Assembly (NCBI GenBank): GCA_943736015.1
Contig: OX031056.1
Coordinates: 66,739,277-66,803,276, forward strand
Direction: 5' to 3'
DNA from: Tridacna crocea
Lineage: Eukaryota > Mollusca > Bivalvia > Cardiida > Cardiidae
DNA length: 64,000 nucleotides
The stretch's first letter is position 1, and every line of letters starts with the position of its first letter. The translations under genes and the position numbers were made by a program. The notes below the pieces were generated by a model that saw nothing but the letters and a program-made list of their open reading frames with translations, ran no database searches and was not told the DNA's origin. This document shows positions 1-64,000 of this stretch, piece after piece.

Positions 1-7
1 TTAGCTA

Positions 8-229
8 TTAACTCATTACCACACAATCTCTACTTTTGACGCCCCTGAGAAAGAAGCCTTCAGAAAACATTGTGGGAAAAGGAGAAAATGCTGGTAACCA
101 GCATTTTCTCCTTTTCCCACAATGTTTTCTGCCCTTTACAAAACAAATATCTAGTCACTTTTATTTTAGCGTCTGCAAATGCTTTCGATGTGGACAAACA
201 TAAAATTTTGTCATTTGGTAAACAGTTAA
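8..229 (-). mobile_element. hairpin element HP-A, complete
   Basis: Type description for the family. TTAA at both ends; left end TTAACTCATTACCACACAAT, right end TTTGGTAAACAGTTAA. The body holds GAAAACATTGTGGGAAAAGG and its complement around GCTGGTAACCAGC, then TCGTCTGCAAATGCTTTC-type sequence. Full copies are 228-234 bp. TTAA targets and CCCTTT/CTCTTT ends are piggyBac-like; no coding capacity, so mobilised in trans if at all. Confidence 0.9.
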
Positions 230-259
230 AGCAGCAGTAAACCCTTATAGAAACATATA

Positions 260-415
260 AAATGTGGCTCAATCAAGAAACCCCTCTCTAAAAGGGTGAA
301 CGACATTGTTCGAGAAGGAGAAAATGCTGGTTACCAGCACTTTCTCCTTTTCTCAAAATGTTGTGAAAAGGCTTCTTCCCATTGGTCATTATAACATAGG
401 ATTGTTTGGCAACAC
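260..415 (+). mobile_element. HP-A, eroded
   Basis: Hairpin CGAGAAGGAGAAAATGCTGG around 305-362 is recognisable; left end lost. Confidence 0.6.
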
Positions 416-540
416 ACTTACCTCCTGCAGAACGTATTCAAAGTTTTGTTACTTTTTGAAAACATTGTGGAAAAAGGCACAATAACTCAAGCAAAAGATT
501 ATGTCAATGTTTTTCACATTTCATTACGGTGTTACTGGCA

Positions 541-753
541 CCTTTTACCACAATATCCTGTATTTTAGTGACCCCAGGGAAAATACCCAGTGCAAAAATT
601 CCGGGTATGGGACAACATGATGGAAAGCTGCATTTTCTCCATTTCCTGCAATGTTTTCTCCCACCATTTGAGGCATGTATGTTGTCTGCAAGTGCTTTTA
701 ATTTGGATACTTGGTTAAACATAAAATATGTTGGTTGCAAAAATCATTTTTAA
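541..753 (-). mobile_element. HP-A, eroded
   Basis: CCTTTTACCACAATATCCTG start; hairpin decayed (GATGGAAAGCTGCATTTTCTCC shows only one good arm); ends in the TTAA shared with the next copy. Confidence 0.6.
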
Positions 754-983
754 CTCTTTACAAAACAACAAAATTATAGACTGATCAAATTGAAAGCATT
801 AATTTTGCAGACAACAAAATAATCACTGACTGAAAAATTAAAATTTAGTTTGGAAAGGGTGGAAAACATTGTGGTTGATAGAGAAAATGCTGGTTATAAG
901 CATTTTCTCCTTTTCCCACAATGTTTTACGAAAGCTTCTTTCTCAGGGTATTGAAAAGTCAGAATTGTTTGGTAAATAGTTAA
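750..983 (+). mobile_element. HP-A, complete
   Basis: TTAACTCTTTACAAAAC to TTTGGTAAATAGTTAA; left arm of the hairpin mutated (GTGGTTGATAG). Confidence 0.85.
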
Positions 984-1003
984 AATTCATCTGCAAAATT
1001 TGT

Positions 1004-1232
1004 TTAACTCTTTACCAAATGACAAAATTTTGGACTTGTCCAAATTGAAAGCAAATGCAGACGACAAAATAAATGTGAATCAAAAATTGAAATTTCATTT
1101 GGAAAGTTAAGAAAACATTGCGGTAAAAGGAGAAAATGCTGGTTACCAGCATTTTCTCCTTTTCCCACAGAGTTTTTAGAGGCTTTCTTTCTCTGGATCC
1201 TAAAGAGTCGGCACTGTGTGGCAAAGAGTTAA
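1004..1232 (+). mobile_element. HP-A, complete
   Basis: 229 bp from TTAA to TTAA; hairpin near-perfect, right arm ends CACAGAGTTTTTAG. Confidence 0.9.
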
Positions 1233-1289
1233 GAAAAAATAAGTCAAACCAGATAATTATTCTGTCAAAAAAAATGTGTATTTTTCCTA

Positions 1290-1520
1290 TGACCCATTAC
1301 CAGAATACAAAATGGAAGGCTTGTCTAAATTGAAAGCATTTGCAAACAATAAATTGAAAAAGGCTCGAAAAGATGGTTGCTATCTTTGAACTAGTAGAAA
1401 ATGTGGTGGGAAAAGAAGAACATACTAGCTTTCTGCATTGTTTTTTTCTTCCCACTACATTTTCTACTACATGTACTTTCTTCCAGCATTTTCTTCTGTT
1501 CCCACTTTTTCAAGGGGTCA
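1290..1520 (+). mobile_element. HP-A, eroded
   Basis: Only the left end (CCATTACCAGAATACAAAAT; AAATTGAAAGCATTTGCAAA) is clear. Confidence 0.5.
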
Positions 1521-1718
1521 TTAACCCATTACCACACAATCCCTACTTTTGACGCCCCTGAGAAAGAAGCCTTTAGAAAAGATTGTGAGAAAAGGAGAAA
1601 ATGCTAGTGTTAACTCTTCACAAAACAAATTTCAAATTTTCAGTCACTTTTATTTTGTCGTCTGCAGATGCTTTCAATTTGGACCAATATATAATTTTGT
1701 CATTTGGTAAAGAGTTAA
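1521..1718 (-). mobile_element. HP-A, hairpin half deleted
   Basis: Good ends, but GGAGAAAATGCTAG jumps straight to TGTTAACTCTTCACAAAAC: the right hairpin arm is missing. Shares TTAA 1715-1718 with the next copy. Confidence 0.85.
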
Positions 1719-1943
1719 CTCATTACCAAACGACAATATTTTAGGCTTGTCCAAATCAAAAGCATTTGCAGACAACAAAATAAAAGTGACTGAAAATTTG
1801 AAATTTGTTTTGTGAAGGGTAGAAAACATTGTGGGAAAAGGAGAAAATGCTGGTTACCAGCATTTTCTCCTTTTCCCACAATGTTTTCTAAAGGCTTCCT
1901 TCTAAGGGGCGTCAAAAGTAGGTACTGTGTGGTAATGGGTTAA
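1715..1943 (+). mobile_element. HP-A, complete
   Basis: 229 bp, perfect hairpin around 1828-1893. Confidence 0.92.
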
Positions 1944-2193
1944 AAGCAGGCTTGTTAGGAAAAGGGTTCACATGTTACAGGTAAGCTGTCTTGATCTTGA
2001 CAATAAGACTTATCACTGCATCTTGAGGTAATGTCATTAATTGTGACCTTGGCTCTTCAACCTTTAAGGTCAAATATGCAAATGAGCCAATCCCAAACAG
2101 GAAGTTTGAAAAGCTCTTCACCTGAGTGGTTCATAAACATCATGATTTACTGTACCTGCACTATCCTTTTTTGCATTACATTTGCCTCCTTAC

Positions 2194-2422
2194 TTAACTC
2201 CTTACCAAACGACAATATTTTAGACTGGTCCAAATTGAAAGCATTTGCAGACGACAAAATAAAAGTGACTGAAAATTTGAAATTTGTTTTGTGAAGGGTA
2301 GAAAACATTGTGGGAAAAGGAGAAAATGCTGGTTACCAGCATTTTCTCCTTTTCCTACGATGTTTTCTAAAGGCTTCTTTCTAAGGGGCGTCAAAAGTAG
2401 GGACTGTCTGGTAATGGGTTTA
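2194..2422 (+). mobile_element. HP-A, complete; first of a five-member chain
   Basis: TTAACTCCTTACCAAAC to GGTAATGGGTTTA; right TTAA now TTTA, shared with the following fragment. Confidence 0.9.
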
Positions 2423-2513
2423 CTCTTTACCAAACGAATTTTGGACTCTTCCAAACCAAAAGAGTTTGCAGACGACAATTTTAGATATGGAGAAAATGGC
2501 AGAAAAGTCTTAA
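2419..2513 (+). mobile_element. HP-A, left part only
   Basis: CTCTTTACCAAACGAATTTT and GAGTTTGCAGACGACAATTT, then GGAGAAAATGGC; hairpin and right end absent. Confidence 0.8.
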
Positions 2514-2738
2514 CTCTTTACCACACGAGAAAATTTTAGACTGGTCCAAATCGAAAGCATTTGCAGATGATACAATAAAGGTGGCTCAAAAATAGAAATT
2601 TATTCTGGGAAAGGTATAAATCACTGTGGGAAAAGGAGAAAATGCTGATTACCAGCAATTTCTCTTTTTCCCACAGTGTTTTCAAAAGGCTTCTTTCTCA
2701 GGGTCGTTAAAAGTTGGGATTGTGTGGTAAAGGGTTAA
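2510..2738 (+). mobile_element. HP-A, complete
   Basis: 229 bp; stem carries the paired change CACTGTGGG/CCCACAGTG. Confidence 0.9.
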
Positions 2739-2868
2739 AAAGGGTAGAAAACACTGTGGGAAAAGGAGAAATTGCATGTTACGTGCAATTTCTCCGTTTC
2801 CCAAAGTGTTTTCAAAAGACTTTTACTGCAGACACCTAAAAACCAGGGCTTGTTTGGGAAAGGGTTAA
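2739..2868 (+). mobile_element. HP-C, left part missing
   Basis: Stem GGAGAAATTGCATG/CGTGCAATTTCTCC; right end TGTTTGGGAAAGGGTTAA. Confidence 0.85.
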
Positions 2869-3095
2869 TCCTTTACCACACAGCCGACTTTTGACACTCC
2901 TGGAAAAGAAGCCCTTTGTAAATATTGTAGGAAAAGAAGAAAATACTGGTTACCAGCATTTTCTCCTTCTCCCACAATGTTTTCTATTCTATCAAAGAAA
3001 AATTACACCATTTGAGCCATACTGAAATTGCCGACTGCAAAATTGCGTTCATTTTGGACAATTGGTTTAAATTTTGTCGTCTGGTAAAGGGTTAA
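2865..3095 (-). mobile_element. HP-A, complete; last of the chain
   Basis: TTAATCCTTTACCACACAG to TCTGGTAAAGGGTTAA. Minus by its flanks, although the centre base is the plus form. Confidence 0.88.
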
Positions 3096-3508
3096 GAAGA
3101 AAACTTTAAACTTGGACAAATTATTAAAAGCAATTACAGAGGACAAATTCAGTCAGGATCAGATGATGGAAATAGACTGTGCATTGGTAGAAAATATTTC
3201 GAGAAAAGAACTAAGCGCTGGATACTCTCATTTTCTCTGTTTTTTTTTCACAAAATTTTCAGAACTATTCATTACAAGGGTCATTAAAACATGTGATTGT
3301 TGTCAAAGATATAACCCCTTCAAAAAAACAGCGTTCCTACCCAATATCTCATCTCCTCACGGCTTTCAAACGGCTTTCTTTCTCAGGGTCGTTAAAAGTC
3401 TGGATAAGATATTGTAGGAAAAAAAGAGACAAATGCAGTTATTTTCTAACAACTATTTTCTACCCTTTTGAAGATATATCGCAGCAATTTGCCCTCTGCA
3501 GATTGATA
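3096..3508 (+). mobile_element. HP-A remnants
   Basis: Scattered matches (GTAGAAAATATTTCGAGAAA at 3187; GGCTTTCTTTCTCAGGGTCG at 3376). Probably two old copies. No gene in this stretch. Confidence 0.5.
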
Positions 3509-3575
3509 GGTGAGTGCAACACTATTCTAAGTGCCTGTACATTGTACAGGCACTTAGAATAGTGTTGCACTCACC
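3509..3575. repeat. isolated perfect 67-nt palindrome
   Basis: 33-base arms (3509-3541 and 3543-3575) around a single T, no mismatch. Unrelated to the hairpin family and seen once in the window. Confidence 0.9.
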
Positions 3576-3676
3576 CATCGGGATGCTTTCAATATTCATG
3601 ACTACTGCTCTGAGGATGGGAGAAATTTGTTTTCTACTATTAACTCATAAAGATAAGAACTGACATTTAATTTTTG

Positions 3677-3730
3677 AATGGTGTCTAAAACTATTTTCAA
3701 CATTATTTCAGCTATAAAAGCTCAAATATT
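3677..3730 (-). repeat. S1 tail fragment
   Basis: GAATGGTGTCTAAAACTATT and CAACATTATTTCAGCTATAA. Confidence 0.45.
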
Positions 3731-3786
3731 CGGTGCTTGCTGGGATATTACCATAGCTAGGCTTGGGTTGACTGACTGTATTATGT

Positions 3787-3996
3787 TTAAATCTTTCTCA
3801 AAAGCCAAAATTGTAGACTGGTCCAAATTGAAAGCATTTGCAGACAACAATTGAAATTTGTTACCAGCAGGATAGAAGACATTGTGGGAAATGGAGAAAA
3901 TGCTGATTACCAGCATTTTCTCCTTTTGCCACAATGTTTTCAGAAGGCTTCTATTTCAGGATCGTAAAAACCAGGGATTGTTTGGTAAAGGGTTAA
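3787..3996 (+). mobile_element. HP-A
   Basis: Hairpin GTGGGAAATGGAGAAAATGC with a nearly complete partner; right end TTTGGTAAAGGGTTAA. Confidence 0.85.
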
Positions 3997-3999
3997 TCT

Positions 4000-4250
4000 C
4001 ATTTGCAACATTATTTCAGTTATATTACAGCTACCAGTGCACCTATTCATGCTGTCCTGGCGTTTGTCTTACCAGTACTTTCCAAGCCACTGGCTGCTTT
4101 TCCAATAACCAATGTTGAAACAATGGTAAGCAGTGAAAGAGCAATGAATCCTGTTTGATTCTTTGAAAGAGATTAGTCCACCAAGGGATCAAACTGGCAA
4201 CCCTCTCTTGTCAAGTCCTTTATGGTACCATTTGAACCACTTGGGTTTAG
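4000..4250 (-). mobile_element. tRNA-derived SINE S1
   Basis: On the minus strand the B-box-like GGTTGCCAGTTTGATCC (4205) precedes a conserved body (AGCAGCCAGTGGCTTGG; ATGAATAGGTGCACTGG). Confidence 0.55.
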
Positions 4251-4294
4251 CAACTAGCCTTGGACCCTACAGCACCTTGCCAATGGACACTCCA

Positions 4295-4523
4295 TTAACC
4301 CTGTGCCAAACAATCCCTGGTTTTTACGACCTTGAGATAGAAGCCTTTTGAAAACATTTTGGGATAAAGGAGAAAATGCTGGTAACCAGCATTTTCTCCT
4401 TTTTCCATAATGTTTTCAACTCTTCTCAAATCAAGTTTCAATTTTTAAGTCATGTTTATTTTGTCGTCTGCAAATGGTTTAATTTGGACCAGTTTAAAAT
4501 TCTGTCATTTAGTAAAAAGTTAA
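4295..4523 (-). mobile_element. HP-A, complete
   Basis: 229 bp, TTAACCCTGTGCCAAACAAT to AGTAAAAAGTTAA. Confidence 0.88.
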
Positions 4524-4597
4524 TTGAGTAACGAGTAACACACCTAACCCTGTTTCATACAATCCAGAGTTTCAACTACCCTAATAAAGGAGGTTTT

Positions 4598-4825
4598 TTA
4601 ACCCTTTACCAAATAATCCCTGGTTTTTACGACCCTAAGATGGAAGCCTTTTGAAAACATTGTGGGAAAAGGAGAAAATGCTGGTGACCAGCATTTTCTC
4701 CTTTTCCAACAACGTTTTCTACCCTGTTGGAAACAAATTTCAATTTCTTAGTTACATTCATTTTGTCGTCTGCAAGTGCTTTCAATTTGGACCAATCTAA
4801 AATTTTGTCATTTGGGAAAGGGTTA
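4598..4825 (-). mobile_element. HP-A, complete
   Basis: TTAACCCTTTACCAAATAAT to GGGAAAGGGTTAT. A 48-bp left-end fragment of another copy precedes it (4546-4593). Confidence 0.88.
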
Positions 4826-4872
4826 TTTAAACCACTGTGTAATAATGCTTTGAATTGTACCCTCTGAAAGAG

Positions 4873-5136
4873 TTAACTCTTTACCAAACAACAAATTTTT
4901 GGACTGGACCAAATTCAAAGCAACTGCACACAACAAATCAAATCTAATACAATGGCTTCTGACTTTGACAGGGTAAAAAATATTGTGGGAAAAGGTTTCT
5001 GACAATGATATGGTAGAAAATACTGTTGGAAAAGGAGAAAATGTTGGTTACCAGCATTTTCTCCTTTTCCAACAATGTTTTCTATAGGCTTATTTCTGAA
5101 GGTTGTTAAAAGTCTGAGTTGTGTGGTAAAGAGTAA
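4873..5136 (+). mobile_element. HP-A with a small internal duplication
   Basis: GTAAAAAATATTGTGGGAAA is repeated as GTAGAAAATACTGTTGGAAA; stem has the paired change TTGGAAAAGG/CCTTTTCCAA. Confidence 0.85.
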
Positions 5137-5241
5137 ACAGAGAGCCACTAGAGATGTAATCATCAACCTTTCACAGTTAAACAAAATATGAAAAGAAGTA
5201 ATTGCCTTTCACAAAGCCATTTGTATCTCTCAAAAAATTAT

Positions 5242-5471
5242 TTAACTCTTTACCAAACAACAAAATTTTGGACTACTCCAAATGGAAAGCATTTGCAGAC
5301 GACAAAATAAAATGTGAATCAAAAACTGATTTTTGATTTTTGGAGTGTAGAAAACATTGTGGGAAAAGGAGAAAATGCTGGTTACCAGCATTTTCTCCTT
5401 TTCCGACAATGTTTTCAAAAGGCTTCTATCTCAGGGTCGTTAAAAGTCGGGATTGTGTGGTAAAGAGTTAA
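5242..5471 (+). mobile_element. HP-A, complete
   Basis: TTAACTCTTTACCAAACAAC to GTGTGGTAAAGAGTTAA. Confidence 0.92.
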
Positions 5472-5489
5472 TACTATTCAATGATTGAT

Positions 5490-5575
5490 TGATTTAATGA
5501 ATGGTGTTTTTTCCACCGCTTTCAATGTTGTTTGTCATATCACAATGACAACTCATATTCATGAATGAATATCTT
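5490..5575 (-). repeat. S1 tail fragment
   Basis: TGATTTAATGAATGGTGTTT and CCGCTTTCAATGTTG. Confidence 0.45.
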
Positions 5576-5634
5576 AGGTTTCATCTCCTGGTTATCAATC
5601 CTGTATACTTTACTGTCGAGTCAAGCAGGAACCC

Positions 5635-5863
5635 TTGACCCTTTACCCTGTATGGCATTTCTATGGTATCTCTAACTGACCCTAAATAACAGCTAGGATG
5701 AAGCCATTTCTTATGTGTATATGACACCTTTTGATAGCGTAGAAAACATTGTGGCAAAAGGTGAAATTGCTCGTAATGAGCAATTTCACCTTTTGCCATA
5801 ATGTTTTCCAAAGGCTCCTCCAAGCAATGCGTAGAAATAAGAATCTATGGAGTAAAGGGTTAA
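5635..5863 (+). mobile_element. HP-B, complete (type copy of subfamily B)
   Basis: 229 bp. Stem GTGGCAAAAGGTGAAATTGC with its full complement; flanks GGCATTTCTATGGTATCTCT and CAAGCAATGCGTAGAAAT unlike HP-A. Left TTAA mutated to TTGA. Confidence 0.88.
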
Positions 5864-5886
5864 AAAGGTTTTGAGCCAAATATCCT

Positions 5887-6572
5887 TTAATCCTTTACAG
5901 CACAATGACAAATTTTAATGATCCTGAGAAAGAAGCATTTTGAAAACATTGTGGGAAAATGAGGAAATGCTGGATACCAGCATTTCCTCCTTTTCCAACA
6001 AAGTTTTCTGCCCTATCAAAGAAAAATTATATCATTTGAGCCACTATGATATTGTCGTCTTTGCAAGCCAAGGCTGACGATTCACTCCGCTACTCTACCC
6101 TTGGCGGATCGAGCTTGATTTTTACATTCCCCCGATACGTTTTTTTATTGGATACAGCCACCTCTAACTGCAACGAATGAAATCCCTCTTAGCATTTCAT
6201 CTTTGATAAAAATAGAATAAGGTCGCTACTTTCCAGATAGAAGGTAAACATGGAAACCCACGTGGATGTCCGCTTATCGCTAAATGTGTATTCGTAAGCG
6301 ATTTGTAAAACGATATTTCATTAGCTTTTAGGAATATGATGTAAAGGGGGGGTGTGTAATAACCAGCATCCAATAGAGGGCGCATCGCAGGAATCTCGAA
6401 ATCGGGCTCAATCAGCCAAGGTAATATCCACAAAGTGATCGTAACCTTGGCTCGCGAAGATGTGATATTGTCATCTACAAATGCTTTCAATTTGGAAGGT
6501 CTAAATTTAGTCTAAAATACTGCCATGCGGAGTTTGGATATGTCTAAAATTCTGCTGTGTGGTAAAATTTAA
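5887..6572 (-). mobile_element. HP-A split by the MULE-like element
   Basis: 5887-6055 and 6472-6572 join exactly after removing 6056-6462 and one target copy. Stem has the paired change GAGGAAATG/CATTTCCTC. Right end GTGTGGTAAAATTTAA. Confidence 0.88.
6056..6462 (-). mobile_element. MULE-like element inside a hairpin element
   Basis: Inverted ends CGTCTTTGCAAGCCAAGG and CCTTGGCTCGCGAAGATG. Perfect 9-bp duplication TGATATTGT at 6047-6055 and 6463-6471. Removing the element restores the host HP-A copy (5887-6572). The inside matches the copy at 19358 with a large deletion through the zinc-finger frame. Confidence 0.85.
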
Positions 6573-6639
6573 AATATTGAGCAATTTGTTTAGCCAGAGC
6601 AGGCTGATCCTGTCTGCCAAGGCTCTGTTTTGTTGCTGT

Positions 6640-6960
6640 TTTACATGTTAAGTTGTTGTCGAAGGTGAGGTGGCACCACAGACGTGAACAAGTTTCCAAG
6701 TCCCCTGCCACCTGACCGTACAACAAATTTATTACACTGCAAAGTTTTACCCTTTCAAAGCCTGTTAAGCTAAATTATAATTTCACAAATGGAGTATGCT
6801 GACGAAATAGAAATTCCCTTTTGTGTGCCCCAATTCAATGAAAACTGACGTCACTGGAAACTTAATATGTCACTAAAACGTGCAGTTTGGTGCATAAATG
6901 TGCAGTCTGGTGTTCCATCGACACCCCCATTTTGGATGTTGTGTTGCAACATAACTGAAA
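6640..6960 (+). mobile_element. foldback element FB1, partial
   Basis: Carries GTTTCCAAGTCCCCTGCCAC, CCGTACAAC, then CTGACGTCACTGGAAAC and GTGCAGTTTGGTGCATAAA. The left arm of the foldback is mostly lost. Related copies are at 21907, 24009 and 34735. Confidence 0.7.
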
Positions 6961-7051
6961 TACATTAATTTTATTCCTTTTTTGGGGGGTTTAGTATTTT
7001 CAAAATTAGTGCAAACAGTGTATTTTTATAATGTTGAAAATAGAATGAAAC

Positions 7052-7158
7052 ACCACATTCTACTTGTTTAATTGAAGAAATATGTAACACCTGTAAAATT
7101 ATATGCCACATTCTGCTTGTTTAATTGAAGAAATATGTAACACCTGTAAAATTATACT
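7052..7158 (+). repeat. 53-bp unit, two tandem copies
   Basis: ACATTCTACTTGTTTAATTG and GTAACACCTGTAAAATTATA occur twice in tandem with one or two changes. Confidence 0.85.
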
Positions 7159-7447
7159 GTACATTTTGTAATACACTTGTATCAGCAAGACTGCCAACTC
7201 ATGCATTATGTCCTTGGGTTCATCATTGCACAGATTGGGCTACACAGTGCCTTTACCAACAGAAACTTCTAGCTTCATAAAATGAATAAAACTTTCATTA
7301 TCATAAATCCAAAATGATAGCCAGTAAGCAAGGCAGGACGATGACCATCCAGACACTACAGCATCACTGATGAATATCTCCTAATATTACATTTCATGTG
7401 TCTATTTTTAGAAATGTTATGGGTAAAGAAACCTCATAATTTAAGCT

Positions 7448-7735
7448 GGGAGGAATTATTTCCCTGTCACAATGGATATTTTCCTCCTGCCTCTGGAACT
7501 ACTTTTTTTGTTCTACTTAGGATCACTAGTTTTAAAAGTGGCACACAATGACAAAAAAATCAGAGGAAATAAAATATACAATTTATTTTATCAGCTTGTA
7601 GTTAATATGGGGAAATATTTGCCTCAAAAGGGAAAGGTATGCAAAAATAACTTGTGCCATACGCCAAACGTTACATACTTTCACATACCTTTCCCATTTT
7701 CGGCAAATATTTCCCACAAGCTGATGAAATAAACT
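7448..7735 (+). repeat. repeat R2 with a foldback
   Basis: ATCAGCTTGTAGTTAATATG and GGGAAATATTTGCCTC pair with GCAAATATTTCCCACAAGCT downstream. GGAAAGGTATGCAAAAATAA also occurs reversed at 36890. Confidence 0.55.
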
Positions 7736-7777
7736 CTATTTATTATCATTTTTGGGGTCTAACTTCTTCAAAAGTTA

Positions 7778-9496
7778 AAACAAGAGATGTTTGTAAAACA
7801 TGTATGCCCCCCTATAATCTCTTACGTTCAAAATGTAAAAACGAACAAAGGGTAATTAGTCAAAAATTATTAATGATAAATTAACAATTCTTGGGCACTG
7901 TACTTCCCATTTAAGTGAACTATCAACTTTTAAAGTTTCATGATTTTACCTCACATACTTTTTGAGTTATGCTCCGGAAAAAAAAAATAAGTACGAAAAT
8001 CAACAAAGGGCAGTAATTGCAAAAATGTAATGGGCAGAGTTATGGTTCTTGTGCAATGCACTTCTCCTGAATAAGATCTATCCACATATATGGTTTCAAG
8101 ATGATACCTGAAAAACCTTTTGAGTTATGCTCTGGACAAAAATTAAGTATGAAAATCAACAAAGGGCAAAAGCTCCAAAAATATAATGGGCAGAGTTATG
8201 GTTCTTGTGCACTGCACTTCTCCTTAATAAGGTTAATCCACCTATAAGGTTTCAAGGTGATACCTGAAATACTTTTTGAGTTATGCTCCAGACAAAAATT
8301 AACTATGAAAATCAACAAAGGGCAATAACTCCAAAAATATGATGGGCAGAGTTAAGGTACTTGTGCACTGCACTTTTCCTTAGTATAATCTATCCACCTA
8401 TGAGGTTTTAGGATAATACCTGAAATACTTTTAGAGTTATGCTCCGGACAAAAATTAAGTATGAAAATCAACAAAGGGCAATAACTCCATAAATATGATA
8501 GGCAGAGTTGTTGTTCTTCTGCACTGCACTTCTCCTTAATGAGATCTATCCACCTATGTAGTTTCAAGATGATACCTAAAATACTTTTTGAGTTATGCTC
8601 TGGACAAAAATTAACTATGAAAATCAACAAAGAGCAATAACTCCAAAAAGATGATAGGCAGAGTTATGGTTCTTGTGCACTGCACTTCTCCTTAATAAGA
8701 TCTTTTCACATATAAGGTTTCAAGGTGATACCTGAAATACTTTTAGAGTTATGCTACGGACAAAAATTAAATATGAAAATCAACAAAGGGCAATAACTCC
8801 AAAAATATGATGGGCAGAGTTATGGTACTTGTGCACTGCACTTCTCCTTAATGAGATCTATCCACCTATGAAGTTTCAAGGTGATACCTAAAATACTTTT
8901 TGAGTTATGCTCTGGACAAAAATTAAGTATGAAAATCAACAAAGGGCAATAACTCCAAAAATATGATGGGCAGAGTTATGGTTCTTGTGCACTGCACTGC
9001 TCCTTAATGAGATCTATCCACCTATGTAATTTCAAGATGATACCTGAAATAGTTTTTGAGTTATGCTCCGGACAAAAATTAAGTATGAAAATCAACAAAG
9101 GGCAATAACTCCAAAAATATGATGGGCAGAGTTGTTGTTATTGTGCACTGCACTTCTCCTTAATGAGATCTATCCACTTATGTAGTTTCAAGATGATACC
9201 TTAAATAGTTTTTGAGTTATGCTCCGGACAAAAATTAAGTATGAAAATCAACAAAGGTCAATAACTCCAAAAATATGATGGGCAGAGTTATGGTTCTTGT
9301 GCACTGCACTTCTCCTTAATGAGATCTATCCACCTATGAAGTTTCAAGATGATACCTTAAATAGTTTTTGAGTTATGCTCCGGACAAACTTTGGTCTACG
9401 GACCGACGGACCGACCGACCGACGGACCGACCGACCGACCGACCGACAATTGCAAAGCAATATACCCCCATTTCTTCGAAAGGGGGGCATAATAAT
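7778..9496 (+). mobile_element. pearl-like element 1: about nine tandem units plus microsatellite
   Basis: Starts AAACAAGAGATGTTTGTAAA and ends CGAAAGGGGGGCATAATAA; ATGCCCCCC near the start mirrors GGGGGGCAT at the end. Core units of about 152-158 bp recur (AAAATCAACAAAGGGCAATA; TGCACTGCACTTCTCCTTAA). A (GACC)n tract follows at 9401-9446. Layout matches the bivalve pearl/HINE-type non-autonomous elements. Confidence 0.75.
9401..9446 (+). repeat. (GACC/GACG)n microsatellite
   Basis: Runs of GACCGACC and GACGGACC, part of the tail of the pearl-like element. Confidence 0.9.
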
Positions 9497-9565
9497 GGAC
9501 ACAGTATTTATCACAGATCAACATAAATATTATGTAATAGATAAAGTTACTTTTTGTAGAGTTTA

Positions 9566-9911
9566 ACCATTATCTCCCGCTAGATGGCATTCTATACTCA
9601 TCTATCTAATTTGGGCATCCTGGGTACAGAACCGGACCAATTTTCTACGCGACAACCGATACTTTAAATTTCAAACTAAAATAAATGTTTACTCAATAAA
9701 ATGCTACCTGGTGCGATTCATTTAGCTATGATCAGCAGTTTAGAGAAATTTGGAGCTAAAACAGGCCTCATTTTTTCCTCAAACATACTGATTTCCCCCA
9801 TTGCTACTTTATAGCGCGTAATACTACATTCTCCCCGATAGCGGGAAGAGTGATGCGTCATGTAAGACAAGTCGAATCTTCAAAGAATATGACATGCACA
9901 GACAACGGAGT
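9566..9911 (+). repeat. interspersed repeat R1
   Basis: CTCCCGCTAGATGGCATTC to GACATGCACAGACAACGG. Also present at 37095 and, reversed, at 42816. Confidence 0.7.
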
Positions 9912-9925
9912 TTAACACCATTTTC

Positions 9926-10404
9926 ATGATATTTTGGTTTTATCACAGCAAAGAGTGCACATAACATTCATGCCCTCTAATAATTTCTTTAACAAGCACA
10001 TTACAGCCCATTCTTTGCAATACTCAAATGTCTTCCATTGTAAACACCGTCTCCAAAGAATGTCTAGCATTGAGAGAAGATTGAAAACAACTAAAATATA
10101 CTGTCAATCCTTGGAAAAAGTTTGGTTCAGCTGCATAAATCGAACATGAGGGGCAACAAACTTTGACAATTTAAACCAAAACTTATCCAACATGAAGTTA
10201 TGGAAAAAGTACTATAAGCGGAACACATGTTACCATATACAATCAAGATAGAAAGATATTACAGACAAAAACACTGCACATTTACAAAGGAGACCCAGTC
10301 TCATAGAAAACGTCCCTGTCAGCAATTTAATTATAAACTGTCATTCATTTGCAGACGAGGTCATAACAAATCCTTCCATAAACAGTCATTTATATTGATG
10401 ATTC
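9926..10404. other. no feature recognised
   Basis: AT-rich sequence with one short open frame (9934-10149); no splice-flanked or family-like coding seen. Confidence 0.5.
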
Positions 10405-10550
10405 TGTTGGACGGTGCTTTAAATAGAAACATTGTAAGAAAAGAAAACAATGCCCAAATCCAGCATTTTCTCCAATTCTCAAAAGACATTTTACTTCTCG
10501 AGGGCAAATCCCATCACTTGAGTGATATTTGTCATCTATAGGATTTATTT
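10405..10550 (-). mobile_element. HP-A remnant
   Basis: AGAAACATTGTAAGAAAAGA and CAGCATTTTCTCCAATTCTC; no intact end. Confidence 0.5.
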
Positions 10551-10757
10551 TTAACCCTTTACCCCATAAGGCATTTCTATGGAATCTCTAATGGACACTA
10601 AATAACAGCTAGGATGAAGCCGTTTCTAATGTGTATATTACACCTTTTGATAGCATAGAAAACATTGTGGCAAAAGGTGAAATTGCTCGTCACAATATTT
10701 TCCAAAGGCTACTACAAGCAATGCGTAGAAATGAGTATCTATGGAGTAAAGGGTTGA
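10551..10757 (+). mobile_element. HP-B, right hairpin arm deleted
   Basis: TTAACCCTTTACCCCATAAG; GAAATTGCTCGTCACAATATT shows the lost arm; ends GGAGTAAAGGGTTGA. Confidence 0.85.
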
Positions 10758-10829
10758 ATAAGAAGTCAGAATTTGGGTTCCCTGGAAAAAGGATTAAACA
10801 TTTGGATGCCAAGCACAACTACTGTTCCT

Positions 10830-10925
10830 TTAACCCTATACTACACTATCTTGACTTTTGACAACCCTGGAAGAGTAGGAAAAACGTGCGAAAAGGACAA
10901 AATGATGGTAACCAGCACAATTCCA
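10830..10925 (-). mobile_element. HP-A, left half only
   Basis: TTAACCCTATACTACACTAT then GATGGTAACCAGCAC. Confidence 0.65.
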
Positions 10926-11108
10926 TCACAAACTGTAAAACCCAGGTAACAGCTCATACACTAGCAGTCGCTTTGGCAGACAGATCAGATGAAACAGACT
11001 GAGTTCTGAGCAGTATCTGACAAGTTGAGATACTCTTGTAGTAAATTAAATTAAAATTCCATAATTACTTTTATTTGTTATTTTGCATTTTACATTATTT
11101 ACTGGGTT

Positions 11109-11394
11109 TGGACTCTTTACAGGATGCCATACTTCAGACTTGTCCAAAATTGAAAGCAACTGCATACAATATCATGTTAAACTGATGTTAAATGACAACA
11201 TTTTAGGCTTGTCAAAATCGGAAGTATTTGCAGATGACAAAGAAAAAGTGACTGAAAATTTAAAATTTGTTTTGTAAAGGATAAAAACATCAAACATCAG
11301 GGGCATTTTCTCCTTTTCCCACAATGTTTTCTAAAGGCCTCTTTCTCAGGGTCGTCAAAAGTAGGGATTGTGTGGTAATGCCATTATGGGTTAA
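11109..11394 (+). mobile_element. HP-A left-end fragment followed by a copy with left arm deleted
   Basis: GACTCTTTACAGGATGCC (11109-11180), then 11189-11394 with GCATTTTCTCCTTTTCCCAC but no left arm; ends TTAA 11391. Confidence 0.75.
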
Positions 11395-11534
11395 TGTGGT
11401 ACAACAAATGGAACTTGTCTTTGGAGAAGCAGAAAACATTCTGGGAAAAGGAAAAAATGCATGTCATCAGCATTTTCTTCTTTTCCCAAAATGTTTTCCA
11501 AAGCCAGCGTCCCCTTTGTGGTTATTGAAATACA
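11395..11534 (+). mobile_element. HP-A remnant with hairpin
   Basis: GAAAACATTCTGGGAAAAGG and TTTTCCCAAAATGTTTTCC arms around ATGCATGTCATCAGCAT. Confidence 0.65.
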
Positions 11535-11684
11535 TTTACCCTTTACCACACAATCTTGAGTTTTAACAAAATAAGTGAATAGAATTTTAAAAGCATTGTG
11601 GGAAATGGAAAAAACTGGTTACTAACATTTTCTCCTTTTACCACAATGTCTCCTACCAATTCAAAGACAAGTCCTATCATTTAA
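11535..11684 (-). mobile_element. HP-A, right end missing
   Basis: CCTTTACCACACAATCTTGA, hairpin decayed, cut at CCTATCATTTAA. Confidence 0.7.
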
Positions 11685-11909
11685 CCCTTTACCAGACGAC
11701 AAAATTTTAGCTTTGTCCAAATTGAAAGCACTTGCAGACGACAATTTCAGTGTGGCTCAAATGGTGCAGTTGTTTATTGATTAGGCAGAAAAAATTGTGG
11801 GAAAAGGAGAAAATGCTGGTTACCAGCATTTTCTTCTTTTCCCACAATATTTTCAAAAGGCTTTTTTTCCAGGGAAGTCAAAAATAGGGATTGAGTGGTA
11901 ATGGGTTAA
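11681..11909 (+). mobile_element. HP-A, complete
   Basis: 229 bp; TTAACCCTTTACCAGACGAC to GTGGTAATGGGTTAA. Confidence 0.92.
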
Positions 11910-11932
11910 GCAACTTTAAGTCTGCAACTGCT

Positions 11933-12161
11933 TTAACTCTTTACCAAATGACAAATTTATAGACTGGTCCAAATTGAAAGCATTTGCAGACGACAAGATA
12001 AATGTAACTGAAAAATCGAAATTTGATTTGGGATGGTTAGAAAACATTGCGGGAAATAGAGAAAATGCTGGTTACTAGCACTTTCTCCTTTTCCCACAAT
12101 GTTTTCAAAAGGCTGCCACCTCAGGGTCATTAGAAGTCGTCATTGTGTGGTAAAGAGTTAA
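11933..12161 (+). mobile_element. HP-A, complete
   Basis: 229 bp; left arm changed to GCGGGAAATAGAG. Confidence 0.9.
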
Positions 12162-12203
12162 GTTATGTTGGACAGGTCTTAAATGTTGTTGTCTCGTAAG
12201 AAC

Positions 12204-12434
12204 TTAACTCACTACCAAACGATAAACTTTTAGACTGGTCCAAATTGAAAGCATTTTGCAGACGACAAAATAAAAATGACTGAAAATTTGAAAATTGTTT
12301 ACTGAAGGGTAGAAAACATTGTGGGAAAAGGAGAAAATGCTGGTTACCAGCATTTTCTCCTTTTCCCACAAAGTTTTCTAAAAGCTTCTTTCTCAGGGTT
12401 TGTCAAAAGTCGGGATTGTGTGGTAAAAAGTTAA
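12204..12434 (+). mobile_element. HP-A, complete
   Basis: TTAACTCACTACCAAACGAT to GTGTGGTAAAAAGTTAA, perfect stem except CACAAAG. Confidence 0.9.
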
Positions 12435-12534
12435 GTGTTAAATTGTTGAAATAAACTCATTAACCTTTCCCTTCATGTAGAAACATTAATGACATAATCT
12501 GATCTCCACTGACTCTTTACCAGACAACAAAAGT

Positions 12535-12764
12535 TTAACCCATTGCCACTCAAGCCCTACTTTTGACGCCCCTGAGAATAAGGCCTTTAGAAAACACTGT
12601 GGGAAAAGGAGAAAATGCTGGAAACCAGCATTTTCTCCTTTTCCCACAATGTTTTCTACCTTTCACAAAACAAATTTCAAATTTTCTGTCACTGTTATTT
12701 TATCGTCTGCAAATGCTTTCTATTTGGACAACCCTAAAATTTTTGTCGTTTGGTAATGAGTTAA
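12535..12764 (-). mobile_element. HP-A, complete
   Basis: TTAACCCATTGCCACTCAAG to TTTGGTAATGAGTTAA; a 27-bp plus-type end fragment abuts it at 12511. Confidence 0.9.
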
Positions 12765-12862
12765 GCCTGTCCAAACTGAAAGTATTTGCAGACGACAAAT
12801 CAAATGTGACTTAAATGGTAAGACTTGTCTGTAATAGGTTCGAAAACATTGTGAGAAAACGA
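12761..12862 (+). mobile_element. HP-A, truncated
   Basis: CTGAAAGTATTTGCAGACGA to GAAAACATTGTGAGAAAAC, then interrupted by another repeat at 12864. Confidence 0.7.
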
Positions 12863-12863
12863 A

Positions 12864-12990
12864 ACAAGAGGGCCAAGATGGCCCTGGATTGCTCAGCTGA
12901 ATTTTTTAGAGGACCATAGCCAATATTTTCAAAATCTAATCAGCCATTTCAGAGAAGAAGAATTTTAAAGAATTTCGTCATGGCAATATA
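12864..12990 (+). repeat. fragment of an AACAAGAGGGCC repeat
   Basis: AACAAGAGGGCCAAGATGGC, CTGGATTGCTCAGCTGA onward. This start is familiar from bivalve repeats. It truncates the hairpin element on its left. Confidence 0.45.
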
Positions 12991-13024
12991 GTGCAAGTAG
13001 CCCCCATTCACCAGAGCCATAAAA

Positions 13025-13150
13025 AGCATTTAATTATGCAGATGCCACAAAAATTCTGCTTCAAATGGTAAGATTTGCCAAAGAAAGAGTAGAAAACATT
13101 GTGGAAAGAGGCATTTTATTTTTTTCTTGCCATATAGATTTTTTTTCCAT
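13025..13150 (+). mobile_element. HP-A remnant
   Basis: GAGTAGAAAACATTGTGGAAAG only. Confidence 0.5.
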
Positions 13151-13154
13151 ATCT

Positions 13155-13368
13155 ATTTACCACACAATCCCCATTTTAAACAACCCTAAGAAGAAGGTTT
13201 ATGAAAACATTACGGGGAAAGGAGAAAATGCTGGTAACCAGCATTTGGTCCTTTTCTTGGAAAGTCTCCTACCTTATCAAAACAGGTGTCACTATTTGAT
13301 CTACATTCAATTTGTTGTCTGCAAATGCTTTCAGTTTGACCAAGTCCAAAATCTTGGTAAAGATTTAA
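13155..13368 (-). mobile_element. HP-A
   Basis: TTTACCACACAATCCCCATT to CTTGGTAAAGATTTAA; right arm mutated (TTTGGTCCTTTTCTTGG). Confidence 0.82.
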
Positions 13369-13593
13369 CTCTTTACCACACAAGAAAATTTTAGACTGGT
13401 CCAAATTGAAAGCATTTGCAGACAACAAAATAAAGGTGACTGAAAAATCGAAATTTGTTCTGGGAAAGATAGAAAACACTGTGGGAAAAGGAGAAAATGT
13501 TGGTTACCAGCATTTTCTCCTTTTCCCACAGTGTTTTCAAAAGGCTTCTTTCTCAGGGGCGTCAAAAGTAGGGATTGTATGGTAATGGGTTAA
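13365..13593 (+). mobile_element. HP-A, complete
   Basis: 229 bp; paired stem change CACTGTGGG/CCCACAGTG. Confidence 0.92.
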
Positions 13594-13601
13594 ATTATTG
13601 T

Positions 13602-13754
13602 TCATCCCTTACAACACAATCCTGTATTTTAACAACTCTAGGGAAATAGCCTTTTGCAAGCCTTGTGGGAGAAGGAGAGAATGTTAGTTACCAGCATTTT
13701 CTCCTTTTCCCTACAGGTTTTCTACACTTCAACTGACAAATACCATCATTTTAA
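13602..13754 (-). mobile_element. HP-A, right part missing
   Basis: CCCTTACAACACAATCCTGT start; cut at CATCATTTTAA next to the TRIM remnant. Confidence 0.75.
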
Positions 13755-13756
13755 CT

Positions 13757-13858
13757 GCTTACAAAGAAAGTCCGCAATGGAGAACCAAATTAATAAATGC
13801 ATGGCAGAAATAAGGGTCTGGACGGGATTAGAACCCCAGAACTCCCCGACAAAACACC
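13757..13858 (-). repeat. TRIM LTR remnant
   Basis: Reverse-strand match to the B-box and the 3' half of the LTR at 51261 (TCTAATCCCG, CCATGCATTTATT, CGGACTT), diverged. It lies just left of a hairpin element. Confidence 0.65.
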
Positions 13859-13864
13859 AATACC

Positions 13865-14094
13865 TTAAACCTTTACCACACAACAAAATTTTAGACAAGT
13901 CTGAATTGAAAGCATTTGCAGATGACAGTTTCAATCTGGATCATATCAAATGGTATTTCTTTGATAGGGTAGAAAACATTGTGGGAAAAGGAGAAAATGC
14001 TGGTTACCAGCATTTTCTCCTTTTCACGCAATGTTTTCAAAAGGCGTCTTTACCAGGGTCGTCAAAAGTCGTCACTGTGTGTGTAAAGGGTTCA
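13865..14094 (+). mobile_element. HP-A, complete
   Basis: TTAAACCTTTACCACACAAC to GTGTAAAGGGTTCA. Confidence 0.88.
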
Positions 14095-14104
14095 CCACTG
14101 AGCC

Positions 14105-14176
14105 AATGAGGTATCTCTTTCTGCCATGCATTTATTCATTTGTTTCTTTGTTACGGACTTTGTTCGTAAGAAACTA
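14105..14176 (+). repeat. TRIM LTR remnant with boxes deleted
   Basis: GAGGTATCTCTTT joins directly to CTGCCATGCATTTATTC and continues to TTACGGACTTTGTTCGTAAG: the LTR with its A-to-B box part missing. Opposite in orientation to the remnant at 13757, with a hairpin element between them. Confidence 0.65.
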
Positions 14177-14185
14177 AATTAAATA

Positions 14186-14251
14186 AATCATCTGCAAATG
14201 CTCTGAATATGGACCGGTCTAAAATTTTGTTGTTTGGTAGTAAAGTGTTAA
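14186..14251 (-). mobile_element. HP-A, right end only
   Basis: CATCTGCAAATGCTCTGAAT to GTAAAGTGTTAA. Confidence 0.7.
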
Positions 14252-14475
14252 CTCATTACCAAACAATCCCTACTTTTGACGCCCCTGAGAAAGAAGCCTT
14301 TAGAAAACATTGTGGGAAAAGGAGAAAATGCTGGTAACCAGCATTTCTCCTTTTCCCACAATGTTTTCTACCCTTCACTAAACAAATTTCAAATTTTCAG
14401 TCACTTTTATTTTGTCGTCTGCAAATGCTTTCGATTCGGACAAGCCTAAAATATTGTCGTTTAGTAAAGTGTTAA
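14248..14475 (-). mobile_element. HP-A, complete
   Basis: One A lost in the right arm; TTAACTCATTACCAAACAAT to TAGTAAAGTGTTAA. Confidence 0.9.
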
Positions 14476-14696
14476 AGCAGGGGGAATGGCTGGTAACATG
14501 TTACTGATTTTAAAAAGCAATTTCTCTACCTGTAAAAAAACTTTTAACATGTTGTCAAATACTTCATTATCACAAAAAAATTAATTATTTTTTGTTGTTT
14601 TTTTTTAATTTCGGTACAAGTTGTCAAAAGACACCAGCTTAAGTGCAACATGAAAATCAAGACAACATGAAAAACTTTTCACCGCAAAATCACCAG

Positions 14697-14904
14697 CTTT
14701 GACAAACTTAAAGAAAAAGCCTTTTGAAAACATTGTGCGAAAAAAGGAGAAAATGCTGGTAACCAGCATTTTCTCCCTTTTCTCACAATGTTTTCTACAA
14801 TTTCACAAAATGAATTTCAATTTTTGAGTCACACTTAATTTGTCGACTGAAAATGCCTTAAATTCAGACTAGTCCAAGATTTTGTCTGTTTTAGTACAGA
14901 GTAA
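14697..14904 (-). mobile_element. HP-A, left end lost
   Basis: Hairpin GTGCGAAAAAAGGAGAAAAT and partner intact; right end eroded to GTACAGAGTAAAG. Confidence 0.75.
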
Positions 14905-14952
14905 AGCAAACAAGTACACTCAATTCAACTGTTTATTTTGACTTTTTTCTCC

Positions 14953-15181
14953 TTAACTCTTTACCAAATGACAAAATTATAGACAGGCCCAAATTGAAAG
15001 CATTTGCAGACAGAAAAATAAATGTGACTGAAAAATCAAACTTTGTGTAAGGAAGAGTAGAAAACATGTCGGGAAATGGAGAAAATGCTGGTTACCAGCA
15101 TTTTCTCCTTTTCCCACAATGTTTTCAAAAGGTGTCTGTCCCAGGGGGTATTAAAACCAGGGATTATTTGGAGGTGTGTTA
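14953..15181 (+). mobile_element. HP-A
   Basis: TTAACTCTTTACCAAATGAC; right end mutated to GGAGGTGTGTTA. Confidence 0.85.
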
Positions 15182-15339
15182 CACATCTACTTTGTCTCTT
15201 TCCATTTGCCTTTGGAAATGTAGTAGTTATAAATAGTGCTTTCTAAAGGGGAAAATAACGATATGATTAACACGTAGCACACCAATTTTATCAGAGGTAA
15301 AGTTTTAGATAATTTGGACGCATTTTCCTGAAAAGGGTT

Positions 15340-15556
15340 TTAACCCTTTACCACAAAATGACAACTTTTAACACCTCTAAGGAAGAGGTCTTTGAAAACT
15401 TTGTGGGAAAAGGAGAAAATGGTAAGATTTTTCTTTCCCCACTATGTTTTATACCCTTTCAAAATCAAATATCAATTTCTGAATCACATTCATTGTGTTG
15501 TATGCAAATGCTTTCAATTTGGACTAGTCCAAAACTTTGTCGTTTGGTAAAGAATA
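15340..15556 (-). mobile_element. HP-A, hairpin damaged
   Basis: GGAGAAAATGGTAAGATTTTTC has lost the loop and part of one arm; TTAACCCTTTACCACAAAAT start. Confidence 0.8.
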
Positions 15557-15626
15557 AAATCCCCCAGCTTGATTAATTTATGTTCAAGGATTGGTGATGG
15601 TCATTCTGATCACTGCTCTGATATTA

Positions 15627-15855
15627 TTAACCCATTACCACAAAATCCCTACTTTTGACACCCCTGAGAAAGAAGCATTTAGAAAACATTGTGGGAAAAG
15701 GAGAAAATGCTGGTAACCAGCATTTTCTCCTTTTCCCACAATGCTTTCTATCCTGCACAAGACAAATTTCAAATTTTCAGTCACTTTTATTTTGTCGTCT
15801 GCAAATGCTTTCAATTTACACCCATCTAAAATATTGTTGTTTGGTCATGGGTTAA
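15627..15855 (-). mobile_element. HP-A, complete
   Basis: 229 bp; TTAACCCATTACCACAAAAT to GGTCATGGGTTAA. Confidence 0.92.
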
Positions 15856-15911
15856 TGCATGAAAAGTGGCCTGGGAAGAATAGTGAGCAATGTACTGGGT
15901 AAAAGAAACTT

Positions 15912-16451
15912 CATCTTCGCAAGCCAAGGATACGAACTCCACTTTGTTCGTTACATACCCTTGGTCGCTCACCTCTTTAAAAATCGAATCCTATTGAATA
16001 TCACGAGTTGCATAACCCTTGCTGATGTTATTTCTGACCAATCAAAATGCTCGTAATAAAATTTGTTAGGCTATGCATCACATATAGTTGCACTTTCGGA
16101 TTCATCACATCAAAATTAATAGAAGACAAACAGACATACGATAATTCGCAATCATTTGGCTGTGGAACCCGCCCTAATATTTCACATAATTGATCGTGAA
16201 ATATGAAAAACTCATTAAGTACTGATTGTCTACTCTTTTTTAGGAAATTTTAATCACAAACACAACAACTTTAGTTTTTGATGGGCGCCGCCATTATTGT
16301 TTTGTTTTGTGAAAGATTTCTTGTTACGGATGGTTTGATTGGACATGATGGGTTTTGATGGCATCCAATGAAATGGCGCAGCGGGAGCTCCGATTTTTAA
16401 ATAGGCGAGCAAACAAGGGTACTACCTTAGTATCCTTGGCTTGCAAAGATG
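15912..16451. mobile_element. MULE-like element, different interior
   Basis: Ends CATCTTCGCAAGCCAAGG and CCTTGGCTTGCAAAGATG, with perfect 9-bp duplication AAGAAACTT (15903-15911, 16452-16460). The interior does not match the other copies; no coding remnant was recognised. Confidence 0.82.
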
Positions 16452-16890
16452 AAGAAACTTCAGGAGGACATACATAAGTGAGCTGGCTTTTACAACATAC
16501 TTTCAGTTTAACGGAGCTCCAGATGAAAGCAGGGTTCGCTCTGGGTCTAAAAAAGTTGTCGCCAGCTCTTTCGCCAAATGAAAAAAGTTGGGGCCAATCT
16601 GGGGACAGTTGGGGCCAAATTTTCATGAGTTGGGGCCAGATGAGTATCATAATGCAGCATGCTGGACAAAATTTTAGACTGGTCGGAATCGTAAGGAGTT
16701 GCAGTCCATTCATAATGTATAATGTATGTTAAGGGGTAGATAACTTTGTTAGAAAATGAGAATTATCTATGAAAAAGAAAAAGTAACACTTTCTGAGGGT
16801 CATCTGAACAAGGTTTTTCAATTTTTCTTTTGCGTGTTTGATAATTGATTCTTTCTTCATGACAGAGCAGCCAGTGGTGAACGAGTTTGT

Positions 16891-17076
16891 TTACTGACAT
16901 TGTAGACACATTTTACATAGCATAACTTTTTTGCAAGCATCGTATTTGAGAAAGCTAGAAAATTCAGGGTCAGAAAGCCAATAGTTCTTAAATAATCGTT
17001 TTGCAACTTTCGAAGGCGTGCTGAGTTTGCTAGATTCACTTTCATTATGGGAGGCATCGGCTTTACTTTTTCTCAC
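16891..17076 (-). pseudogene. zinc-finger N-terminus of a hAT/KIAA1586-type transposase
   Basis: 61 codons. KRLFKNYWLSDPEFSSFLKY followed by a CxxC (CKMC) has the layout of the N-terminal zinc finger of hAT-derived KIAA1586/ZMYM-type proteins (W-L...F...D...C-x2-C). It stops soon after; no catalytic part was found in the element. Confidence 0.4.
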
Positions 17077-17099
17077 AGACGTTAACGCAGCGATCCATT

Positions 17100-18120
17100 T
17101 TTACATAGAAAGAAAGAGCTAAAAAGTTACCTATTTATAACCTATCAAATTGACAGCATTTGCAGCAGGCAAATACAGGTAAATAACCGCTCAAAGTCTG
17201 TAACTAATGTTTAAAGATACATGTATATAAAAAAATATATAGTCTGTTAAATGTAGAAAAGCTTACTTCCAGCATTTTCTCATATTGCCACGATGTTTTC
17301 AACTTTCTATTGATAAGTTAGACCAAGTTTCAGAGTGCAAGAGACATCGAAAATACAGCTGTCTGATTAGCGTTTGTCTTTGATTAATATCGGATAAATC
17401 GTAAATAAAACCATCATTCAGCAACTAAATCTAACACCTGATTTACTTTCAAAGCCTTGTAGATTTGCGGTTCGCAACCCAATCAAGGAAATACTATAAA
17501 ATCAACAGAATACTTAGATCTATCTAGAATCAAAGACATTAACTTTTTTTTTACATTTTATCTTATAGTTAGTGTCATAGAATATATTCGATTTCATCCA
17601 AACGCTGTTGCAGTGACGAGCTACCATTTTGAAGTTGAATCATGTGACTTCGCTAAATTCGCCGAAAGCCTTGAAACATGATACTACATTGGCGCCAAAT
17701 TGGTCACATGATTTGAAAATATTGCCACATGATCTAAATGATCTAAGTACGTCATCATATCTGTTCGTTTGGAAAACTGCGAGTAGAGTCTAATTATTAA
17801 CTAATTAGTAGTAAATGGTTATAAGCATGTAGGCACCGATTCCATGGTTTTTAAAACTGGGATATTTCAATCCATTTAAAACTTTGGAAATAAGAGTTGA
17901 CGAAGATTGACCGATATCCAGGGTAGTACTTTCACTTTCATATAGGTAGATCTAGTTACTAAATTTAGCAAACCGTGTTTCAAAAATAGAGGTCCGACAA
18001 ACACCGATAGGCGGCGCTGATATTTGTCAATAATATGGGATTATCCCATGGTGTTGTAAAGTTAATTAACAATGACTTGTCAATCAGACTCTCGGTATGT
18101 TGTAAACTAATTAAACTCGC
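17100..18120. other. interior of the hAT-like element, no coding seen
   Basis: AT-rich, stop-dense in all frames; one old hairpin-like fragment at 17270-17300 (CCAGCATTTTCTCATATTGC). Confidence 0.5.
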
Positions 18121-18851
18121 TGATTGGGCACTAACTGTAAATCGGGTACGGCACACGCTGATTTGGTAGATTACACACAGGACGCTTTGTCAATATATAC
18201 GCGAGGCGACTTCCCGATTTTTTTCAGTCGACTTGGACTTCCCTTTTCTTGGCGAAATGAGCGAAGTTTTTTTGAAATCCGGCGACTTCTTCGCCCACTC
18301 GACCGAGGCTATAACTCGCTTAGCTTGCAAACGCTTACGACAATGAATTTCAAAAGAATTTCTTTTTGGGGCCAGCTTGTGAAAAGTTGTCGCCACGCAT
18401 TTTCGCCAAATGAAAAAATCTTGCGCCAAATTTTAATTTTTGTCGCAAATGGCGACAATGGCGATCGGCAGCGCGAACCCTGTGAAAGGAAGTGATGGTA
18501 TTTTAAAGTCATTATTTCTCTTTGAAATCCTATATTATGAGTACTCATTAGAATTGCCTCGATGAGACTATTTTAATTAGCACCCACAACATAGTGTTTA
18601 ATGTAGAATAATTAAAATTTTCAATTTTGAAATCCCTCTATCTGGGACGCTGATTATACATTACCCACACAATTTGACTAACTTCCATAAGAATTGAACT
18701 GAAAATTTCATCCGTAAAGTGCATACAAGGTAATTGTTGATGGCTGTACTACATTATGACATACAGCTGACAAAGCAGGATTACAAAAGCTCAGCTTGAG
18801 CACTTTGCAATGCAAATAATTATTCTATACATGGATACATGTGAAAACAGT

Positions 18852-19073
18852 TTAACCCATTACCACACAATCCCTATTTTTGAAGACCTTGAGAAAGCAG
18901 CCTTTAGAAAACATTGTGGGAAAAGGAGGAAATGCTGGTAACCAGCATTTCCTCCTTTTCCCACAATGTTTTCTACCCTTCACAAAACAAATTTTCAGTC
19001 ACTTTTATTTTGTTGTCTGCAGTTGCTTCTGATTTGGACAAGTCTAAAATATTGTTGTTTGGTAATGAGTTAA
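18852..19073 (-). mobile_element. HP-A, complete
   Basis: Stem has the paired change GGAGGAAATG/CATTTCCTCC. Confidence 0.9.
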
Positions 19074-19357
19074 GTAAAAAAAACTTGCATCAAGTGATTT
19101 TTCATTCTGCCACAATGATTTTAACACTGATCTAGCAGCATTATACAACAAGTTGTCTGTGAATTATAAAGTGTGCAAAGCTTCTAGACAAACATTTTGT
19201 GCAATGAAGTGCTTTGCATTTTGTACTCAATATTGACCTTTGGGTCCTAATAAATTAAACCCTTTACCAGGGACCAAATAATCCACATGTCTGCTCGTCC
19301 TTACTAGTAAAAATTTGGTGAGGGCAAGAGGATTATCCTTCTTTGTCTAACTAAAGG

Positions 19358-19900
19358 CATCTTTGCAAGCCAAGGTTACGATCACTACGTGGATCTTACC
19401 ATGGCAGATCGCTCCCGATTTCGAGATTCCCACAATACGCCCCCTAGTGAATGCTGCTTATTATCTCCCTTAACATCATATTTCTTATACCCAATGAAAT
19501 ATTGTTTCACAAAGCGCTTACGAATACAATAATTCAACATGAAGCAATAACCACAAATGTACTTTGGTATTCCATGGTCAGGTGCTGGGATATAGCCTAA
19601 AACCTCTGATAATTGATTGGTCACACTGAAACTTCCTAAATATTGTTCGTCTATTTTTTCGGAAATAATACAGATCCTGCATGCATCCACAGAGGTATTC
19701 ATGTTTACCTTCTATTTTTGTCAGAAATGTCGCGACCTTGTTCTATTTTTATCAAACATGAAATGCTACGAGCGATTTGATTTGTGCAGTTAGAGCTAGC
19801 TGCAACCAATGAAAATGCACATGGGGGAATGTTGAAATCAAGCTTGATCTGCCAAGGGTAGAGTAGCGTAGTGGATCGTCACTCTTGGCTTGCGAAGATG
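19358..19900 (-). mobile_element. MULE-like element with intact ZAD-like reading frame
   Basis: Ends CATCTTTGCAAGCCAAGG and TTGGCTTGCGAAGATG. Target duplication AACTAAAGG/AACTAACGG (8 of 9). 543 bp long; carries the small frame listed next and no transposase, so non-autonomous. Confidence 0.82.
19385..19702 (-). CDS. ZAD-like zinc-finger frame in the MULE-like element
   Basis: About 105 codons. The N-terminal part MNTSVDACRICIISEK has C-x2-C; about 45 residues later comes DHGIPKYICGYC, giving the second C-x2-C in the IC-x2-C context typical of ZAD domains, followed by [14 protein letters not shown] is a dimerisation domain known mainly from insect zinc-finger proteins. The frame runs into the element's terminal repeat, so the C-terminus is probably not original. 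A degraded relative with stops is at 38683-38935. Whether it is expressed is unknown. Confidence 0.5.
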   Translation of the reverse strand: MNTSVDACRICIISEKIDEQYLGSFSVTNQLSEVLGYIPAPDHGIPKYICGYCFMLNYCIRKRFVKQYFIGYKKYDVKGDNKQHSLGGVLWESRNRERSAMVRST

Positions 19901-20019
19901 AACTAACGGATGAGTGTAAAATGGTAGGAGGACAGGTAAGAATTCTGATTTTTTTTTTACCCTGACCTTAATCACGTAACCAAATTTTCTATCCATCCCT
20001 TCCCCATGTTCCCATTCAA

Positions 20020-20106
20020 AAAAAGACTAGAAAACATTGTGGGAAAAATAAGAAAATGGAGTGCTTTGCATTTCATAATTTATTATAAAGTCCCGGTCCT
20101 AACTAA
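20020..20106 (+). repeat. HP-A remnant and short duplicated flank
   Basis: GAAAACATTGTGGGAAAAAT at 20030. GTGCTTTGCATTT and GGTCCTAA also occur together at 19209-19250, so this flank was copied. Confidence 0.5.
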
Positions 20107-20290
20107 TTAACCCTTTACTACACAATCCCGACTTGTAACGACCTTGGGAAAGAAGCCTTTTCTCCTTTTCCCACAAAGTTTTCTACCATATCAAAGTAAA
20201 ATTGCACCATTTGAGCCACTCTGAAATTGTCGTCTGCAAATGCTTTCAATTTGGATAGGCCTCATATTTTGCTGTGTGGTTAAAGGTTAA
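20107..20290 (-). mobile_element. HP-A, left hairpin arm deleted
   Basis: AGCCTTTTCTCCTTTTCCCA joins the left flank directly to the right arm. Confidence 0.85.
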
Positions 20291-20478
20291 ATCATTTACT
20301 ACATATCCCCTCCCCCCCATCTCCCGCTAAGGAAGAAGGCTAGAAAACATTGAGGAAAAATGACAAAATGCTGGTAACTAGCATTTTCTACATTCCCACC
20401 ATATTTGCTACCCCTCCAAAGACAAGTCCGCTCATTTGATCCACATTTATTTTGTAAGCTACAGTTTCACTCTAGACT
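20287..20478 (-). mobile_element. HP-A, diverged
   Basis: GAGGAAAAATGACAAAATGC hairpin; right end lost. Confidence 0.65.
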
Positions 20479-20483
20479 TTGAA

Positions 20484-20711
20484 GCACCTTTCAAGACACA
20501 ATCCCTACTTTAGACTCCCCTGAGAAAGAAGCCTTTAAAAAACATTCTTGGAAAAGGAGAAAATGCTGGTAACCAGCATTTTCTCCTTTTCCTACAATGT
20601 TTTCTACCCTTCACAAAACAAATTTCAAATTTTCAGTCACTTTTATTTTATCGTCTGCAAATGCTTTGGATTTGGACAAGCCTAAAATTTTATCATTTGG
20701 TAAAGGGTTAA
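20484..20711 (-). mobile_element. HP-A
   Basis: Left TTAA lost (CACCTTTCAAGACACAAT); right end TTTGGTAAAGGGTTAA. Confidence 0.88.
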
Positions 20712-20910
20712 CAAATGACAAAATTTTAGACTCGGCCAAATTGAAAGCAATTTTAGCTTAAATGATTAAGTCTGTCTTTCATGAGGTAGAAAACATTGTA
20801 GGAAAGGGAGAAAATGCTGGTAACCAGCGTTTTCTCCTTTTCCCACAATGTTTTCAAAAGCTTTTTTCCTTAGGGTTGTTCAAAGTCGGGATTGTATAGT
20901 AGAGGGCTAA
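20708..20910 (+). mobile_element. HP-A, shortened left end
   Basis: TTAACAAATGACAAAATTTT; ends GTAGAGGGCTAA. Plus by its flanks but with the GGTAACC centre. Confidence 0.82.
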
Positions 20911-20964
20911 CTTACAGTCAGCCACTTCTCTGTTGTTCTGTTTTGTAGAACATGTTTTTCCTAC

Positions 20965-21160
20965 AGTAACCCTTTGTCAAACAGTCTCATGTTTGAAATT
21001 GTCAAAAAAAAAAAACCAAAACAAATTAATGATGGCTAAAATGCTAGGATTTTTTTTCTGAAAGCACGGAAACATTCTGGGAAAAGGAGAAAATGCTGGA
21101 TACCAGCAATTTCTCCTTTTCCTAGAGTGTTTTTAAAAGCTTATTTCTGACAGTCATTAA
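20965..21160 (+). mobile_element. HP-A, diverged
   Basis: CCCTTTGTCAAACAGTCT end and hairpin GGAGAAAATGCTGGATACCAG; ends TTAA 21157. Confidence 0.6.
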
Positions 21161-21383
21161 CTCTTTTCCGAACGACAAAATTTTGGACTTGTCCAAATTG
21201 AAAGCATTTGCAGAGGACAAAATAAACGAAACTCAAAAAGTGAAAATTGTTTCCAGCAGGGTAGAAAGCATTGTGGGAAAGAAGAAAATGCTGATAACAG
21301 CATTTTCTCCTTTTCCCTGGATGTTTTCAAAACACTTCTTTCTCAGGGTTGTTAAAAGTCGGGATTGTGTGCTAAAGAGTTAA
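21157..21383 (+). mobile_element. HP-A, complete
   Basis: TTAACTCTTTTCCGAACGAC to GTGCTAAAGAGTTAA. Confidence 0.9.
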
Positions 21384-21608
21384 ACATCTGGATGACACAC
21401 TGTATTAAGTCGCCTTTTTTCATTTTGTCTCAAAAGAAAGGTAAAGGGAAACAACCCAATATAACAAACAAAATATCATCTGAATAGTCTTTCTTTGTAG
21501 ATTTCCATGATGATGCTCTCTGTGGAAGATTTTCATGACAATGTCAAATTTCAAAATTCAGCAACGCTGACCTGGGCCGATACTTTCTGTTGGTCAATTT
21601 TCTACCAG

Positions 21609-21839
21609 TTTACTCTTTACCACACAACAAAATTTTAGACTGGTTCAAATTGAACGCATTTGCAGACGACAAAATAAAGGTGACTGAAAAATTGAAATTT
21701 GTTCTGGGAGAAGGGTAGAAAACACTGTGGGAAAAGGAGAAAATGCTGGTCACCAGCATTTTCTCCTTTTCCTACAGTGTTTTCAAAAGGCTTCTTTCTC
21801 AGGGCCGTCAAAAGTAGGGATTGTGTGGTAATCGGTTAA
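21609..21839 (+). mobile_element. HP-A, complete
   Basis: TTTACTCTTTACCACACAAC to GGTAATCGGTTAA; stem change CACTG/CAGTG on both arms. Confidence 0.9.
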
Positions 21840-21906
21840 AGGGCCATTCCACCTGAGGATTCAGCCAGTTATTGGGTAAAATAGATTTCATGTATCCATA
21901 ATTACA

Positions 21907-22265
21907 TTACTAGTTGTATATTCAGGTGACAGGGGACTTGGAAACTTGTTCACCGCTGTGGTTAATCATGTTGCCCCGACCCAAAGGCGAGGTGGCGACA
22001 TGATTCACCACAGCCGTGAACAAGTTTCCAAGTCCCCTGCCACCTGACCGTACAAGAAATTTATCATACTGCAAAGTTTTACCCTTTCAAAGAGTGTTAA
22101 GCGAAATTTTCCTGTTTTATAATTTCACGAATCATGTATGCTGACGAAATAGAAATTCCCTTCTGTGTGCCCAAATTCAACGAAAACTGATGTCACTGGA
22201 AACTGACATCACTAAAACGTGCAGTTTGGTGCATAAATGTGCAGTCTGGTGATTGGGGATACATC
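21907..22265 (+). mobile_element. foldback element FB1
   Basis: Arms AGTTGTATATTCAGGTG...CTTGTTCACC and GTGAACAAGTTTCCAAGTCC...ACCGTACAAG around a spacer with CACAGCCGTG/CACCGCTGTG pairing, then the common body to GTGCAGTCTGGTG. Confidence 0.75.
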
Positions 22266-22299
22266 GGCCAGACTCTTAGTCAAAGGAAAACATGTTTAT

Positions 22300-22440
22300 A
22301 TTTTAGAGTAAAAATGCAGATGAAGATTATGTTCCATTGAATAACTCTTTCTTTGAACAGAATGACGTCACTCTATATTGAATGATGTCACTCTGTAATA
22401 GAATAGATTTCACCATGCTTTCGTTGCACTGTGTTTATCC
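22300..22440 (+). repeat. repeat R3
   Basis: GATGAAGATTATGTTCC, AATGACGTCACTCTATATTG and GAATGATGTCACTCTG; shared with 32110-32240. Confidence 0.55.
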
Positions 22441-22449
22441 CTTTACCCC

Positions 22450-22677
22450 TTAACCCTTTCCCAAACAAGCCCTGGTTTTTACGTGTCAGCAGTTAAACTC
22501 TTTCGAAAGCACTGTGGGAAAAGGAGAAATTGCTCATAACGAGCAATTTCTCCTTTTCCCACAGTGTTTTCTACCCTTTTTGAGAACTTCCTGCCATTTT
22601 CTCAAAATATAAAATTGTCGTCTGCAAACTCTTTCGGTTTGGAAGAGTCCAAACTTTGTTGTTTGTGAAAGGGTTAA
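22450..22677 (-). mobile_element. HP-C, complete (type copy of subfamily C)
   Basis: 228 bp. TTAACCCTTTCCCAAACAAG; stem CACTGTGGGAAAAGGAGAAA, loop region TTGCTCATAACGAGCAA, full complement; right end TTTGTGAAAGGGTTAA. Confidence 0.9.
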
Positions 22678-22887
22678 GGTATTTCTATGGTATCTCTAAT
22701 GGGCCCTAAATAACAGCAAGGATGAAACCATTTCTTATGCATATATGACACCTTTTAATAGCATAGAAAACATTGTGACATAAGGTGAAATTGCACGTCG
22801 CGAGCAATTTCACCTTTTGCCACAATGTTTTCCAAAGGCTCCTACAAGCAATGGGTAGAAATGAGTATCTGTGGAGTAAAGGGTTAA
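22674..22887 (+). mobile_element. HP-B, left 14 bp missing
   Basis: Shares its TTAA with the HP-C copy; GTGACATAAGGTGAAATTGC stem; ends GGAGTAAAGGGTTAA. Confidence 0.88.
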
Positions 22888-22909
22888 AGAGCCAAATTCA
22901 TGTGTCATG

Positions 22910-23129
22910 TTAACCCTGTCCCAAACAATCCCTGGTTTTTACGACCCTGAGATAAAAGCCTTTTGAAAACATTGTGAGAAAATGCTAGTAACCAGCATTT
23001 TCTCCTTTTTCCACTATGTTTTCAACCTACTGAAAACAAATTTCAATTTTTGAGTTATGTATATTTTGTCATCTGCAAATGCTTTCAGTTTGGACCAGTC
23101 TAAAATTTTTTCGTTTGGTAAAGGGTTAA
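22910..23129 (-). mobile_element. HP-A, left arm shortened
   Basis: GTGAGAAAATGCTAGTAACC lacks the GGGAAAAGG part. Ends 30 bases from the donor of PARN exon 23160. Confidence 0.88.
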
Positions 23130-23159
23130 AATACAAAATCAACCAACTGTTGTACTTAC

Positions 23160-23215
23160 AATCTTGCCCAGCAATGTTCATGTATGGAATATCTGGGGAT
23201 CTCATCATGTATATT
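23160..23215 (-). CDS. PARN: PARN exon (last one seen): [14 protein letters not shown]
   Basis: 56 nt, acceptor TTTCAG, donor [28 protein letters not shown] matches LFLMRVMDIPYLNLEGPD at the end of the nuclease domain. It leaves one base; the next exon (RRM start) was not found. Confidence 0.9.
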
Positions 23216-26200
23216 CTGAAACAGATTGATTGAATGGTGTTTTACATTGCTTTCAACATTATTTCTATCATTTCACAGTGATACTAGTAGTTTAAATTTT
23301 CATGTATGTTTTGAATTTTCAACAGTTCAAGGCTACGATTTTGAAGAGTGTTTCAAAAGGACACTCCTAGGAAAAACCAAGTGCTTCCATATAGGCTCAA
23401 ACTGAAGGCCTTCAGGTTACAAGTCCTACATTTGAGCCATTGAGCCATGCATAATAACCCCCTGAAACAGAGGTGTAGACAAATTAAATGCTCAGGTGTA
23501 GATCGGTTCAATATATTCATGTAAACCAACTTCTCGTACCTTTTACACGCCTTTCAAACTTTAACCCATTACCACACAATCCCTACTTTTGACGACCCTG
23601 AGAAAGAAGCCTTATGAAAACATTGTGGGAAAAGGAGAAAATGCTGGTAACCAGCATTTTCTCCTTTTCCCACAATGTTTTTTTACCCTTCACAAAACAT
23701 ATTTCAAATTTTCAGTCACTTTTATTTTGTCGTCTGCACATGCTTTCAGTTTGGACAAGCCTAAAATATTGTCATTTGGTAATGAGTTAAGTTGTCATTG
23801 CAACCAGTGTAGATCAAGACTGGATTGCAAAGAATATGGAAACTGATTTACACCACAAAATGTACAGTCTGATCTCTATGATCTTCACTGTCCTTCTTGC
23901 TTAGATCTTCTGAGCAAAAACAACAGTGAAATTGCAAGTATTACTTCTAGACTGAAAATGTCTGTTGGTTGTATTAGGCTCTCTAATAGTTAGTTTCTCC
24001 ACTACGACATTATTAGTTGTACGTTCAGGTGGCAGGGGACTTGGAAACTTGTTCATGGAACAAGTTTCCAAGTCCCCTGCCACCTGAACGTACAACAAAT
24101 TTAATATACTGCAAAGTTTTACCCTTACAAAGCATGTTAAGCGAAATTTTCTTGTTTTATAATCTTTTGAATAGAGTATGCCGACGAAATAGAAATTCCC
24201 TTCTGAGTGCCCAAATTCAATAAAAACTGACGTCACTGGAAACAGACATCACTAAAATGCGCAGTTTGGTGCATAAACCTGCAGTATGGTGATCGATCAA
24301 TGCCACCATTTTGGATGTTGTGTTGCACGTGCAGTGATGTTTACTGGGAACTCAAAAGGGAAACTGGCTTTACGTGGTTTTTGCCAGGGTACATGATATA
24401 TATGTTCCCGGCATGTTAACCAATCAGATCACGAGAAATTTATTTGCAGTTTAATAATCTGTTTTAGGTACTTATCAGAAATGGTCTTGTTACATTTTCT
24501 ACTAGCATGGTTTTCTTTTCCATTGTTAACAACCAGCCCTATCAACCATTTCACCCTGGCAGCCTGTACATACTTGGAACTTTTTGCTACTTGTAAATTT
24601 TCTGCAATCTACATGATGACTCAAACACAAGCTATTTTATGGACTATCATTAATAAACAATTAGATATATAGAAGTTATATATGGAAACCGGTCCACGCA
24701 ATACTAGTCACATTTCTGACTTCGTATAGTATCATGACCCCGGCTTAATACGATTTGACCTCCTACCAATACAATTGACTTCGTATCAATATTGATGACC
24801 TGCAACCAATACAGAAATCCTTGAACGTGATTGGTCAAAAGTTCAGTCACGTGAGCGTCTGCGCTTATTTTGGGTAAAAAAAAAAAAAGGCAAATGTTAT
24901 GCTACATGCTAAAGAGATTGCAAAATACTCAGTCTTTGGGGTTAAAACTCTATTTTCACTTCTCTTAACTTGTCATATTGATTATGGGCCAACAGTTAAT
25001 TAATAAAAATGTTGTTGATCAAATGATATCGTATTGGCCCAGTTACAGGTCCGAGGTCAGCCATATTGGCTTGAGGCCAAAGAAGCCTTTTGAAAACATT
25101 GTTGGAAAAGGAGAAAATGCTGGTGACCAGCATTTTCTCCTTTTCCCACAATGTTTTCTATCCTATCTAACAAAATAGCATTATTATGCCACATTGAAAT
25201 TGTCGTCTGCAAATGCATTCAATTTGGACAGGTCTAAAATTTTAGTCCTCTGGTAACTGATTAATTCAGAATAGAATCTAATGATGGCCAAAAACTTACT
25301 TGTTGACGAAGGGTTCAAATAATGGAGAATCTGACGGTACTCTTTCCAAGGGAGGTTTGTGACACTGACCTGGTAATACACAAAAGGCAGATCTTTAAAA
25401 AAGGCATGGATTTTTTTTTTCCCTTGAATCGTTTTTTTCACCATTTTCAACATTATATTGCAGCCTCATGTAACTAGTAACCTTGTACAATATGACATAA
25501 TCAACTTCTCCAAATTGAAAGTGCTTGCAGACAACAAACCAAATATGGTGCAAGTAACAGAATAAAGCCTGAAAAGTTTGTGGAAAAAGGCGAACAATGC
25601 TGATTATTCAGTATTTTCTCCTTTTCCCACAATATTTTCAAAAGTTCCTTTTATAGGGTCATTAAAACAAGAGATGGGTAAAAGTTAACCCATTATCACA
25701 CAATCCTGACTTTTCACGACCCTGAGAAAGAAGCATTTTGAAAACATTGTGGGAAAAGGAGAAAATGCTGGTAATCAGCATTTTCTCCTTTTCCCACAAG
25801 GTTTTCAACCCTTCCCAGACCAAATTTCAATATTTCAGTCACATTTTTTTGTCGTCTGCAAATGCTTTCAGTTTGGACCAGTCTAAAATTTTCTTGTATG
25901 GTAAAGACTTAACCAGACAACAATTCTATGACTTGTCCATAATGATAAATATCCCAGAGTACAATTCAGGTTGGCCTTTGGTAATAGGTTTTGTTTTTAA
26001 TAAGACCAAACTAGAAGGCTCTGAAGGGCCTGAATATGCTCTACTGGCAGAAATTTTGCTTTTAAATAAAGCATACATAGGAATTCATTATGACAAAAAG
26101 ACAAAAAAAATTGACATTTTCAACTCAAAATGGCTACTTTTCCATTAGTGTTTGTTGAATATTTTCAACAGGGTTCAAAAGCCATTGATGCGATAAACAA

Positions 26201-29200
26201 GCTGAAAAATTCACAAAAATCTGATCACAAATAAATACTTTATCATGTAAACAATAAATGGAAATCTTAAACTTGAAATGGCTACTTTTCCCATACTGTT
26301 TGTCGGATTTTCTTTCAAAATCAATAGGGTTAAAGCTATTGAATGGATAAACAAACTGTAAGTTTCACGAAAATCTGACCACAAATGAAGACTTTATCAC
26401 GTAAAAAACAAATGAACTTTTTCTACTTGAAATGGCTGCTTTTCCCATGAATCAATAGGGTTGAAGCTATTGATAAGATAAACAAACTCTGCAAGTTTCA
26501 TGGAAATCTGACCGAAAATACAGACTTTATCGCATAAACAAGAAATGGAAATTCTAAAATTGAAATGACTACTTTTCCCATACTGTTTGTAAGATTTTTT
26601 TCAAAATCGACAGGGTTAAAGCTATTGATGAGATAAACAAACTGTGCAAGTTTCACGAAAATCTGACCACAAATGAAGACTTTATCACATAAACAAGAAA
26701 AAGACTAACGGACGGACAGATAGACGGACGGACGACGGAAAGCACGCCATGTCATAAGCTCTGCTGGCTTTCAGCCAATTGAGCTAAAAAACAGAGTTGG
26801 GCACAATACAAACAAACATCTATAAATCAGTTGGCAGACTTTTTAAATTTCACTGGAAAAAAAAGTTGCCTTTTACTAACAGAAGCTTTCTACCCCCACA
26901 TTCTTTTTTAACTCTACAAACAACAAAATTTGGGGACTAGTCCAAACTGAAAGCATTTGCAGATGACAAAACAGATGTGACTCAAAAATTGAAATCCGAT
27001 ATGGAAAGGGTAGAAAACACAGTGGGAAAAAGGAGAAAATGCTGGTTATCAGTATTTTCTATTTTTTCCACAATATTTTTAAAAGCTTTCTATCTCAGGG
27101 TCGTTAAAAGTCAGGATTATGTGGTAAGGAGTTAAACCAGTAAGAAATTATGGTTTTCCTTCCAGCGAAGCAATTGTTGGCACTAACTATCAATGAATTC
27201 TTTAGCAAATTAAATGGACACTTTGCAACCAAAGGTTTTCTGAACTAAAGCCATTTAAAAACATTTATGCAGATTAAACAAAGATCAGACCGTATAGATG
27301 TATAGAATGTGCACAGAATGTGCAGCCTGATCATGGTATGCACTGTCTGCAAAAGCAGCACATGCTCACTTGCAACAGGATTTGACCCTGCATTTGAAAA
27401 AAAGAAGTTTAGAATCGTTTCCATGTTCAATACAAGGGAAGATGGCATTTGAGAAAAACAACCAGTTTCAGATCAAAATAAATATTTTTGAGTAATATTC
27501 AAGATATGAGACAATTTCAAGGTTTTTTACATAAATACATATGTGTAGTTAAATACCCAAAACACACAGAATGCACCATACATTAACCTTAACTTAAGGT
27601 GGTAGACCCCTAATACCTCTAGTGCTGCATTGCATAAAGTTTTCTTGATTGTTGATAAATACGGATTTATACAGTTATAATACTTTTACGCATTTTTAAC
27701 AGACCAGAAACTTCTTTATGCCTATCTTGAAATTATTTGTAGATACTTTTGTTAGTTTCCAGAAAAGAGAGGTAATTAGTATCTGTCTTTGTAATGAAAA
27801 TATAGTGGTTTTAGACTTATAAATGATAATTCTAGAAAAGACAAAAAGGGAAAAGTGGCTTGGTTAAAGCAGTACAGTAACACTCTTTTTTAATCATAGC
27901 AAATTTTGTAGGATAATATCATTGTGGAAAGAGCTGTATTCCATTAGGGATCTACTACGTTAAAATACAGCCAAGCTTTCAACTCTTTACCACACAATCC
28001 TGACTTTTAACGATCCCCGAGTAAGATAGCTTTTGAAAACATGGAAAAAAGGAGAAAATGCTTGTAACTAGCATTTTCTCCTTTTTCCACGATGTTTTCT
28101 ATTCTTCTAAAGTCAATTTTCAATTTTTTAGTGACAGTTACTTTGTCGCTTGCAAACGCTTTCAATTGGGACAAGTCTACAATTTTGTCGTCAGGTAAAG
28201 AGTTAACCCTTTACCCCCTAAGGCATTTCTATGGTATCTCTAATCGACCCTAAATAATAGCAAGGATGAAGCCATTTCTTATGTGCATATGACATCTTTT
28301 GGTAGCAAAGAAAAAATTGTGACAAAAGGTGAAATTGCTCGTCACAAGCAATTTCACCTTTTGCCACCATGTTTTCAAAAGGCTCCTACAAGCAATGCGT
28401 AGAAATGAGTATCTATGGAGTAAAGGGTTAAATTCAGGTGATTTAGCACACAGATGGTGCAAGTGAATTACCTAAATAATTTGCCAAAGAAATAAAGCAT
28501 TTCCCTGTGATGTAAGCATCAAAACCTGCTTCATGCAATAACTCATTGTCCTTGTACCTGTTGTCCATTTCTTCTGCTAGCTCTACAAATAAATTAGGCA
28601 ACATGTAAATTATTTTCTTTACCAGATAATAATATTTTTTCACATAAAAACCCCTCCGGCAGTGTATTAACCCATTAGCACTCAATGACACCTTTAACGC
28701 CCCTGGAGAAGAAGCCTTTTGAAAACATTGTGGGAAAAGGAGAAAATGCTGGTAACCAGCATTTTCTCCTATTCCCACAAAGTTTTCTACCTTATCAAAG
28801 CCGAATTACGCCATTTGAGGCACTCTGAAATTGTCGTCTGCGAATTTTGCTGTGTGGGTTAATTAACCCATTACCACACAATCCCTACTTTTGACACCCC
28901 TGAGAAAGAAGCCTTAATAAAACATTGTGGGAAAAAGACAAGATGCTGGTAAACAGCATTTTCTCCTTTTCCCACAAAGTTTTTTACCCTTCACAAAAAA
29001 AAAAAAAATTCAAATTTTCAATCACTTTTATTTTGTTGCCTGCAAATGCTTTCAATTTGGACCAGCCTAAAATATTGTCATTTGGTAATGAGTTAATCCC
29101 ATGACTTACTTTCAATAATACACTACACTAGTGTATTATCGTGCTTTGGGTCCTGGTTCTGATCAATTTTCAGTCACGAGCGCGTGAAGCCAGACAAACC

Positions 29201-32200
29201 AACCATAGTTTGTGTGAGAATTTGTACTGTTATGCCATTTCCTGGGGAAAATGATGTCACTGTTGCTAAGACATATTTGTGCGCAAAATTTTCATTTTCA
29301 CAGTTAGTCAATATCATTACCAACAGGGTTCGAATTTCATTTTTTTATCCACTTGCAAATTTTAGCAAGTAGCTTTTATTTCCACTTGCAAAATTAAAAC
29401 TGGACTCACATTTTTGTTTTTGAGGCTCAGCTTGCCTACCTATTGTAAAGAACGAATGGCCAGTACAAACTGTTCAATTCTATTCTATTACATAACCCTG
29501 AGACAACAACCAAACAAAAGGAACATTAATTGACATTAAAACCCTCATTTAACAATCAATTCACTTTCAGTTGAATTTCTGTTCTAATGCGAGGTTAAAT
29601 TTCTACAAAACTTACACTGGTGGACTAGATCTATTTTGTAAATGAAAAACGGACGTGTCACATCCGAATATCTGCGTGTCTGGTAACTGGTTTAGCGAGT
29701 CCACCACGTCCGACTTGCTTTTCGTTGCTATTTGTGAGTAATAATTTATTTTTTCATGAAAGATTGACAAATGTTTTTGTTTCAAATCAGAGATTGAATT
29801 CGCCTACAGTTTTTTCCGTATAAAAAACGCAAAACCTCAGTATCGGCTGTGAGTGCAGACGAACGCACTTGCCTCACGAAACTCAAGTAACGAACGACAA
29901 CTCGGAGGCTTCAATGGCGACATGTAAAATTATCGACATCCGTCGAAGGGTGTTCTCAGTGCAATATGACCGATGTTTAACCAGATCAAAAAGAAGTACC
30001 CTTTTTTTGTATTCACATATGGAATTTAGTACATTCGGTAACTGTTCTTCAATAATTTGCACTCACATTTTTTTGCAAGTGCTTGAAATTTCAACTCGCA
30101 TTTTCCAATTCTGGCTTGCATTTTGGGAGTAAATATATGGAAATTTCGAACCCTGTTACCAAAACAAAAAAATTATTGATGCGTAACATCAATGGCGCCA
30201 CAAATCAGCTGCTTCTGAAATAAGGCACATTACAGCATTTCAAAGTGACCAAAGTAAATTTTTGCAGAACTCGGTGAGAAATGAACCTAAGTCCTAAACA
30301 ATCCTTGGAATGCAACTTAAAACCTTAAAAAGAGAACCAATAATGGTAAGACACAATCATAGCCATTCATAGGCAAAATCTAAAATTATTTCAGTTGGAG
30401 TTATGTACAAATGCAGTTGTCATTTGAGAAACAACACAAGAAAATACCGTATAACGGTTTTTTTTTACCTGCTGCCAATTTTTACTAATTTTTACACATC
30501 AAAAAGATTCGTAAAAATTCGACGCGTAAATAATTACAGCATAAAACCGTAGTATTGTATCGATATGAAATAAAGGGTTATCAGTATGTTATACCTGTGC
30601 ACTAAATACACGCAATATAAGAATTTTTTCACTTGTGTTCTGATTATGTGTGATATGACTTCTCTCAGTCAGTCATCTCTATTTGGATATTTTAAGCAAC
30701 AGCTTCTTGCCCAAACAGAAAACTAATAGAGAATGCCTATCCAAACTATACGTGAATTGAATATTCAGATTAAAAATGCTTTGACAACATGTAAACGAGG
30801 CACCTTCATGATAATTGACACGTTGATTACGGCGGTGATGAGAATTTGACTCGGCATTGGGCCGCTTAAAAAATGTCACGAATGGGTCTTGTGGAAAGAC
30901 GTGGCTGTACAACTGCAAAACCCGAGGTTTTAAAATTTCGATGAGCTAAAGGAGGGCTTTCTAAACAGAGTGAAAAAAGTAATGACAGATGACAATATGC
31001 CTCCACAGTTAGTTATCAATTATGACCATACAAGTATCTGTTATTCACGCGTCAAAACAATTACCACTATTCACACACCAAACAAAGAGTGACACTTTTC
31101 TTTCAACCTGTATTTAAAACAAACAATACATGTATAATCTTTAATGAAAGTGGACAATGCACTGATATTTTTAATGCTGTAATTTTTTACACATGTTTAG
31201 AACTAGTGAAAAATAAAATCGTAAAAATCTAAATCATGTGTTTTTAGCTCAAATTCGTAAAAACTTTTACAGCAGTAAAAAAACCCGTTATACGGTATTA
31301 TTAAACTAGATTCCGAATTACCAAATTGATATTAAAAACTGGGCATGAAATGGCCAAAGTGGGTACAAAAAGATCCAAGTGAGTACGGAATAACCAAAAT
31401 AAAAAGAGTAGGTGGGTACAAAATGACCAAAATTGTACGGAATCAATGGCCTAGGTACGAAATGGCCTCTTTACCAAACGACTTGAAGCAGATTAAACAA
31501 TATTGCTGCCTCCAAAGGTACTTTTTAAAAGTGAATAAAAATATAGTGCCGCTGCTCAAGCGATGCCACAATAAGTGGACTTAACTCCTCTATAAAATGC
31601 TTCACTCTCCCTTTCAATGTAAATGTAACAGAACTATCTAGTTGTGTATGTACACATTTGAAACCAAACTACAACTTAAACATGGACCTGTGAACGATAT
31701 AGAGGATTAGAGGCTGAAGGTGATGATGCAGAATATTTTTCTGTCTGTCATTCGTTTTATGTGATAAATAGTATCTAAATCTATAATAGAGGATCTTACA
31801 TGACTAGTTATGTATTTTCATTTTTACCAAACTCTTTGAGTGAAATGTATTTGACGCTTATCAATGTTCGCATTATACAATTAAGAAATAATCTTCTTGC
31901 AATAGTGGTTTATCGTTCAATAAACTACAGTTGTGAGTTATGAGGCAAAATAAACAATCCATGAGGGTGATAGCCCAAGTGGTTTATTCATTGTGCCTCA
32001 TAACTCAGGTGGTTTATTAAATGATAAATCACGATAGAAAGAAGATTGTTTTGATTCTAAATACGGCCAATTCTTAATGAAAGGAAAACAAGTGTCAAAC
32101 TTGGGAGTAAAAACACGGATGAAGATTATGTTCCTTTGAATAACCCACTCATTGAATGACGTCACTAGATATAGAATGATGTCACTCTACATAGATTGTC

Positions 32201-35200
32201 GCAGCTTTTACCACGCTTTCCTTGCACTTTATTTATAGAGCTGAATCTGCGTGTCATTTTAGAATTTTAGTTGACTCATTTGGTAATAATGATGAAACAT
32301 AAATGCCCATGTCAGATCCTCTATTTTAGATCTGTTCAATTTGAAAGTACATACAACTAACAAATTCAATGGGGCTAAAACGATGAGATTTGCCCTTAAA
32401 ACAGATAGGAAACATTCTGGATAAAGGAGAAAAAGCTGATTACAATTATTTTTTCTTTTGTTCCACCCTTTACCACACAATCCCGACTTTTAACACCTCT
32501 GTGAAAGAAGCCTTTTGAAAACATCGTGGGAAAAGGAGAAAATGCTGGTCACCAGCATTTTCTCTTTTTCCCACAATGTTTTCTTCTCTTCCTAAAACAA
32601 ATTTTAATTCTTTAGTCACATTTATTTTGTAGTCTGCAAATGCTTTCAATCTGTGCCAAACTGATGGGATTTGTCTTTGTATGGCCATTGGGGTCCAAAA
32701 AATTGTGGAAAAATGGAAAAATGCTGGTTACAAGCATTTCCTCCTTTTCCCACACTTTTTTCAAAAGGCGTCTTCCACAGGGTCATTAAGACTGGGGCTT
32801 GTCCGCAAAAGGGTTCAGCACAATATGTTTTGGTAATGAACATAAATATATACATACCAACCTCTGGCTTGCGAAATGGATCTCTTTGTGTGATTTCTAA
32901 TAGCTGACTAAGTGAACTTCCCTCAATACTGTCCTGTGTATAAGAGAAGAAAACAGCAATATTTACGATACTCCCCTTTCTCTATAAACTAGAGCTGTCA
33001 CTGGATGTGACTTAATACCTCCGCTAGCACTTTGACAGAAAAAAGTGTCAAGTTCAAGGGGAGATAATTCCTTAACAAGGGAGAGTTGACACTTGAAAAT
33101 TGCGTCTTGCAAATCTTCAATATATGATCAGAATATGTGCAAAGTTTCAATACAGTTGAAGGAAAACTGTAGAAGTTTGCAGCACAAAATTACTAGTATT
33201 TTGTACACAGACAGCCTGACAGAGACGGACGGCCAGACACACCGACAGACAGGCTGATTCCAGTATACCCCTGAAAACATTCGTTTTGCGGAGGTATAGC
33301 AACACTTTAAAACATTCATAACATCAGTTTTTGTCATTTCTTTGACTTGCAATTTTTTTCTGTGGGAAAACAGTTTGCGCATGATATTATCATAGATCTA
33401 ATAAGATTTATGGAGTCATTATTCTCTAGCATGGAACATTATGGATATCAATACAACAAGCAATTTTGTTAGAATTATTTCCCCTGCCAAAAAAGACCTT
33501 TTCAAAAATTTACAACGCTGCGTAACTCAAAATCGCCCAAAGTTGGTCATTTTGCATTGGGTCAAGATAACAAAAAACTATACCAGCAGAACAAGTTCCT
33601 ATACACACATATAAAGCTTCACGAAATTCCATCTAATTGTATTGGTGATATTGTCTCAGACGGACACATGTATGAATAGATGTAAGGATGGAAAGAAGGA
33701 CGGGCAGAAGTTACTTTTATCAGCTTTCAAGAGCAAATTTTATAATTTAACCCTTTCCCAAACAATCCCTGGTTTTTACAGGTCTGGAATAGTAGCCTTT
33801 TGAAAACATCGTGGGAAAAGGAGAAAATGCTGGTAACCAGCATTTTCTCCTTTTCCCACAATGTTTTCAACCCTATCATAGACAGAAATCTTCCTTTCAG
33901 CAAGAGTTGAATTGTCATCTGCAAATGCTTTCAATTTGGTCTCGTCCAAAATTTTGTCATTTGGGAAAGGGTTAAGCTATATCAAAAATTGATGATGGAC
34001 AATAGACAAAGCACAAACACAAATCCTCAACTTGAGCACCTTATGATCAGGTAAACAAAAAAAGAGGTCAAGTTACCTTGAAAGGTCGAGTATTTGCCAT
34101 CAACTTGGTATCAATTATTCTGAAATAAAATTAGATTGTGAAACTCTTACTTCAGTCAAGAAACAGCTAGCTGTGCACTTACAGGCTTGCAAGCATAAAC
34201 TGTAACTTGTAAATAATAACACATGTTTTGATTGACTTAAGACTGTTAACCCTTTCCAAAATGACAAATTTTAGACTGCCCCAAACTCAAAGCATTTGCA
34301 GATAACAATTTTGAATTTGATGAGAATGACAGAAAGTTTTCCAATAGGCTGTTTGGAAAAGAGTTAATCAGATTATGAGAGCAAAAATTGTAAATTTTAC
34401 AGCCTTTGCAGTCAGTATAATACATGCAAAAAACTACGTTCAGGATTTTTTGGTATACTATTTTTCCTGCTCATTAGTAAAGTGGATGAATATAATTTAC
34501 TTTTCACCTAAACAAGTACCTTTAGGAAAGGGAAAATCAACGAATATACCATTCAATAAAGTTGCTGAATTTGAAAAATGAACAAAATTTCGTACCGTTG
34601 ATATTACATGAGACCAGTGTATTCAAGTTTTTTCTAATACCAATCTGTATACCTGGTAACATCTATGTCATTTTCAAGCAGTCTGAAGCTGAATTCTTAT
34701 CAAAAAGTTTAGAAACAGAAAAAATTATTATACTGCAAAGAAATTTCTCGTGATCTGATTGGTTAAAATGCCGGGAACATGTATCATGTTCCCCCGCAAA
34801 AAGCATGTACAACCACTTTCCCTTTTGAGTGCCCCATAAACATCATTGCATGTGTAAAACAACATCCAAAATGGCGGCGTCAATCGATCACCAGACTGCA
34901 CATTTATGCACCAAACTGCACATTTTAGTGTCATTAGTTTCCAGTGACGTCAGTTTTCATTGAATTGGGGCACACAAAGGGGAATTTCTATTTTGTTAGC
35001 ATACTCGATTTGAGAAATTTTAAAACAGGAAAATTTCTCTTAATGCGCTTGAAAGGGTAAAACTTTGCAGTATAATAAATTTGTTGTACGTTCAGATGGC
35101 AGGGGGCTTGGAAACTTGTTCACGGCTGTGGTGAATCATGCCGTTACCTCACCTTTGGTTTGGGGCGACATGATTAACCAGTCATAAACAAGTTTCCAAG

Positions 35201-38200
35201 TCCCCTGCCACCTGACCGTACAACTAATAATACCTGGGAAACACACTCTGACATAGCAGCTTGAATTCTTCATATTTCTGTAGGAAAAAATGAAGAAAAA
35301 AACTCATGTTACATACTTTTTGGTGAATTGTGTCAAATTTCTCTGAGAGCTACCACTTCAACTCTTTATCTTTCAATTCAACTATTACAATTAATTATCA
35401 TGTCAAAGCTAAGTTATCATTTAGATTTAACATTTTGGTAGATGACAAAACTTTAGACATACTCAGTTTGAAGGCAGATTTTTAAGTAAATGCTGATTAC
35501 CAGCAATGGTTTAAATTCGGGGCTGTGTGGTAAATGTTTTACCCATTACCACACAATCCCGACTTCTAACGACCCTGAGAAAGAGCCTTTTAAAAACATT
35601 GTGGCAAAAGGAGAAAATGCTGGTACACAATGTTTTCTATTCTTCTAAAGTCAATTTTTAATTTCTGAGTGACAGTCATTTTTTCTTCTGCAAATGCTTC
35701 CAATTTGGACAAGTCTAAAGTTTTGTTGTTTGGTCAAGAGTTAACTGAGACAGTTAACTTTTTTACCAGATGACAAAATTTTGAGTCCAATGAAATTGCA
35801 GAAGACAAATAAAATGTAGCTCAATAATGATAACTCGTGTTTCCTGTCATTGACAGGGTAGAAAACATTGTCAGAAAGGAAGAAAACGCTGGTTACCAAA
35901 ATTTTCTCCTTTTCCCACAATGTTTTCAAAAGCCTTATCTCTCTGTATCATTAAAACTTGGGATGGTGTTATATAGAGTTTATTTCATCAGCTTGTGGTT
36001 AACTCGTTACCAAACGACAATATTATAAACTTGTCCAAATTGAAAGCATTTGCAGACGATAAAATAAAAGTTGCTGAAAATTTGAAATTAGTTTTGCGGT
36101 CTGTTCAAAGAAAAAACCGAAACCGGTACGAATTTCACCCTATCGGTATTTCTTCAATATGTCAACTTCTCGTAATTGCATTAGAAATTCCGGTTTTCCC
36201 AAAAATTCGGTCAAATATCGATCGTTTTTCAACAATCTGAAAGATTTACGAAAGAGAAAGTTGTTTATTTCTTCTACAGGCGGTGTCACCGGTGTTAAGG
36301 TAAAATTATGACCGCCTCAAATTCGCCGCGGATACGAACTCCAAATAACTGTCAACCGTATTACTGATTTTGGACCAACAGAGTTCGTTATTCATTTCTG
36401 GTAGATAAGCGGGAAAGTATTTGTGTTTAACAGAGAAAATGAGTGCATTGCACTGTCTTCTCTGTTGAGCTCCCAAAGTTCGGTGTAGTAGCCCTGACTG
36501 GTTTCTACATAAACAAGTGCACCCTCTGAGCGAGTGTTCAGTAGGACTGCTGGTGACTTTTTGTCAGCACAGAGGGCTTCTCTGGGTGCTGACAAGGTTG
36601 ACATGCTAATATTTTTGAAAAAAAAAAACATGACTTGAAATATCACTGAGCCATTTACTTGTTTTTATGGATAATTCTTAATTTCTTTGTCATTTCAGTC
36701 GAGTCTGTGTTAAAGACTAATCAATTTTTTTAGCATATGCAACCCTTACAGTGACTACAAGTGGTCAGATATGCTAAATGTCAGCATATAGAGCGTATTG
36801 CAATACGTATTGCAATACGGGTCAGCCATATTGCAATATATTGCAATACGCTTTTTACCGTATTGTTTCACCCCTACTGTAAGGCACAAGTTATTTTTGC
36901 GGACCTTTCCCTTGTTGAGACAAATATTTCCCCATAATAACCACACCACAGGCTGATGAAATAAATTATACATTATATTTCCTCTAAATATTTTGTCAAC
37001 TAGTGAGTTCTATTTTTAGCAAAGTAGAACAAATAAAGTAGTTCCAGATTTTCGGCAGGAGGAAAATATTCAATGTGACTGGGAAATAATTCCCACATTA
37101 TCTCCTGCTAGATGGTATTCTATAAATGCTCATCTTCTAATTTGGGCATCCTGGGTACAGAACCAAACCACTTTCCTATGCGACAACCGTTACTTGAATT
37201 TCAACCAAAATGAATGTTTACTCAATAAAACACTACGTCGTAAGATTCACTCAGCTATGATCAGCAGTTTAGAGAAATCTGGGGCTAAAACAGGCCTGAT
37301 TTTTCCTTAAACATATTGATAAAAACCACTTTCTCCATTGCTACTTTATAGCGTGTATTACTAGTCTACATGATATTGGGGATAGTGATGCTTCATATAA
37401 GACAGGTTGAATCTTCAAGGAAAATGACATGCGCAGACAACGATAATTCCCCCCAGCTTAAATTACATCATTTCTTCACCCATAATGTTTCTAAAAATAG
37501 ATACATGAACTATAAAATAAAGGTTTAAACAACATAAAGTTTTTACCTCAGGAATGGGATATAGAAACTGATGGATGGTGTGGATTATATCTAGATGCAT
37601 ATTATGGCCGACCACAAGTTTACCCTGTAAAATAATCACAGTTACGGAGACTGTAACAAGGCAGTGCTGATAATTTTGTAGGAACATGTAGGACACGTAC
37701 CAGTTCTGACCTGGGTTGAAAATTTTTGATGCTATTGTTTTTATTTGATTTCTTAGTTTAATTATAATCAAACAAGTCATCATGACCAAGATGTCAATTG
37801 TTTAACTCATTACCAAACAACAAAATTTTTGACCTGTCCAAATTGAAAGCATTTGCAGACGACAAAATAAAAGTGACTGAAAATCTGAAATTTGTATTGT
37901 GAAGGGTAGAAAACATTGTGGGAAAAGGAAAAATGCTGGTTATCAGCATTTTCTCCTTTTCCCACAATATTTTCAAAAGCTTTCTTTTTCAGAGTTGTTA
38001 AAAGTCCGGACTGTGTGGTAAAGAGTTAATCCTTTACCCAATCCTGGCTTAAAATGAGGAAGATGCCTTCTGAAAACATTGTGCAGAAAGGAGAAAATGC
38101 TGGTAATCAGCATTTTCTCCTTTCTCCACCATGTTTCCAATTCTTATAAAATCAATTCCATTATTCGAGCCACAGTACTTTTTTTCTGTCGACAAAAACT

Positions 38201-41200
38201 TTCGACACAAATAAGTCTAAAGTCATATAGATACAGCCCACAGTACATTTTTTTCTGTCTACAAAAGTTTTCATTATAGCTAAGTCTAAAGTTGTATATA
38301 TACATGGTAAAGAACTAATCAGCACATGTAATATAAACTTACACTTTGTGAAAGATGTTTAATGACCTTGGTAATACCCACTGCATTGTCTATTTCTCCC
38401 TGAAATGAAAACAGCAAATTAAAGTCTAACCCTTTCCTAAACAATCCCTAGTTTTTACGATCCTGATTTACAAGCCTTTTGAAAACAAGATCATCTTGGC
38501 AAGCCAAGGGTGACGATTCACTACACTACTCTACCCTCGGTGGATCAAGCTTGATTTTTACATTCCCGGGATACGCATTTTCATTGGTTGCAACCAGCTC
38601 TAACTGACCGAATCAAATCGCTTGTAGCGTTTCATTTTTTATAAAAATAGAACAAGGTCGCAACCTTTAGAATAAAAATAGAAGGTAAACATGGATAACT
38701 CCGTGGATGTGCACAGCATCTGCCATGATTTTTTACAAAATAAACATAGATGAACAATATTTACAGAAAGTTTCAGTGTGACCAATCAATTATCGGAGGT
38801 TTTAGGCTATATTCCAGCACCTTAGGATGGAAAGTTGAAGAACATTTGTGGTTATTGATTTATGTTGAATTGTTGTATTCGTACGCGGTTTGTGAAACAA
38901 TATTTCATTGGCTATAAGAAATATGATGTTAAGGGAGATAATAAGCAGCATTCACTAGACGGCATATTGCGGGAATCTAGAAATTGGGCTTGATCCGCCA
39001 AGGTGAGATACATGTAGTGATCGTAACCTTGGCTCGGGAAGACGATTAGGCCAAGTCAACATTTGAGTTCTGTGGTAAAGACTAAAGTAATGATATATAT
39101 CTGATTGCCTGCCTTAACCCATTACCACACAATCCCTACTTTTGACGACCCTGAGAAAGAAGCCTGTAGAAAACATTATGGGAAAAGGAGAAAATGCTGG
39201 TGACCAGCATTTTCTCCTTTTTCCACAATGTTTTCTACCCTCACAAAACAAATTTCAAATTTTCAGTCACTTTTATTTTGTCGTCTGCAAATGCTTTCGA
39301 TTTGGACAAGCCTAAAATTTTGTCGTTTGGTAGTGAGTTAACAACTGAAGCACCCCTGTTGAATATGGATATCCTGTACATATAAACATTTATACCTGAA
39401 CTTGGCTTGCCGCAAAGAGCTGTCTGCAGGAAGTACCGAGTTAAGATGATTTTTAAATATACATGTACACCCCTTTTTTAACTCTTTACCAAACAACAAA
39501 ATTTTGGACAAGTCCAGATTGAAAGCATTTGCAGATGACAAAATATATATAAATCAAAAATCTACTTTTGATTTTGTGAGGGTAGAAAACATTGTGGGAA
39601 AAGGAGAAAGTGCTGGTTACCAGCTGGTTACCAGCATTTTCTCCTTTTCCCTTGATCATTTTCCTTGACTTTTGATTTTGGGAGGGTAGAAAACATTGTG
39701 GGAAAAGGAGAAAATGCTGGTTACCAGCATTTTCTCCTTTTCCCTTGATGTTTTCTAAAGGCTTCTTTCTCAGGGTTGTCAAAAGTAGGGATTGTGTGGT
39801 AATGGGTTAAATAACCACTACTTTTAATTGTCCAGCAGAGGAAGGCTTTTAAAAATATTGTTTGAAAATGCTTTGACCAGCATTTTCTTCTTTTCCCACA
39901 GTGTTTTTCTACCCTTTAGTTTAAACATATTTGTTTTACATCAATTAAGAGAATGCTGTTAACCAGTATTTTCTCCTTTTCAAGTAAAGTTTTCTGCCGA
40001 ATGAAAGATAAATTTTATGTTTTGGGTAATATATAATCTGTCATCTGCACATGCTTTCAGTTTGGACTAGGCTGAAATTTTGTCATCTGGAATTAAATTT
40101 GCTTATGTCTTAAATTTGGTCGTATGGTAAACAGATAATAAGGAAAACACAGAAAAAAAATCATCAAATACCATTTCCTCTGCCAACCGTGCTTCCTCAT
40201 AATTTCTCATTTCTTCATCACTTTTAACTTTGGTGACTAGAATGTACCTCTCTTTATTTTCACCAGTTTTAGACTGTAGGTATACATCTGTGCTGAATCT
40301 AAAAGCAATCCAATGAGTACAGTTTAACCCATTACCACACAATCCCTACTTTTGACAACCCCTAGAATGAAGCCTTTAGAAAACATTGTGGAAAAAGGAG
40401 AAAATGCTGGTAACCAGCATTTTCTCCTTTTCCCACAGTGTTTTCTACCCTTCCCAGAACAAATTTCTATTTTTTTAATCACCTTTATTTTGTTGTTCGC
40501 AAATGCTTTCAATTCGGACCAGTCTAAAATTTTCTCGTGTGGTAAAGAGTTAAACACTGAAGGAATGATTATATTGTGTATAAAGATGTTTTCAACATTA
40601 TTTCAACTATATCGCTGTGACCAGTGCACCTATCCAAGCTTTACTGGAGTTTCTTTCAGTTCTTCGAACAATATTCTTTCAAGGCCGCTGGCTGCTTTCC
40701 CACTTAACTATTGCTGAAATGATGATTAGCTACAAGAGAGGAATAAATCCTGTCACAACGCCTATCATCAATCCTCAGAAAGAATTCTGCCAAGCGAAGG
40801 ATTCAAACCAAAGACACCTGGTCTCAAGTCTTGCACACTACCAACTGTACTACATGGACTGGGAAAGAAGTATGAACAGCAATGGCATCAATGTAGAAAC
40901 ATACAGAAATATACCAACAGAGAATAATCAGGGGCTAGTAATAATTTTTCTCTAGTTCTTCACCAGTAATTTTCACAACTAAAATACATGCATTGCATGA
41001 GGATGAAATATGATTCAACGGGAAAAAAACTGACTCTATTCAGTGTAAAACATGGTCCCAGACATTTTGTGATGAAATGAACTGCATGAGAAACCACCTT
41101 CAGACTGATTACCGATTTGATTAGCCAAAATTTAACTATATAATATTTTCCAACATTCATGTACGTATGTTATTACCTATTAAAGCAGTATCTCCTCTCA

Positions 41201-44200
41201 TTTCTCATTGCCTTTTAATAAGCTGTCAGTAATTGTAATATTTCAAAATGCTCAAATTTGAAGCTAAACAATAAAAGGTATATTATGATCCCGGGTCTTG
41301 TACTTCTTACCACATAGAAAAATTTTGGCATCTAACTTAACATTAGGTTTTGCACAATACCAAATTTTTGTGCCACTCGATCAGCTTTAAGTAAAAACCA
41401 CCAGAAAAATAAACAATTCAATGTTTTTCTTTATATAAGTGTCCTGTATTGTTTTCTTTCAAAAACTGGGATAAGACCAACGGCAATGAAAACAGTCAAA
41501 AGTATGGGGGATTAAACTTACTTGTGTTCAAGCATCTGATAGGTCAACTTTCTCTGAAATGCTGTTGAAGGTGGAAGAGCCATTTCTTCTTCTTCCCCAG
41601 ATTCAATAAACTTTTCAACTCTTTGACTGTAGTAATAAGAGCATTACTGTAAGTTGCAGTATTCATCAACTATCTTTCTATATTAACTCTTTACTCCATA
41701 GATATTCATTTCTACCCATTGCTTGTAGGAGCCTTTGGAAAACATTGTGGCAAAAGGTGAAATTGCTCGTGACGAGCAATTTCACCTCTTGTCACAATGT
41801 TTTCTATGCTACCGAAAGGTGTCATATACACATAAGAAACAGCTTCTTCCTTGCCATTATTTAGGGTCAATTAGAGAAACCATGGAAATGCCTCATGGGG
41901 TAAAGGATTAACTCATACCACACAATTCATAGTTTTGATAAACCTCAGGAGAAATACTTTTGAAAATATACTGTGATGCTGCGAAATATTAGCATGTTAG
42001 ACAATCAGGTATATTCTAGGAAAGGTTTTGTCCTGTATCTTGCATAGGCCCTCGTCACAAAAACCGACAGTCATTTGGAGGCACTGCCTCTTTTAGCATC
42101 AAGTAAATAAATCAAACAAAGTCCACCTCTAGTGGTATGGAAATTTATTTTGACCTCTAAATCTTTCCTAACAATCCTGTACAGAGGCACTAGAACGCTC
42201 ATTTAAAGCTCTACTTCTATCTTTAACTATTTCAGCACCAGATATAACACTTGACAGCATTCCAGTGCTGAGGCTTAAAACAAAATAAAAGTGACTGAAA
42301 TTTAAAATTTGTTTTGTGACAGGTAGAAAACATTGTGGGAAAAGAAGAAAATGCTGGTTACCAGCATTTTATCCTTTTCCCACAATGTTTTCAAAAGGCT
42401 ATTTTTCCAGGAGCGTCAAAAGTAGGGATTGTGTGGTAAATGGTTAACTCATGATTAAACGACAATATTTTGGGCTTGTCCAAATCGAAAGCATTTGCAG
42501 ACAACAAAATAATAGTGACTGAAAATTTGAAATTTGTTTTTGTGAAGGGTAGGAAACATTGTGGAAAAAGGAGAAAATGCTGGTTGCCAGCATTCTCTCC
42601 TTTTCCCACAATGTTTTCAATAGGTTTCTTTTCTCAAGGTCATCAAAAGTAGGGATTGTGTGGTAAAGGGTCAAGCCAAATTCAATCTTATGCCAGGAAA
42701 CAATTTCAAAATACAATCTGAGTAAGTATTAGTTTGTCACCTGTAGTGAATTGAAGAAATTATTGGCAACAGATGACAGGCATTAGACGATGCATAATCA
42801 CAAAAATTCATAATGAGCATTGTCTGCGCATGTCATATTCTTCGAAGATTCAATCTGTCTTACATGACGCATCACTAGCTTCGAAAACGGGCAGACTGTA
42901 ATATTACGCCCTAAAAAGTAGCAATGTAGAAAATAGCTTTTATCAATACGTCTGAGGAGAAATGAGACATGGGTTAGCTCCAGATTTCTCTTACCTGCTG
43001 ATCATAGCTGAGTGAATTGCATGAGGTAGCGTTTTACTGAGTAAACGTTTATTTTAGTTTGAAATTCAAAGTAACGGTTGTCGCGTAGGAAAGTTGTTCG
43101 GTTCTGTACCCAGGATGTCCAAATTAGATAGATGAGTATTTATAGAATGCCATCTAGCAGGAGATAATGTCATAATGAGTACTCTATGCTCAGCTAAGCT
43201 AAAACCTTACCAAATATGGTCAATAAACTCTTTATGCTCTGACGGAATATTAACTGGTCCTTTCACAACACCAGGGTGTGATCCACCTGAAGGCATAAAC
43301 TTGGGTGACGTAAACATTTCTCTTTTCTTTTGTACCGCTTCCTTGAGGTTAGCTTCAATGGATGGCTGAAGGTAGGATATTCCTTCCTTTATCCACTTAT
43401 TAAAGTCGAACCCTTGTGAGATCAGGAAGTCAAGACTTGAACTCTGTAACATAGAAATAAATTGATCATTTACCACACAATCCGAGCTTTTAATGACCCT
43501 AAGAAAATGGCCTTTTGAAAACATTGTGGAAATAGGCAAAAATGATGGTAACAAGCAATTTCTCCTTTTTTTCTACCCTTTATAAAGCAAATTTTTAGTA
43601 TTCAGCAAGTAATTGTGACTGATAATAAGAAATTTGGTTAGGGAAGGGTAGAAAACATTGTGGTAAAAGGAGAAAATGCTGGTTAACAGCATTTTCTCCT
43701 TTTCCCACAATGTTTTCAAAAGGCTCCTTTCTCAGGGCCATTGAAAGTCGGGATTGTGTGGTAATGGGTTAAACTACCTCAGCAATGTTTCATAAATTAC
43801 TTCTAAATATCTAACTCTTTTATAAAACAAAAAAAAAAAAATGGACAAGACCAAATTGAAAGAATTTGCACACATAAATCATATGCCACTTAACTGATGA
43901 ATTTTGTCTTTAATAGGATGCAAAACATAATTAGAAAAGGTGAAAATGCTGGTAAGGAGCACTTTTTCCTTTTTTCACAATGTTTTCAACAGCCTTCTCT
44001 ATCACAGACGTTAGAACTCAAAATTGTAAGGTAAATAGTTATTTCAACAAAAAATTATGACTTGTTCATATTAAAAGAAATTGTAGATGACAAATTAATG
44101 AGCCAAAAATGATGGAATTCGTCTTGAAAAGTGAGAAAAATTTGTAGGTTAAGACAAAAATGCTGGCTAACACCAAATAATTATGAAAAATAGAGGATAT

Positions 44201-47200
44201 TTGTTTTTTTGGGTGAAAGATCGAAATTTATTTCATTGAGTGGACACCATCTGTCATATTTTCACAAGTGGTGCAGCCACAAGTGGAAATATTACCGATG
44301 GTCTTCACGAGATGAAATAAATTTCAATCTTTCACTGAAAAAAAAAAAAATATTCTATTTATTTCATGTTTTTAACCCTTTCTGGGAGGAGCTTTATCCA
44401 AATCCAGAACAGTTCTTTTCCGTTATTCCCCGTGGAGTACCCCTCCCGCATAGCAACGCATTACAATATAACATCAAGCTTGAGAAATGTAAGGTAAATG
44501 ATGTCATATTTCCATCTCATTGTGAGGCACATGCAATTAACCTAGGCAACAAGAACATGCAAATCAGTATTTTCACTGGTGGTAACAGTGTAAGATCAAA
44601 AAATATTTTCACTGCTATTTCTCCATATCCTATCTGAAAGCATGAAATAATTTGTATACCTTCATAAAAATATCTCATATTTCAGCTACATCAACTTTGT
44701 TGTCTTCACCATTTTTCAAGTTTGACAACTCTAATCTTTTGTTGTATGGAAGAAATTTCAAAGTATTACTTACCTGACAAGCAAATCTGACATCTGGTGC
44801 TGATCGAGAGTGAGGTTTTGAAAACACATAGAAGTTGAATGGCTTTGCCGTGTACCTGCATCATAAGCAAAGCAAACAATATATTTGAGCTGTGCTCTGT
44901 GACAAAGAGGTTCAATGGATCTTCAAAAAGTGCCAACCCATATTGGCCTGCACAGCTCATGCAGGCTTACATTGGCCAGAGCTTTTTGCTACCTTTAACC
45001 CATTACCACACAATCCCTACTTCAGACGTCCCTGAGAAAGAAGCCTTTAGAAAACATTGTGGGAAAAAGAAAAAATGCTGGTAACCAGCATTTTCTCCTT
45101 TTCCCAAAATGTTTTTTACCCTTCACAAAACAATTTTCAAATTTTCAGTCACTTTTATTTTGTCGTCTGCAAATGCTTTCCATTTGGACACACCTAAAAT
45201 TTTGTCATTTGGTAATGAGTTAAATAAACGTTATGTGTGTCAAAGGACATGTTTACTACATGATTCATGCTAAACAAAATGGATTTTAGAGATCCATAAC
45301 TATTGTATGATGGCTTGCTTGGCATAACTGATAAAGGAGATACACTTAATCTTCTTTTGCCGGAGTATACTTCATTTTTATTATATACCTACATGTAGCA
45401 GTGAAATCCTGGAATTTCGCAGTGTAATAAATTTTGATATTATCACTAGTGACGATATAAACTTTCACTTTCACTTTCACTTCCTGCTGTAATTTAGGAA
45501 TTCTTTTTTTTTTCATTTAGCACTTATAGATAGTGTTAAATGAAAGTTCTATATTTTCAACTAGACAATCCAACTACTTTTCTCAGTCTTGTTTTGTTCT
45601 TTTAAATTATGTACTCATCTGCACTATGTCCCTGATTTCTTCTCTCTATCCAAAGTATTCAATTCGACTTTCAAACAAAAAATTAAAAATAATAATGTTA
45701 ATAAGGTATTTGATAAATAGAATAATCGACTGGTCATTTTTGATATGAAAAATATCTCACTCGGATGCATCATAAGGCGTTAAAAAAAAAAACCTCGTGC
45801 TGCACACTCATATTTTCAACGCCTTGTACATCATAATATAGTAAGTATGTCATGCCCTCTCAATAAAAAATATATGCTGGTTACCAGCATTTGTGGTGTC
45901 CGTGGTTGTGAGGTAGAGCTTCGGCCTCATAACCTAAAGGTCCTGAGTTCGATACATCAGAGCGGGTGTCAACTTTGGAAATTTTCATTGGCCCACTCGT
46001 TAAGGGCGAGTACTGGTCTAGTCCCTAGGAAGCAGAATCGAGAGAGACTGGTATAACTTGTAAGAATTTGTTTCTCAATCGATGTAAAATAAAAGTTTAA
46101 ACTAAACTAATAAAAAGTAAAAGTTCATCTCGAAAATATTAACCCAGGTCAGCTTGCACAGTTCTGGCTGAGCTGAGTCAAAACTTTTAGTTGTTGGTAA
46201 ATTTTCTGCATGTCAAAGGACTGTTCTACTTCATGAGTTGGCTTTTTTTTCCCAGAATGGATCCAGATTATATTCAAAATCTTGCTAAGTTTAATCAACC
46301 CTAAAGATGAATGAATAACTCTTTTTGCAAAGAGTCCTGTAGATGAAATAATAAACAATGAAAACTAATACCTTTTTACCACTCAATGATAGGGTTTAAT
46401 GGCTTAAACAGAGAAGCCATCTGAAAACATTGTGGGAAAAGAAAATGCTGGAAACCAGCATTTTCTCTATTTCCCACAATGTTTTCAAAAACAAATTCAT
46501 TTCTAGCCATATTTAAATTTGTTTTCTGTAAATGCTTTGAATTTAGGCTAGTCCAGAATTTGTCATTTAGTATTAGGTGAACTCAATGAGGGCCATTCCT
46601 GTCAGTTTAAATTGTTTCCCTTGCTAGATAAAAGCTATGGATAACCAAATAGCACATTGGTCTTCTTACCCATATTCCTTTGTTTTTATCCTTGATTCCT
46701 CAACTCTTTACCAATTGACAAAATTGTAGACTGGTCCTAATTGAAAGCATTTGCAGACGACAAAATAAATTTGACATAAACAGTGAAATTTGGTTTGGGA
46801 AGAGTAAAAAACATTGTGGGAAAAGGAGAAAGTGCTGGCTACCAGCATTTTCTCCTTTTCCCACAATGTTTTTTTAAAGGCTTTCTTTCTCAGGGTTGTT
46901 AAAAGTCAGGATTGTGTGGTAAAGAGTTAAGGGACGTTGTGATAAATTTAATTTGATTCATGATTAAAAGTAAAGTCCCAATGTAATCTTTAAGCAAATT
47001 AGTGAAATGAGTATTGTTTAGTTAAGATATTATCTCAGATCATGTCCATGTAGCGCAAGAATATGAAGGATAAAATCCAAGTAAATACATTATCAAGACC
47101 AATGTAGAACTGGAAGGGAATCAAGGGAAATAACTGAAGAATGCCCCCCCCCCCCCCCCCCACTGTCTCATTTCAACCATCCCAAATAAACAAGACAACC

Positions 47201-48175
47201 ATCATAGACTAACAACAAAGTTTATACTTACTGTTTTGTGTTGCTGTCATAACTGAAGGTACATAAACCAAACTGTATCAGCAGAAAGTCACACACACCC
47301 TGAAAAGGTAGAAACATTTACATGCTGATATATAGGATCTGACATGAGTTGGTTTTTGAGATAAAAATTTATTAAACGAGTCTACAAAAATGTTATTAAT
47401 TGAGCCTTTGGTGAGCTTAATAACTTTTTTTGTAGACAAGTTTAATAAATTTTTACCTCAAGAGGTCTATTAGGTAAAGCTACATTCAAAGTTTAGTAGT
47501 TCTAGGCCATATGGTTTCAGATAAGAATATTTTTAAAGATTTCCAACATTTTTAAGTTTTGTTGTCATGGCAACCAAAGTCTTAGAAGGAACAAAATTCT
47601 GTCAAGAAATTGTATGGAGGACTATAGCAGGATCATTTCTGTGAAGTTTCATCAAAATTGGATGGGTAGGAGATGTTTGAAAATAAAAGTTAATGCACAC
47701 ACAGACGGAGACACACATGCACAGACAAACACAAAACAGATACCGTGCTATGACAGATGCCTGTTGGCCTTTGGCCACTGGAGTTAAAAAAAACATTTGA
47801 TTTTCAACTGTATGACCCTTTATTAGGCAAAATATTCAATATGAATTTGTCCTGACTCCAGTAAGAGAATTTCTTTTCAAGGAAATGATAAGACAATAAT
47901 TGTGGAAAAAAGAATAAAATGCTGGAAACCAGTATTTTCTCCTATTTGCATAATTTTTTCCAAACTTATGAAGTTGTAAGATGGCTTCTAAAGGAGACCG
48001 TTACATGTAATATGAAAAATTACCTGAACAGTTTTGTAATGTCTCTCCTCTGGAGTATCATATACAGCTATTGGTGAAAGTCTAGAATGGTTCAAACCTG
48101 TAAACTCCCCATCGATGGCCACAAAACTTGCTTCATCAATAGCTTCCAGTATGTCTTGTAATTTGTCCTTGAAAT
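23160..48175 (-). CDS. PARN: PARN, poly(A)-specific ribonuclease (partial, 14 exons)
   Basis: Deadenylase that shortens mRNA poly(A) tails and trims small non-coding RNAs; DEDD-family 3' exonuclease, nuclear and cytoplasmic. Seen: fourteen minus-strand exons whose phases join without a break (listed separately). The catalytic set is complete: D and E in AIDGEFTGL (exon at 48024), D in [15 protein letters not shown] (37547), H and D in [13 protein letters not shown] (28472). The order matches vertebrate PARN from about residue 8 to the end of the nuclease domain ([10 protein letters not shown] at 23160). Missing: exon 1 with the start codon, and everything after that point (RRM-like domain and basic C-terminal tail), presumably to the left or outside the window. 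All introns hold transposons. It lies head to head with BFAR. No frameshift or stop was seen, so it looks functional. Confidence 0.93.
23222..23470 (-). mobile_element. SINE S1, diverged
   Basis: Head side ATGGCTCAATGGCTCAAATG (minus), tail side ATGGTGTTTTACATTGCTT. Seven bases above PARN exon 23160-23215. Confidence 0.5.
23561..23790 (-). mobile_element. HP-A, complete
   Basis: TTAACCCATTACCACACAAT to TTTGGTAATGAGTTAA. Confidence 0.92.
24009..24460 (+). mobile_element. foldback element FB1 with 39-bp perfect palindrome
   Basis: Perfect 39-base arms 24016-24054 and 24058-24096 around the triplet ATG. The body continues through CTGACGTCACTGGAAAC, CATTTTGGATGTTGTG and ATGTTCCCGGCATGTTAACC to ACGAGAAATTTATTTGCAG. 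Confidence 0.8.
25074..25264 (-). mobile_element. HP-A, left end missing
   Basis: Begins within AAAGAAGCCTTTTGAAAAC; right end CTGGTAACTGATTAA, 35 bases from the donor of PARN exon 25300. Confidence 0.82.
25300..25369 (-). CDS. PARN: PARN exon: LFEPFVNK segment
   Basis: 70 nt, acceptor TTACCAG, donor CAA/GTAAGT. In the frame fixed by the neighbouring exons it reads [20 protein letters not shown] then VN and a split K, aligned with vertebrate HVSARSKLIEPFFNK. Another frame is open longer but does not match the family. Confidence 0.85.
25490..25688 (+). mobile_element. HP-A, diverged
   Basis: TCCAAATTGAAAGTGCTTGC; hairpin decayed; ends GGGTAAAAGTTAA. Confidence 0.7.
25685..25912 (-). mobile_element. 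HP-A, complete
   Basis: TTAACCCATTATCACACAAT to TATGGTAAAGACTTAA. Confidence 0.9.
25913..26148 (+). other. unrecognised open frame before pearl-like element 2
   Basis: [20 protein letters not shown] and [20 protein letters not shown] continue the frame of the hairpin element on its left for about 75 codons. Probably the head region of the tandem-unit element. Not assigned. Confidence 0.2.
26125..26792 (+). mobile_element. pearl-like element 2: about four tandem units plus microsatellite
   Basis: Units of about 125-150 bp (GACCACAAATGAAGACTTTAT; TGAAATGGCTACTTTTCCCA) followed by ACGGACGGACAGATAGACGG at 26709 and the tail CATGTCATAAGCTCTGCTGG to GAGCTAAAAA. Confidence 0.65.
26908..27135 (+). 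mobile_element. HP-A, complete
   Basis: TTAACTCTACAAACAACAAA to GTGGTAAGGAGTTAA; right arm mutated (CTATTTTTTCCAC). Confidence 0.87.
27140..27970. other. PARN intron, no feature recognised
   Basis: No repeat seen elsewhere in the window and no exon-like stretch. Confidence 0.5.
27978..28206 (-). mobile_element. HP-A, complete
   Basis: TTCAACTCTTTACCACAC to CAGGTAAAGAGTTAA, sharing TTAA with HP-B. Confidence 0.88.
28203..28431 (+). mobile_element. HP-B, complete
   Basis: 229 bp; stem GTGACAAAAGGTGAAATTGC; 40 bases from the donor of PARN exon 28472. Confidence 0.9.
28472..28582 (-). CDS. PARN: PARN exon: DEDD motif III/IV ([11 protein letters not shown])
   Basis: 111 nt, acceptor TTTGTAG, donor [29 protein letters not shown] then [16 protein letters not shown]. 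Holds the catalytic H and the fourth metal-binding D; equivalent to [20 protein letters not shown]. Confidence 0.95.
28667..28862 (-). mobile_element. HP-A, internal deletion near right end
   Basis: GTCGTCTGCGAATTTTGCTG joins across the deleted A-rich part; ends GTGTGGGTTAA. Confidence 0.85.
28863..29096 (-). mobile_element. HP-A, complete
   Basis: Directly abuts the previous copy with its own TTAA (TTAATTAA junction). Confidence 0.88.
29324..30155. mobile_element. hAT-like element with CAGGGTTCGAA ends
   Basis: CAGGGTTCGAATTTC at the left and GAAATTTCGAACCCTG at the right; 7-bp direct repeat TTACCAA on both sides (29317-29323, 30156-30162). 832 bp. Subterminal blocks resembling CACTTGCAAATTT occur near both ends. 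No transposase seen. Confidence 0.7.
30447..31295. mobile_element. element with CCGTATAACGG inverted ends at TA
   Basis: TA-CCGTATAACGGTTTTTTTT at the left, complement CCGTTATACGG-TA at the right, with inner repeats (CGTAAAAA, TTTACAGCA). The TA duplication suggests a mariner-type miniature element. No protein recognised. Confidence 0.6.
31886..32052. mobile_element. foldback MITE
   Basis: Arms of about 60 bp: AATCTTCTTGCAATAGTGGT and TGAGTTATGAGGCAAAATAA at the left pair with CCTCATAACTCAGGTGGTTT and ATAGAAAGAAGATT at the right. Confidence 0.65.
32110..32240 (+). repeat. repeat R3
   Basis: Shares GATGAAGATTATGTTCC, TGAATGACGTCACTAGATAT and CACGCTTTCCTTGCACT with 22300-22440. Confidence 0.55.
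32320..32462 (+). mobile_element. HP-A, eroded
   Basis: TCAATTTGAAAGTACATACA and GGATAAAGGAGAAAAAGCTG. Confidence 0.55.
32464..32663 (-). mobile_element. HP-A, right end lost
   Basis: CCCTTTACCACACAATCCCG; good hairpin; fades after GCAAATGCTTTCAATCTG. Confidence 0.82.
32660..32818 (+). mobile_element. HP-A, left end lost
   Basis: TTGTGGAAAAATGGAAAAATGC hairpin; ends GCAAAAGGGTTCA, 40 bases from PARN exon 32858. Confidence 0.72.
32858..32933 (-). CDS. PARN: PARN exon: SLSQLLEI segment
   Basis: 76 nt, acceptor TACACAG. Two donors are possible; TTG/GTATGT (32857) gives the phase needed by the next exon. [20 protein letters not shown] then RKPEV corresponds to [22 protein letters not shown]. 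Confidence 0.85.
33000..33300 (+). mobile_element. short element with ACCTCCGC ends and GACGG tract
   Basis: AATACCTCCGCTAGC at 33015 and TTGCGGAGGTATAG ending at 33300 are inverted. One core unit, then CAGAGACGGACGGCCAGACA. Same architecture as the pearl-like elements. Confidence 0.5.
33480..33725 (+). mobile_element. pearl-like remnant
   Basis: A single core unit ending TCTCAGACGGACACATGTATG and GGACGGGCAGAAGTTAC. Ends are not definable. Confidence 0.4.
33747..33975 (-). mobile_element. HP-A (C-like ends), complete
   Basis: TTAACCCTTTCCCAAACAAT to TTTGGGAAAGGGTTAA. Confidence 0.9.
34077..34119 (-). CDS. PARN: PARN exon: [12 protein letters not shown] segment
   Basis: 43 nt, acceptor TTTCAG, donor AAG/GTAACT. 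One base completes R, then [14 protein letters not shown], matching LLDTKLMASTQPFK. Confidence 0.9.
34246..34367 (+). mobile_element. HP element with hairpin removed
   Basis: 122 bp: both ends intact (TTAACCCTTTCCAAAATGAC; TTTGGAAAAGAGTTAA) but the palindrome is gone. Confidence 0.85.
34735..35228 (-). mobile_element. foldback element FB1, longest copy
   Basis: Reverse orientation. Body 34735-35075, then arms GTTGTACGTTCAGATGGCAG (35082) and CCTGCCACCTGACCGTACAAC around an inner pair CACGGCTGTGGTGAATCATG/CATGATTAACCAGTC. Six bases left of PARN exon 35234-35277, on the donor side. Confidence 0.78.
35234..35277 (-). CDS. PARN: PARN exon: [12 protein letters not shown] segment
   Basis: 44 nt, acceptor CCTACAG, donor [23 protein letters not shown] plus two bases of an R codon. 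Matches DLSEFKEMTTCVFPR of vertebrates. Confidence 0.87.
35425..35540 (+). mobile_element. HP-A remnant
   Basis: GTAGATGACAAAACTTTAGA; TGCTGATTACCAGCA core; right end GTGTGGTAAATG. Confidence 0.55.
35538..35744 (-). mobile_element. HP-A, hairpin right arm deleted
   Basis: GGAGAAAATGCTGGTACACAATGTTTTC shows the deletion point. Confidence 0.85.
35753..35981 (+). mobile_element. HP-A, right end eroded
   Basis: TTAACTTTTTTACCAGATGA; hairpin GGAAGAAAACGCTGGTTACC. Confidence 0.78.
36000..36097 (+). mobile_element. HP-A, left 98 bp only
   Basis: TTAACTCGTTACCAAACGAC to GAAATTAGTTTTGCGG, then cut by unrelated sequence. Confidence 0.82.
36392..36646 (-). other. unrecognised reading frame in a PARN intron
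   Basis: Up to 84 codons. The part [20 protein letters not shown] and [20 protein letters not shown] has a protein-like composition, unlike the surrounding AT-rich frames. It could be a gene fragment carried by a transposon or chance. No family recognised. Confidence 0.2.
36888..37090 (-). repeat. repeat R2
   Basis: Reverse match to 7448-7735 (GGCACAAGTTATTTTTGC, GCTGATGAAATAAATTATAC, GTTCTATTTTTAGCAAAGTA), directly left of the R1 copy, so R2 and R1 may be parts of one element. Confidence 0.55.
37095..37445 (+). repeat. interspersed repeat R1
   Basis: Shares TTTGGGCATCCTGGGTACAG, GCTATGATCAGCAGTTTAGA and TGACATGCGCAGACAACG with the copy at 9566. Confidence 0.7.
37547..37624 (-). CDS. PARN: PARN exon: DEDD motif II (GHNMHLD)
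   Basis: 78 nt (26 codons), acceptor TTACAG, donor [29 protein letters not shown] carries the third catalytic acid. Near-identical to the vertebrate GHNMLLDVMHTVHQF core. Confidence 0.95.
37802..38029 (+). mobile_element. HP-A, complete
   Basis: TTAACTCATTACCAAACAAC to GTGTGGTAAAGAGTTAA. Confidence 0.92.
38026..38318 (-). mobile_element. HP-A with duplicated right part
   Basis: A roughly 65-bp block (CACAGTACTTTTTTTCTGTC ... AAGTCTAAAGT) is present twice. Ends about 25 bases from PARN exon 38343. Confidence 0.8.
38343..38399 (-). CDS. PARN: PARN exon: [11 protein letters not shown] segment
   Basis: 57 nt (19 codons, phase 0 to 0), acceptor TTTCAG, donor [28 protein letters not shown] aligns with vertebrate ELNDAVGFSRVIHAIANS, the return into the nuclease core. 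Found by its splice sites and homology; too short to show as an open frame. Confidence 0.9.
38492..39044 (+). mobile_element. MULE-like element, degraded
   Basis: Starts CATCTTGGCAAGCCAAGG and ends CCTTGGCTCGGGAAGACG, inside an HP-A copy. No clean 9-bp duplication is left. The ZAD-like frame (38683-38935, plus strand) retains [16 protein letters not shown] and [17 protein letters not shown] but has lost a zinc cysteine and gained stops. Confidence 0.75.
38683..38935 (+). pseudogene. broken ZAD-like frame
   Basis: Homologous codon for codon to the frame at 19385-19702. The first CxxC is reduced to HSIC and at least two stop codons interrupt it. Confidence 0.55.
39114..39341 (-). mobile_element. 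HP-A, complete
   Basis: TTAACCCATTACCACACAAT to TTTGGTAGTGAGTTAA. Confidence 0.92.
39478..39810 (+). mobile_element. HP-A with two hairpins
   Basis: 333 bp. The hairpin and its left flank (CTTTTGATTTTG, GAGGGTAGAAAACATTGTGG) occur twice; the first hairpin also repeats CTGGTTACCAG at its centre. Both TTAA ends intact. Confidence 0.9.
39826..40098 (-). mobile_element. two eroded HP-A copies
   Basis: CAGCATTTTCTTCTTTTCCC at 39880 and CAGTATTTTCTCCTTTTCAA at 39964; right end GTCATCTGCACATGCTTTC. Confidence 0.55.
40172..40298 (-). CDS. PARN: PARN exon: end of R3H insertion, ERYILVTKV
   Basis: 127 nt, acceptor GCTTTTAG, donor ATG/GTATTT. Reads [20 protein letters not shown] then [20 protein letters not shown]. 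Vertebrate equivalent: ETEKKERYIVISKVDEEE and its charged helix. A hairpin element starts 26 bases beyond the acceptor (40324), so it sits where the branch site should be. Confidence 0.92.
40324..40553 (-). mobile_element. HP-A, complete
   Basis: TTAACCCATTACCACACAAT to GTGTGGTAAAGAGTTAA; stem GTGGAAAAAGG against CCTTTTCCCACAGTG. Confidence 0.92.
40570..40872 (-). mobile_element. SINE S1, best copy
   Basis: Minus strand: TAGTACAGTTGGTAGTGTGC as A-box region and GGTTTGAATCC as B-box (40799), then the S1 body to the CAACATTATTTCAACTATAT tail. Confidence 0.65.
41522..41626 (-). CDS. PARN: PARN exon: R3H region, FQRKLTYQ
   Basis: 105 nt, acceptor CTACAG, donor CAA/GTAAGT. Translates as [20 protein letters not shown] then [14 protein letters not shown], aligned with vertebrate EPCTGFQRKLIYQTLSWKY. 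The acidic run EEEE is where vertebrates have SEENKN. Confidence 0.9.
41683..41911 (-). mobile_element. HP-B, complete, reversed
   Basis: 229 bp; TTAACTCTTTACTCCATAGA to CATGGGGTAAAGGATTAA; loop CTCGTGACGAG. Confidence 0.9.
41908..41980 (-). mobile_element. HP-A, left end only
   Basis: TTAACTCATACCACACAATT, ending near GAAAATATACTGTGATGC. Confidence 0.65.
42276..42447 (+). mobile_element. HP-A, left end missing
   Basis: Begins CAAAATAAAAGTGACTGAAA; perfect hairpin except one base; ends TTAA shared with the next copy. Confidence 0.87.
42444..42674 (+). mobile_element. HP-A, complete
   Basis: TTAACTCATGATTAAACGAC to GTGTGGTAAAGGGTCAA. Confidence 0.9.
42816..43170 (-). repeat. interspersed repeat R1
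   Basis: Reverse copy: TGTCTGCGCATGTCATATTC at the left, GAATGCCATCTAGCAGGAGA at the right. It ends 41 bases from PARN exon 43211-43443. Confidence 0.7.
43211..43443 (-). CDS. PARN: PARN exon: [17 protein letters not shown] segment and start of the R3H region
   Basis: 233 nt, acceptor GTTACAG, donor TTG/GTAAGG. Starts [20 protein letters not shown] (vertebrate [20 protein letters not shown]) and ends [16 protein letters not shown], where the nuclease core is interrupted by the R3H RNA-binding insertion. A hairpin element begins about 20 bases upstream of the acceptor. Confidence 0.95.
43465..43603 (-). mobile_element. HP-A, truncated
   Basis: ATCATTTACCACACAATCCG; hairpin partly lost; starts about 20 bases beyond the acceptor of PARN exon 43443. 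Confidence 0.75.
43603..43772 (+). mobile_element. HP-A, left end missing
   Basis: GTAATTGTGACTGATAATAA then hairpin; ends GTGTGGTAATGGGTTAA. Confidence 0.85.
43811..44041 (+). mobile_element. HP-A, diverged
   Basis: CTAACTCTTTTATAAAACAA to GGTAAATAGTTA; a poly-A stretch replaces part of the left end. Confidence 0.7.
44045..44180 (+). mobile_element. HP-A remnant
   Basis: TGACTTGTTCATATTAAAAG and AAATTGTAGATGACAAATTA. Confidence 0.45.
44200..44640 (+). repeat. unresolved repeat with inverted GTGAAAGATCGAAATT/AATTTCAATCTTTCAC
   Basis: GTGAAAGATCGAAATTTATT (44214) pairs with AAATAAATTTCAATCTTTCA (44315). An open frame of 142 codons crosses the stretch, but it contains the palindrome and low-complexity runs and I do not call it a gene. 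Confidence 0.4.
44774..44855 (-). CDS. PARN: PARN exon: PFNFYVF segment
   Basis: 82 nt, acceptor GATGCAG, donor CAG/GTAAGT. One base completes Q, then [19 protein letters not shown] and PDVRFACQ, matching the vertebrate [20 protein letters not shown] segment. Phase 0 at the end. Confidence 0.93.
44995..45223 (-). mobile_element. HP-A, complete
   Basis: 229 bp; TTAACCCATTACCACACAAT to TTTGGTAATGAGTTAA. Confidence 0.92.
45224..45883. other. PARN intron, nothing firm
   Basis: A CTTTCA hexamer run at 45462-45481 and an ATAAGGCG/CGCC block at 45770-45820; otherwise plain AT-rich sequence. Confidence 0.5.
45884..46110 (+). mobile_element. tRNA-derived SINE S2
   Basis: A-box-like TGGTTGTGAGGTAGAGC (45902) and B-box-like CTGAGTTCGATACATC (45944) at tRNA spacing; body TACTGGTCTAGTCCCTAGGA; A-rich 3' end GTAAAATAAAAGTTTAAAC. 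Confidence 0.65.
46369..46582 (-). mobile_element. HP-A, diverged
   Basis: CCTTTTTACCACTCAATGAT; shortened stem GGGAAAAGAAAATGCTGG; right end TTTAGTATTAGGTGAA. Confidence 0.75.
46700..46930 (+). mobile_element. HP-A, complete
   Basis: TCAACTCTTTACCAATTGAC to GTGTGGTAAAGAGTTAA. Confidence 0.9.
47144..47161 (+). repeat. poly-C tract
   Basis: Eighteen consecutive C. Confidence 0.95.
47232..47299 (-). CDS. PARN: PARN exon: FGLCTF segment
   Basis: 68 nt, acceptor TTTTCAG, donor CA/GTAAGT. Reads [20 protein letters not shown], equivalent to the vertebrate DFLLFQFGLCTFKYD strand of the nuclease fold. Leaves two bases for the next exon. Confidence 0.92.
47338..47470. mobile_element. foldback MITE
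   Basis: TTTGAGATAAAAATTTATTA and GTCTACAAAAATGTTATTAA at the left pair with TTAATAACTTTTTTTGTAGA and TAATAAATTTTTACCTCAAG at the right. A partial relative is at 57740-57808. Confidence 0.6.
47475..47795 (+). mobile_element. pearl-like remnant in a PARN intron
   Basis: One core unit, then CACACACAGACGGAGACACA (47697) and the tail TGTTGGCCTTTGGCCACTGG, like the tail at 26760. Confidence 0.5.
47870..47985 (-). mobile_element. HP-A remnant
   Basis: AATGCTGGAAACCAGTATTTTC core with weak arms. Confidence 0.5.
48024..48175 (-). CDS. PARN: PARN exon (first one seen): DEDD motif I
   Basis: 152 nt, acceptor TATAG, donor CAG/GTAATT. It enters with two bases of a split codon, then 50 codons [17 protein letters not shown] onward and AIDGEFTGL, which carries the first two metal-binding acids. 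It ends [12 protein letters not shown], matching the DTPEERYQKL stretch of vertebrate PARN. The split codon implies a short upstream exon ending with one base, which I could not place. Confidence 0.93.
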
Positions 48176-48251
48176 CTATAATAAACAAAGATAATAATGG
48201 ATTATGAAATACAATTAGTCAATGTACATTTTATAATTAGTCTTAACCACT

Positions 48252-48478
48252 TTAACCCTTTCCAAAACAAGCCCTGGTTTTTACATGTCTGCAGTAAAAG
48301 TCTTTGAAAACACTGTGGGAAAAGGAGAAATTGCTCATAACGAGCAATTTCTCCTTTTCCCACAGTGTTTTCTACCCTTTATGAGAAATTTCTGCAATTT
48401 TCTCCAAATCTTAAATTATCGTCTGCAAACTCTTTCAGTTTGGAAGGGTTCAAAATTTGTTGTTTGGGAAAGGTTTAA
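48252..48478 (-). mobile_element. HP-C, complete
   Basis: TTAACCCTTTCCAAAACAAG; stem and TTGCTCATAACGAGCAA loop as in the type copy; 77 bases above the acceptor of PARN exon 48175. Confidence 0.9.
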
Positions 48479-48479
48479 A

Positions 48480-49267
48480 CATGGCACAGGCAGGGAACAA
48501 GCTAAAGGCAATGTAGGCAATGAAGTCACCTTCAATAACTAGATGTTACCTTGTCAAGCGTGCACAGCAAAAAGGGTTTGCAAAACAACTAAGGTTCAGG
48601 GGGCAAAACAGCTAGAAATGTAAGAATAGAGACGAAACAAGTTGGGGTGATCAACCCAGGGAAACATCTTGGGGCAAAACATTTTGTTAGCAGTGTGTAT
48701 AACAAATATCAAATGACACCCAAGTGAAATACCTTTTTTATTTACATATATTTCGAATACTGTATTATAAGGATATATATGTGGCAAATAATTCGGGAAA
48801 TACTGATTATGGACATTCTGCACTGGGAAAAGTTTGCAAATTTAAATAGCTTGTTATTTGTTGTTATACTTGTTACTATAAACGTGAACAGAAAAGTTTG
48901 CAAATTTGTCACATTTGCAAAATTGCAAATATTTTCATGTTGCAAAAATTACCACTTATAAAGTACTCAGTCCGTTACCCTAATATTTCAGATACATTTT
49001 GTACAAACAAATGGGGAAAATGTACTGTAGGCCTATTTGACTTTGTTTGGTATTTCGAGATGAAAGACCATCAAAATGTTGCATCAAACAAAGCCAAATT
49101 AAAGAAAAGTATAGAAATTTCACAAGGACATCATAGAAAATCACATTCTCTTGGTGACCAAATGTACCTATCTATTACAGGTGCAAACATTTCAAACAGT
49201 CACAAATGTCATATATCCATAAAATTCCTCATGAACCATTTATTATCATGATAACTGTCATCTGATA
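48480..49267. other. PARN 5' side, no feature recognised
   Basis: Short repeats of TTTGCAAATTT and TTTGCAAAATTGCAAAT at 48834-48935; no PARN exon 1 identified. Confidence 0.5.
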
Positions 49268-49395
49268 TTGAACGAAACTGTCGGGGAACTGTCTACAAAG
49301 GTATTGCGGAACTGTCTCAAAAATTTTTTTAACCTGTCGGGGCACTGTCTAGAAAACTTGTGTTGGGGAACTGTCCTGTCGGGGAGCCATCTTGT
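49268..49395 (+). repeat. array of a GTCGGGGAACTGTCT motif
   Basis: CTGTCGGGGAACTGTCT, GCGGAACTGTCT, TGTCGGGGCACTGTCT, GTTGGGGAACTGTCC, TGTCGGGGAGCCATCTT: five loosely spaced versions of one motif. Confidence 0.6.
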
Positions 49396-49722
49396 TCCCG
49401 GATTCTGGTACTTAACATTGCCTCTCATCACCACAAAAAAGCATACACATTTGGTTGAAAGTTAGTAATCCGTAATCTAAAAGCAGATAAACTGCTTGTT
49501 TCCCGCATCAATTACAAATTACCAGAGTCTTTGCCAAATCCAATTTTAGTAGTGGAAGGGGATGCTACATAAATTACGTTTGGGTAACTTGTCTTCTGTG
49601 GGGCAAGTTGTCTGAATGACAGACAACTCGCCCCAAAGATAACTCGCCCCAAGACAACTCGCCCCACAAAAAACTCGCCCCAAGACAACTCGTCCCAAAT
49701 TTAGAAGACAACTCATCCCAAA

Positions 49723-49951
49723 TTAACCCTTTCCCAAACAACAAACTTTTGGACTAGACCAAATTGAAAGGATTTGCAGACAACAATTCAACTCTTGCTG
49801 AAAAGATGATTTCTGTCTATGGTAGGGTAAGAAACATTGTCGGAAAAGGAGAAAATGCTGGTTACCAGCATTTTCTCCTTTTCCCACAATCTTTTCAAAA
49901 GACTACTATTCCAGACCCGTAAAAACTATGGATTGTTTGGGAAAGGGTTAA
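49723..49951 (+). mobile_element. HP-A (C-like ends), inserted in the ACTCGCCCC array
   Basis: 229 bp; TTAACCCTTTCCCAAACAAC to TTTGGGAAAGGGTTAA; array units continue on both sides. Confidence 0.9.
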
Positions 49952-49994
49952 GGGACAACTCGCCCCACATCGAAGACAAGTCGTCTCAAGTTTA

Positions 49995-50930
49995 TAAAAA
50001 CTCGAAGAATTGAGCCCAATTTAAACAAACTGCTCTACAGTAGCTCTTTTACACAGTTGATGTGTCAGATCTGTATCCATATTGAATCTGCTCGGAAAAA
50101 ATGGTTTTCTTTCGTGATATTTGGAGAATGAAATTAAAAATTAACAGATACAGAAAGGTAACTGGCCGCCATTTTGAATCGGGTAAACATGTTACCTGGC
50201 CTTAGTTATAGACTTGTCTATCTAAAAACCACGTCTACTGATGATAAATCAAACATCGATTCAATTCTACAAAATATAGATATAATTGCAGTTCACCCTG
50301 TACAACATAGTGGAAAAAGCAGAAAATGTTGTCAAATGCGACAAGCGCATAACGACAGATACATTGAGCAATGCTTAATTTAGGTACTTTGTTCGCAAAT
50401 GGAACGCACTTGCATACTCTGTGGAGTATATATTTGAGTTTATGATTTAAAAAACTAAATATAGGTAATAATTGCATCTGATAACTCCCAAGTCTGTATT
50501 TTGTGTAATAAAGGTCAGGTATTTTGTTGTGTAAGGACCCGACACGCCAGTATTTTGGCTATTGTTCTCCACATGAATCAATGTCAGATCAACGTAGATA
50601 CTGATGACATTTTTCTTCAACATTAATCTTCTCTGTAGTGATCATTAATATTATTGTGTTTTATGCAAAAAAGCGCCAAATTTTGCAGAGGTTGAATCCC
50701 AAAACAACAAATATGTACGTCAAGTGGGTATTTCGGTGGGTTTTTAAACATATGTCTATCTCGGTGCATTGTTTACGTCGGACCTCAATGGTATGTTGTT
50801 ATTTTGTCATTATGATTTAAACTAACAGCCCTTCATCTCTATTGACATTATTGTGTCAAATTTCACAAAAAAGACAAATCTGTTGAATTTCAAAGGTAAT
50901 AATAACATAGTTATAAAAACATTACGGCTA
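49995..50930. other. interior of the composite element, no coding recognised
   Basis: GGCCGCCATTTTGAATC at 50165 resembles a promoter-proximal or transposon CpG patch; open frames are short and unmatched. Confidence 0.4.
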
Positions 50931-50933
50931 TTT

Positions 50934-51035
50934 CGGCGATTCATCGGACCGGAGCCAAGGATTGAACCATAAAGCCCTTGTCCTCAAGTCCTTTACACTA
51001 CTGGCTGAGCTACCCGTGCACTGCACAGCACTGTA
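50934..51035 (-). mobile_element. tRNA-like SINE head
   Basis: Minus strand: GGGTAGCTCAGCCAGTAGTG (A-box) and ATGGTTCAATCCTTGGC (B-box). No clear body or tail. Confidence 0.5.
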
Positions 51036-51260
51036 CTTAGATAGCAGTGTGCCACAAAAAAGGAACAAGGGAAAACTTAAGTGAACGGCAGGGTTTTCCA
51101 TGACGCACAAATCCTGCGTCATTGACGCAATTTTAATTCAAATGACCCCCAAAATAAATGACAGTGCGTCATCGGTGACGCAACTTTCCAAAATCTAAAT
51201 AATGTACGAATTTGAATGAAGCGTCATAATTCCAAGTGTGTTCTTGCTCCAATGTCAGAC

Positions 51261-51466
51261 TGTTACGACAGACCACTCCTTCCTGCATGGTATACTCCCG
51301 ATTTAAATACAATACCTGGCTACTGCGTCAGGGAGATATCTCTTTGGCTCAGTGGTTAGGTTATTGCCTTTGCGTCCGGGAGTTCGGAGTTCGAATCCCG
51401 CTCCGATCCTTATTTCTTCCATGCAATTATTCATTTGTTTCTTTGTTACGGACTTCGTTCGTAAGA
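51261..51466 (+). repeat. 5' LTR of the TRIM, with A- and B-box
   Basis: Contains TGGCTCAGTGGTTAGG at 51345 (tRNA A-box form) and GTTCGAATCC at 51389 (B-box form), 44 bases apart as in a tRNA. The acceptor and T stems do not pair well, so it is a tRNA-derived Pol III promoter rather than a tRNA gene. Confidence 0.8.
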
Positions 51467-51484
51467 TGGGGGCTCGTCCGGGAT
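51467..51484 (+). promoter_or_regulatory. primer-binding site, tRNA-Pro type
   Basis: TGGGGGCTCGTCCGGGAT sits directly after the 5' LTR and is complementary to the 3' end of tRNA-Pro. Confidence 0.85.
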
Positions 51485-51582
51485 TGGCCATTGAGCCATT
51501 AATCCCATTTGTTGTCCAAAATCGGACTTCCTGCCTAATAAGGCTTTGAGTCATCAATAAATGATGACTTTAAGAGGGGGTG

Positions 51583-51788
51583 TGTTACGACAGACCACTC
51601 CTTCCTGCATGGTATACTCCCGATTTAAATACAATACCTGGCTACTGCGTCAGGGAGATATCTCTTTGGCTCAGTGGTTAGGTTATTGGCTTTGCGTCCG
51701 GGAGTTCAGAGTTCGAATCCCGCTCCGATCCTTATTTCTTCCATGCAATTATTCATTTGTTTCTTTGTTACGGACTTCGTTCGTAAGA
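51583..51788 (+). repeat. 3' LTR of the TRIM
   Basis: Same length as the 5' LTR and aligned base for base; differences at the GCC/GGC and CGGAG/CAGAG positions. The same A/B-box pair lies at 51667 and 51711. Confidence 0.85.
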
Positions 51789-52388
51789 CAGACAAACACC
51801 GTTCTTTTTTTAACTACAGGGTTTACTTTAGATAAAAGTGGTTTTCCGGTAATCTATTTATAGAATAAGACTGGTTTACGCATTATTGCCGAAATGTATA
51901 TTGGACACGTGTCGTAAATATGGGCCCAGTCAAAGTCGTGGTTGGGTTCTCTGTATTTCATAGCATATTTTACACAACTTCCGGTATATAAAAGTACGCA
52001 TTACCAGTCTGTGCTGTTAGTGGAAAAATAATGTCATGACGAAGAAAACTGTAGCATTCTTCTATCGTCTGCTTCCTACAACTGCCGATCAAGCCACGTC
52101 AAGCAGCGATTCAGACGAAAATGTTTGGTCTGTCAAAAAGTGACATCGGCGTTTCCGTCAGAAATGATCGACCGACTTTTCAATTTTGGAAGTAGACGTT
52201 TAAAAGGTAAAATGCATTATAAATCGTGTTTGAAGTTGATGACGAGGAAATTCATATTTTTGACCCCCAAAATTAATGAAATGACCCGCAACCAATGAGG
52301 AAGGGGGTCACAATGACCCCCAATTTTCAAAGCCGAGGGAAAACCCTGAACAGCTTCGGGCTTGATGACCCAAGTATGACCAGATTGT

Positions 52389-52430
52389 TTAACCCTTTAC
52401 CAAGCAAACCCTGATTTTTTTTTTTATGAC
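52389..52430 (-). mobile_element. HP left-end fragment
   Basis: TTAACCCTTTACCAAGCAAA, cut at ATGACCCGAG where the right subterminal array begins. Confidence 0.7.
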
Positions 52431-52529
52431 CCGAGTTGTCTTCAATGTGGGGCGAGTTGTCCCCCAATTTGGGGCCAGTTGTCTTCTGAAGGTGGGGCGA
52501 GTTGTCTTTGGGGCGAGTTGTCCTCTACC

Positions 52530-53190
52530 CAGTTTTCTGTGACTGTGATCCACTGCAAGTTTATCTGCCTTCGTCAACACTGACAGGAGCAATATCTGAA
52601 GATCACAGCAGTAAAATATCTTAAATAAAAAGCATTGCAAACAAACTTGTAACTGATTTCACGACTGTAAATTGATATAACAAAATTCTGAAAATATTCA
52701 TACTGCTCTTGGTGATGTCCATGATTTCCAATCTTTGGAGTTACGTCCCTTTATTTGCCGCTTACAGCTTATATCAATAAAATCAAAATAAGAATTTAGG
52801 ATAAAATTCATTATTTCTCGAATTCAAACAAATAAAATTGGTGAAATTGTGTGACATTGTACCAATTTAAACTTCTTATTTAGGAAAAAATATATTCATA
52901 TATATTATTTATTGTTTTCTTTATTTTTAAGGACTTAGCGACGTGTCACCTAAATGCTTTTTTAAACCATTTGAAAGCGTCTAGTGAAAAAAAAAAAATC
53001 GGTCTAAACAAGCAATATCGCAACCAGAAGGATGTCTTTACAAGTATTTTAATAAAGAGATTAAGCATGGCAGGAAACAACCGACCTTCGTTGTCAGCAA
53101 ACAATTTATAACCGTCCTTGCCTGTAAAGTATTTAAGGTGGGTTTCGGAATTTTGCCTTTATTTTCTTGTCCGTATCATTGTGATGCATC
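52530..53190. other. PARN/BFAR intergenic, nothing firm
   Basis: AT-rich; one A run (52988-53000). Confidence 0.5.
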
Positions 53191-53201
53191 ATGCACGGCC
53201 C

Positions 53202-53992
53202 CTACCTTCAGTCTGAAGGTGTCTGCTCCGATGCTGTTTTTGTGACTGGTCTTCGCTAACACCTTCATATCAGCCATTCATTAAACCCGTATGGAAAAAA
53301 TACGATGTTACCCGCATCTTTTCGAACGGCTTAATGCGACAAAATTTCCAATGACAGCTAATAAAATGGGTATGGATCGTTAGATAAATGATTAATCTTT
53401 AAGAGCACACAAAATATGCTGCAAAATACCAATTAAATCAATGGGAATTTACCTTTTTCCCAACGTAAATAAATCCAGCATAATTTGTAAACAACAAACA
53501 CGGCGACTTCCATTAGTCAGGCATGCGCACTCAACGGAATTTGAAATTTGTACAGTCTGGTTCCCTAACCCTATATAGCCAAGTTCGATCAAGGTGCGTT
53601 TGTTTACAGCAAAATTTGCAACTAAACCATCCTGTAGCGTGTCAGAGATACTGCGATTTCTGCCGAGACATGCGCATTGAAAAGATCACCATGTTTTGAT
53701 TTCTGGTGAAGTAGGTCAACGATTATTTACGTTGAAAAGTACAGATTTGCACAAAGGTAAGAGTTGGATATTAACTAATATCAGTTTTTTTGTAAAGATT
53801 AATCATTTATCTAACAATCCATGCCCATTTTATTAGTTGTCATTTGAAATTCTGTCGCATAGAGCCGTTCGAAAAGATGCGGGTAAAATCGTATTTTTTC
53901 CATACGGGTTTAATGAATGGCTGATATGAAGGTGTTAGCGAAGACCAGTCACAAAAATAGCATCGGAGCAGACACCTTCAGACTGAAGGTAG
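53202..53992. mobile_element. 791-bp element with 200-bp terminal inverted repeats and 8-bp target duplication
   Basis: The arms 53202-53401 and 53793-53992 are each 200 bp and nearly identical in inverted orientation, starting CTACCTTCAGTC. The direct duplication CACGGCCC flanks both sides (53194-53201 and 53993-54000). The 391-bp centre is unrelated sequence. The 8-bp duplication and long arms fit MULE, P or hAT types. It sits in the PARN/BFAR divergent region. Confidence 0.8.
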
Positions 53993-54029
53993 CACGGCCC
54001 CCATAAATTTTTCGGCAAGGATCTTTCTT

Positions 54030-54160
54030 TGTATGATGTTAAACGCAATTTCTGCAGGATTTCAGTGCTATTTCTGCAACAAAAGCATCTATCCACGTAC
54101 TTCAGGAGTATCATTTGCCAGCAATTTCCAAATATTTTTTCCCAAGCCACTGGCTCCTTG
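54030..54160 (-). repeat. S1 fragment
   Basis: ATCTATCCACGTACTTCAGG and CCCAAGCCACTGGCTCCTTG match the S1 body. Confidence 0.5.
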
Positions 54161-54164
54161 GTGG

Positions 54165-54785
54165 AAAAAGATTCGGAACCTTAAAGATTCGGCCCAAACG
54201 AAAAAAGTTGAGATGATTCGGACCCAAGAAAATTAGGCTAAACAGGAGAAGATTCTGTCCAATTTGGAAGAAGATTCAACCCCAATTTAGATTAAATTCA
54301 TTGTGCTGATATTGTTGTTTTCACTGAACGTTGCATGATAATGTAACACCATAGTAGTCTGTGGACTAATACACTCGTTACTCTAACTCCATATTTTTGC
54401 CCATGCGAGTTACCCCTTGGTAGATGATTTGATAGAACTTTGGAAAAATAAGACATTCGACATATGTATGGATTGCAAGTGCTAAACAATCTGGCAAAAA
54501 CAATGTAACAACAACTTGTTTTTACTTGCATATGTTTTGATCTGAACCACTCGAGCACAGGACCCATACATTCGTTCCTTGTAATTGGTCAGACTGCAAC
54601 ATCAAACTGACGTCATTTCTCGGGTAAACTTTCATGTTACAGTTAGGTTCATCAAATGTCTTCCACTTAATCCAACTGAGAAAGTAGATGCAATCTTGGC
54701 ATATGTTTATTTATACTGTTTTTCTGAAGTGGTAAGAAAAATAAGCCAGCTCAATCAGATCAAAGGTATTTAATATAAGGATAGG
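54165..54785. other. PARN/BFAR intergenic, nothing firm
   Basis: Short GATTCGG(A/C)CC and AGAAGATTC motifs at 54170-54290; the BFAR promoter and 5' non-coding exon should lie in or left of here but could not be placed. Confidence 0.4.
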
Positions 54786-54786
54786 T

Positions 54787-54904
54787 TATGAGTCGTTATG
54801 AGTTGGAATTGTGTTGTAAAGAATTAAGGAAGGGAATGCTAGTGATCCAAACTTCCACCATTTTCCAAAATGTTTTTAAAAGCATTCTTCCTCATGCCAT
54901 CATC
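54787..54904 (+). mobile_element. HP-A remnants
   Basis: Right end GTGTTGTAAAGAATTAA at 54812, then TTTCCAAAATGTTTTTAAA at 54851. Confidence 0.5.
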
Positions 54905-55130
54905 CTTAGACCATTACCAAACAACAATATTTTAGACTGGTTCAAATTGAAAGCATTTGCAGACTACAAAATAAAAGTGACGGAAAATTTGAATATTTGT
55001 GAAGGGTAGAAAACATTGTGGGAAAAGGAGAAAATACTGGTTACCAGCATTTTCTCCCTTTCCCACAATGTTTTCTAAAGGCTTCTTTCTCAGGGGCGTC
55101 AAGAGTAGGGATTGTGTGGTAATGGGTTAA
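54905..55130 (+). mobile_element. HP-A, complete; 5' of BFAR
   Basis: TTAGACCATTACCAAACAAC to GTGTGGTAATGGGTTAA; ends 84 bases before the BFAR start codon. Confidence 0.9.
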
Positions 55131-55213
55131 AAGTTGGGACGGTCTAAAAAAGGGTTAAACTATGATTACATATTACAATTACATGATCCTTTTTTTTATG
55201 TTTAAGAGAGAAG

Positions 55214-55431
55214 ATGGCACAAAACCCTGAGTTAGAGAGATCCATATCTACCTCAGAAGATTTTCTGTGTGGCTGCTGTCATGATTTAATGGTGCAACCT
55301 ACAACACTAACATGTGGACATAGTTTTTGTCGTCTCTGTGTTGCTGAATGGTATCTACAGTCCAAACGGACAGAATGTCTTCTCTGTCGTGCGCCATGGG
55401 CTGGGAATCCACAGATAAACATTACTCTCAA
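55214..55431 (+). CDS. BFAR: BFAR exon 1 (coding): RING finger
   Basis: 218 nt, donor CAA/GTAAGA. MAQNPELERSISTSED precedes the RING: zinc ligands C19, C22, C34, H36, C39, C42, C55, C58, with TLTCGHSFCRLC equal to TLNCGHSFCRHC of vertebrates. Ends NPQINITL and two bases of K. Confidence 0.95.
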
Positions 55432-58400
55432 GTAAGACCAATTAACTCTTTATCTGTTTACCACACAAGCCTAAGTTTTAATGAACCTGAGAAAAACATC
55501 ACAATTTCATGAGGTTTTTTTTTTGTCAGGATATTTCATATGTTAGGGGATTATCCGGATAGTATAAGCTCACTTGCACTGTAATTATAACAACTTGTAC
55601 TTTTTTCTGTTCATTTTGTTGCGCAATCAGGGTTCATGAATACTGTCTGCCAAAAACTATACTTTTATAATTCAATATTAGTTGTTTTTATGAGCATTGG
55701 CGAAGAATGGTTTTTTATACGCCCGAAGGGTCGTATTATGTTATACCCCCGGTCGTCCGTCCGTCCGTTAGCAATTTCTTGTGTGCGCAACTCCTACAGT
55801 TTCCATCGGAATTATTTGAAACTTGCCACAATGAATCTCCATGATGTCTAGTTGTGCACCTGGGTCTTAGAATTTGGATCTCTGTTTGTGTTCTAAAATT
55901 ATCTGCCCCTGATTTCTGAAATAACCAACTTTTCACTTTGAATTTTTGTTCAGGCTATAACTTCCATACTATGAAAGGTATCGATTTGAAACTACATACA
56001 CTGATAGAACACATTATGGAGAAGTGCAGTGCACATGAACCATAACTCTGCCACCGTTTTTTGAGTTATTGCCCTTTGTTAATTTTCACTTTGAATTTTT
56101 GTCCAGGCCATAACTTCCAAGGTATCAACTTGAAACTACATACACTGATAGAACACATTATGGAGAAGTGCAGTGCACATGAACCATAACTCTGCCACTA
56201 TTATTTTTTGAGTTACTGCCCTTTGTTAATTTTCAGTTTGAATTTTGTCCAGGCCATAACTTCTATACTATAAAAGCTATTAACTTGGAACTTCATACAC
56301 TGATAGAACCCATTATGGAGAAATGCAGTGCACATGAATCATAACTCTGCTACATTTATTTTTTGAGTTATTGCCCTTTGTTAATTTTCACTTTGACTTT
56401 TTGTCCAGGCCATAACTTCCAAACTGTAAAAGCTATAACTTGGAACTTCATGCACTTATAGAACCCATTGTGGAGAAGTGCATTGCACATGAATCATAAC
56501 TCTGCCACCTTTATTATTTGAGTTATTGCCATTTGTAAATTTTCAGTTTGAATTTTTGTAAAGACCATAACTTCCAAACTTCAAAATCCATCATCTTGAA
56601 ACTTCAAAGACTAATAGAACACATTATGAACAAGTGCATTGCACAAGAACCATAACTCTGCCATCCTTCCTTCTCAGTTATTGCCCTTTTCACTTTGAAT
56701 TTTCGTCGGGGCCATAATTTCTAAAATGTAAAAGATATGATCTGGGACCTTCAAAGGCTGATAGAACACCTTGTGGAAAAGAGCAATTCACAAAATTTGT
56801 AACTTTGCCACCCTTATTCTTTTAGTTATTGCCCTTTAATATTTTTCACATATCATGGAGAGTAACTACTCTTCATTCATGGCCCATCCATCAATGCAAC
56901 TCATTTCACTGACAAGCCCCTTCGGGTGTATATGCGCCGCTCTGCGAACCTCTTGTCGATTTGGACAAGCCTAAAATATTGTCATTTGGTAATGAGTTAG
57001 ATATTAATTTTGTTAATTAAGCCCTTTCTCTTTTGTCTTTTGCATAATTTTCAATATGGATAAAAGTAGCATTTTGCCATGAGGTTAAGAGTTAATCAAA
57101 AATTGTTAATATGAAATTATCCTAGAATTCAATGATAGTAATTATTCAAATTATGTTTGCAGAAATTTAGTAGAAAAATTCCATTGTGCAAGAGTCAAAG
57201 AAAGAGAGTCAGAGACATTGACAGATGAAGGAAAGGAAAAGATCACCCGTTTTAACTCCATGATAAGCAAGAACATCAACACAACAGCTGGAAATGCTCA
57301 AGGACAAGCCCAGGGCATAGGTTTCTGCAAGGGAGTCGGGTTTGCATTAATGATCATCACGGTATGTTTAACCCATTACCACACAATCCCTACTTTTGAC
57401 GCCCCTGAGAAAGAGGCCTTTGGAAAACATTGTGGGAAAAGGAGAAAATGCTGGTAACCAGCATTTTCTCCTTTTCCCACAATGTTTTCTACCCTTCACA
57501 AAACAATTTTCAAATTTTCAGTCACTTTTATTTTGTCGTCTGCAAATGCTTTCAATTTGGACCAGTCTAAAATAATGTCGTTTGTTAATGGGTTAAGTAA
57601 ATGAGTACCAAAATAGTCCTTTTTCTCAAAAGTCTTCTTTCTGATGGTTGTTTAAAGTTGTGATTGTGTAGTAAAGGGTTAAAAATTTAGGACTATAATT
57701 CTTGTTATACTGTAATGTAATAAAAAGAATCTGACACTGGTTGGTTTTTGAGGTAATTTGTCAAACTCGTCCCCAAAAAAATGTTATTAAACTTGCCGAA
57801 GGCTCGCTTAACTCTTCATCAACCAACAAAATTTTAGACTGGTCCAAATTGAAAGCATTTGCAGACAACATAATAAACGTGACTCAAAAATTGAAATTTG
57901 ATTTAGGTAGCATAGAAAACATTGTGGGAAAAGGAGAAAATGCTGGTTACCAGCATTTTCTCCTTTTCCCACAATGTTTCCAAAAGCTTTCTTTCTCAGC
58001 GTCGTTAAAAGTGGGGATTGTGTGGTAAAGAGTTAAGTCTTTACCAAACAACATTTTTGAATTGAAGGCGTGTGCAGATAACAAACCAGAGGTGAGTCAG
58101 ATTGCCAGATTTGTCTTTGAAAATGTGGAAAACGTTGTGGGAAAAGGAGAAAGCCTTTTTAGCTCACCTGAGCACGAAGTGCTCATGGTGAGCTTTTGTG
58201 ATCGCCCAATGTCCGGCGTCCGGCGTCCACAATTTCTTTAAACATCTTCTCCTCCTAAACCACTGGGCCAATCTTGATGAAACTTGGCAGAGATGTTTCT
58301 TGGGTGAAGCTCTACCAGAGTTGTTCAAAAGATTGAATTCCACCCATAATTCTGGTTGCCATGGCAACCGAAAGGAAAAAAATAGCAAAATCTTTGAAAA

Positions 58401-61400
58401 TCTTCTTCTCTGAAACTAGAAGGCGTAGAGCTTTGATATTTGGTATGTAGCATCTCCTAGTGGACCTGTACCAAGATTGTTCATATGATGTCCCAGGGGT
58501 CAAAACAGGCCCCGCCCCGGGGGTCACAAGTTTGAAACATAGGAACAAAGAAGGAAAACTTTAAAATTCTTCTTCTCTGAAACTAGAAGGTGCAGGGCTT
58601 TGAGATTTGGTATGTAGCATCTCCTAGTGGACCTCTACCAAGATTATTCATATGATGTCCCTGGGGTCAAAACTGGCCCCGCCCCAGGGATCAATTCTGA
58701 AACATAGGAACAAAGAAGGAAAACTTTAAAAATCTTCTTCTCTGAAACTAGAAGATGCAGGGCTTTGATATTTGGTATGTAGCATCTCCTAGTGGACCTC
58801 TACCAAGATTGTTCATATGAAGTCCCTGGGGTCAAAACTGGCCCCGCCCTGGGGGTCACAATTTTGAAACGTAGGAACACAGAAGGAAAACTTTGAAATT
58901 CTTCTTCTCTGAAACTAGAATATGTAGAGCTTTGATATTTGGTATGTAGCATCTCATAGTGGACCTCTACCAAGAGTGTTCATATGATGTCCCTGGGGTC
59001 AAAACTAGCCCAGACCCGGGGGTCACAATTTTGAAACATAGGAACAAAGAAGGAAAACTTTAAAATTCTTCTTCTCTGAAACTAGAAGGTGCAGGGCTTT
59101 GATATTTGGTATGTAGCATCTCCTAGTGGACCTCTACCAAGATTGTTCATATGATGTCCCTGGGGTCAAAACTGGCCCCGCCCCGGGGGTCAATTCTGAA
59201 ACAAAGGAACAAAGAAGGAAAACTTTAAAAATCTTCTTCTCTGAAACTAGAAGATGCAGGGTTTTGATATTTGGTATGTAGCATCTCCTAGTGGACCTCT
59301 ACCAAAATTGTTCATATGAAGTCCCTGGGGTCAAAACTGGGCCCGCCCATGGGGGCACAATTTTGAAACGTAGGAACACAGAAGGAAAACTTTGAAATTC
59401 TTCTTCTCTGAAACTAGAATATGTAGAGCTTTGATATTTGGTATGTAGCATCTCCTAGTGGACCTCTACCAAGAGTGTTCATATGATGTCCCTGGGGTCA
59501 AAACTAGCCCAGACCCGGGGGTCACAATTTTGAAACATAGGAACAAAGAAGGAAAACTTTAAAATTCTTCTTCTCTGAAACTAGAAGGTGGAGGGCTTTG
59601 ATATTTGGTATGTAGCATCTCCCAGTGGACCTCTACCAAGATTGTTCATATGATGTCCCTGGGGTCAAAACTGGCCCTGCCCCGGGGGTCACAATTCTGA
59701 AACATAGGAACAAAGAAGGAAAACTTTAAAAATCTTCTTCTCTGAAACTAGAAGGTGCAGGGCTTTGATATTTGGTATGTAGCATTTCCTAGTGGACCTC
59801 TACCAAGATTGTTCATATGAAGTCCCTGGGATCAAAACTGGCCCCGCCCTGGGGGTCACAATTTTGAAACGTAGGAACACAGAAGGAAAACTTAGAAATT
59901 CTTCTTCTCTGAAACTAGAATATGTAGAGCTTTGATATTTGGTATGTAGCATCTCCTAGTGGACCTCTACCAAGATTGTTCATATGATGTCTCTGGGGTG
60001 AAAACTAGCCCTGATCCGGGGGTCACAGTTTTGAAACATAGGAACAAAGACGGAAAACTTTAAAATTCTTCTTCTCTGAAACTAGAAGGTGCAGAGCTTT
60101 GATATTTGGTATGTAGCATCTTCTAGTGGACTTGTACCAAGATTGTTCATATGATGTCCCTGGGGTCAAAACTGGCCCTGCCCCGGGGGTCACAAGTTTG
60201 AAACATAGGAACAAAGAAGGAAAACTTTAAAATTATACTTCTCTGAAACTAGAAGGTGCAGGACTTTGATATTTGGTATGTAGCATCTCCTAGTGGACCT
60301 CTACCAAGATTAACTGGCCCCGCCCCAGGGGTCACAAGTTTAATACATAGAAATAAAGAAGGAAAAATTGAAAATTTTTCTTCTCTGAAACTAGAATATG
60401 TAGAGCTTTTATATTTGGTAAGTAGGATCTCATAGTGGACTTCCACAATGTTTGTTCATATGATGCCCCTGGGGTCAAAACTTGCCCTTCTCCATGGGTC
60501 ACAAGTTCGAAACATAGGAACAAAGAAGGAAATGTCAATATTATTCTTCTCTGAAACTAGACGGCGTAGAGCTTTGATATTTGGTATGTAGCATCTTTTA
60601 GTGGACTTCTACAAAGTTTCTTCATACGATGCCCCTGGGGTCTAAAATTGCCTTGCCCAGGGGTCACAAGTTCGAAACATATGAACAAAGAAGGAAAACT
60701 TTGAAATTTTACTTCTCTGAAACTAGAAGGTATAGAGCTTTGATATTTTGTAAGTAGCATCTCCTAGTCTACCTCTAGCAAGGTTTTTTCTTAGGATGCC
60801 CCTGGGGTCCAAATTGGCCCTGCCCAGGGGTCACAAGTTTGATTTTACAGCTTAGAACTCAGGTGAGCAATATAGGACCATCTTGGTCCTCTTGTTTTCT
60901 AATTTTTTTGTATGTTTTCTAAAGCCTTTTCTGTAGGTTTGTTAAATCTCCGAATTGTGAGGTAAGAGGTTTAGGCGTGGATGTCATACTGTATTTCAAA
61001 ACTAACCACCTACATGTAACTGGTCGAGTCATTTAGTTGGCTGAGATGATATGGTACAGCCATTCCAAATCCTTTCCTGGAATATGAACCGAAAATAAAC
61101 TTTGAATGTTTGATGGAATCTTAACTCTTTTCCAAGCAGCCCTGAGTCTTTATGACCCCCAACAAAGAGGAATTTCGGAAAATTCTTTCCGAGTGATTTA
61201 TTTGTCAGGGCACCAGCATAGGGATCCATAGCTTGACTCCTGTCACCCATAGACCATAATTATGGCCTTCAACACGCGAAAGGGGACATTCGGACATTTG
61301 CGTGTCGTCTCGGATCAACCCATGCAGTCCCCGCAGACTGATCTGAGACGGCACTTTCCGTTCTTATGTTATTTTCTGTTTTGCGCAAGTGTACTGTGGG

Positions 61401-63404
61401 ACGAAATCTAAAGAAGTCGTAAAGTGTCGTCTCGGATTAGCCTGCGCGGACTGCGCAGGCTGATTCGAAATGACACTTTACGCAAATGTCCGAATGCCCC
61501 TTTTTGCGTGTTGCAGGCCATATAGTCTAATCTATAATCTGTTGGTGCCAGGACTCAAACTACAGACCCCTATGAGTACTAGCAAAGTGTATCTGCAGAA
61601 GCTTTCAATTTGGAGCAGTCTGAAATTGCTTGGTAATGAGTTTCATTTTGACCAATGTATTATGTAGGCCAGTTTGAATACATGTATTTGAAAATTATTT
61701 CCAGGTAATTTACTTGTCATGGTACTGGCGAAGTGCTGATAAAGAGTTACTTATACATAAACCTTTGTTGAAATGGACAGTCGAGGATGTGGACAGCTGG
61801 CTGACAAACATGGGACCATGGACAGAGTCTTATGTCCACATAGTGAGAGAAAAACAAATTGGTAAGTAATCCAAGATAAACATTTTTGATTGATTGTTTA
61901 GTATTTAACTTTTTTCATTTACATTGTCAGAGTATAAACAAATTGTTAAGTAATCCAGCATAAACTTGGTTATTTTGATTGATTCTTTGGTGTTTAAAAT
62001 TATTTTCAATATCGTTTTGCCGTTATATTGCAGAAGCCAGTTCACCTATCCATGCTTTCCTGGAATTTCTTTTACCAATATTATGTCAATTTTTCTAGCC
62101 CAGTTGCAACCCCCCATTTTTTTTGTGTTTAGCTTTTTCTTTTTTCATCATGATATATGAGTTATTGATGTATGCTGGCAAATAAGCTAAATTACTGCTA
62201 GTAGAGCACTTCAGGCCATCAATGGCCTCTAAAGTTTTTTCACTCAGTGATCTCCACTCTTTCAAGAACAAATTCCATTATATTGCTACTTTTTATTAAT
62301 ATTTTGTCATCTGAAAATATTGTCAGTTTGTATAAGGTTAAATTTTTGTTAATAAATAAAGAGCTTTGAAAGTGGTAATCATATGGATTGTCCGAGTGTT
62401 TTACACCTGGAGTCTATTCTGGAATCCTTGTTTTATTCCTGAACTGGCTCTCCTTAATTTTAGCTCCAAAGGCCAGCATTTTTTTTAATTAATTAGTGAA
62501 TATAACTATGCTGTACTATGTCCATCTGCTTTGATGATTCCGTCTGTCTGTACATTAACCTTTATTTCTGTCATCTCCATAAAAAGTCACAATATTATTA
62601 ACAAACCTTGACTATGGTCAGCATCAGGGTCCGTATTCATCAACCATTCTTAAGAACATTCTTAGTATTACTCTCTAAGGTTTTCCAAATTTTAAAGTAA
62701 CATAACTTCTGATTGGCTAAACCATTTTGATTGGCTAAACCAAATGGTTTAGCCAATCAGATGTTGTGTTACTTTCAGATTTAGAAAATTCTGGAGGATA
62801 AGACAATGAACGCCTTTCAGAATGGTTGGTGGATACAGACCCTGTCATCTCTCTCAGATACATGTTCTTCAGTTGGATAAAGATTTTTCTTTAGCTTTAT
62901 TAACAAGTTCTTGGTATTTTTTAACCCTTTCCCACACAAGCCCTGGTTTTTATGTGTCTGCAGTAAAAGACTTGAAAACAATGTTGGAAAAGGAGAAATT
63001 GCTCGTAACGAGCAATTTCTCCTTTTTCCACAGTGTTTTCTACCCTTTTTGAGAACTTCCTGCCATTTTCTCCAAATGTAAAATTGTTGTCTGCGAACTC
63101 TTTTGGTTTGGAAGAGTCCAAAATTTGTCGTTTGGGAAAGGGTTAAATGTCTTTTACTGGTTCCAATGTAAATTTACCATTAAATTTGTTTGATTTTCAT
63201 TGATTTTTCTCTTACTAGAGTAAGATAATGTTCATCCAACTATATATATTTACAGGGGGTTATTTAGTGCAAGGATTCAATGAAGAGACCCTTGTCAGTA
63301 CACTGAACATCAGAGATCCTCTACACAAACAAGTACTCCTACATAATCTGGATCAAGTAAAAGACCATGGGGTGAAGCTGCCATCAAACTTATGGGAATT
63401 TAAG
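55214..63404 (+). CDS. BFAR: BFAR, bifunctional apoptosis regulator (5' part, 4 exons)
   Basis: Membrane-anchored RING E3 ubiquitin ligase of the endoplasmic reticulum that restrains apoptosis and ER-stress signalling in vertebrates. Seen: four phase-compatible exons giving about 241 residues. In order: C3HC4 RING (residues 19-58), a charged linker, a hydrophobic membrane segment spanning the exon 2/3 junction, and a SAM domain (about residues 160-230). Vertebrate BFAR is about 450 residues with further membrane segments after SAM; these should lie right of the window. Start chosen at the first ATG (55214), 13 bases after an AG acceptor-like site, so a non-coding 5' exon is likely. Introns carry hairpin elements and two pearl-like elements. 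Confidence 0.92.
55442..55503 (-). mobile_element. HP-A left-end fragment
   Basis: TTAACTCTTTATCTGTTTAC and CACACAAGCCTAAGTTTTAA; 11 bases after the donor of BFAR exon 1. Confidence 0.65.
55717..56935 (+). mobile_element. pearl-like element 3 in BFAR intron 1
   Basis: Start TATACGCCCGAAGGGTCGTA and end CCCCTTCGGGTGTATATGCG form inverted ends. CCGTCCGTCCGT tract at 55752. About six units of about 150 bp (CACTGATAGAACACATTATG; AACCATAACTCTGCCAC). The units resemble the complement of those at 7.8-9.4 kb (GCAGTGCAC, AACTCTGCC, GAGTTATTGCCCTTTGTT). Confidence 0.75.
56955..57000 (-). mobile_element. HP-A right-end fragment
   Basis: GTCGATTTGGACAAGCCTAA to TTTGGTAATGAGTTA. Confidence 0.75.
57163..57361 (+). 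CDS. BFAR: BFAR exon 2: linker and first half of membrane segment
   Basis: 199 nt, acceptor TTTGCAG, donor ACG/GTATGT. NLVEKFHCARVKERESETLT, a polar linker, then GIGFCKGVGFALMIIT starting the membrane segment. A hairpin element's TTAA begins at intron position 7, directly after the donor hexamer. Confidence 0.9.
57368..57596 (-). mobile_element. HP-A, complete; touches the BFAR exon 2 donor
   Basis: 229 bp; TTAACCCATTACCACACAAT to GTTAATGGGTTAA. Only GTATGT and a T separate exon 2 from the element. Confidence 0.93.
57620..57681 (+). mobile_element. HP-A right-end fragment
   Basis: AAAAGTCTTCTTTCTGATGG to GTGTAGTAAAGGGTTAA. Confidence 0.65.
57808..58036 (+). mobile_element. HP-A, complete
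   Basis: 229 bp; TTAACTCTTCATCAACCAAC to GTGTGGTAAAGAGTTAA. Confidence 0.92.
58033..60973 (+). mobile_element. HP-A split by pearl-like element 4
   Basis: 58033-58156 ends inside the hairpin (GTGGGAAAAGGAGAAAG); 60894-60973 resumes with TGTTTTCTAAAGCCTTTTC and ends GTGAGGTAAGAGGTTTA. Confidence 0.78.
58157..60893 (+). mobile_element. pearl-like element 4: about fifteen 165-bp units, in BFAR intron 2
   Basis: Ends TAGCTCACCTGAGCACGAAG and CTCAGGTGAGCAATATAGG. Units of about 165 bp repeat CTGAAACTAGAAGGTGCAGG, GGTATGTAGCATCTCCTAGT and GTCAAAACTGGCCCCGCCCC. Sub-types alternate (GAAGGTGCAGGG, GAAGATGCAGGG, GAATATGTAGAG), so blocks of three units were duplicated together. It splits an HP-A element (58033-60973). 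Confidence 0.8.
61121..61642 (-). mobile_element. HP remnants around the TA-flanked MITE
   Basis: Left end TTAACTCTTTTCCAAGCAGC (61121-61190) and right part TATCTGCAGAAGCTTTCAAT (61588-61642) lie either side of 61263-61520. Confidence 0.55.
61263..61520. mobile_element. TA-flanked MITE with nested hairpins
   Basis: Left end TGGCCTTCAACACGC and right end GCGTGTTGCAGGCCA, flanked by TA. The arms continue through GGACATTCGGACATTTGCG. Two inner hairpins share GTGTCGTCTCGGAT and GCCTGCGCGGACTGCGCAGG. Similar sequences are familiar from bivalve DNA. Confidence 0.7.
61705..61861 (+). CDS. BFAR: BFAR exon 3: membrane segment end and first half of SAM
   Basis: 157 nt, acceptor TTCCAG, donor TTG/GTAAGT. 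VIYLSWYWRSADKELLIHKP completes the membrane segment; LLKWTVEDVDSWLTNMGPWT opens SAM, like AKWTAEEVVLWLEQLGPW in vertebrates. Confidence 0.92.
61974..62110 (-). repeat. S1 fragment
   Basis: GGTGTTTAAAATTATTTTCA and TTCACCTATCCATGCTTTCC match S1. Confidence 0.5.
62625..62844. mobile_element. foldback MITE with CAGGGTCCGTATTC ends
   Basis: About 100-bp imperfect arms meet at TTTAGCCAATCAG blocks near 62735. Ends CAGGGTCCGTATTC and GATACAGACCCTG. No clear target duplication. Confidence 0.65.
62921..63146 (-). mobile_element. HP-C, complete
   Basis: TTAACCCTTTCCCACACAAG to TTTGGGAAAGGGTTAA; loop TTGCTCGTAACGAGCAA. Confidence 0.92.
63256..63404 (+). CDS. BFAR: BFAR exon 4: second half of SAM
   Basis: 149 nt, acceptor TTTACAG, donor AAG/GTAACA. 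GYLVQGFNEETLVSTLNIRD then PLHKQVLLHNLDQVKDHGVK and LPSNLWEFK, matching vertebrate ALGVKPPQNLWEYK. Remaining exons lie beyond the window. Confidence 0.93.
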
Positions 63405-63619
63405 GTAACATGTCCGAAATTTATGATTCTTTCAGGTGTATTTTCACCTCTCACCTCTGCTGAAGCATGTAGGAAAAGTAGTCGGTGACTTTGGAAAGAA
63501 AGTTGTGTTAGTACTGGTATGAGAAAGCCAGGAAACACGTGCATCACCAACTGCCATGATATGACCTTAGCTGTTAAAGCGGTGTTAAATCCCAATACAA
63601 CCAACCAACCGAATTTTAT

Positions 63620-63895
63620 GAATAGACATTATGTGATAGATAAATGCCATTTTTAACATTATTTCATCCATATCACTGTGGCTAATGCACCTATCCATGC
63701 TTGCCTGGAGTTACTTTTACAAATATTTAGCACAATATTCTTCCAAAGCCACTGGCTGTTTTCCCACATGACCATTGTTGAAGGAATGATCTGTCGCAAG
63801 AGAGGAATGAATCCTATCAGAATGACTATCATCAATCTGTAGCAATCAACCCCGCAAGGGATTCAAAGAAGCAACTCCCAGGTCTTACATGCTAT
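63620..63895 (-). mobile_element. SINE S1
   Basis: TTTGAATCCCTTGCGGGG (minus, 63860) as B-box region; body shares CCACTGGCTGTTTTCCCACA with 40690. Confidence 0.6.
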
Positions 63896-63932
63896 ATGCA
63901 CTTTTTATGATTAGACAATAAAGTAAAGGAAA

Positions 63933-64000
63933 TTAACCCATTACCACACAATCCCTACTTTTGACGCCCCTGAGAAAGAAGCCTTTAGAAAACATTGTGG
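63933..64000 (-). mobile_element. HP-A, cut by the window edge
   Basis: TTAACCCATTACCACACAAT through GAAAACATTGTGG. Confidence 0.9.

Follow-up and report, generated by a model that had tools for sequence, protein, structure and literature searches.

TRIM retrotransposons with tRNA-like LTRs were described under the name Helenus (Kojima 2024) in fungi, in a plant, and in six animal phyla, and they were grouped with Cassandra and Ajax as "TRIMp3" (PMC10886601). Helenus elements are recognized by a box A (TRGCY, YGG) and a box B (GGTTC) in the LTR; the bivalve families use tRNA-Pro, and one bivalve Gypsy element has a tRNA-Pro site as well (PMC10886601). The use of Pol III by Helenus is without experimental proof, and how the dependence of TRIMs on an autonomous element persists is not known (PMC10886601). 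A 2026 meeting report repeats the description of Helenus (PMC12859917). In Cassandra, the LTR contains a 5S rRNA promoter together with a terminator (PMC10886601).

We analyzed a 64,000-nucleotide stretch of the Tridacna crocea genome (the window), in which an earlier note had described a TRIM with paired LTRs, a tRNA-Pro primer binding site (PBS), a polypurine tract (PPT), and a pair of A and B boxes in each LTR. All of these features were recovered at exact coordinates (Table 1). The element has 528 bp and is composed of two 206-bp LTRs, which differ only at LTR positions 107 and 126, and of a 116-bp interior without coding capacity. The interior starts with TGGGGGCTCGTCCGGGAT immediately 3' of the 5' LTR and ends with AAGAGGGGGTG; its first 18 bases are complementary to the 3' end of a tRNA that we take to be tRNA-Pro.

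Table 1. Positions, in window coordinates, of the TRIM, its flanks, and an LTR remnant
Feature	Position	Strand	Remark
Old head-to-head LTR remnant	13758..14171		inverted LTR 205..73 with 225-bp insertion, then forward LTR 153..206
TSD CAGAC, left copy, 5 bp	51256..51260		family rule, 4 bp
5' LTR, 206 bp, TGTTACG...CGTAAGA	51261..51466	+	ends same or nearly same in genome copies
TATA-like TTTAAATA, 5' LTR	51302..51309	+	
A box TGGCTCAGTGG, 5' LTR	51345..51355	+	kept in both LTRs, 64/64 pairs
B box AGTTCGAATCC, 5' LTR	51388..51398	+	core GTTCGAATC in both LTRs, 61/64 pairs
Interior, 116 bp	51467..51582	+	
PBS, complement of tRNA-Pro 3' end	51467..51484	+	exact in 62/64 pairs
Polypurine tract AAGAGGGGGTG	51572..51582	+	
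3' LTR, 206 bp	51583..51788	+	2 mismatches vs 5' LTR
TATA-like TTTAAATA, 3' LTR	51624..51631	+	
A box, 3' LTR	51667..51677	+	
B box, 3' LTR	51710..51720	+	
TSD CAGAC, right copy	51789..51793		
TTTTTTT, first T run of at least 4 after element start, 3' flank	51805..51811	+	possible Pol III stop, inferred

We then looked into the distribution of the element in the 1.05-Gb genome. The exact PBS occurred 2,790 times (reversed-pattern control, 0) and the exact junction between LTR end, PBS, and interior 1,656 times (control, 0), so that a search for the LTR beside the PBS did reveal a large TRIM family, as the earlier note had anticipated. Matches to the whole 528 bp at 98 to 100% numbered at least 43 (best 40 of 752 candidates scored), a count that includes a few overlapping readings of two tandem arrays. 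A second subfamily, whose LTR is ∼93% similar to that of the window copy, gave at least 42 matches, of which 41 spanned all or almost all of the element (best 40 of 2,756 candidates scored). Removal of repeated flanks reduced 71 loci (L003 to L073) to 64 LTR pairs, three tandem arrays, and one solo LTR; the script that paired the LTRs dropped repeats lying 8 or fewer bases from the end of a locus as well as places whose 30-base flanks had already been seen, and L009, L031, L047, L049, and L056 are without a row in the resulting table. Since their flanks are near-identical, L052, L055, L062, and L066 are probably one insertion that was copied together with its surroundings. Five tandem arrays, with a spacing of 320 to 337, also appeared among the first 100 PBS listed. 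A genome search with the interior only returned 0 matches, and as this search skips very common words, it says nothing on rarity. Viral contigs scanned with three LTR/PBS patterns contained no relatives; two loci on such contigs were rejected because the match spanned only 20 to 22 bases and the remainder was unrelated.

The two LTRs were identical in 23 of the 53 pairs with a length of 528 bp (the other 11 pairs, of different length, were excluded from the comparison). The family has therefore been recently active, as had been supposed from the window copy, although with 2/206 LTR differences this copy is itself not among the youngest. The solo LTR, at L048:2373-2579, is old and has 73% identity to the window LTR, which makes it probable that the lineage has harbored the family or its relatives for a long time.

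The target-site duplication (TSD) measured exactly 4 bp in 59 of the 64 LTR pairs, in agreement with the rule for animal Helenus (PMC10886601). The LTR-interior-LTR tandem arrays were each surrounded by a single duplication, also of 4 bp (3/3). The window copy was alone among the 64 pairs in having 5 bp, and the four remaining pairs had duplications of 3, 2, 0, and 0 bp. The 5-bp CAGAC duplication reported earlier thus holds for the window copy and does not characterize the family. The usual 4 bp may be represented here by AGAC, with the fifth base being an additional one at the end of the LTR.

An autonomous partner sharing both PBS and LTR ends with the TRIM had also been suggested, and we searched for it among the 210 PBS of the genome that are not followed by T. 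Twenty of 100 such sites listed were fetched, all with A or G as the next base: 15 were TRIM interiors (some of them diverged), two had the TRIM LTR end and PBS followed by unrelated sequence, one combined the TRIM LTR end with another interior, and two had an LTR end of the form CTCGTAACA-GAAAT. L089 and L093, where the TRIM LTR end and PBS run into unrelated sequence, are either truncated copies or further hybrids. The CTCGTAACA-GAAAT-PBS junction occurred 678 times in the genome (control, 0). From four of these places we took 3.5 kb each, starting ∼2 kb further in, and all four contained a frame of 609 to 975 codons with a YIDD motif. The pieces from L099 and L100 encode an integrase followed by a reverse transcriptase (RT), and L099, the only one for which the next piece was scanned, also encodes an RNase H. 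The candidate partner, as judged from its sequence, is hence a Gypsy element with the integrase before the RT and a PBS identical to that of the TRIM. The candidate shares the PBS with the TRIM and not the LTR end: the Gypsy LTR ends in CTCGTAACA and is separated from the PBS by the 5-bp spacer GAAAT.

A further locus, L094 (on C2), combines sequences of both elements. It has 258-bp terminal repeats that differ at 4/258 positions, with ACTA on both outer sides, and the tRNA-Pro PBS directly after the left repeat. Each repeat is a near-palindrome of head-to-head TRIM LTR sequence (93.8% self-complementary). Searched piecewise, the frame of L094 yielded a SCAN-type gag domain, an integrase, and a weak zinc knuckle under Pfam's cut-off, and no RT; a PDB search with one of the pieces gave no match. 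TRIM sequence starts close to where the integrase ends and ahead of the RT. The last 1.27 to 1.32 kb before the right repeat are 97.6 to 98.3% identical to the four Gypsy places, the match beginning where the fetched Gypsy stretches begin. We take an integrase upstream of the RT, as seen in L099 and L100, to be the arrangement of Gmr1-like Gypsy elements, to which a SCAN-type gag is presumably linked too. In the candidate partner, RT and RNase H follow the integrase, and L094, which shares the partner's sequence, has such a gag. L095 (C2:71685200-71689800) contains a short element that has an LTR of its own (TGTTATG..., ending in CTCGTAACA), a tRNA-Pro site, and the PPT AAGGGGGGAAG; it has 337 bp in common with the start of the L094 gag (96%) and is probably a Gypsy copy with an internal deletion.

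The composition of L094 suggests that reverse transcription switched templates between a Gypsy RNA and TRIM sequence and that the product then underwent integrase-type insertion. We considered that it might instead be a nested insertion or have arisen when an old Gypsy copy later recombined with neighboring TRIM copies. The genome contains the left junction once, no clear purine tract precedes the 3' repeat, and a head-to-head LTR remnant stands alone in the window, all of which would fit such an origin. However, the near-identical 258-bp ends, ACTA outside both of them, and the PBS directly after the left one make up the layout of a single integration event, and we regard a nested or recombined origin as unlikely. 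Taken as a product of template switching, L094 is unusually direct evidence for which larger element the TRIM depends on. The remnant in the window has a plan similar to that of the palindromic LTR of L094 and is older.

We next analyzed the putative promoter. The A box TGGCTCAGTGG starts at LTR position 85 and the B box GTTCGAATC at position 129 in both LTRs, 44 bases apart. Three A/B pairs were found on the two strands of the window, two of them being those of the TRIM LTRs, against 0.35 expected from 60 mononucleotide shuffles. Both LTRs had an intact A box in 64/64 pairs and an intact B box in 61/64, so that the boxes are kept among copies, as the earlier note had expected; in the tandem array L057, the exact A box was missing from all three LTRs. 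Conservation of the boxes carries little weight because the copies are too young: 1 of 22 box columns was variable versus 32 of 184 other LTR columns (P = 0.21), so that the boxes do not significantly exceed the rest of the LTR in conservation. The B box of the window copy reads AGTTC, and that of L009, a copy of the second subfamily, reads GGTTC. ARAGORN scored no tRNA in the LTR or the element, the Rfam covariance models did not score the LTR as a tRNA, and no Rfam family matched positions 51250 to 51800 up to an E value of 10; the promoter boxes have thus been retained without a recognizable tRNA fold.

More informative than the conservation of the boxes is the lack of T runs: the element is 34% T, yet its sense strand contains no TTTT. 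This absence had a P value of 0.0074 in dinucleotide shuffles of the nonredundant LTR plus interior, a value to be read with the facts that the absence was noticed post hoc, that the copies share ancestry, and that only T4 terminators were considered. For comparison, when the window was divided into 1,274 overlapping tiles of 322 bases, 2.5% of these were free of TTTT, and a TTTT was present in 2 of the 67 pairs and arrays. The first T run beyond the 3' LTR lies at 17 bases in the window copy and at 2 to 339 bases across 28 copies. A Pol III transcript begun in the 5' LTR could therefore run through the entire element and terminate in the flanking DNA. We infer transcription of the TRIM by Pol III from these sequence features, which places it on the same footing as in the Helenus paper.

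The element could also be an ordinary TRIM transcribed by Pol II, in which an old SINE that inserted into the LTR has left the tRNA-like boxes behind as a passive relic. Each LTR has a TATA-like TTTAAATA, starting 43 bases ahead of the A box, that is compatible with Pol II, and a relic would agree with the missing tRNA fold and with box columns whose conservation does not significantly exceed that of the other LTR columns. Against it stand the presence of the boxes in both LTRs of nearly all pairs and the lack of a T4 run within the element. In addition, the LTR has no AATAAA or ATTAAA; the sole such signal lies in the interior, upstream of the 3' LTR, and would terminate the RNA before the 3' repeat. 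On balance, we find a Pol II element with relic boxes quite improbable. That the locus is a SINE-like element or a duplicated tRNA gene rather than an LTR element, as its short length and tRNA-type boxes might suggest, can practically be dismissed in view of the paired LTRs, the PBS, the purine tract, the near-constant ends with 4-bp TSDs in 59/64 pairs, and the tandem LTR-interior-LTR arrays with one 4-bp duplication each (3/3), as SINEs have longer, variable duplications and 3' tails.

We propose, with a probability of roughly 80%, that the window element is a nonautonomous Helenus-type LTR retrotransposon that is transcribed by Pol III and packaged by Gypsy, and that the hybrid copy arose by template switching. 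TFIIIC and Pol III would start just upstream of the A box of the 5' LTR, at about LTR position 70 to 75, and Pol III would read the entire element, which has no T4 stop inside, and terminate where the flank has its first T run. The resulting RNA would have the LTR half that contains the A box at either end. It would be packaged by the Gypsy element with the same tRNA-Pro PBS and reverse transcribed in the Gypsy particle. That the TRIM inserts with 4-bp duplications as a family rule is seen in the sequence, as is the hybrid structure of L094, which would stem from a template switch between Gypsy and TRIM RNAs inside one particle. A more specific proposal, namely, that a Pol III TRIM is parasitic on this identifiable Gypsy element, that L094 records their co-reverse transcription, and that the absence of T4 was selected for read-through, has in our estimation an even chance of being correct. 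It makes the simple prediction that Pol III-driven TRIMs should be without internal T runs.

Several other features of the window were recorded. A tRNA-like stretch on the minus strand (50935 to 51020), ∼240 bases from the TRIM, contains a B box GGTTCAATCC along with an A box that is weaker; it may be a SINE or some other element derived from a tRNA, and a search of this stretch in Rfam gave no match. Dense palindromic repeats around GGAGAAAATGCTGGTAACCAGCATTTTCTCC occupy positions 13000 to 15000 and recur elsewhere in the window. The translation of a piece of a similar palindromic repeat matched 1,662 public predicted proteins (E ≤ 0.001), so repeats of this type are widespread. On the minus strand, positions 43207 to 43572 are likely an exon of PARN [poly(A)-specific ribonuclease], with matches in Pfam and the PDB, and positions 28443 to 28805 likely another, with a Pfam match slightly under the cut-off.

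Finally, we compared the element with the described systems. The plant Cassandra elements are likewise TRIMs whose LTRs hold a Pol III promoter, which is a putative one in the window element, and tandem arrays are reported for Cassandra as well (PMC7215508). It differs from Cassandra in having tRNA-type boxes and no T4 terminator, and the Rfam search of positions 51250 to 51800 (E up to 10) detected no 5S rRNA-derived sequence. biv-TRIM (Satovic 2019, PMC6934838) is a bivalve TRIM that is similar in its repeats of 202 to 218 bp and its tandem arrays and different in its inner domain of 77 to 80 bp, its PPT (GGGGAGA in most), and the lack of an unambiguous PBS. The window element has a 116-bp interior, the PPT AAGAGGGGGTG, and an exact tRNA-Pro PBS, and its interior contains neither TGATCCCAAAGGAC nor GGGGAGA, the motifs of biv-TRIM.

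The closest resemblance is to Helenus. Shared traits are the TRIM structure, A and B boxes in both LTRs (TGGCT...TGG in both LTRs of the window copy), the PBS beside the 5' LTR and the PPT before the 3' LTR, the absence of coding capacity, the use of tRNA-Pro as in bivalve families, a length within 311 to 1263 bp, and tandem arrays, known from a zebrafish family. The 4-bp TSD of animal Helenus is found in the family, and the window copy departs from it with 5 bp. The window element fits the Helenus class, and the earlier proposal of a new animal counterpart of Cassandra does not hold as regards novelty, since this class was already named in 2024 (PMC10886601). The literature that we covered, with Repbase and supplements outside its scope, yielded no assignment of a partner by a hybrid copy and no analysis of T runs for Helenus; the word "terminator" appears once in PMC10886601, about Cassandra. 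The second difference from Helenus concerns the partner: animal Helenus was tied to Gypsy by similarity of the PBS region (PMC10886601), and the candidate partner of the TRIM is tied to it here by a hybrid copy. If true, this would be the first recombinant-copy assignment of a partner for an animal TRIMp3, as far as the literature found goes, and the occurrence of a young high-copy family, a candidate Gypsy element, and a hybrid in one genome makes the dependence of TRIMs testable.
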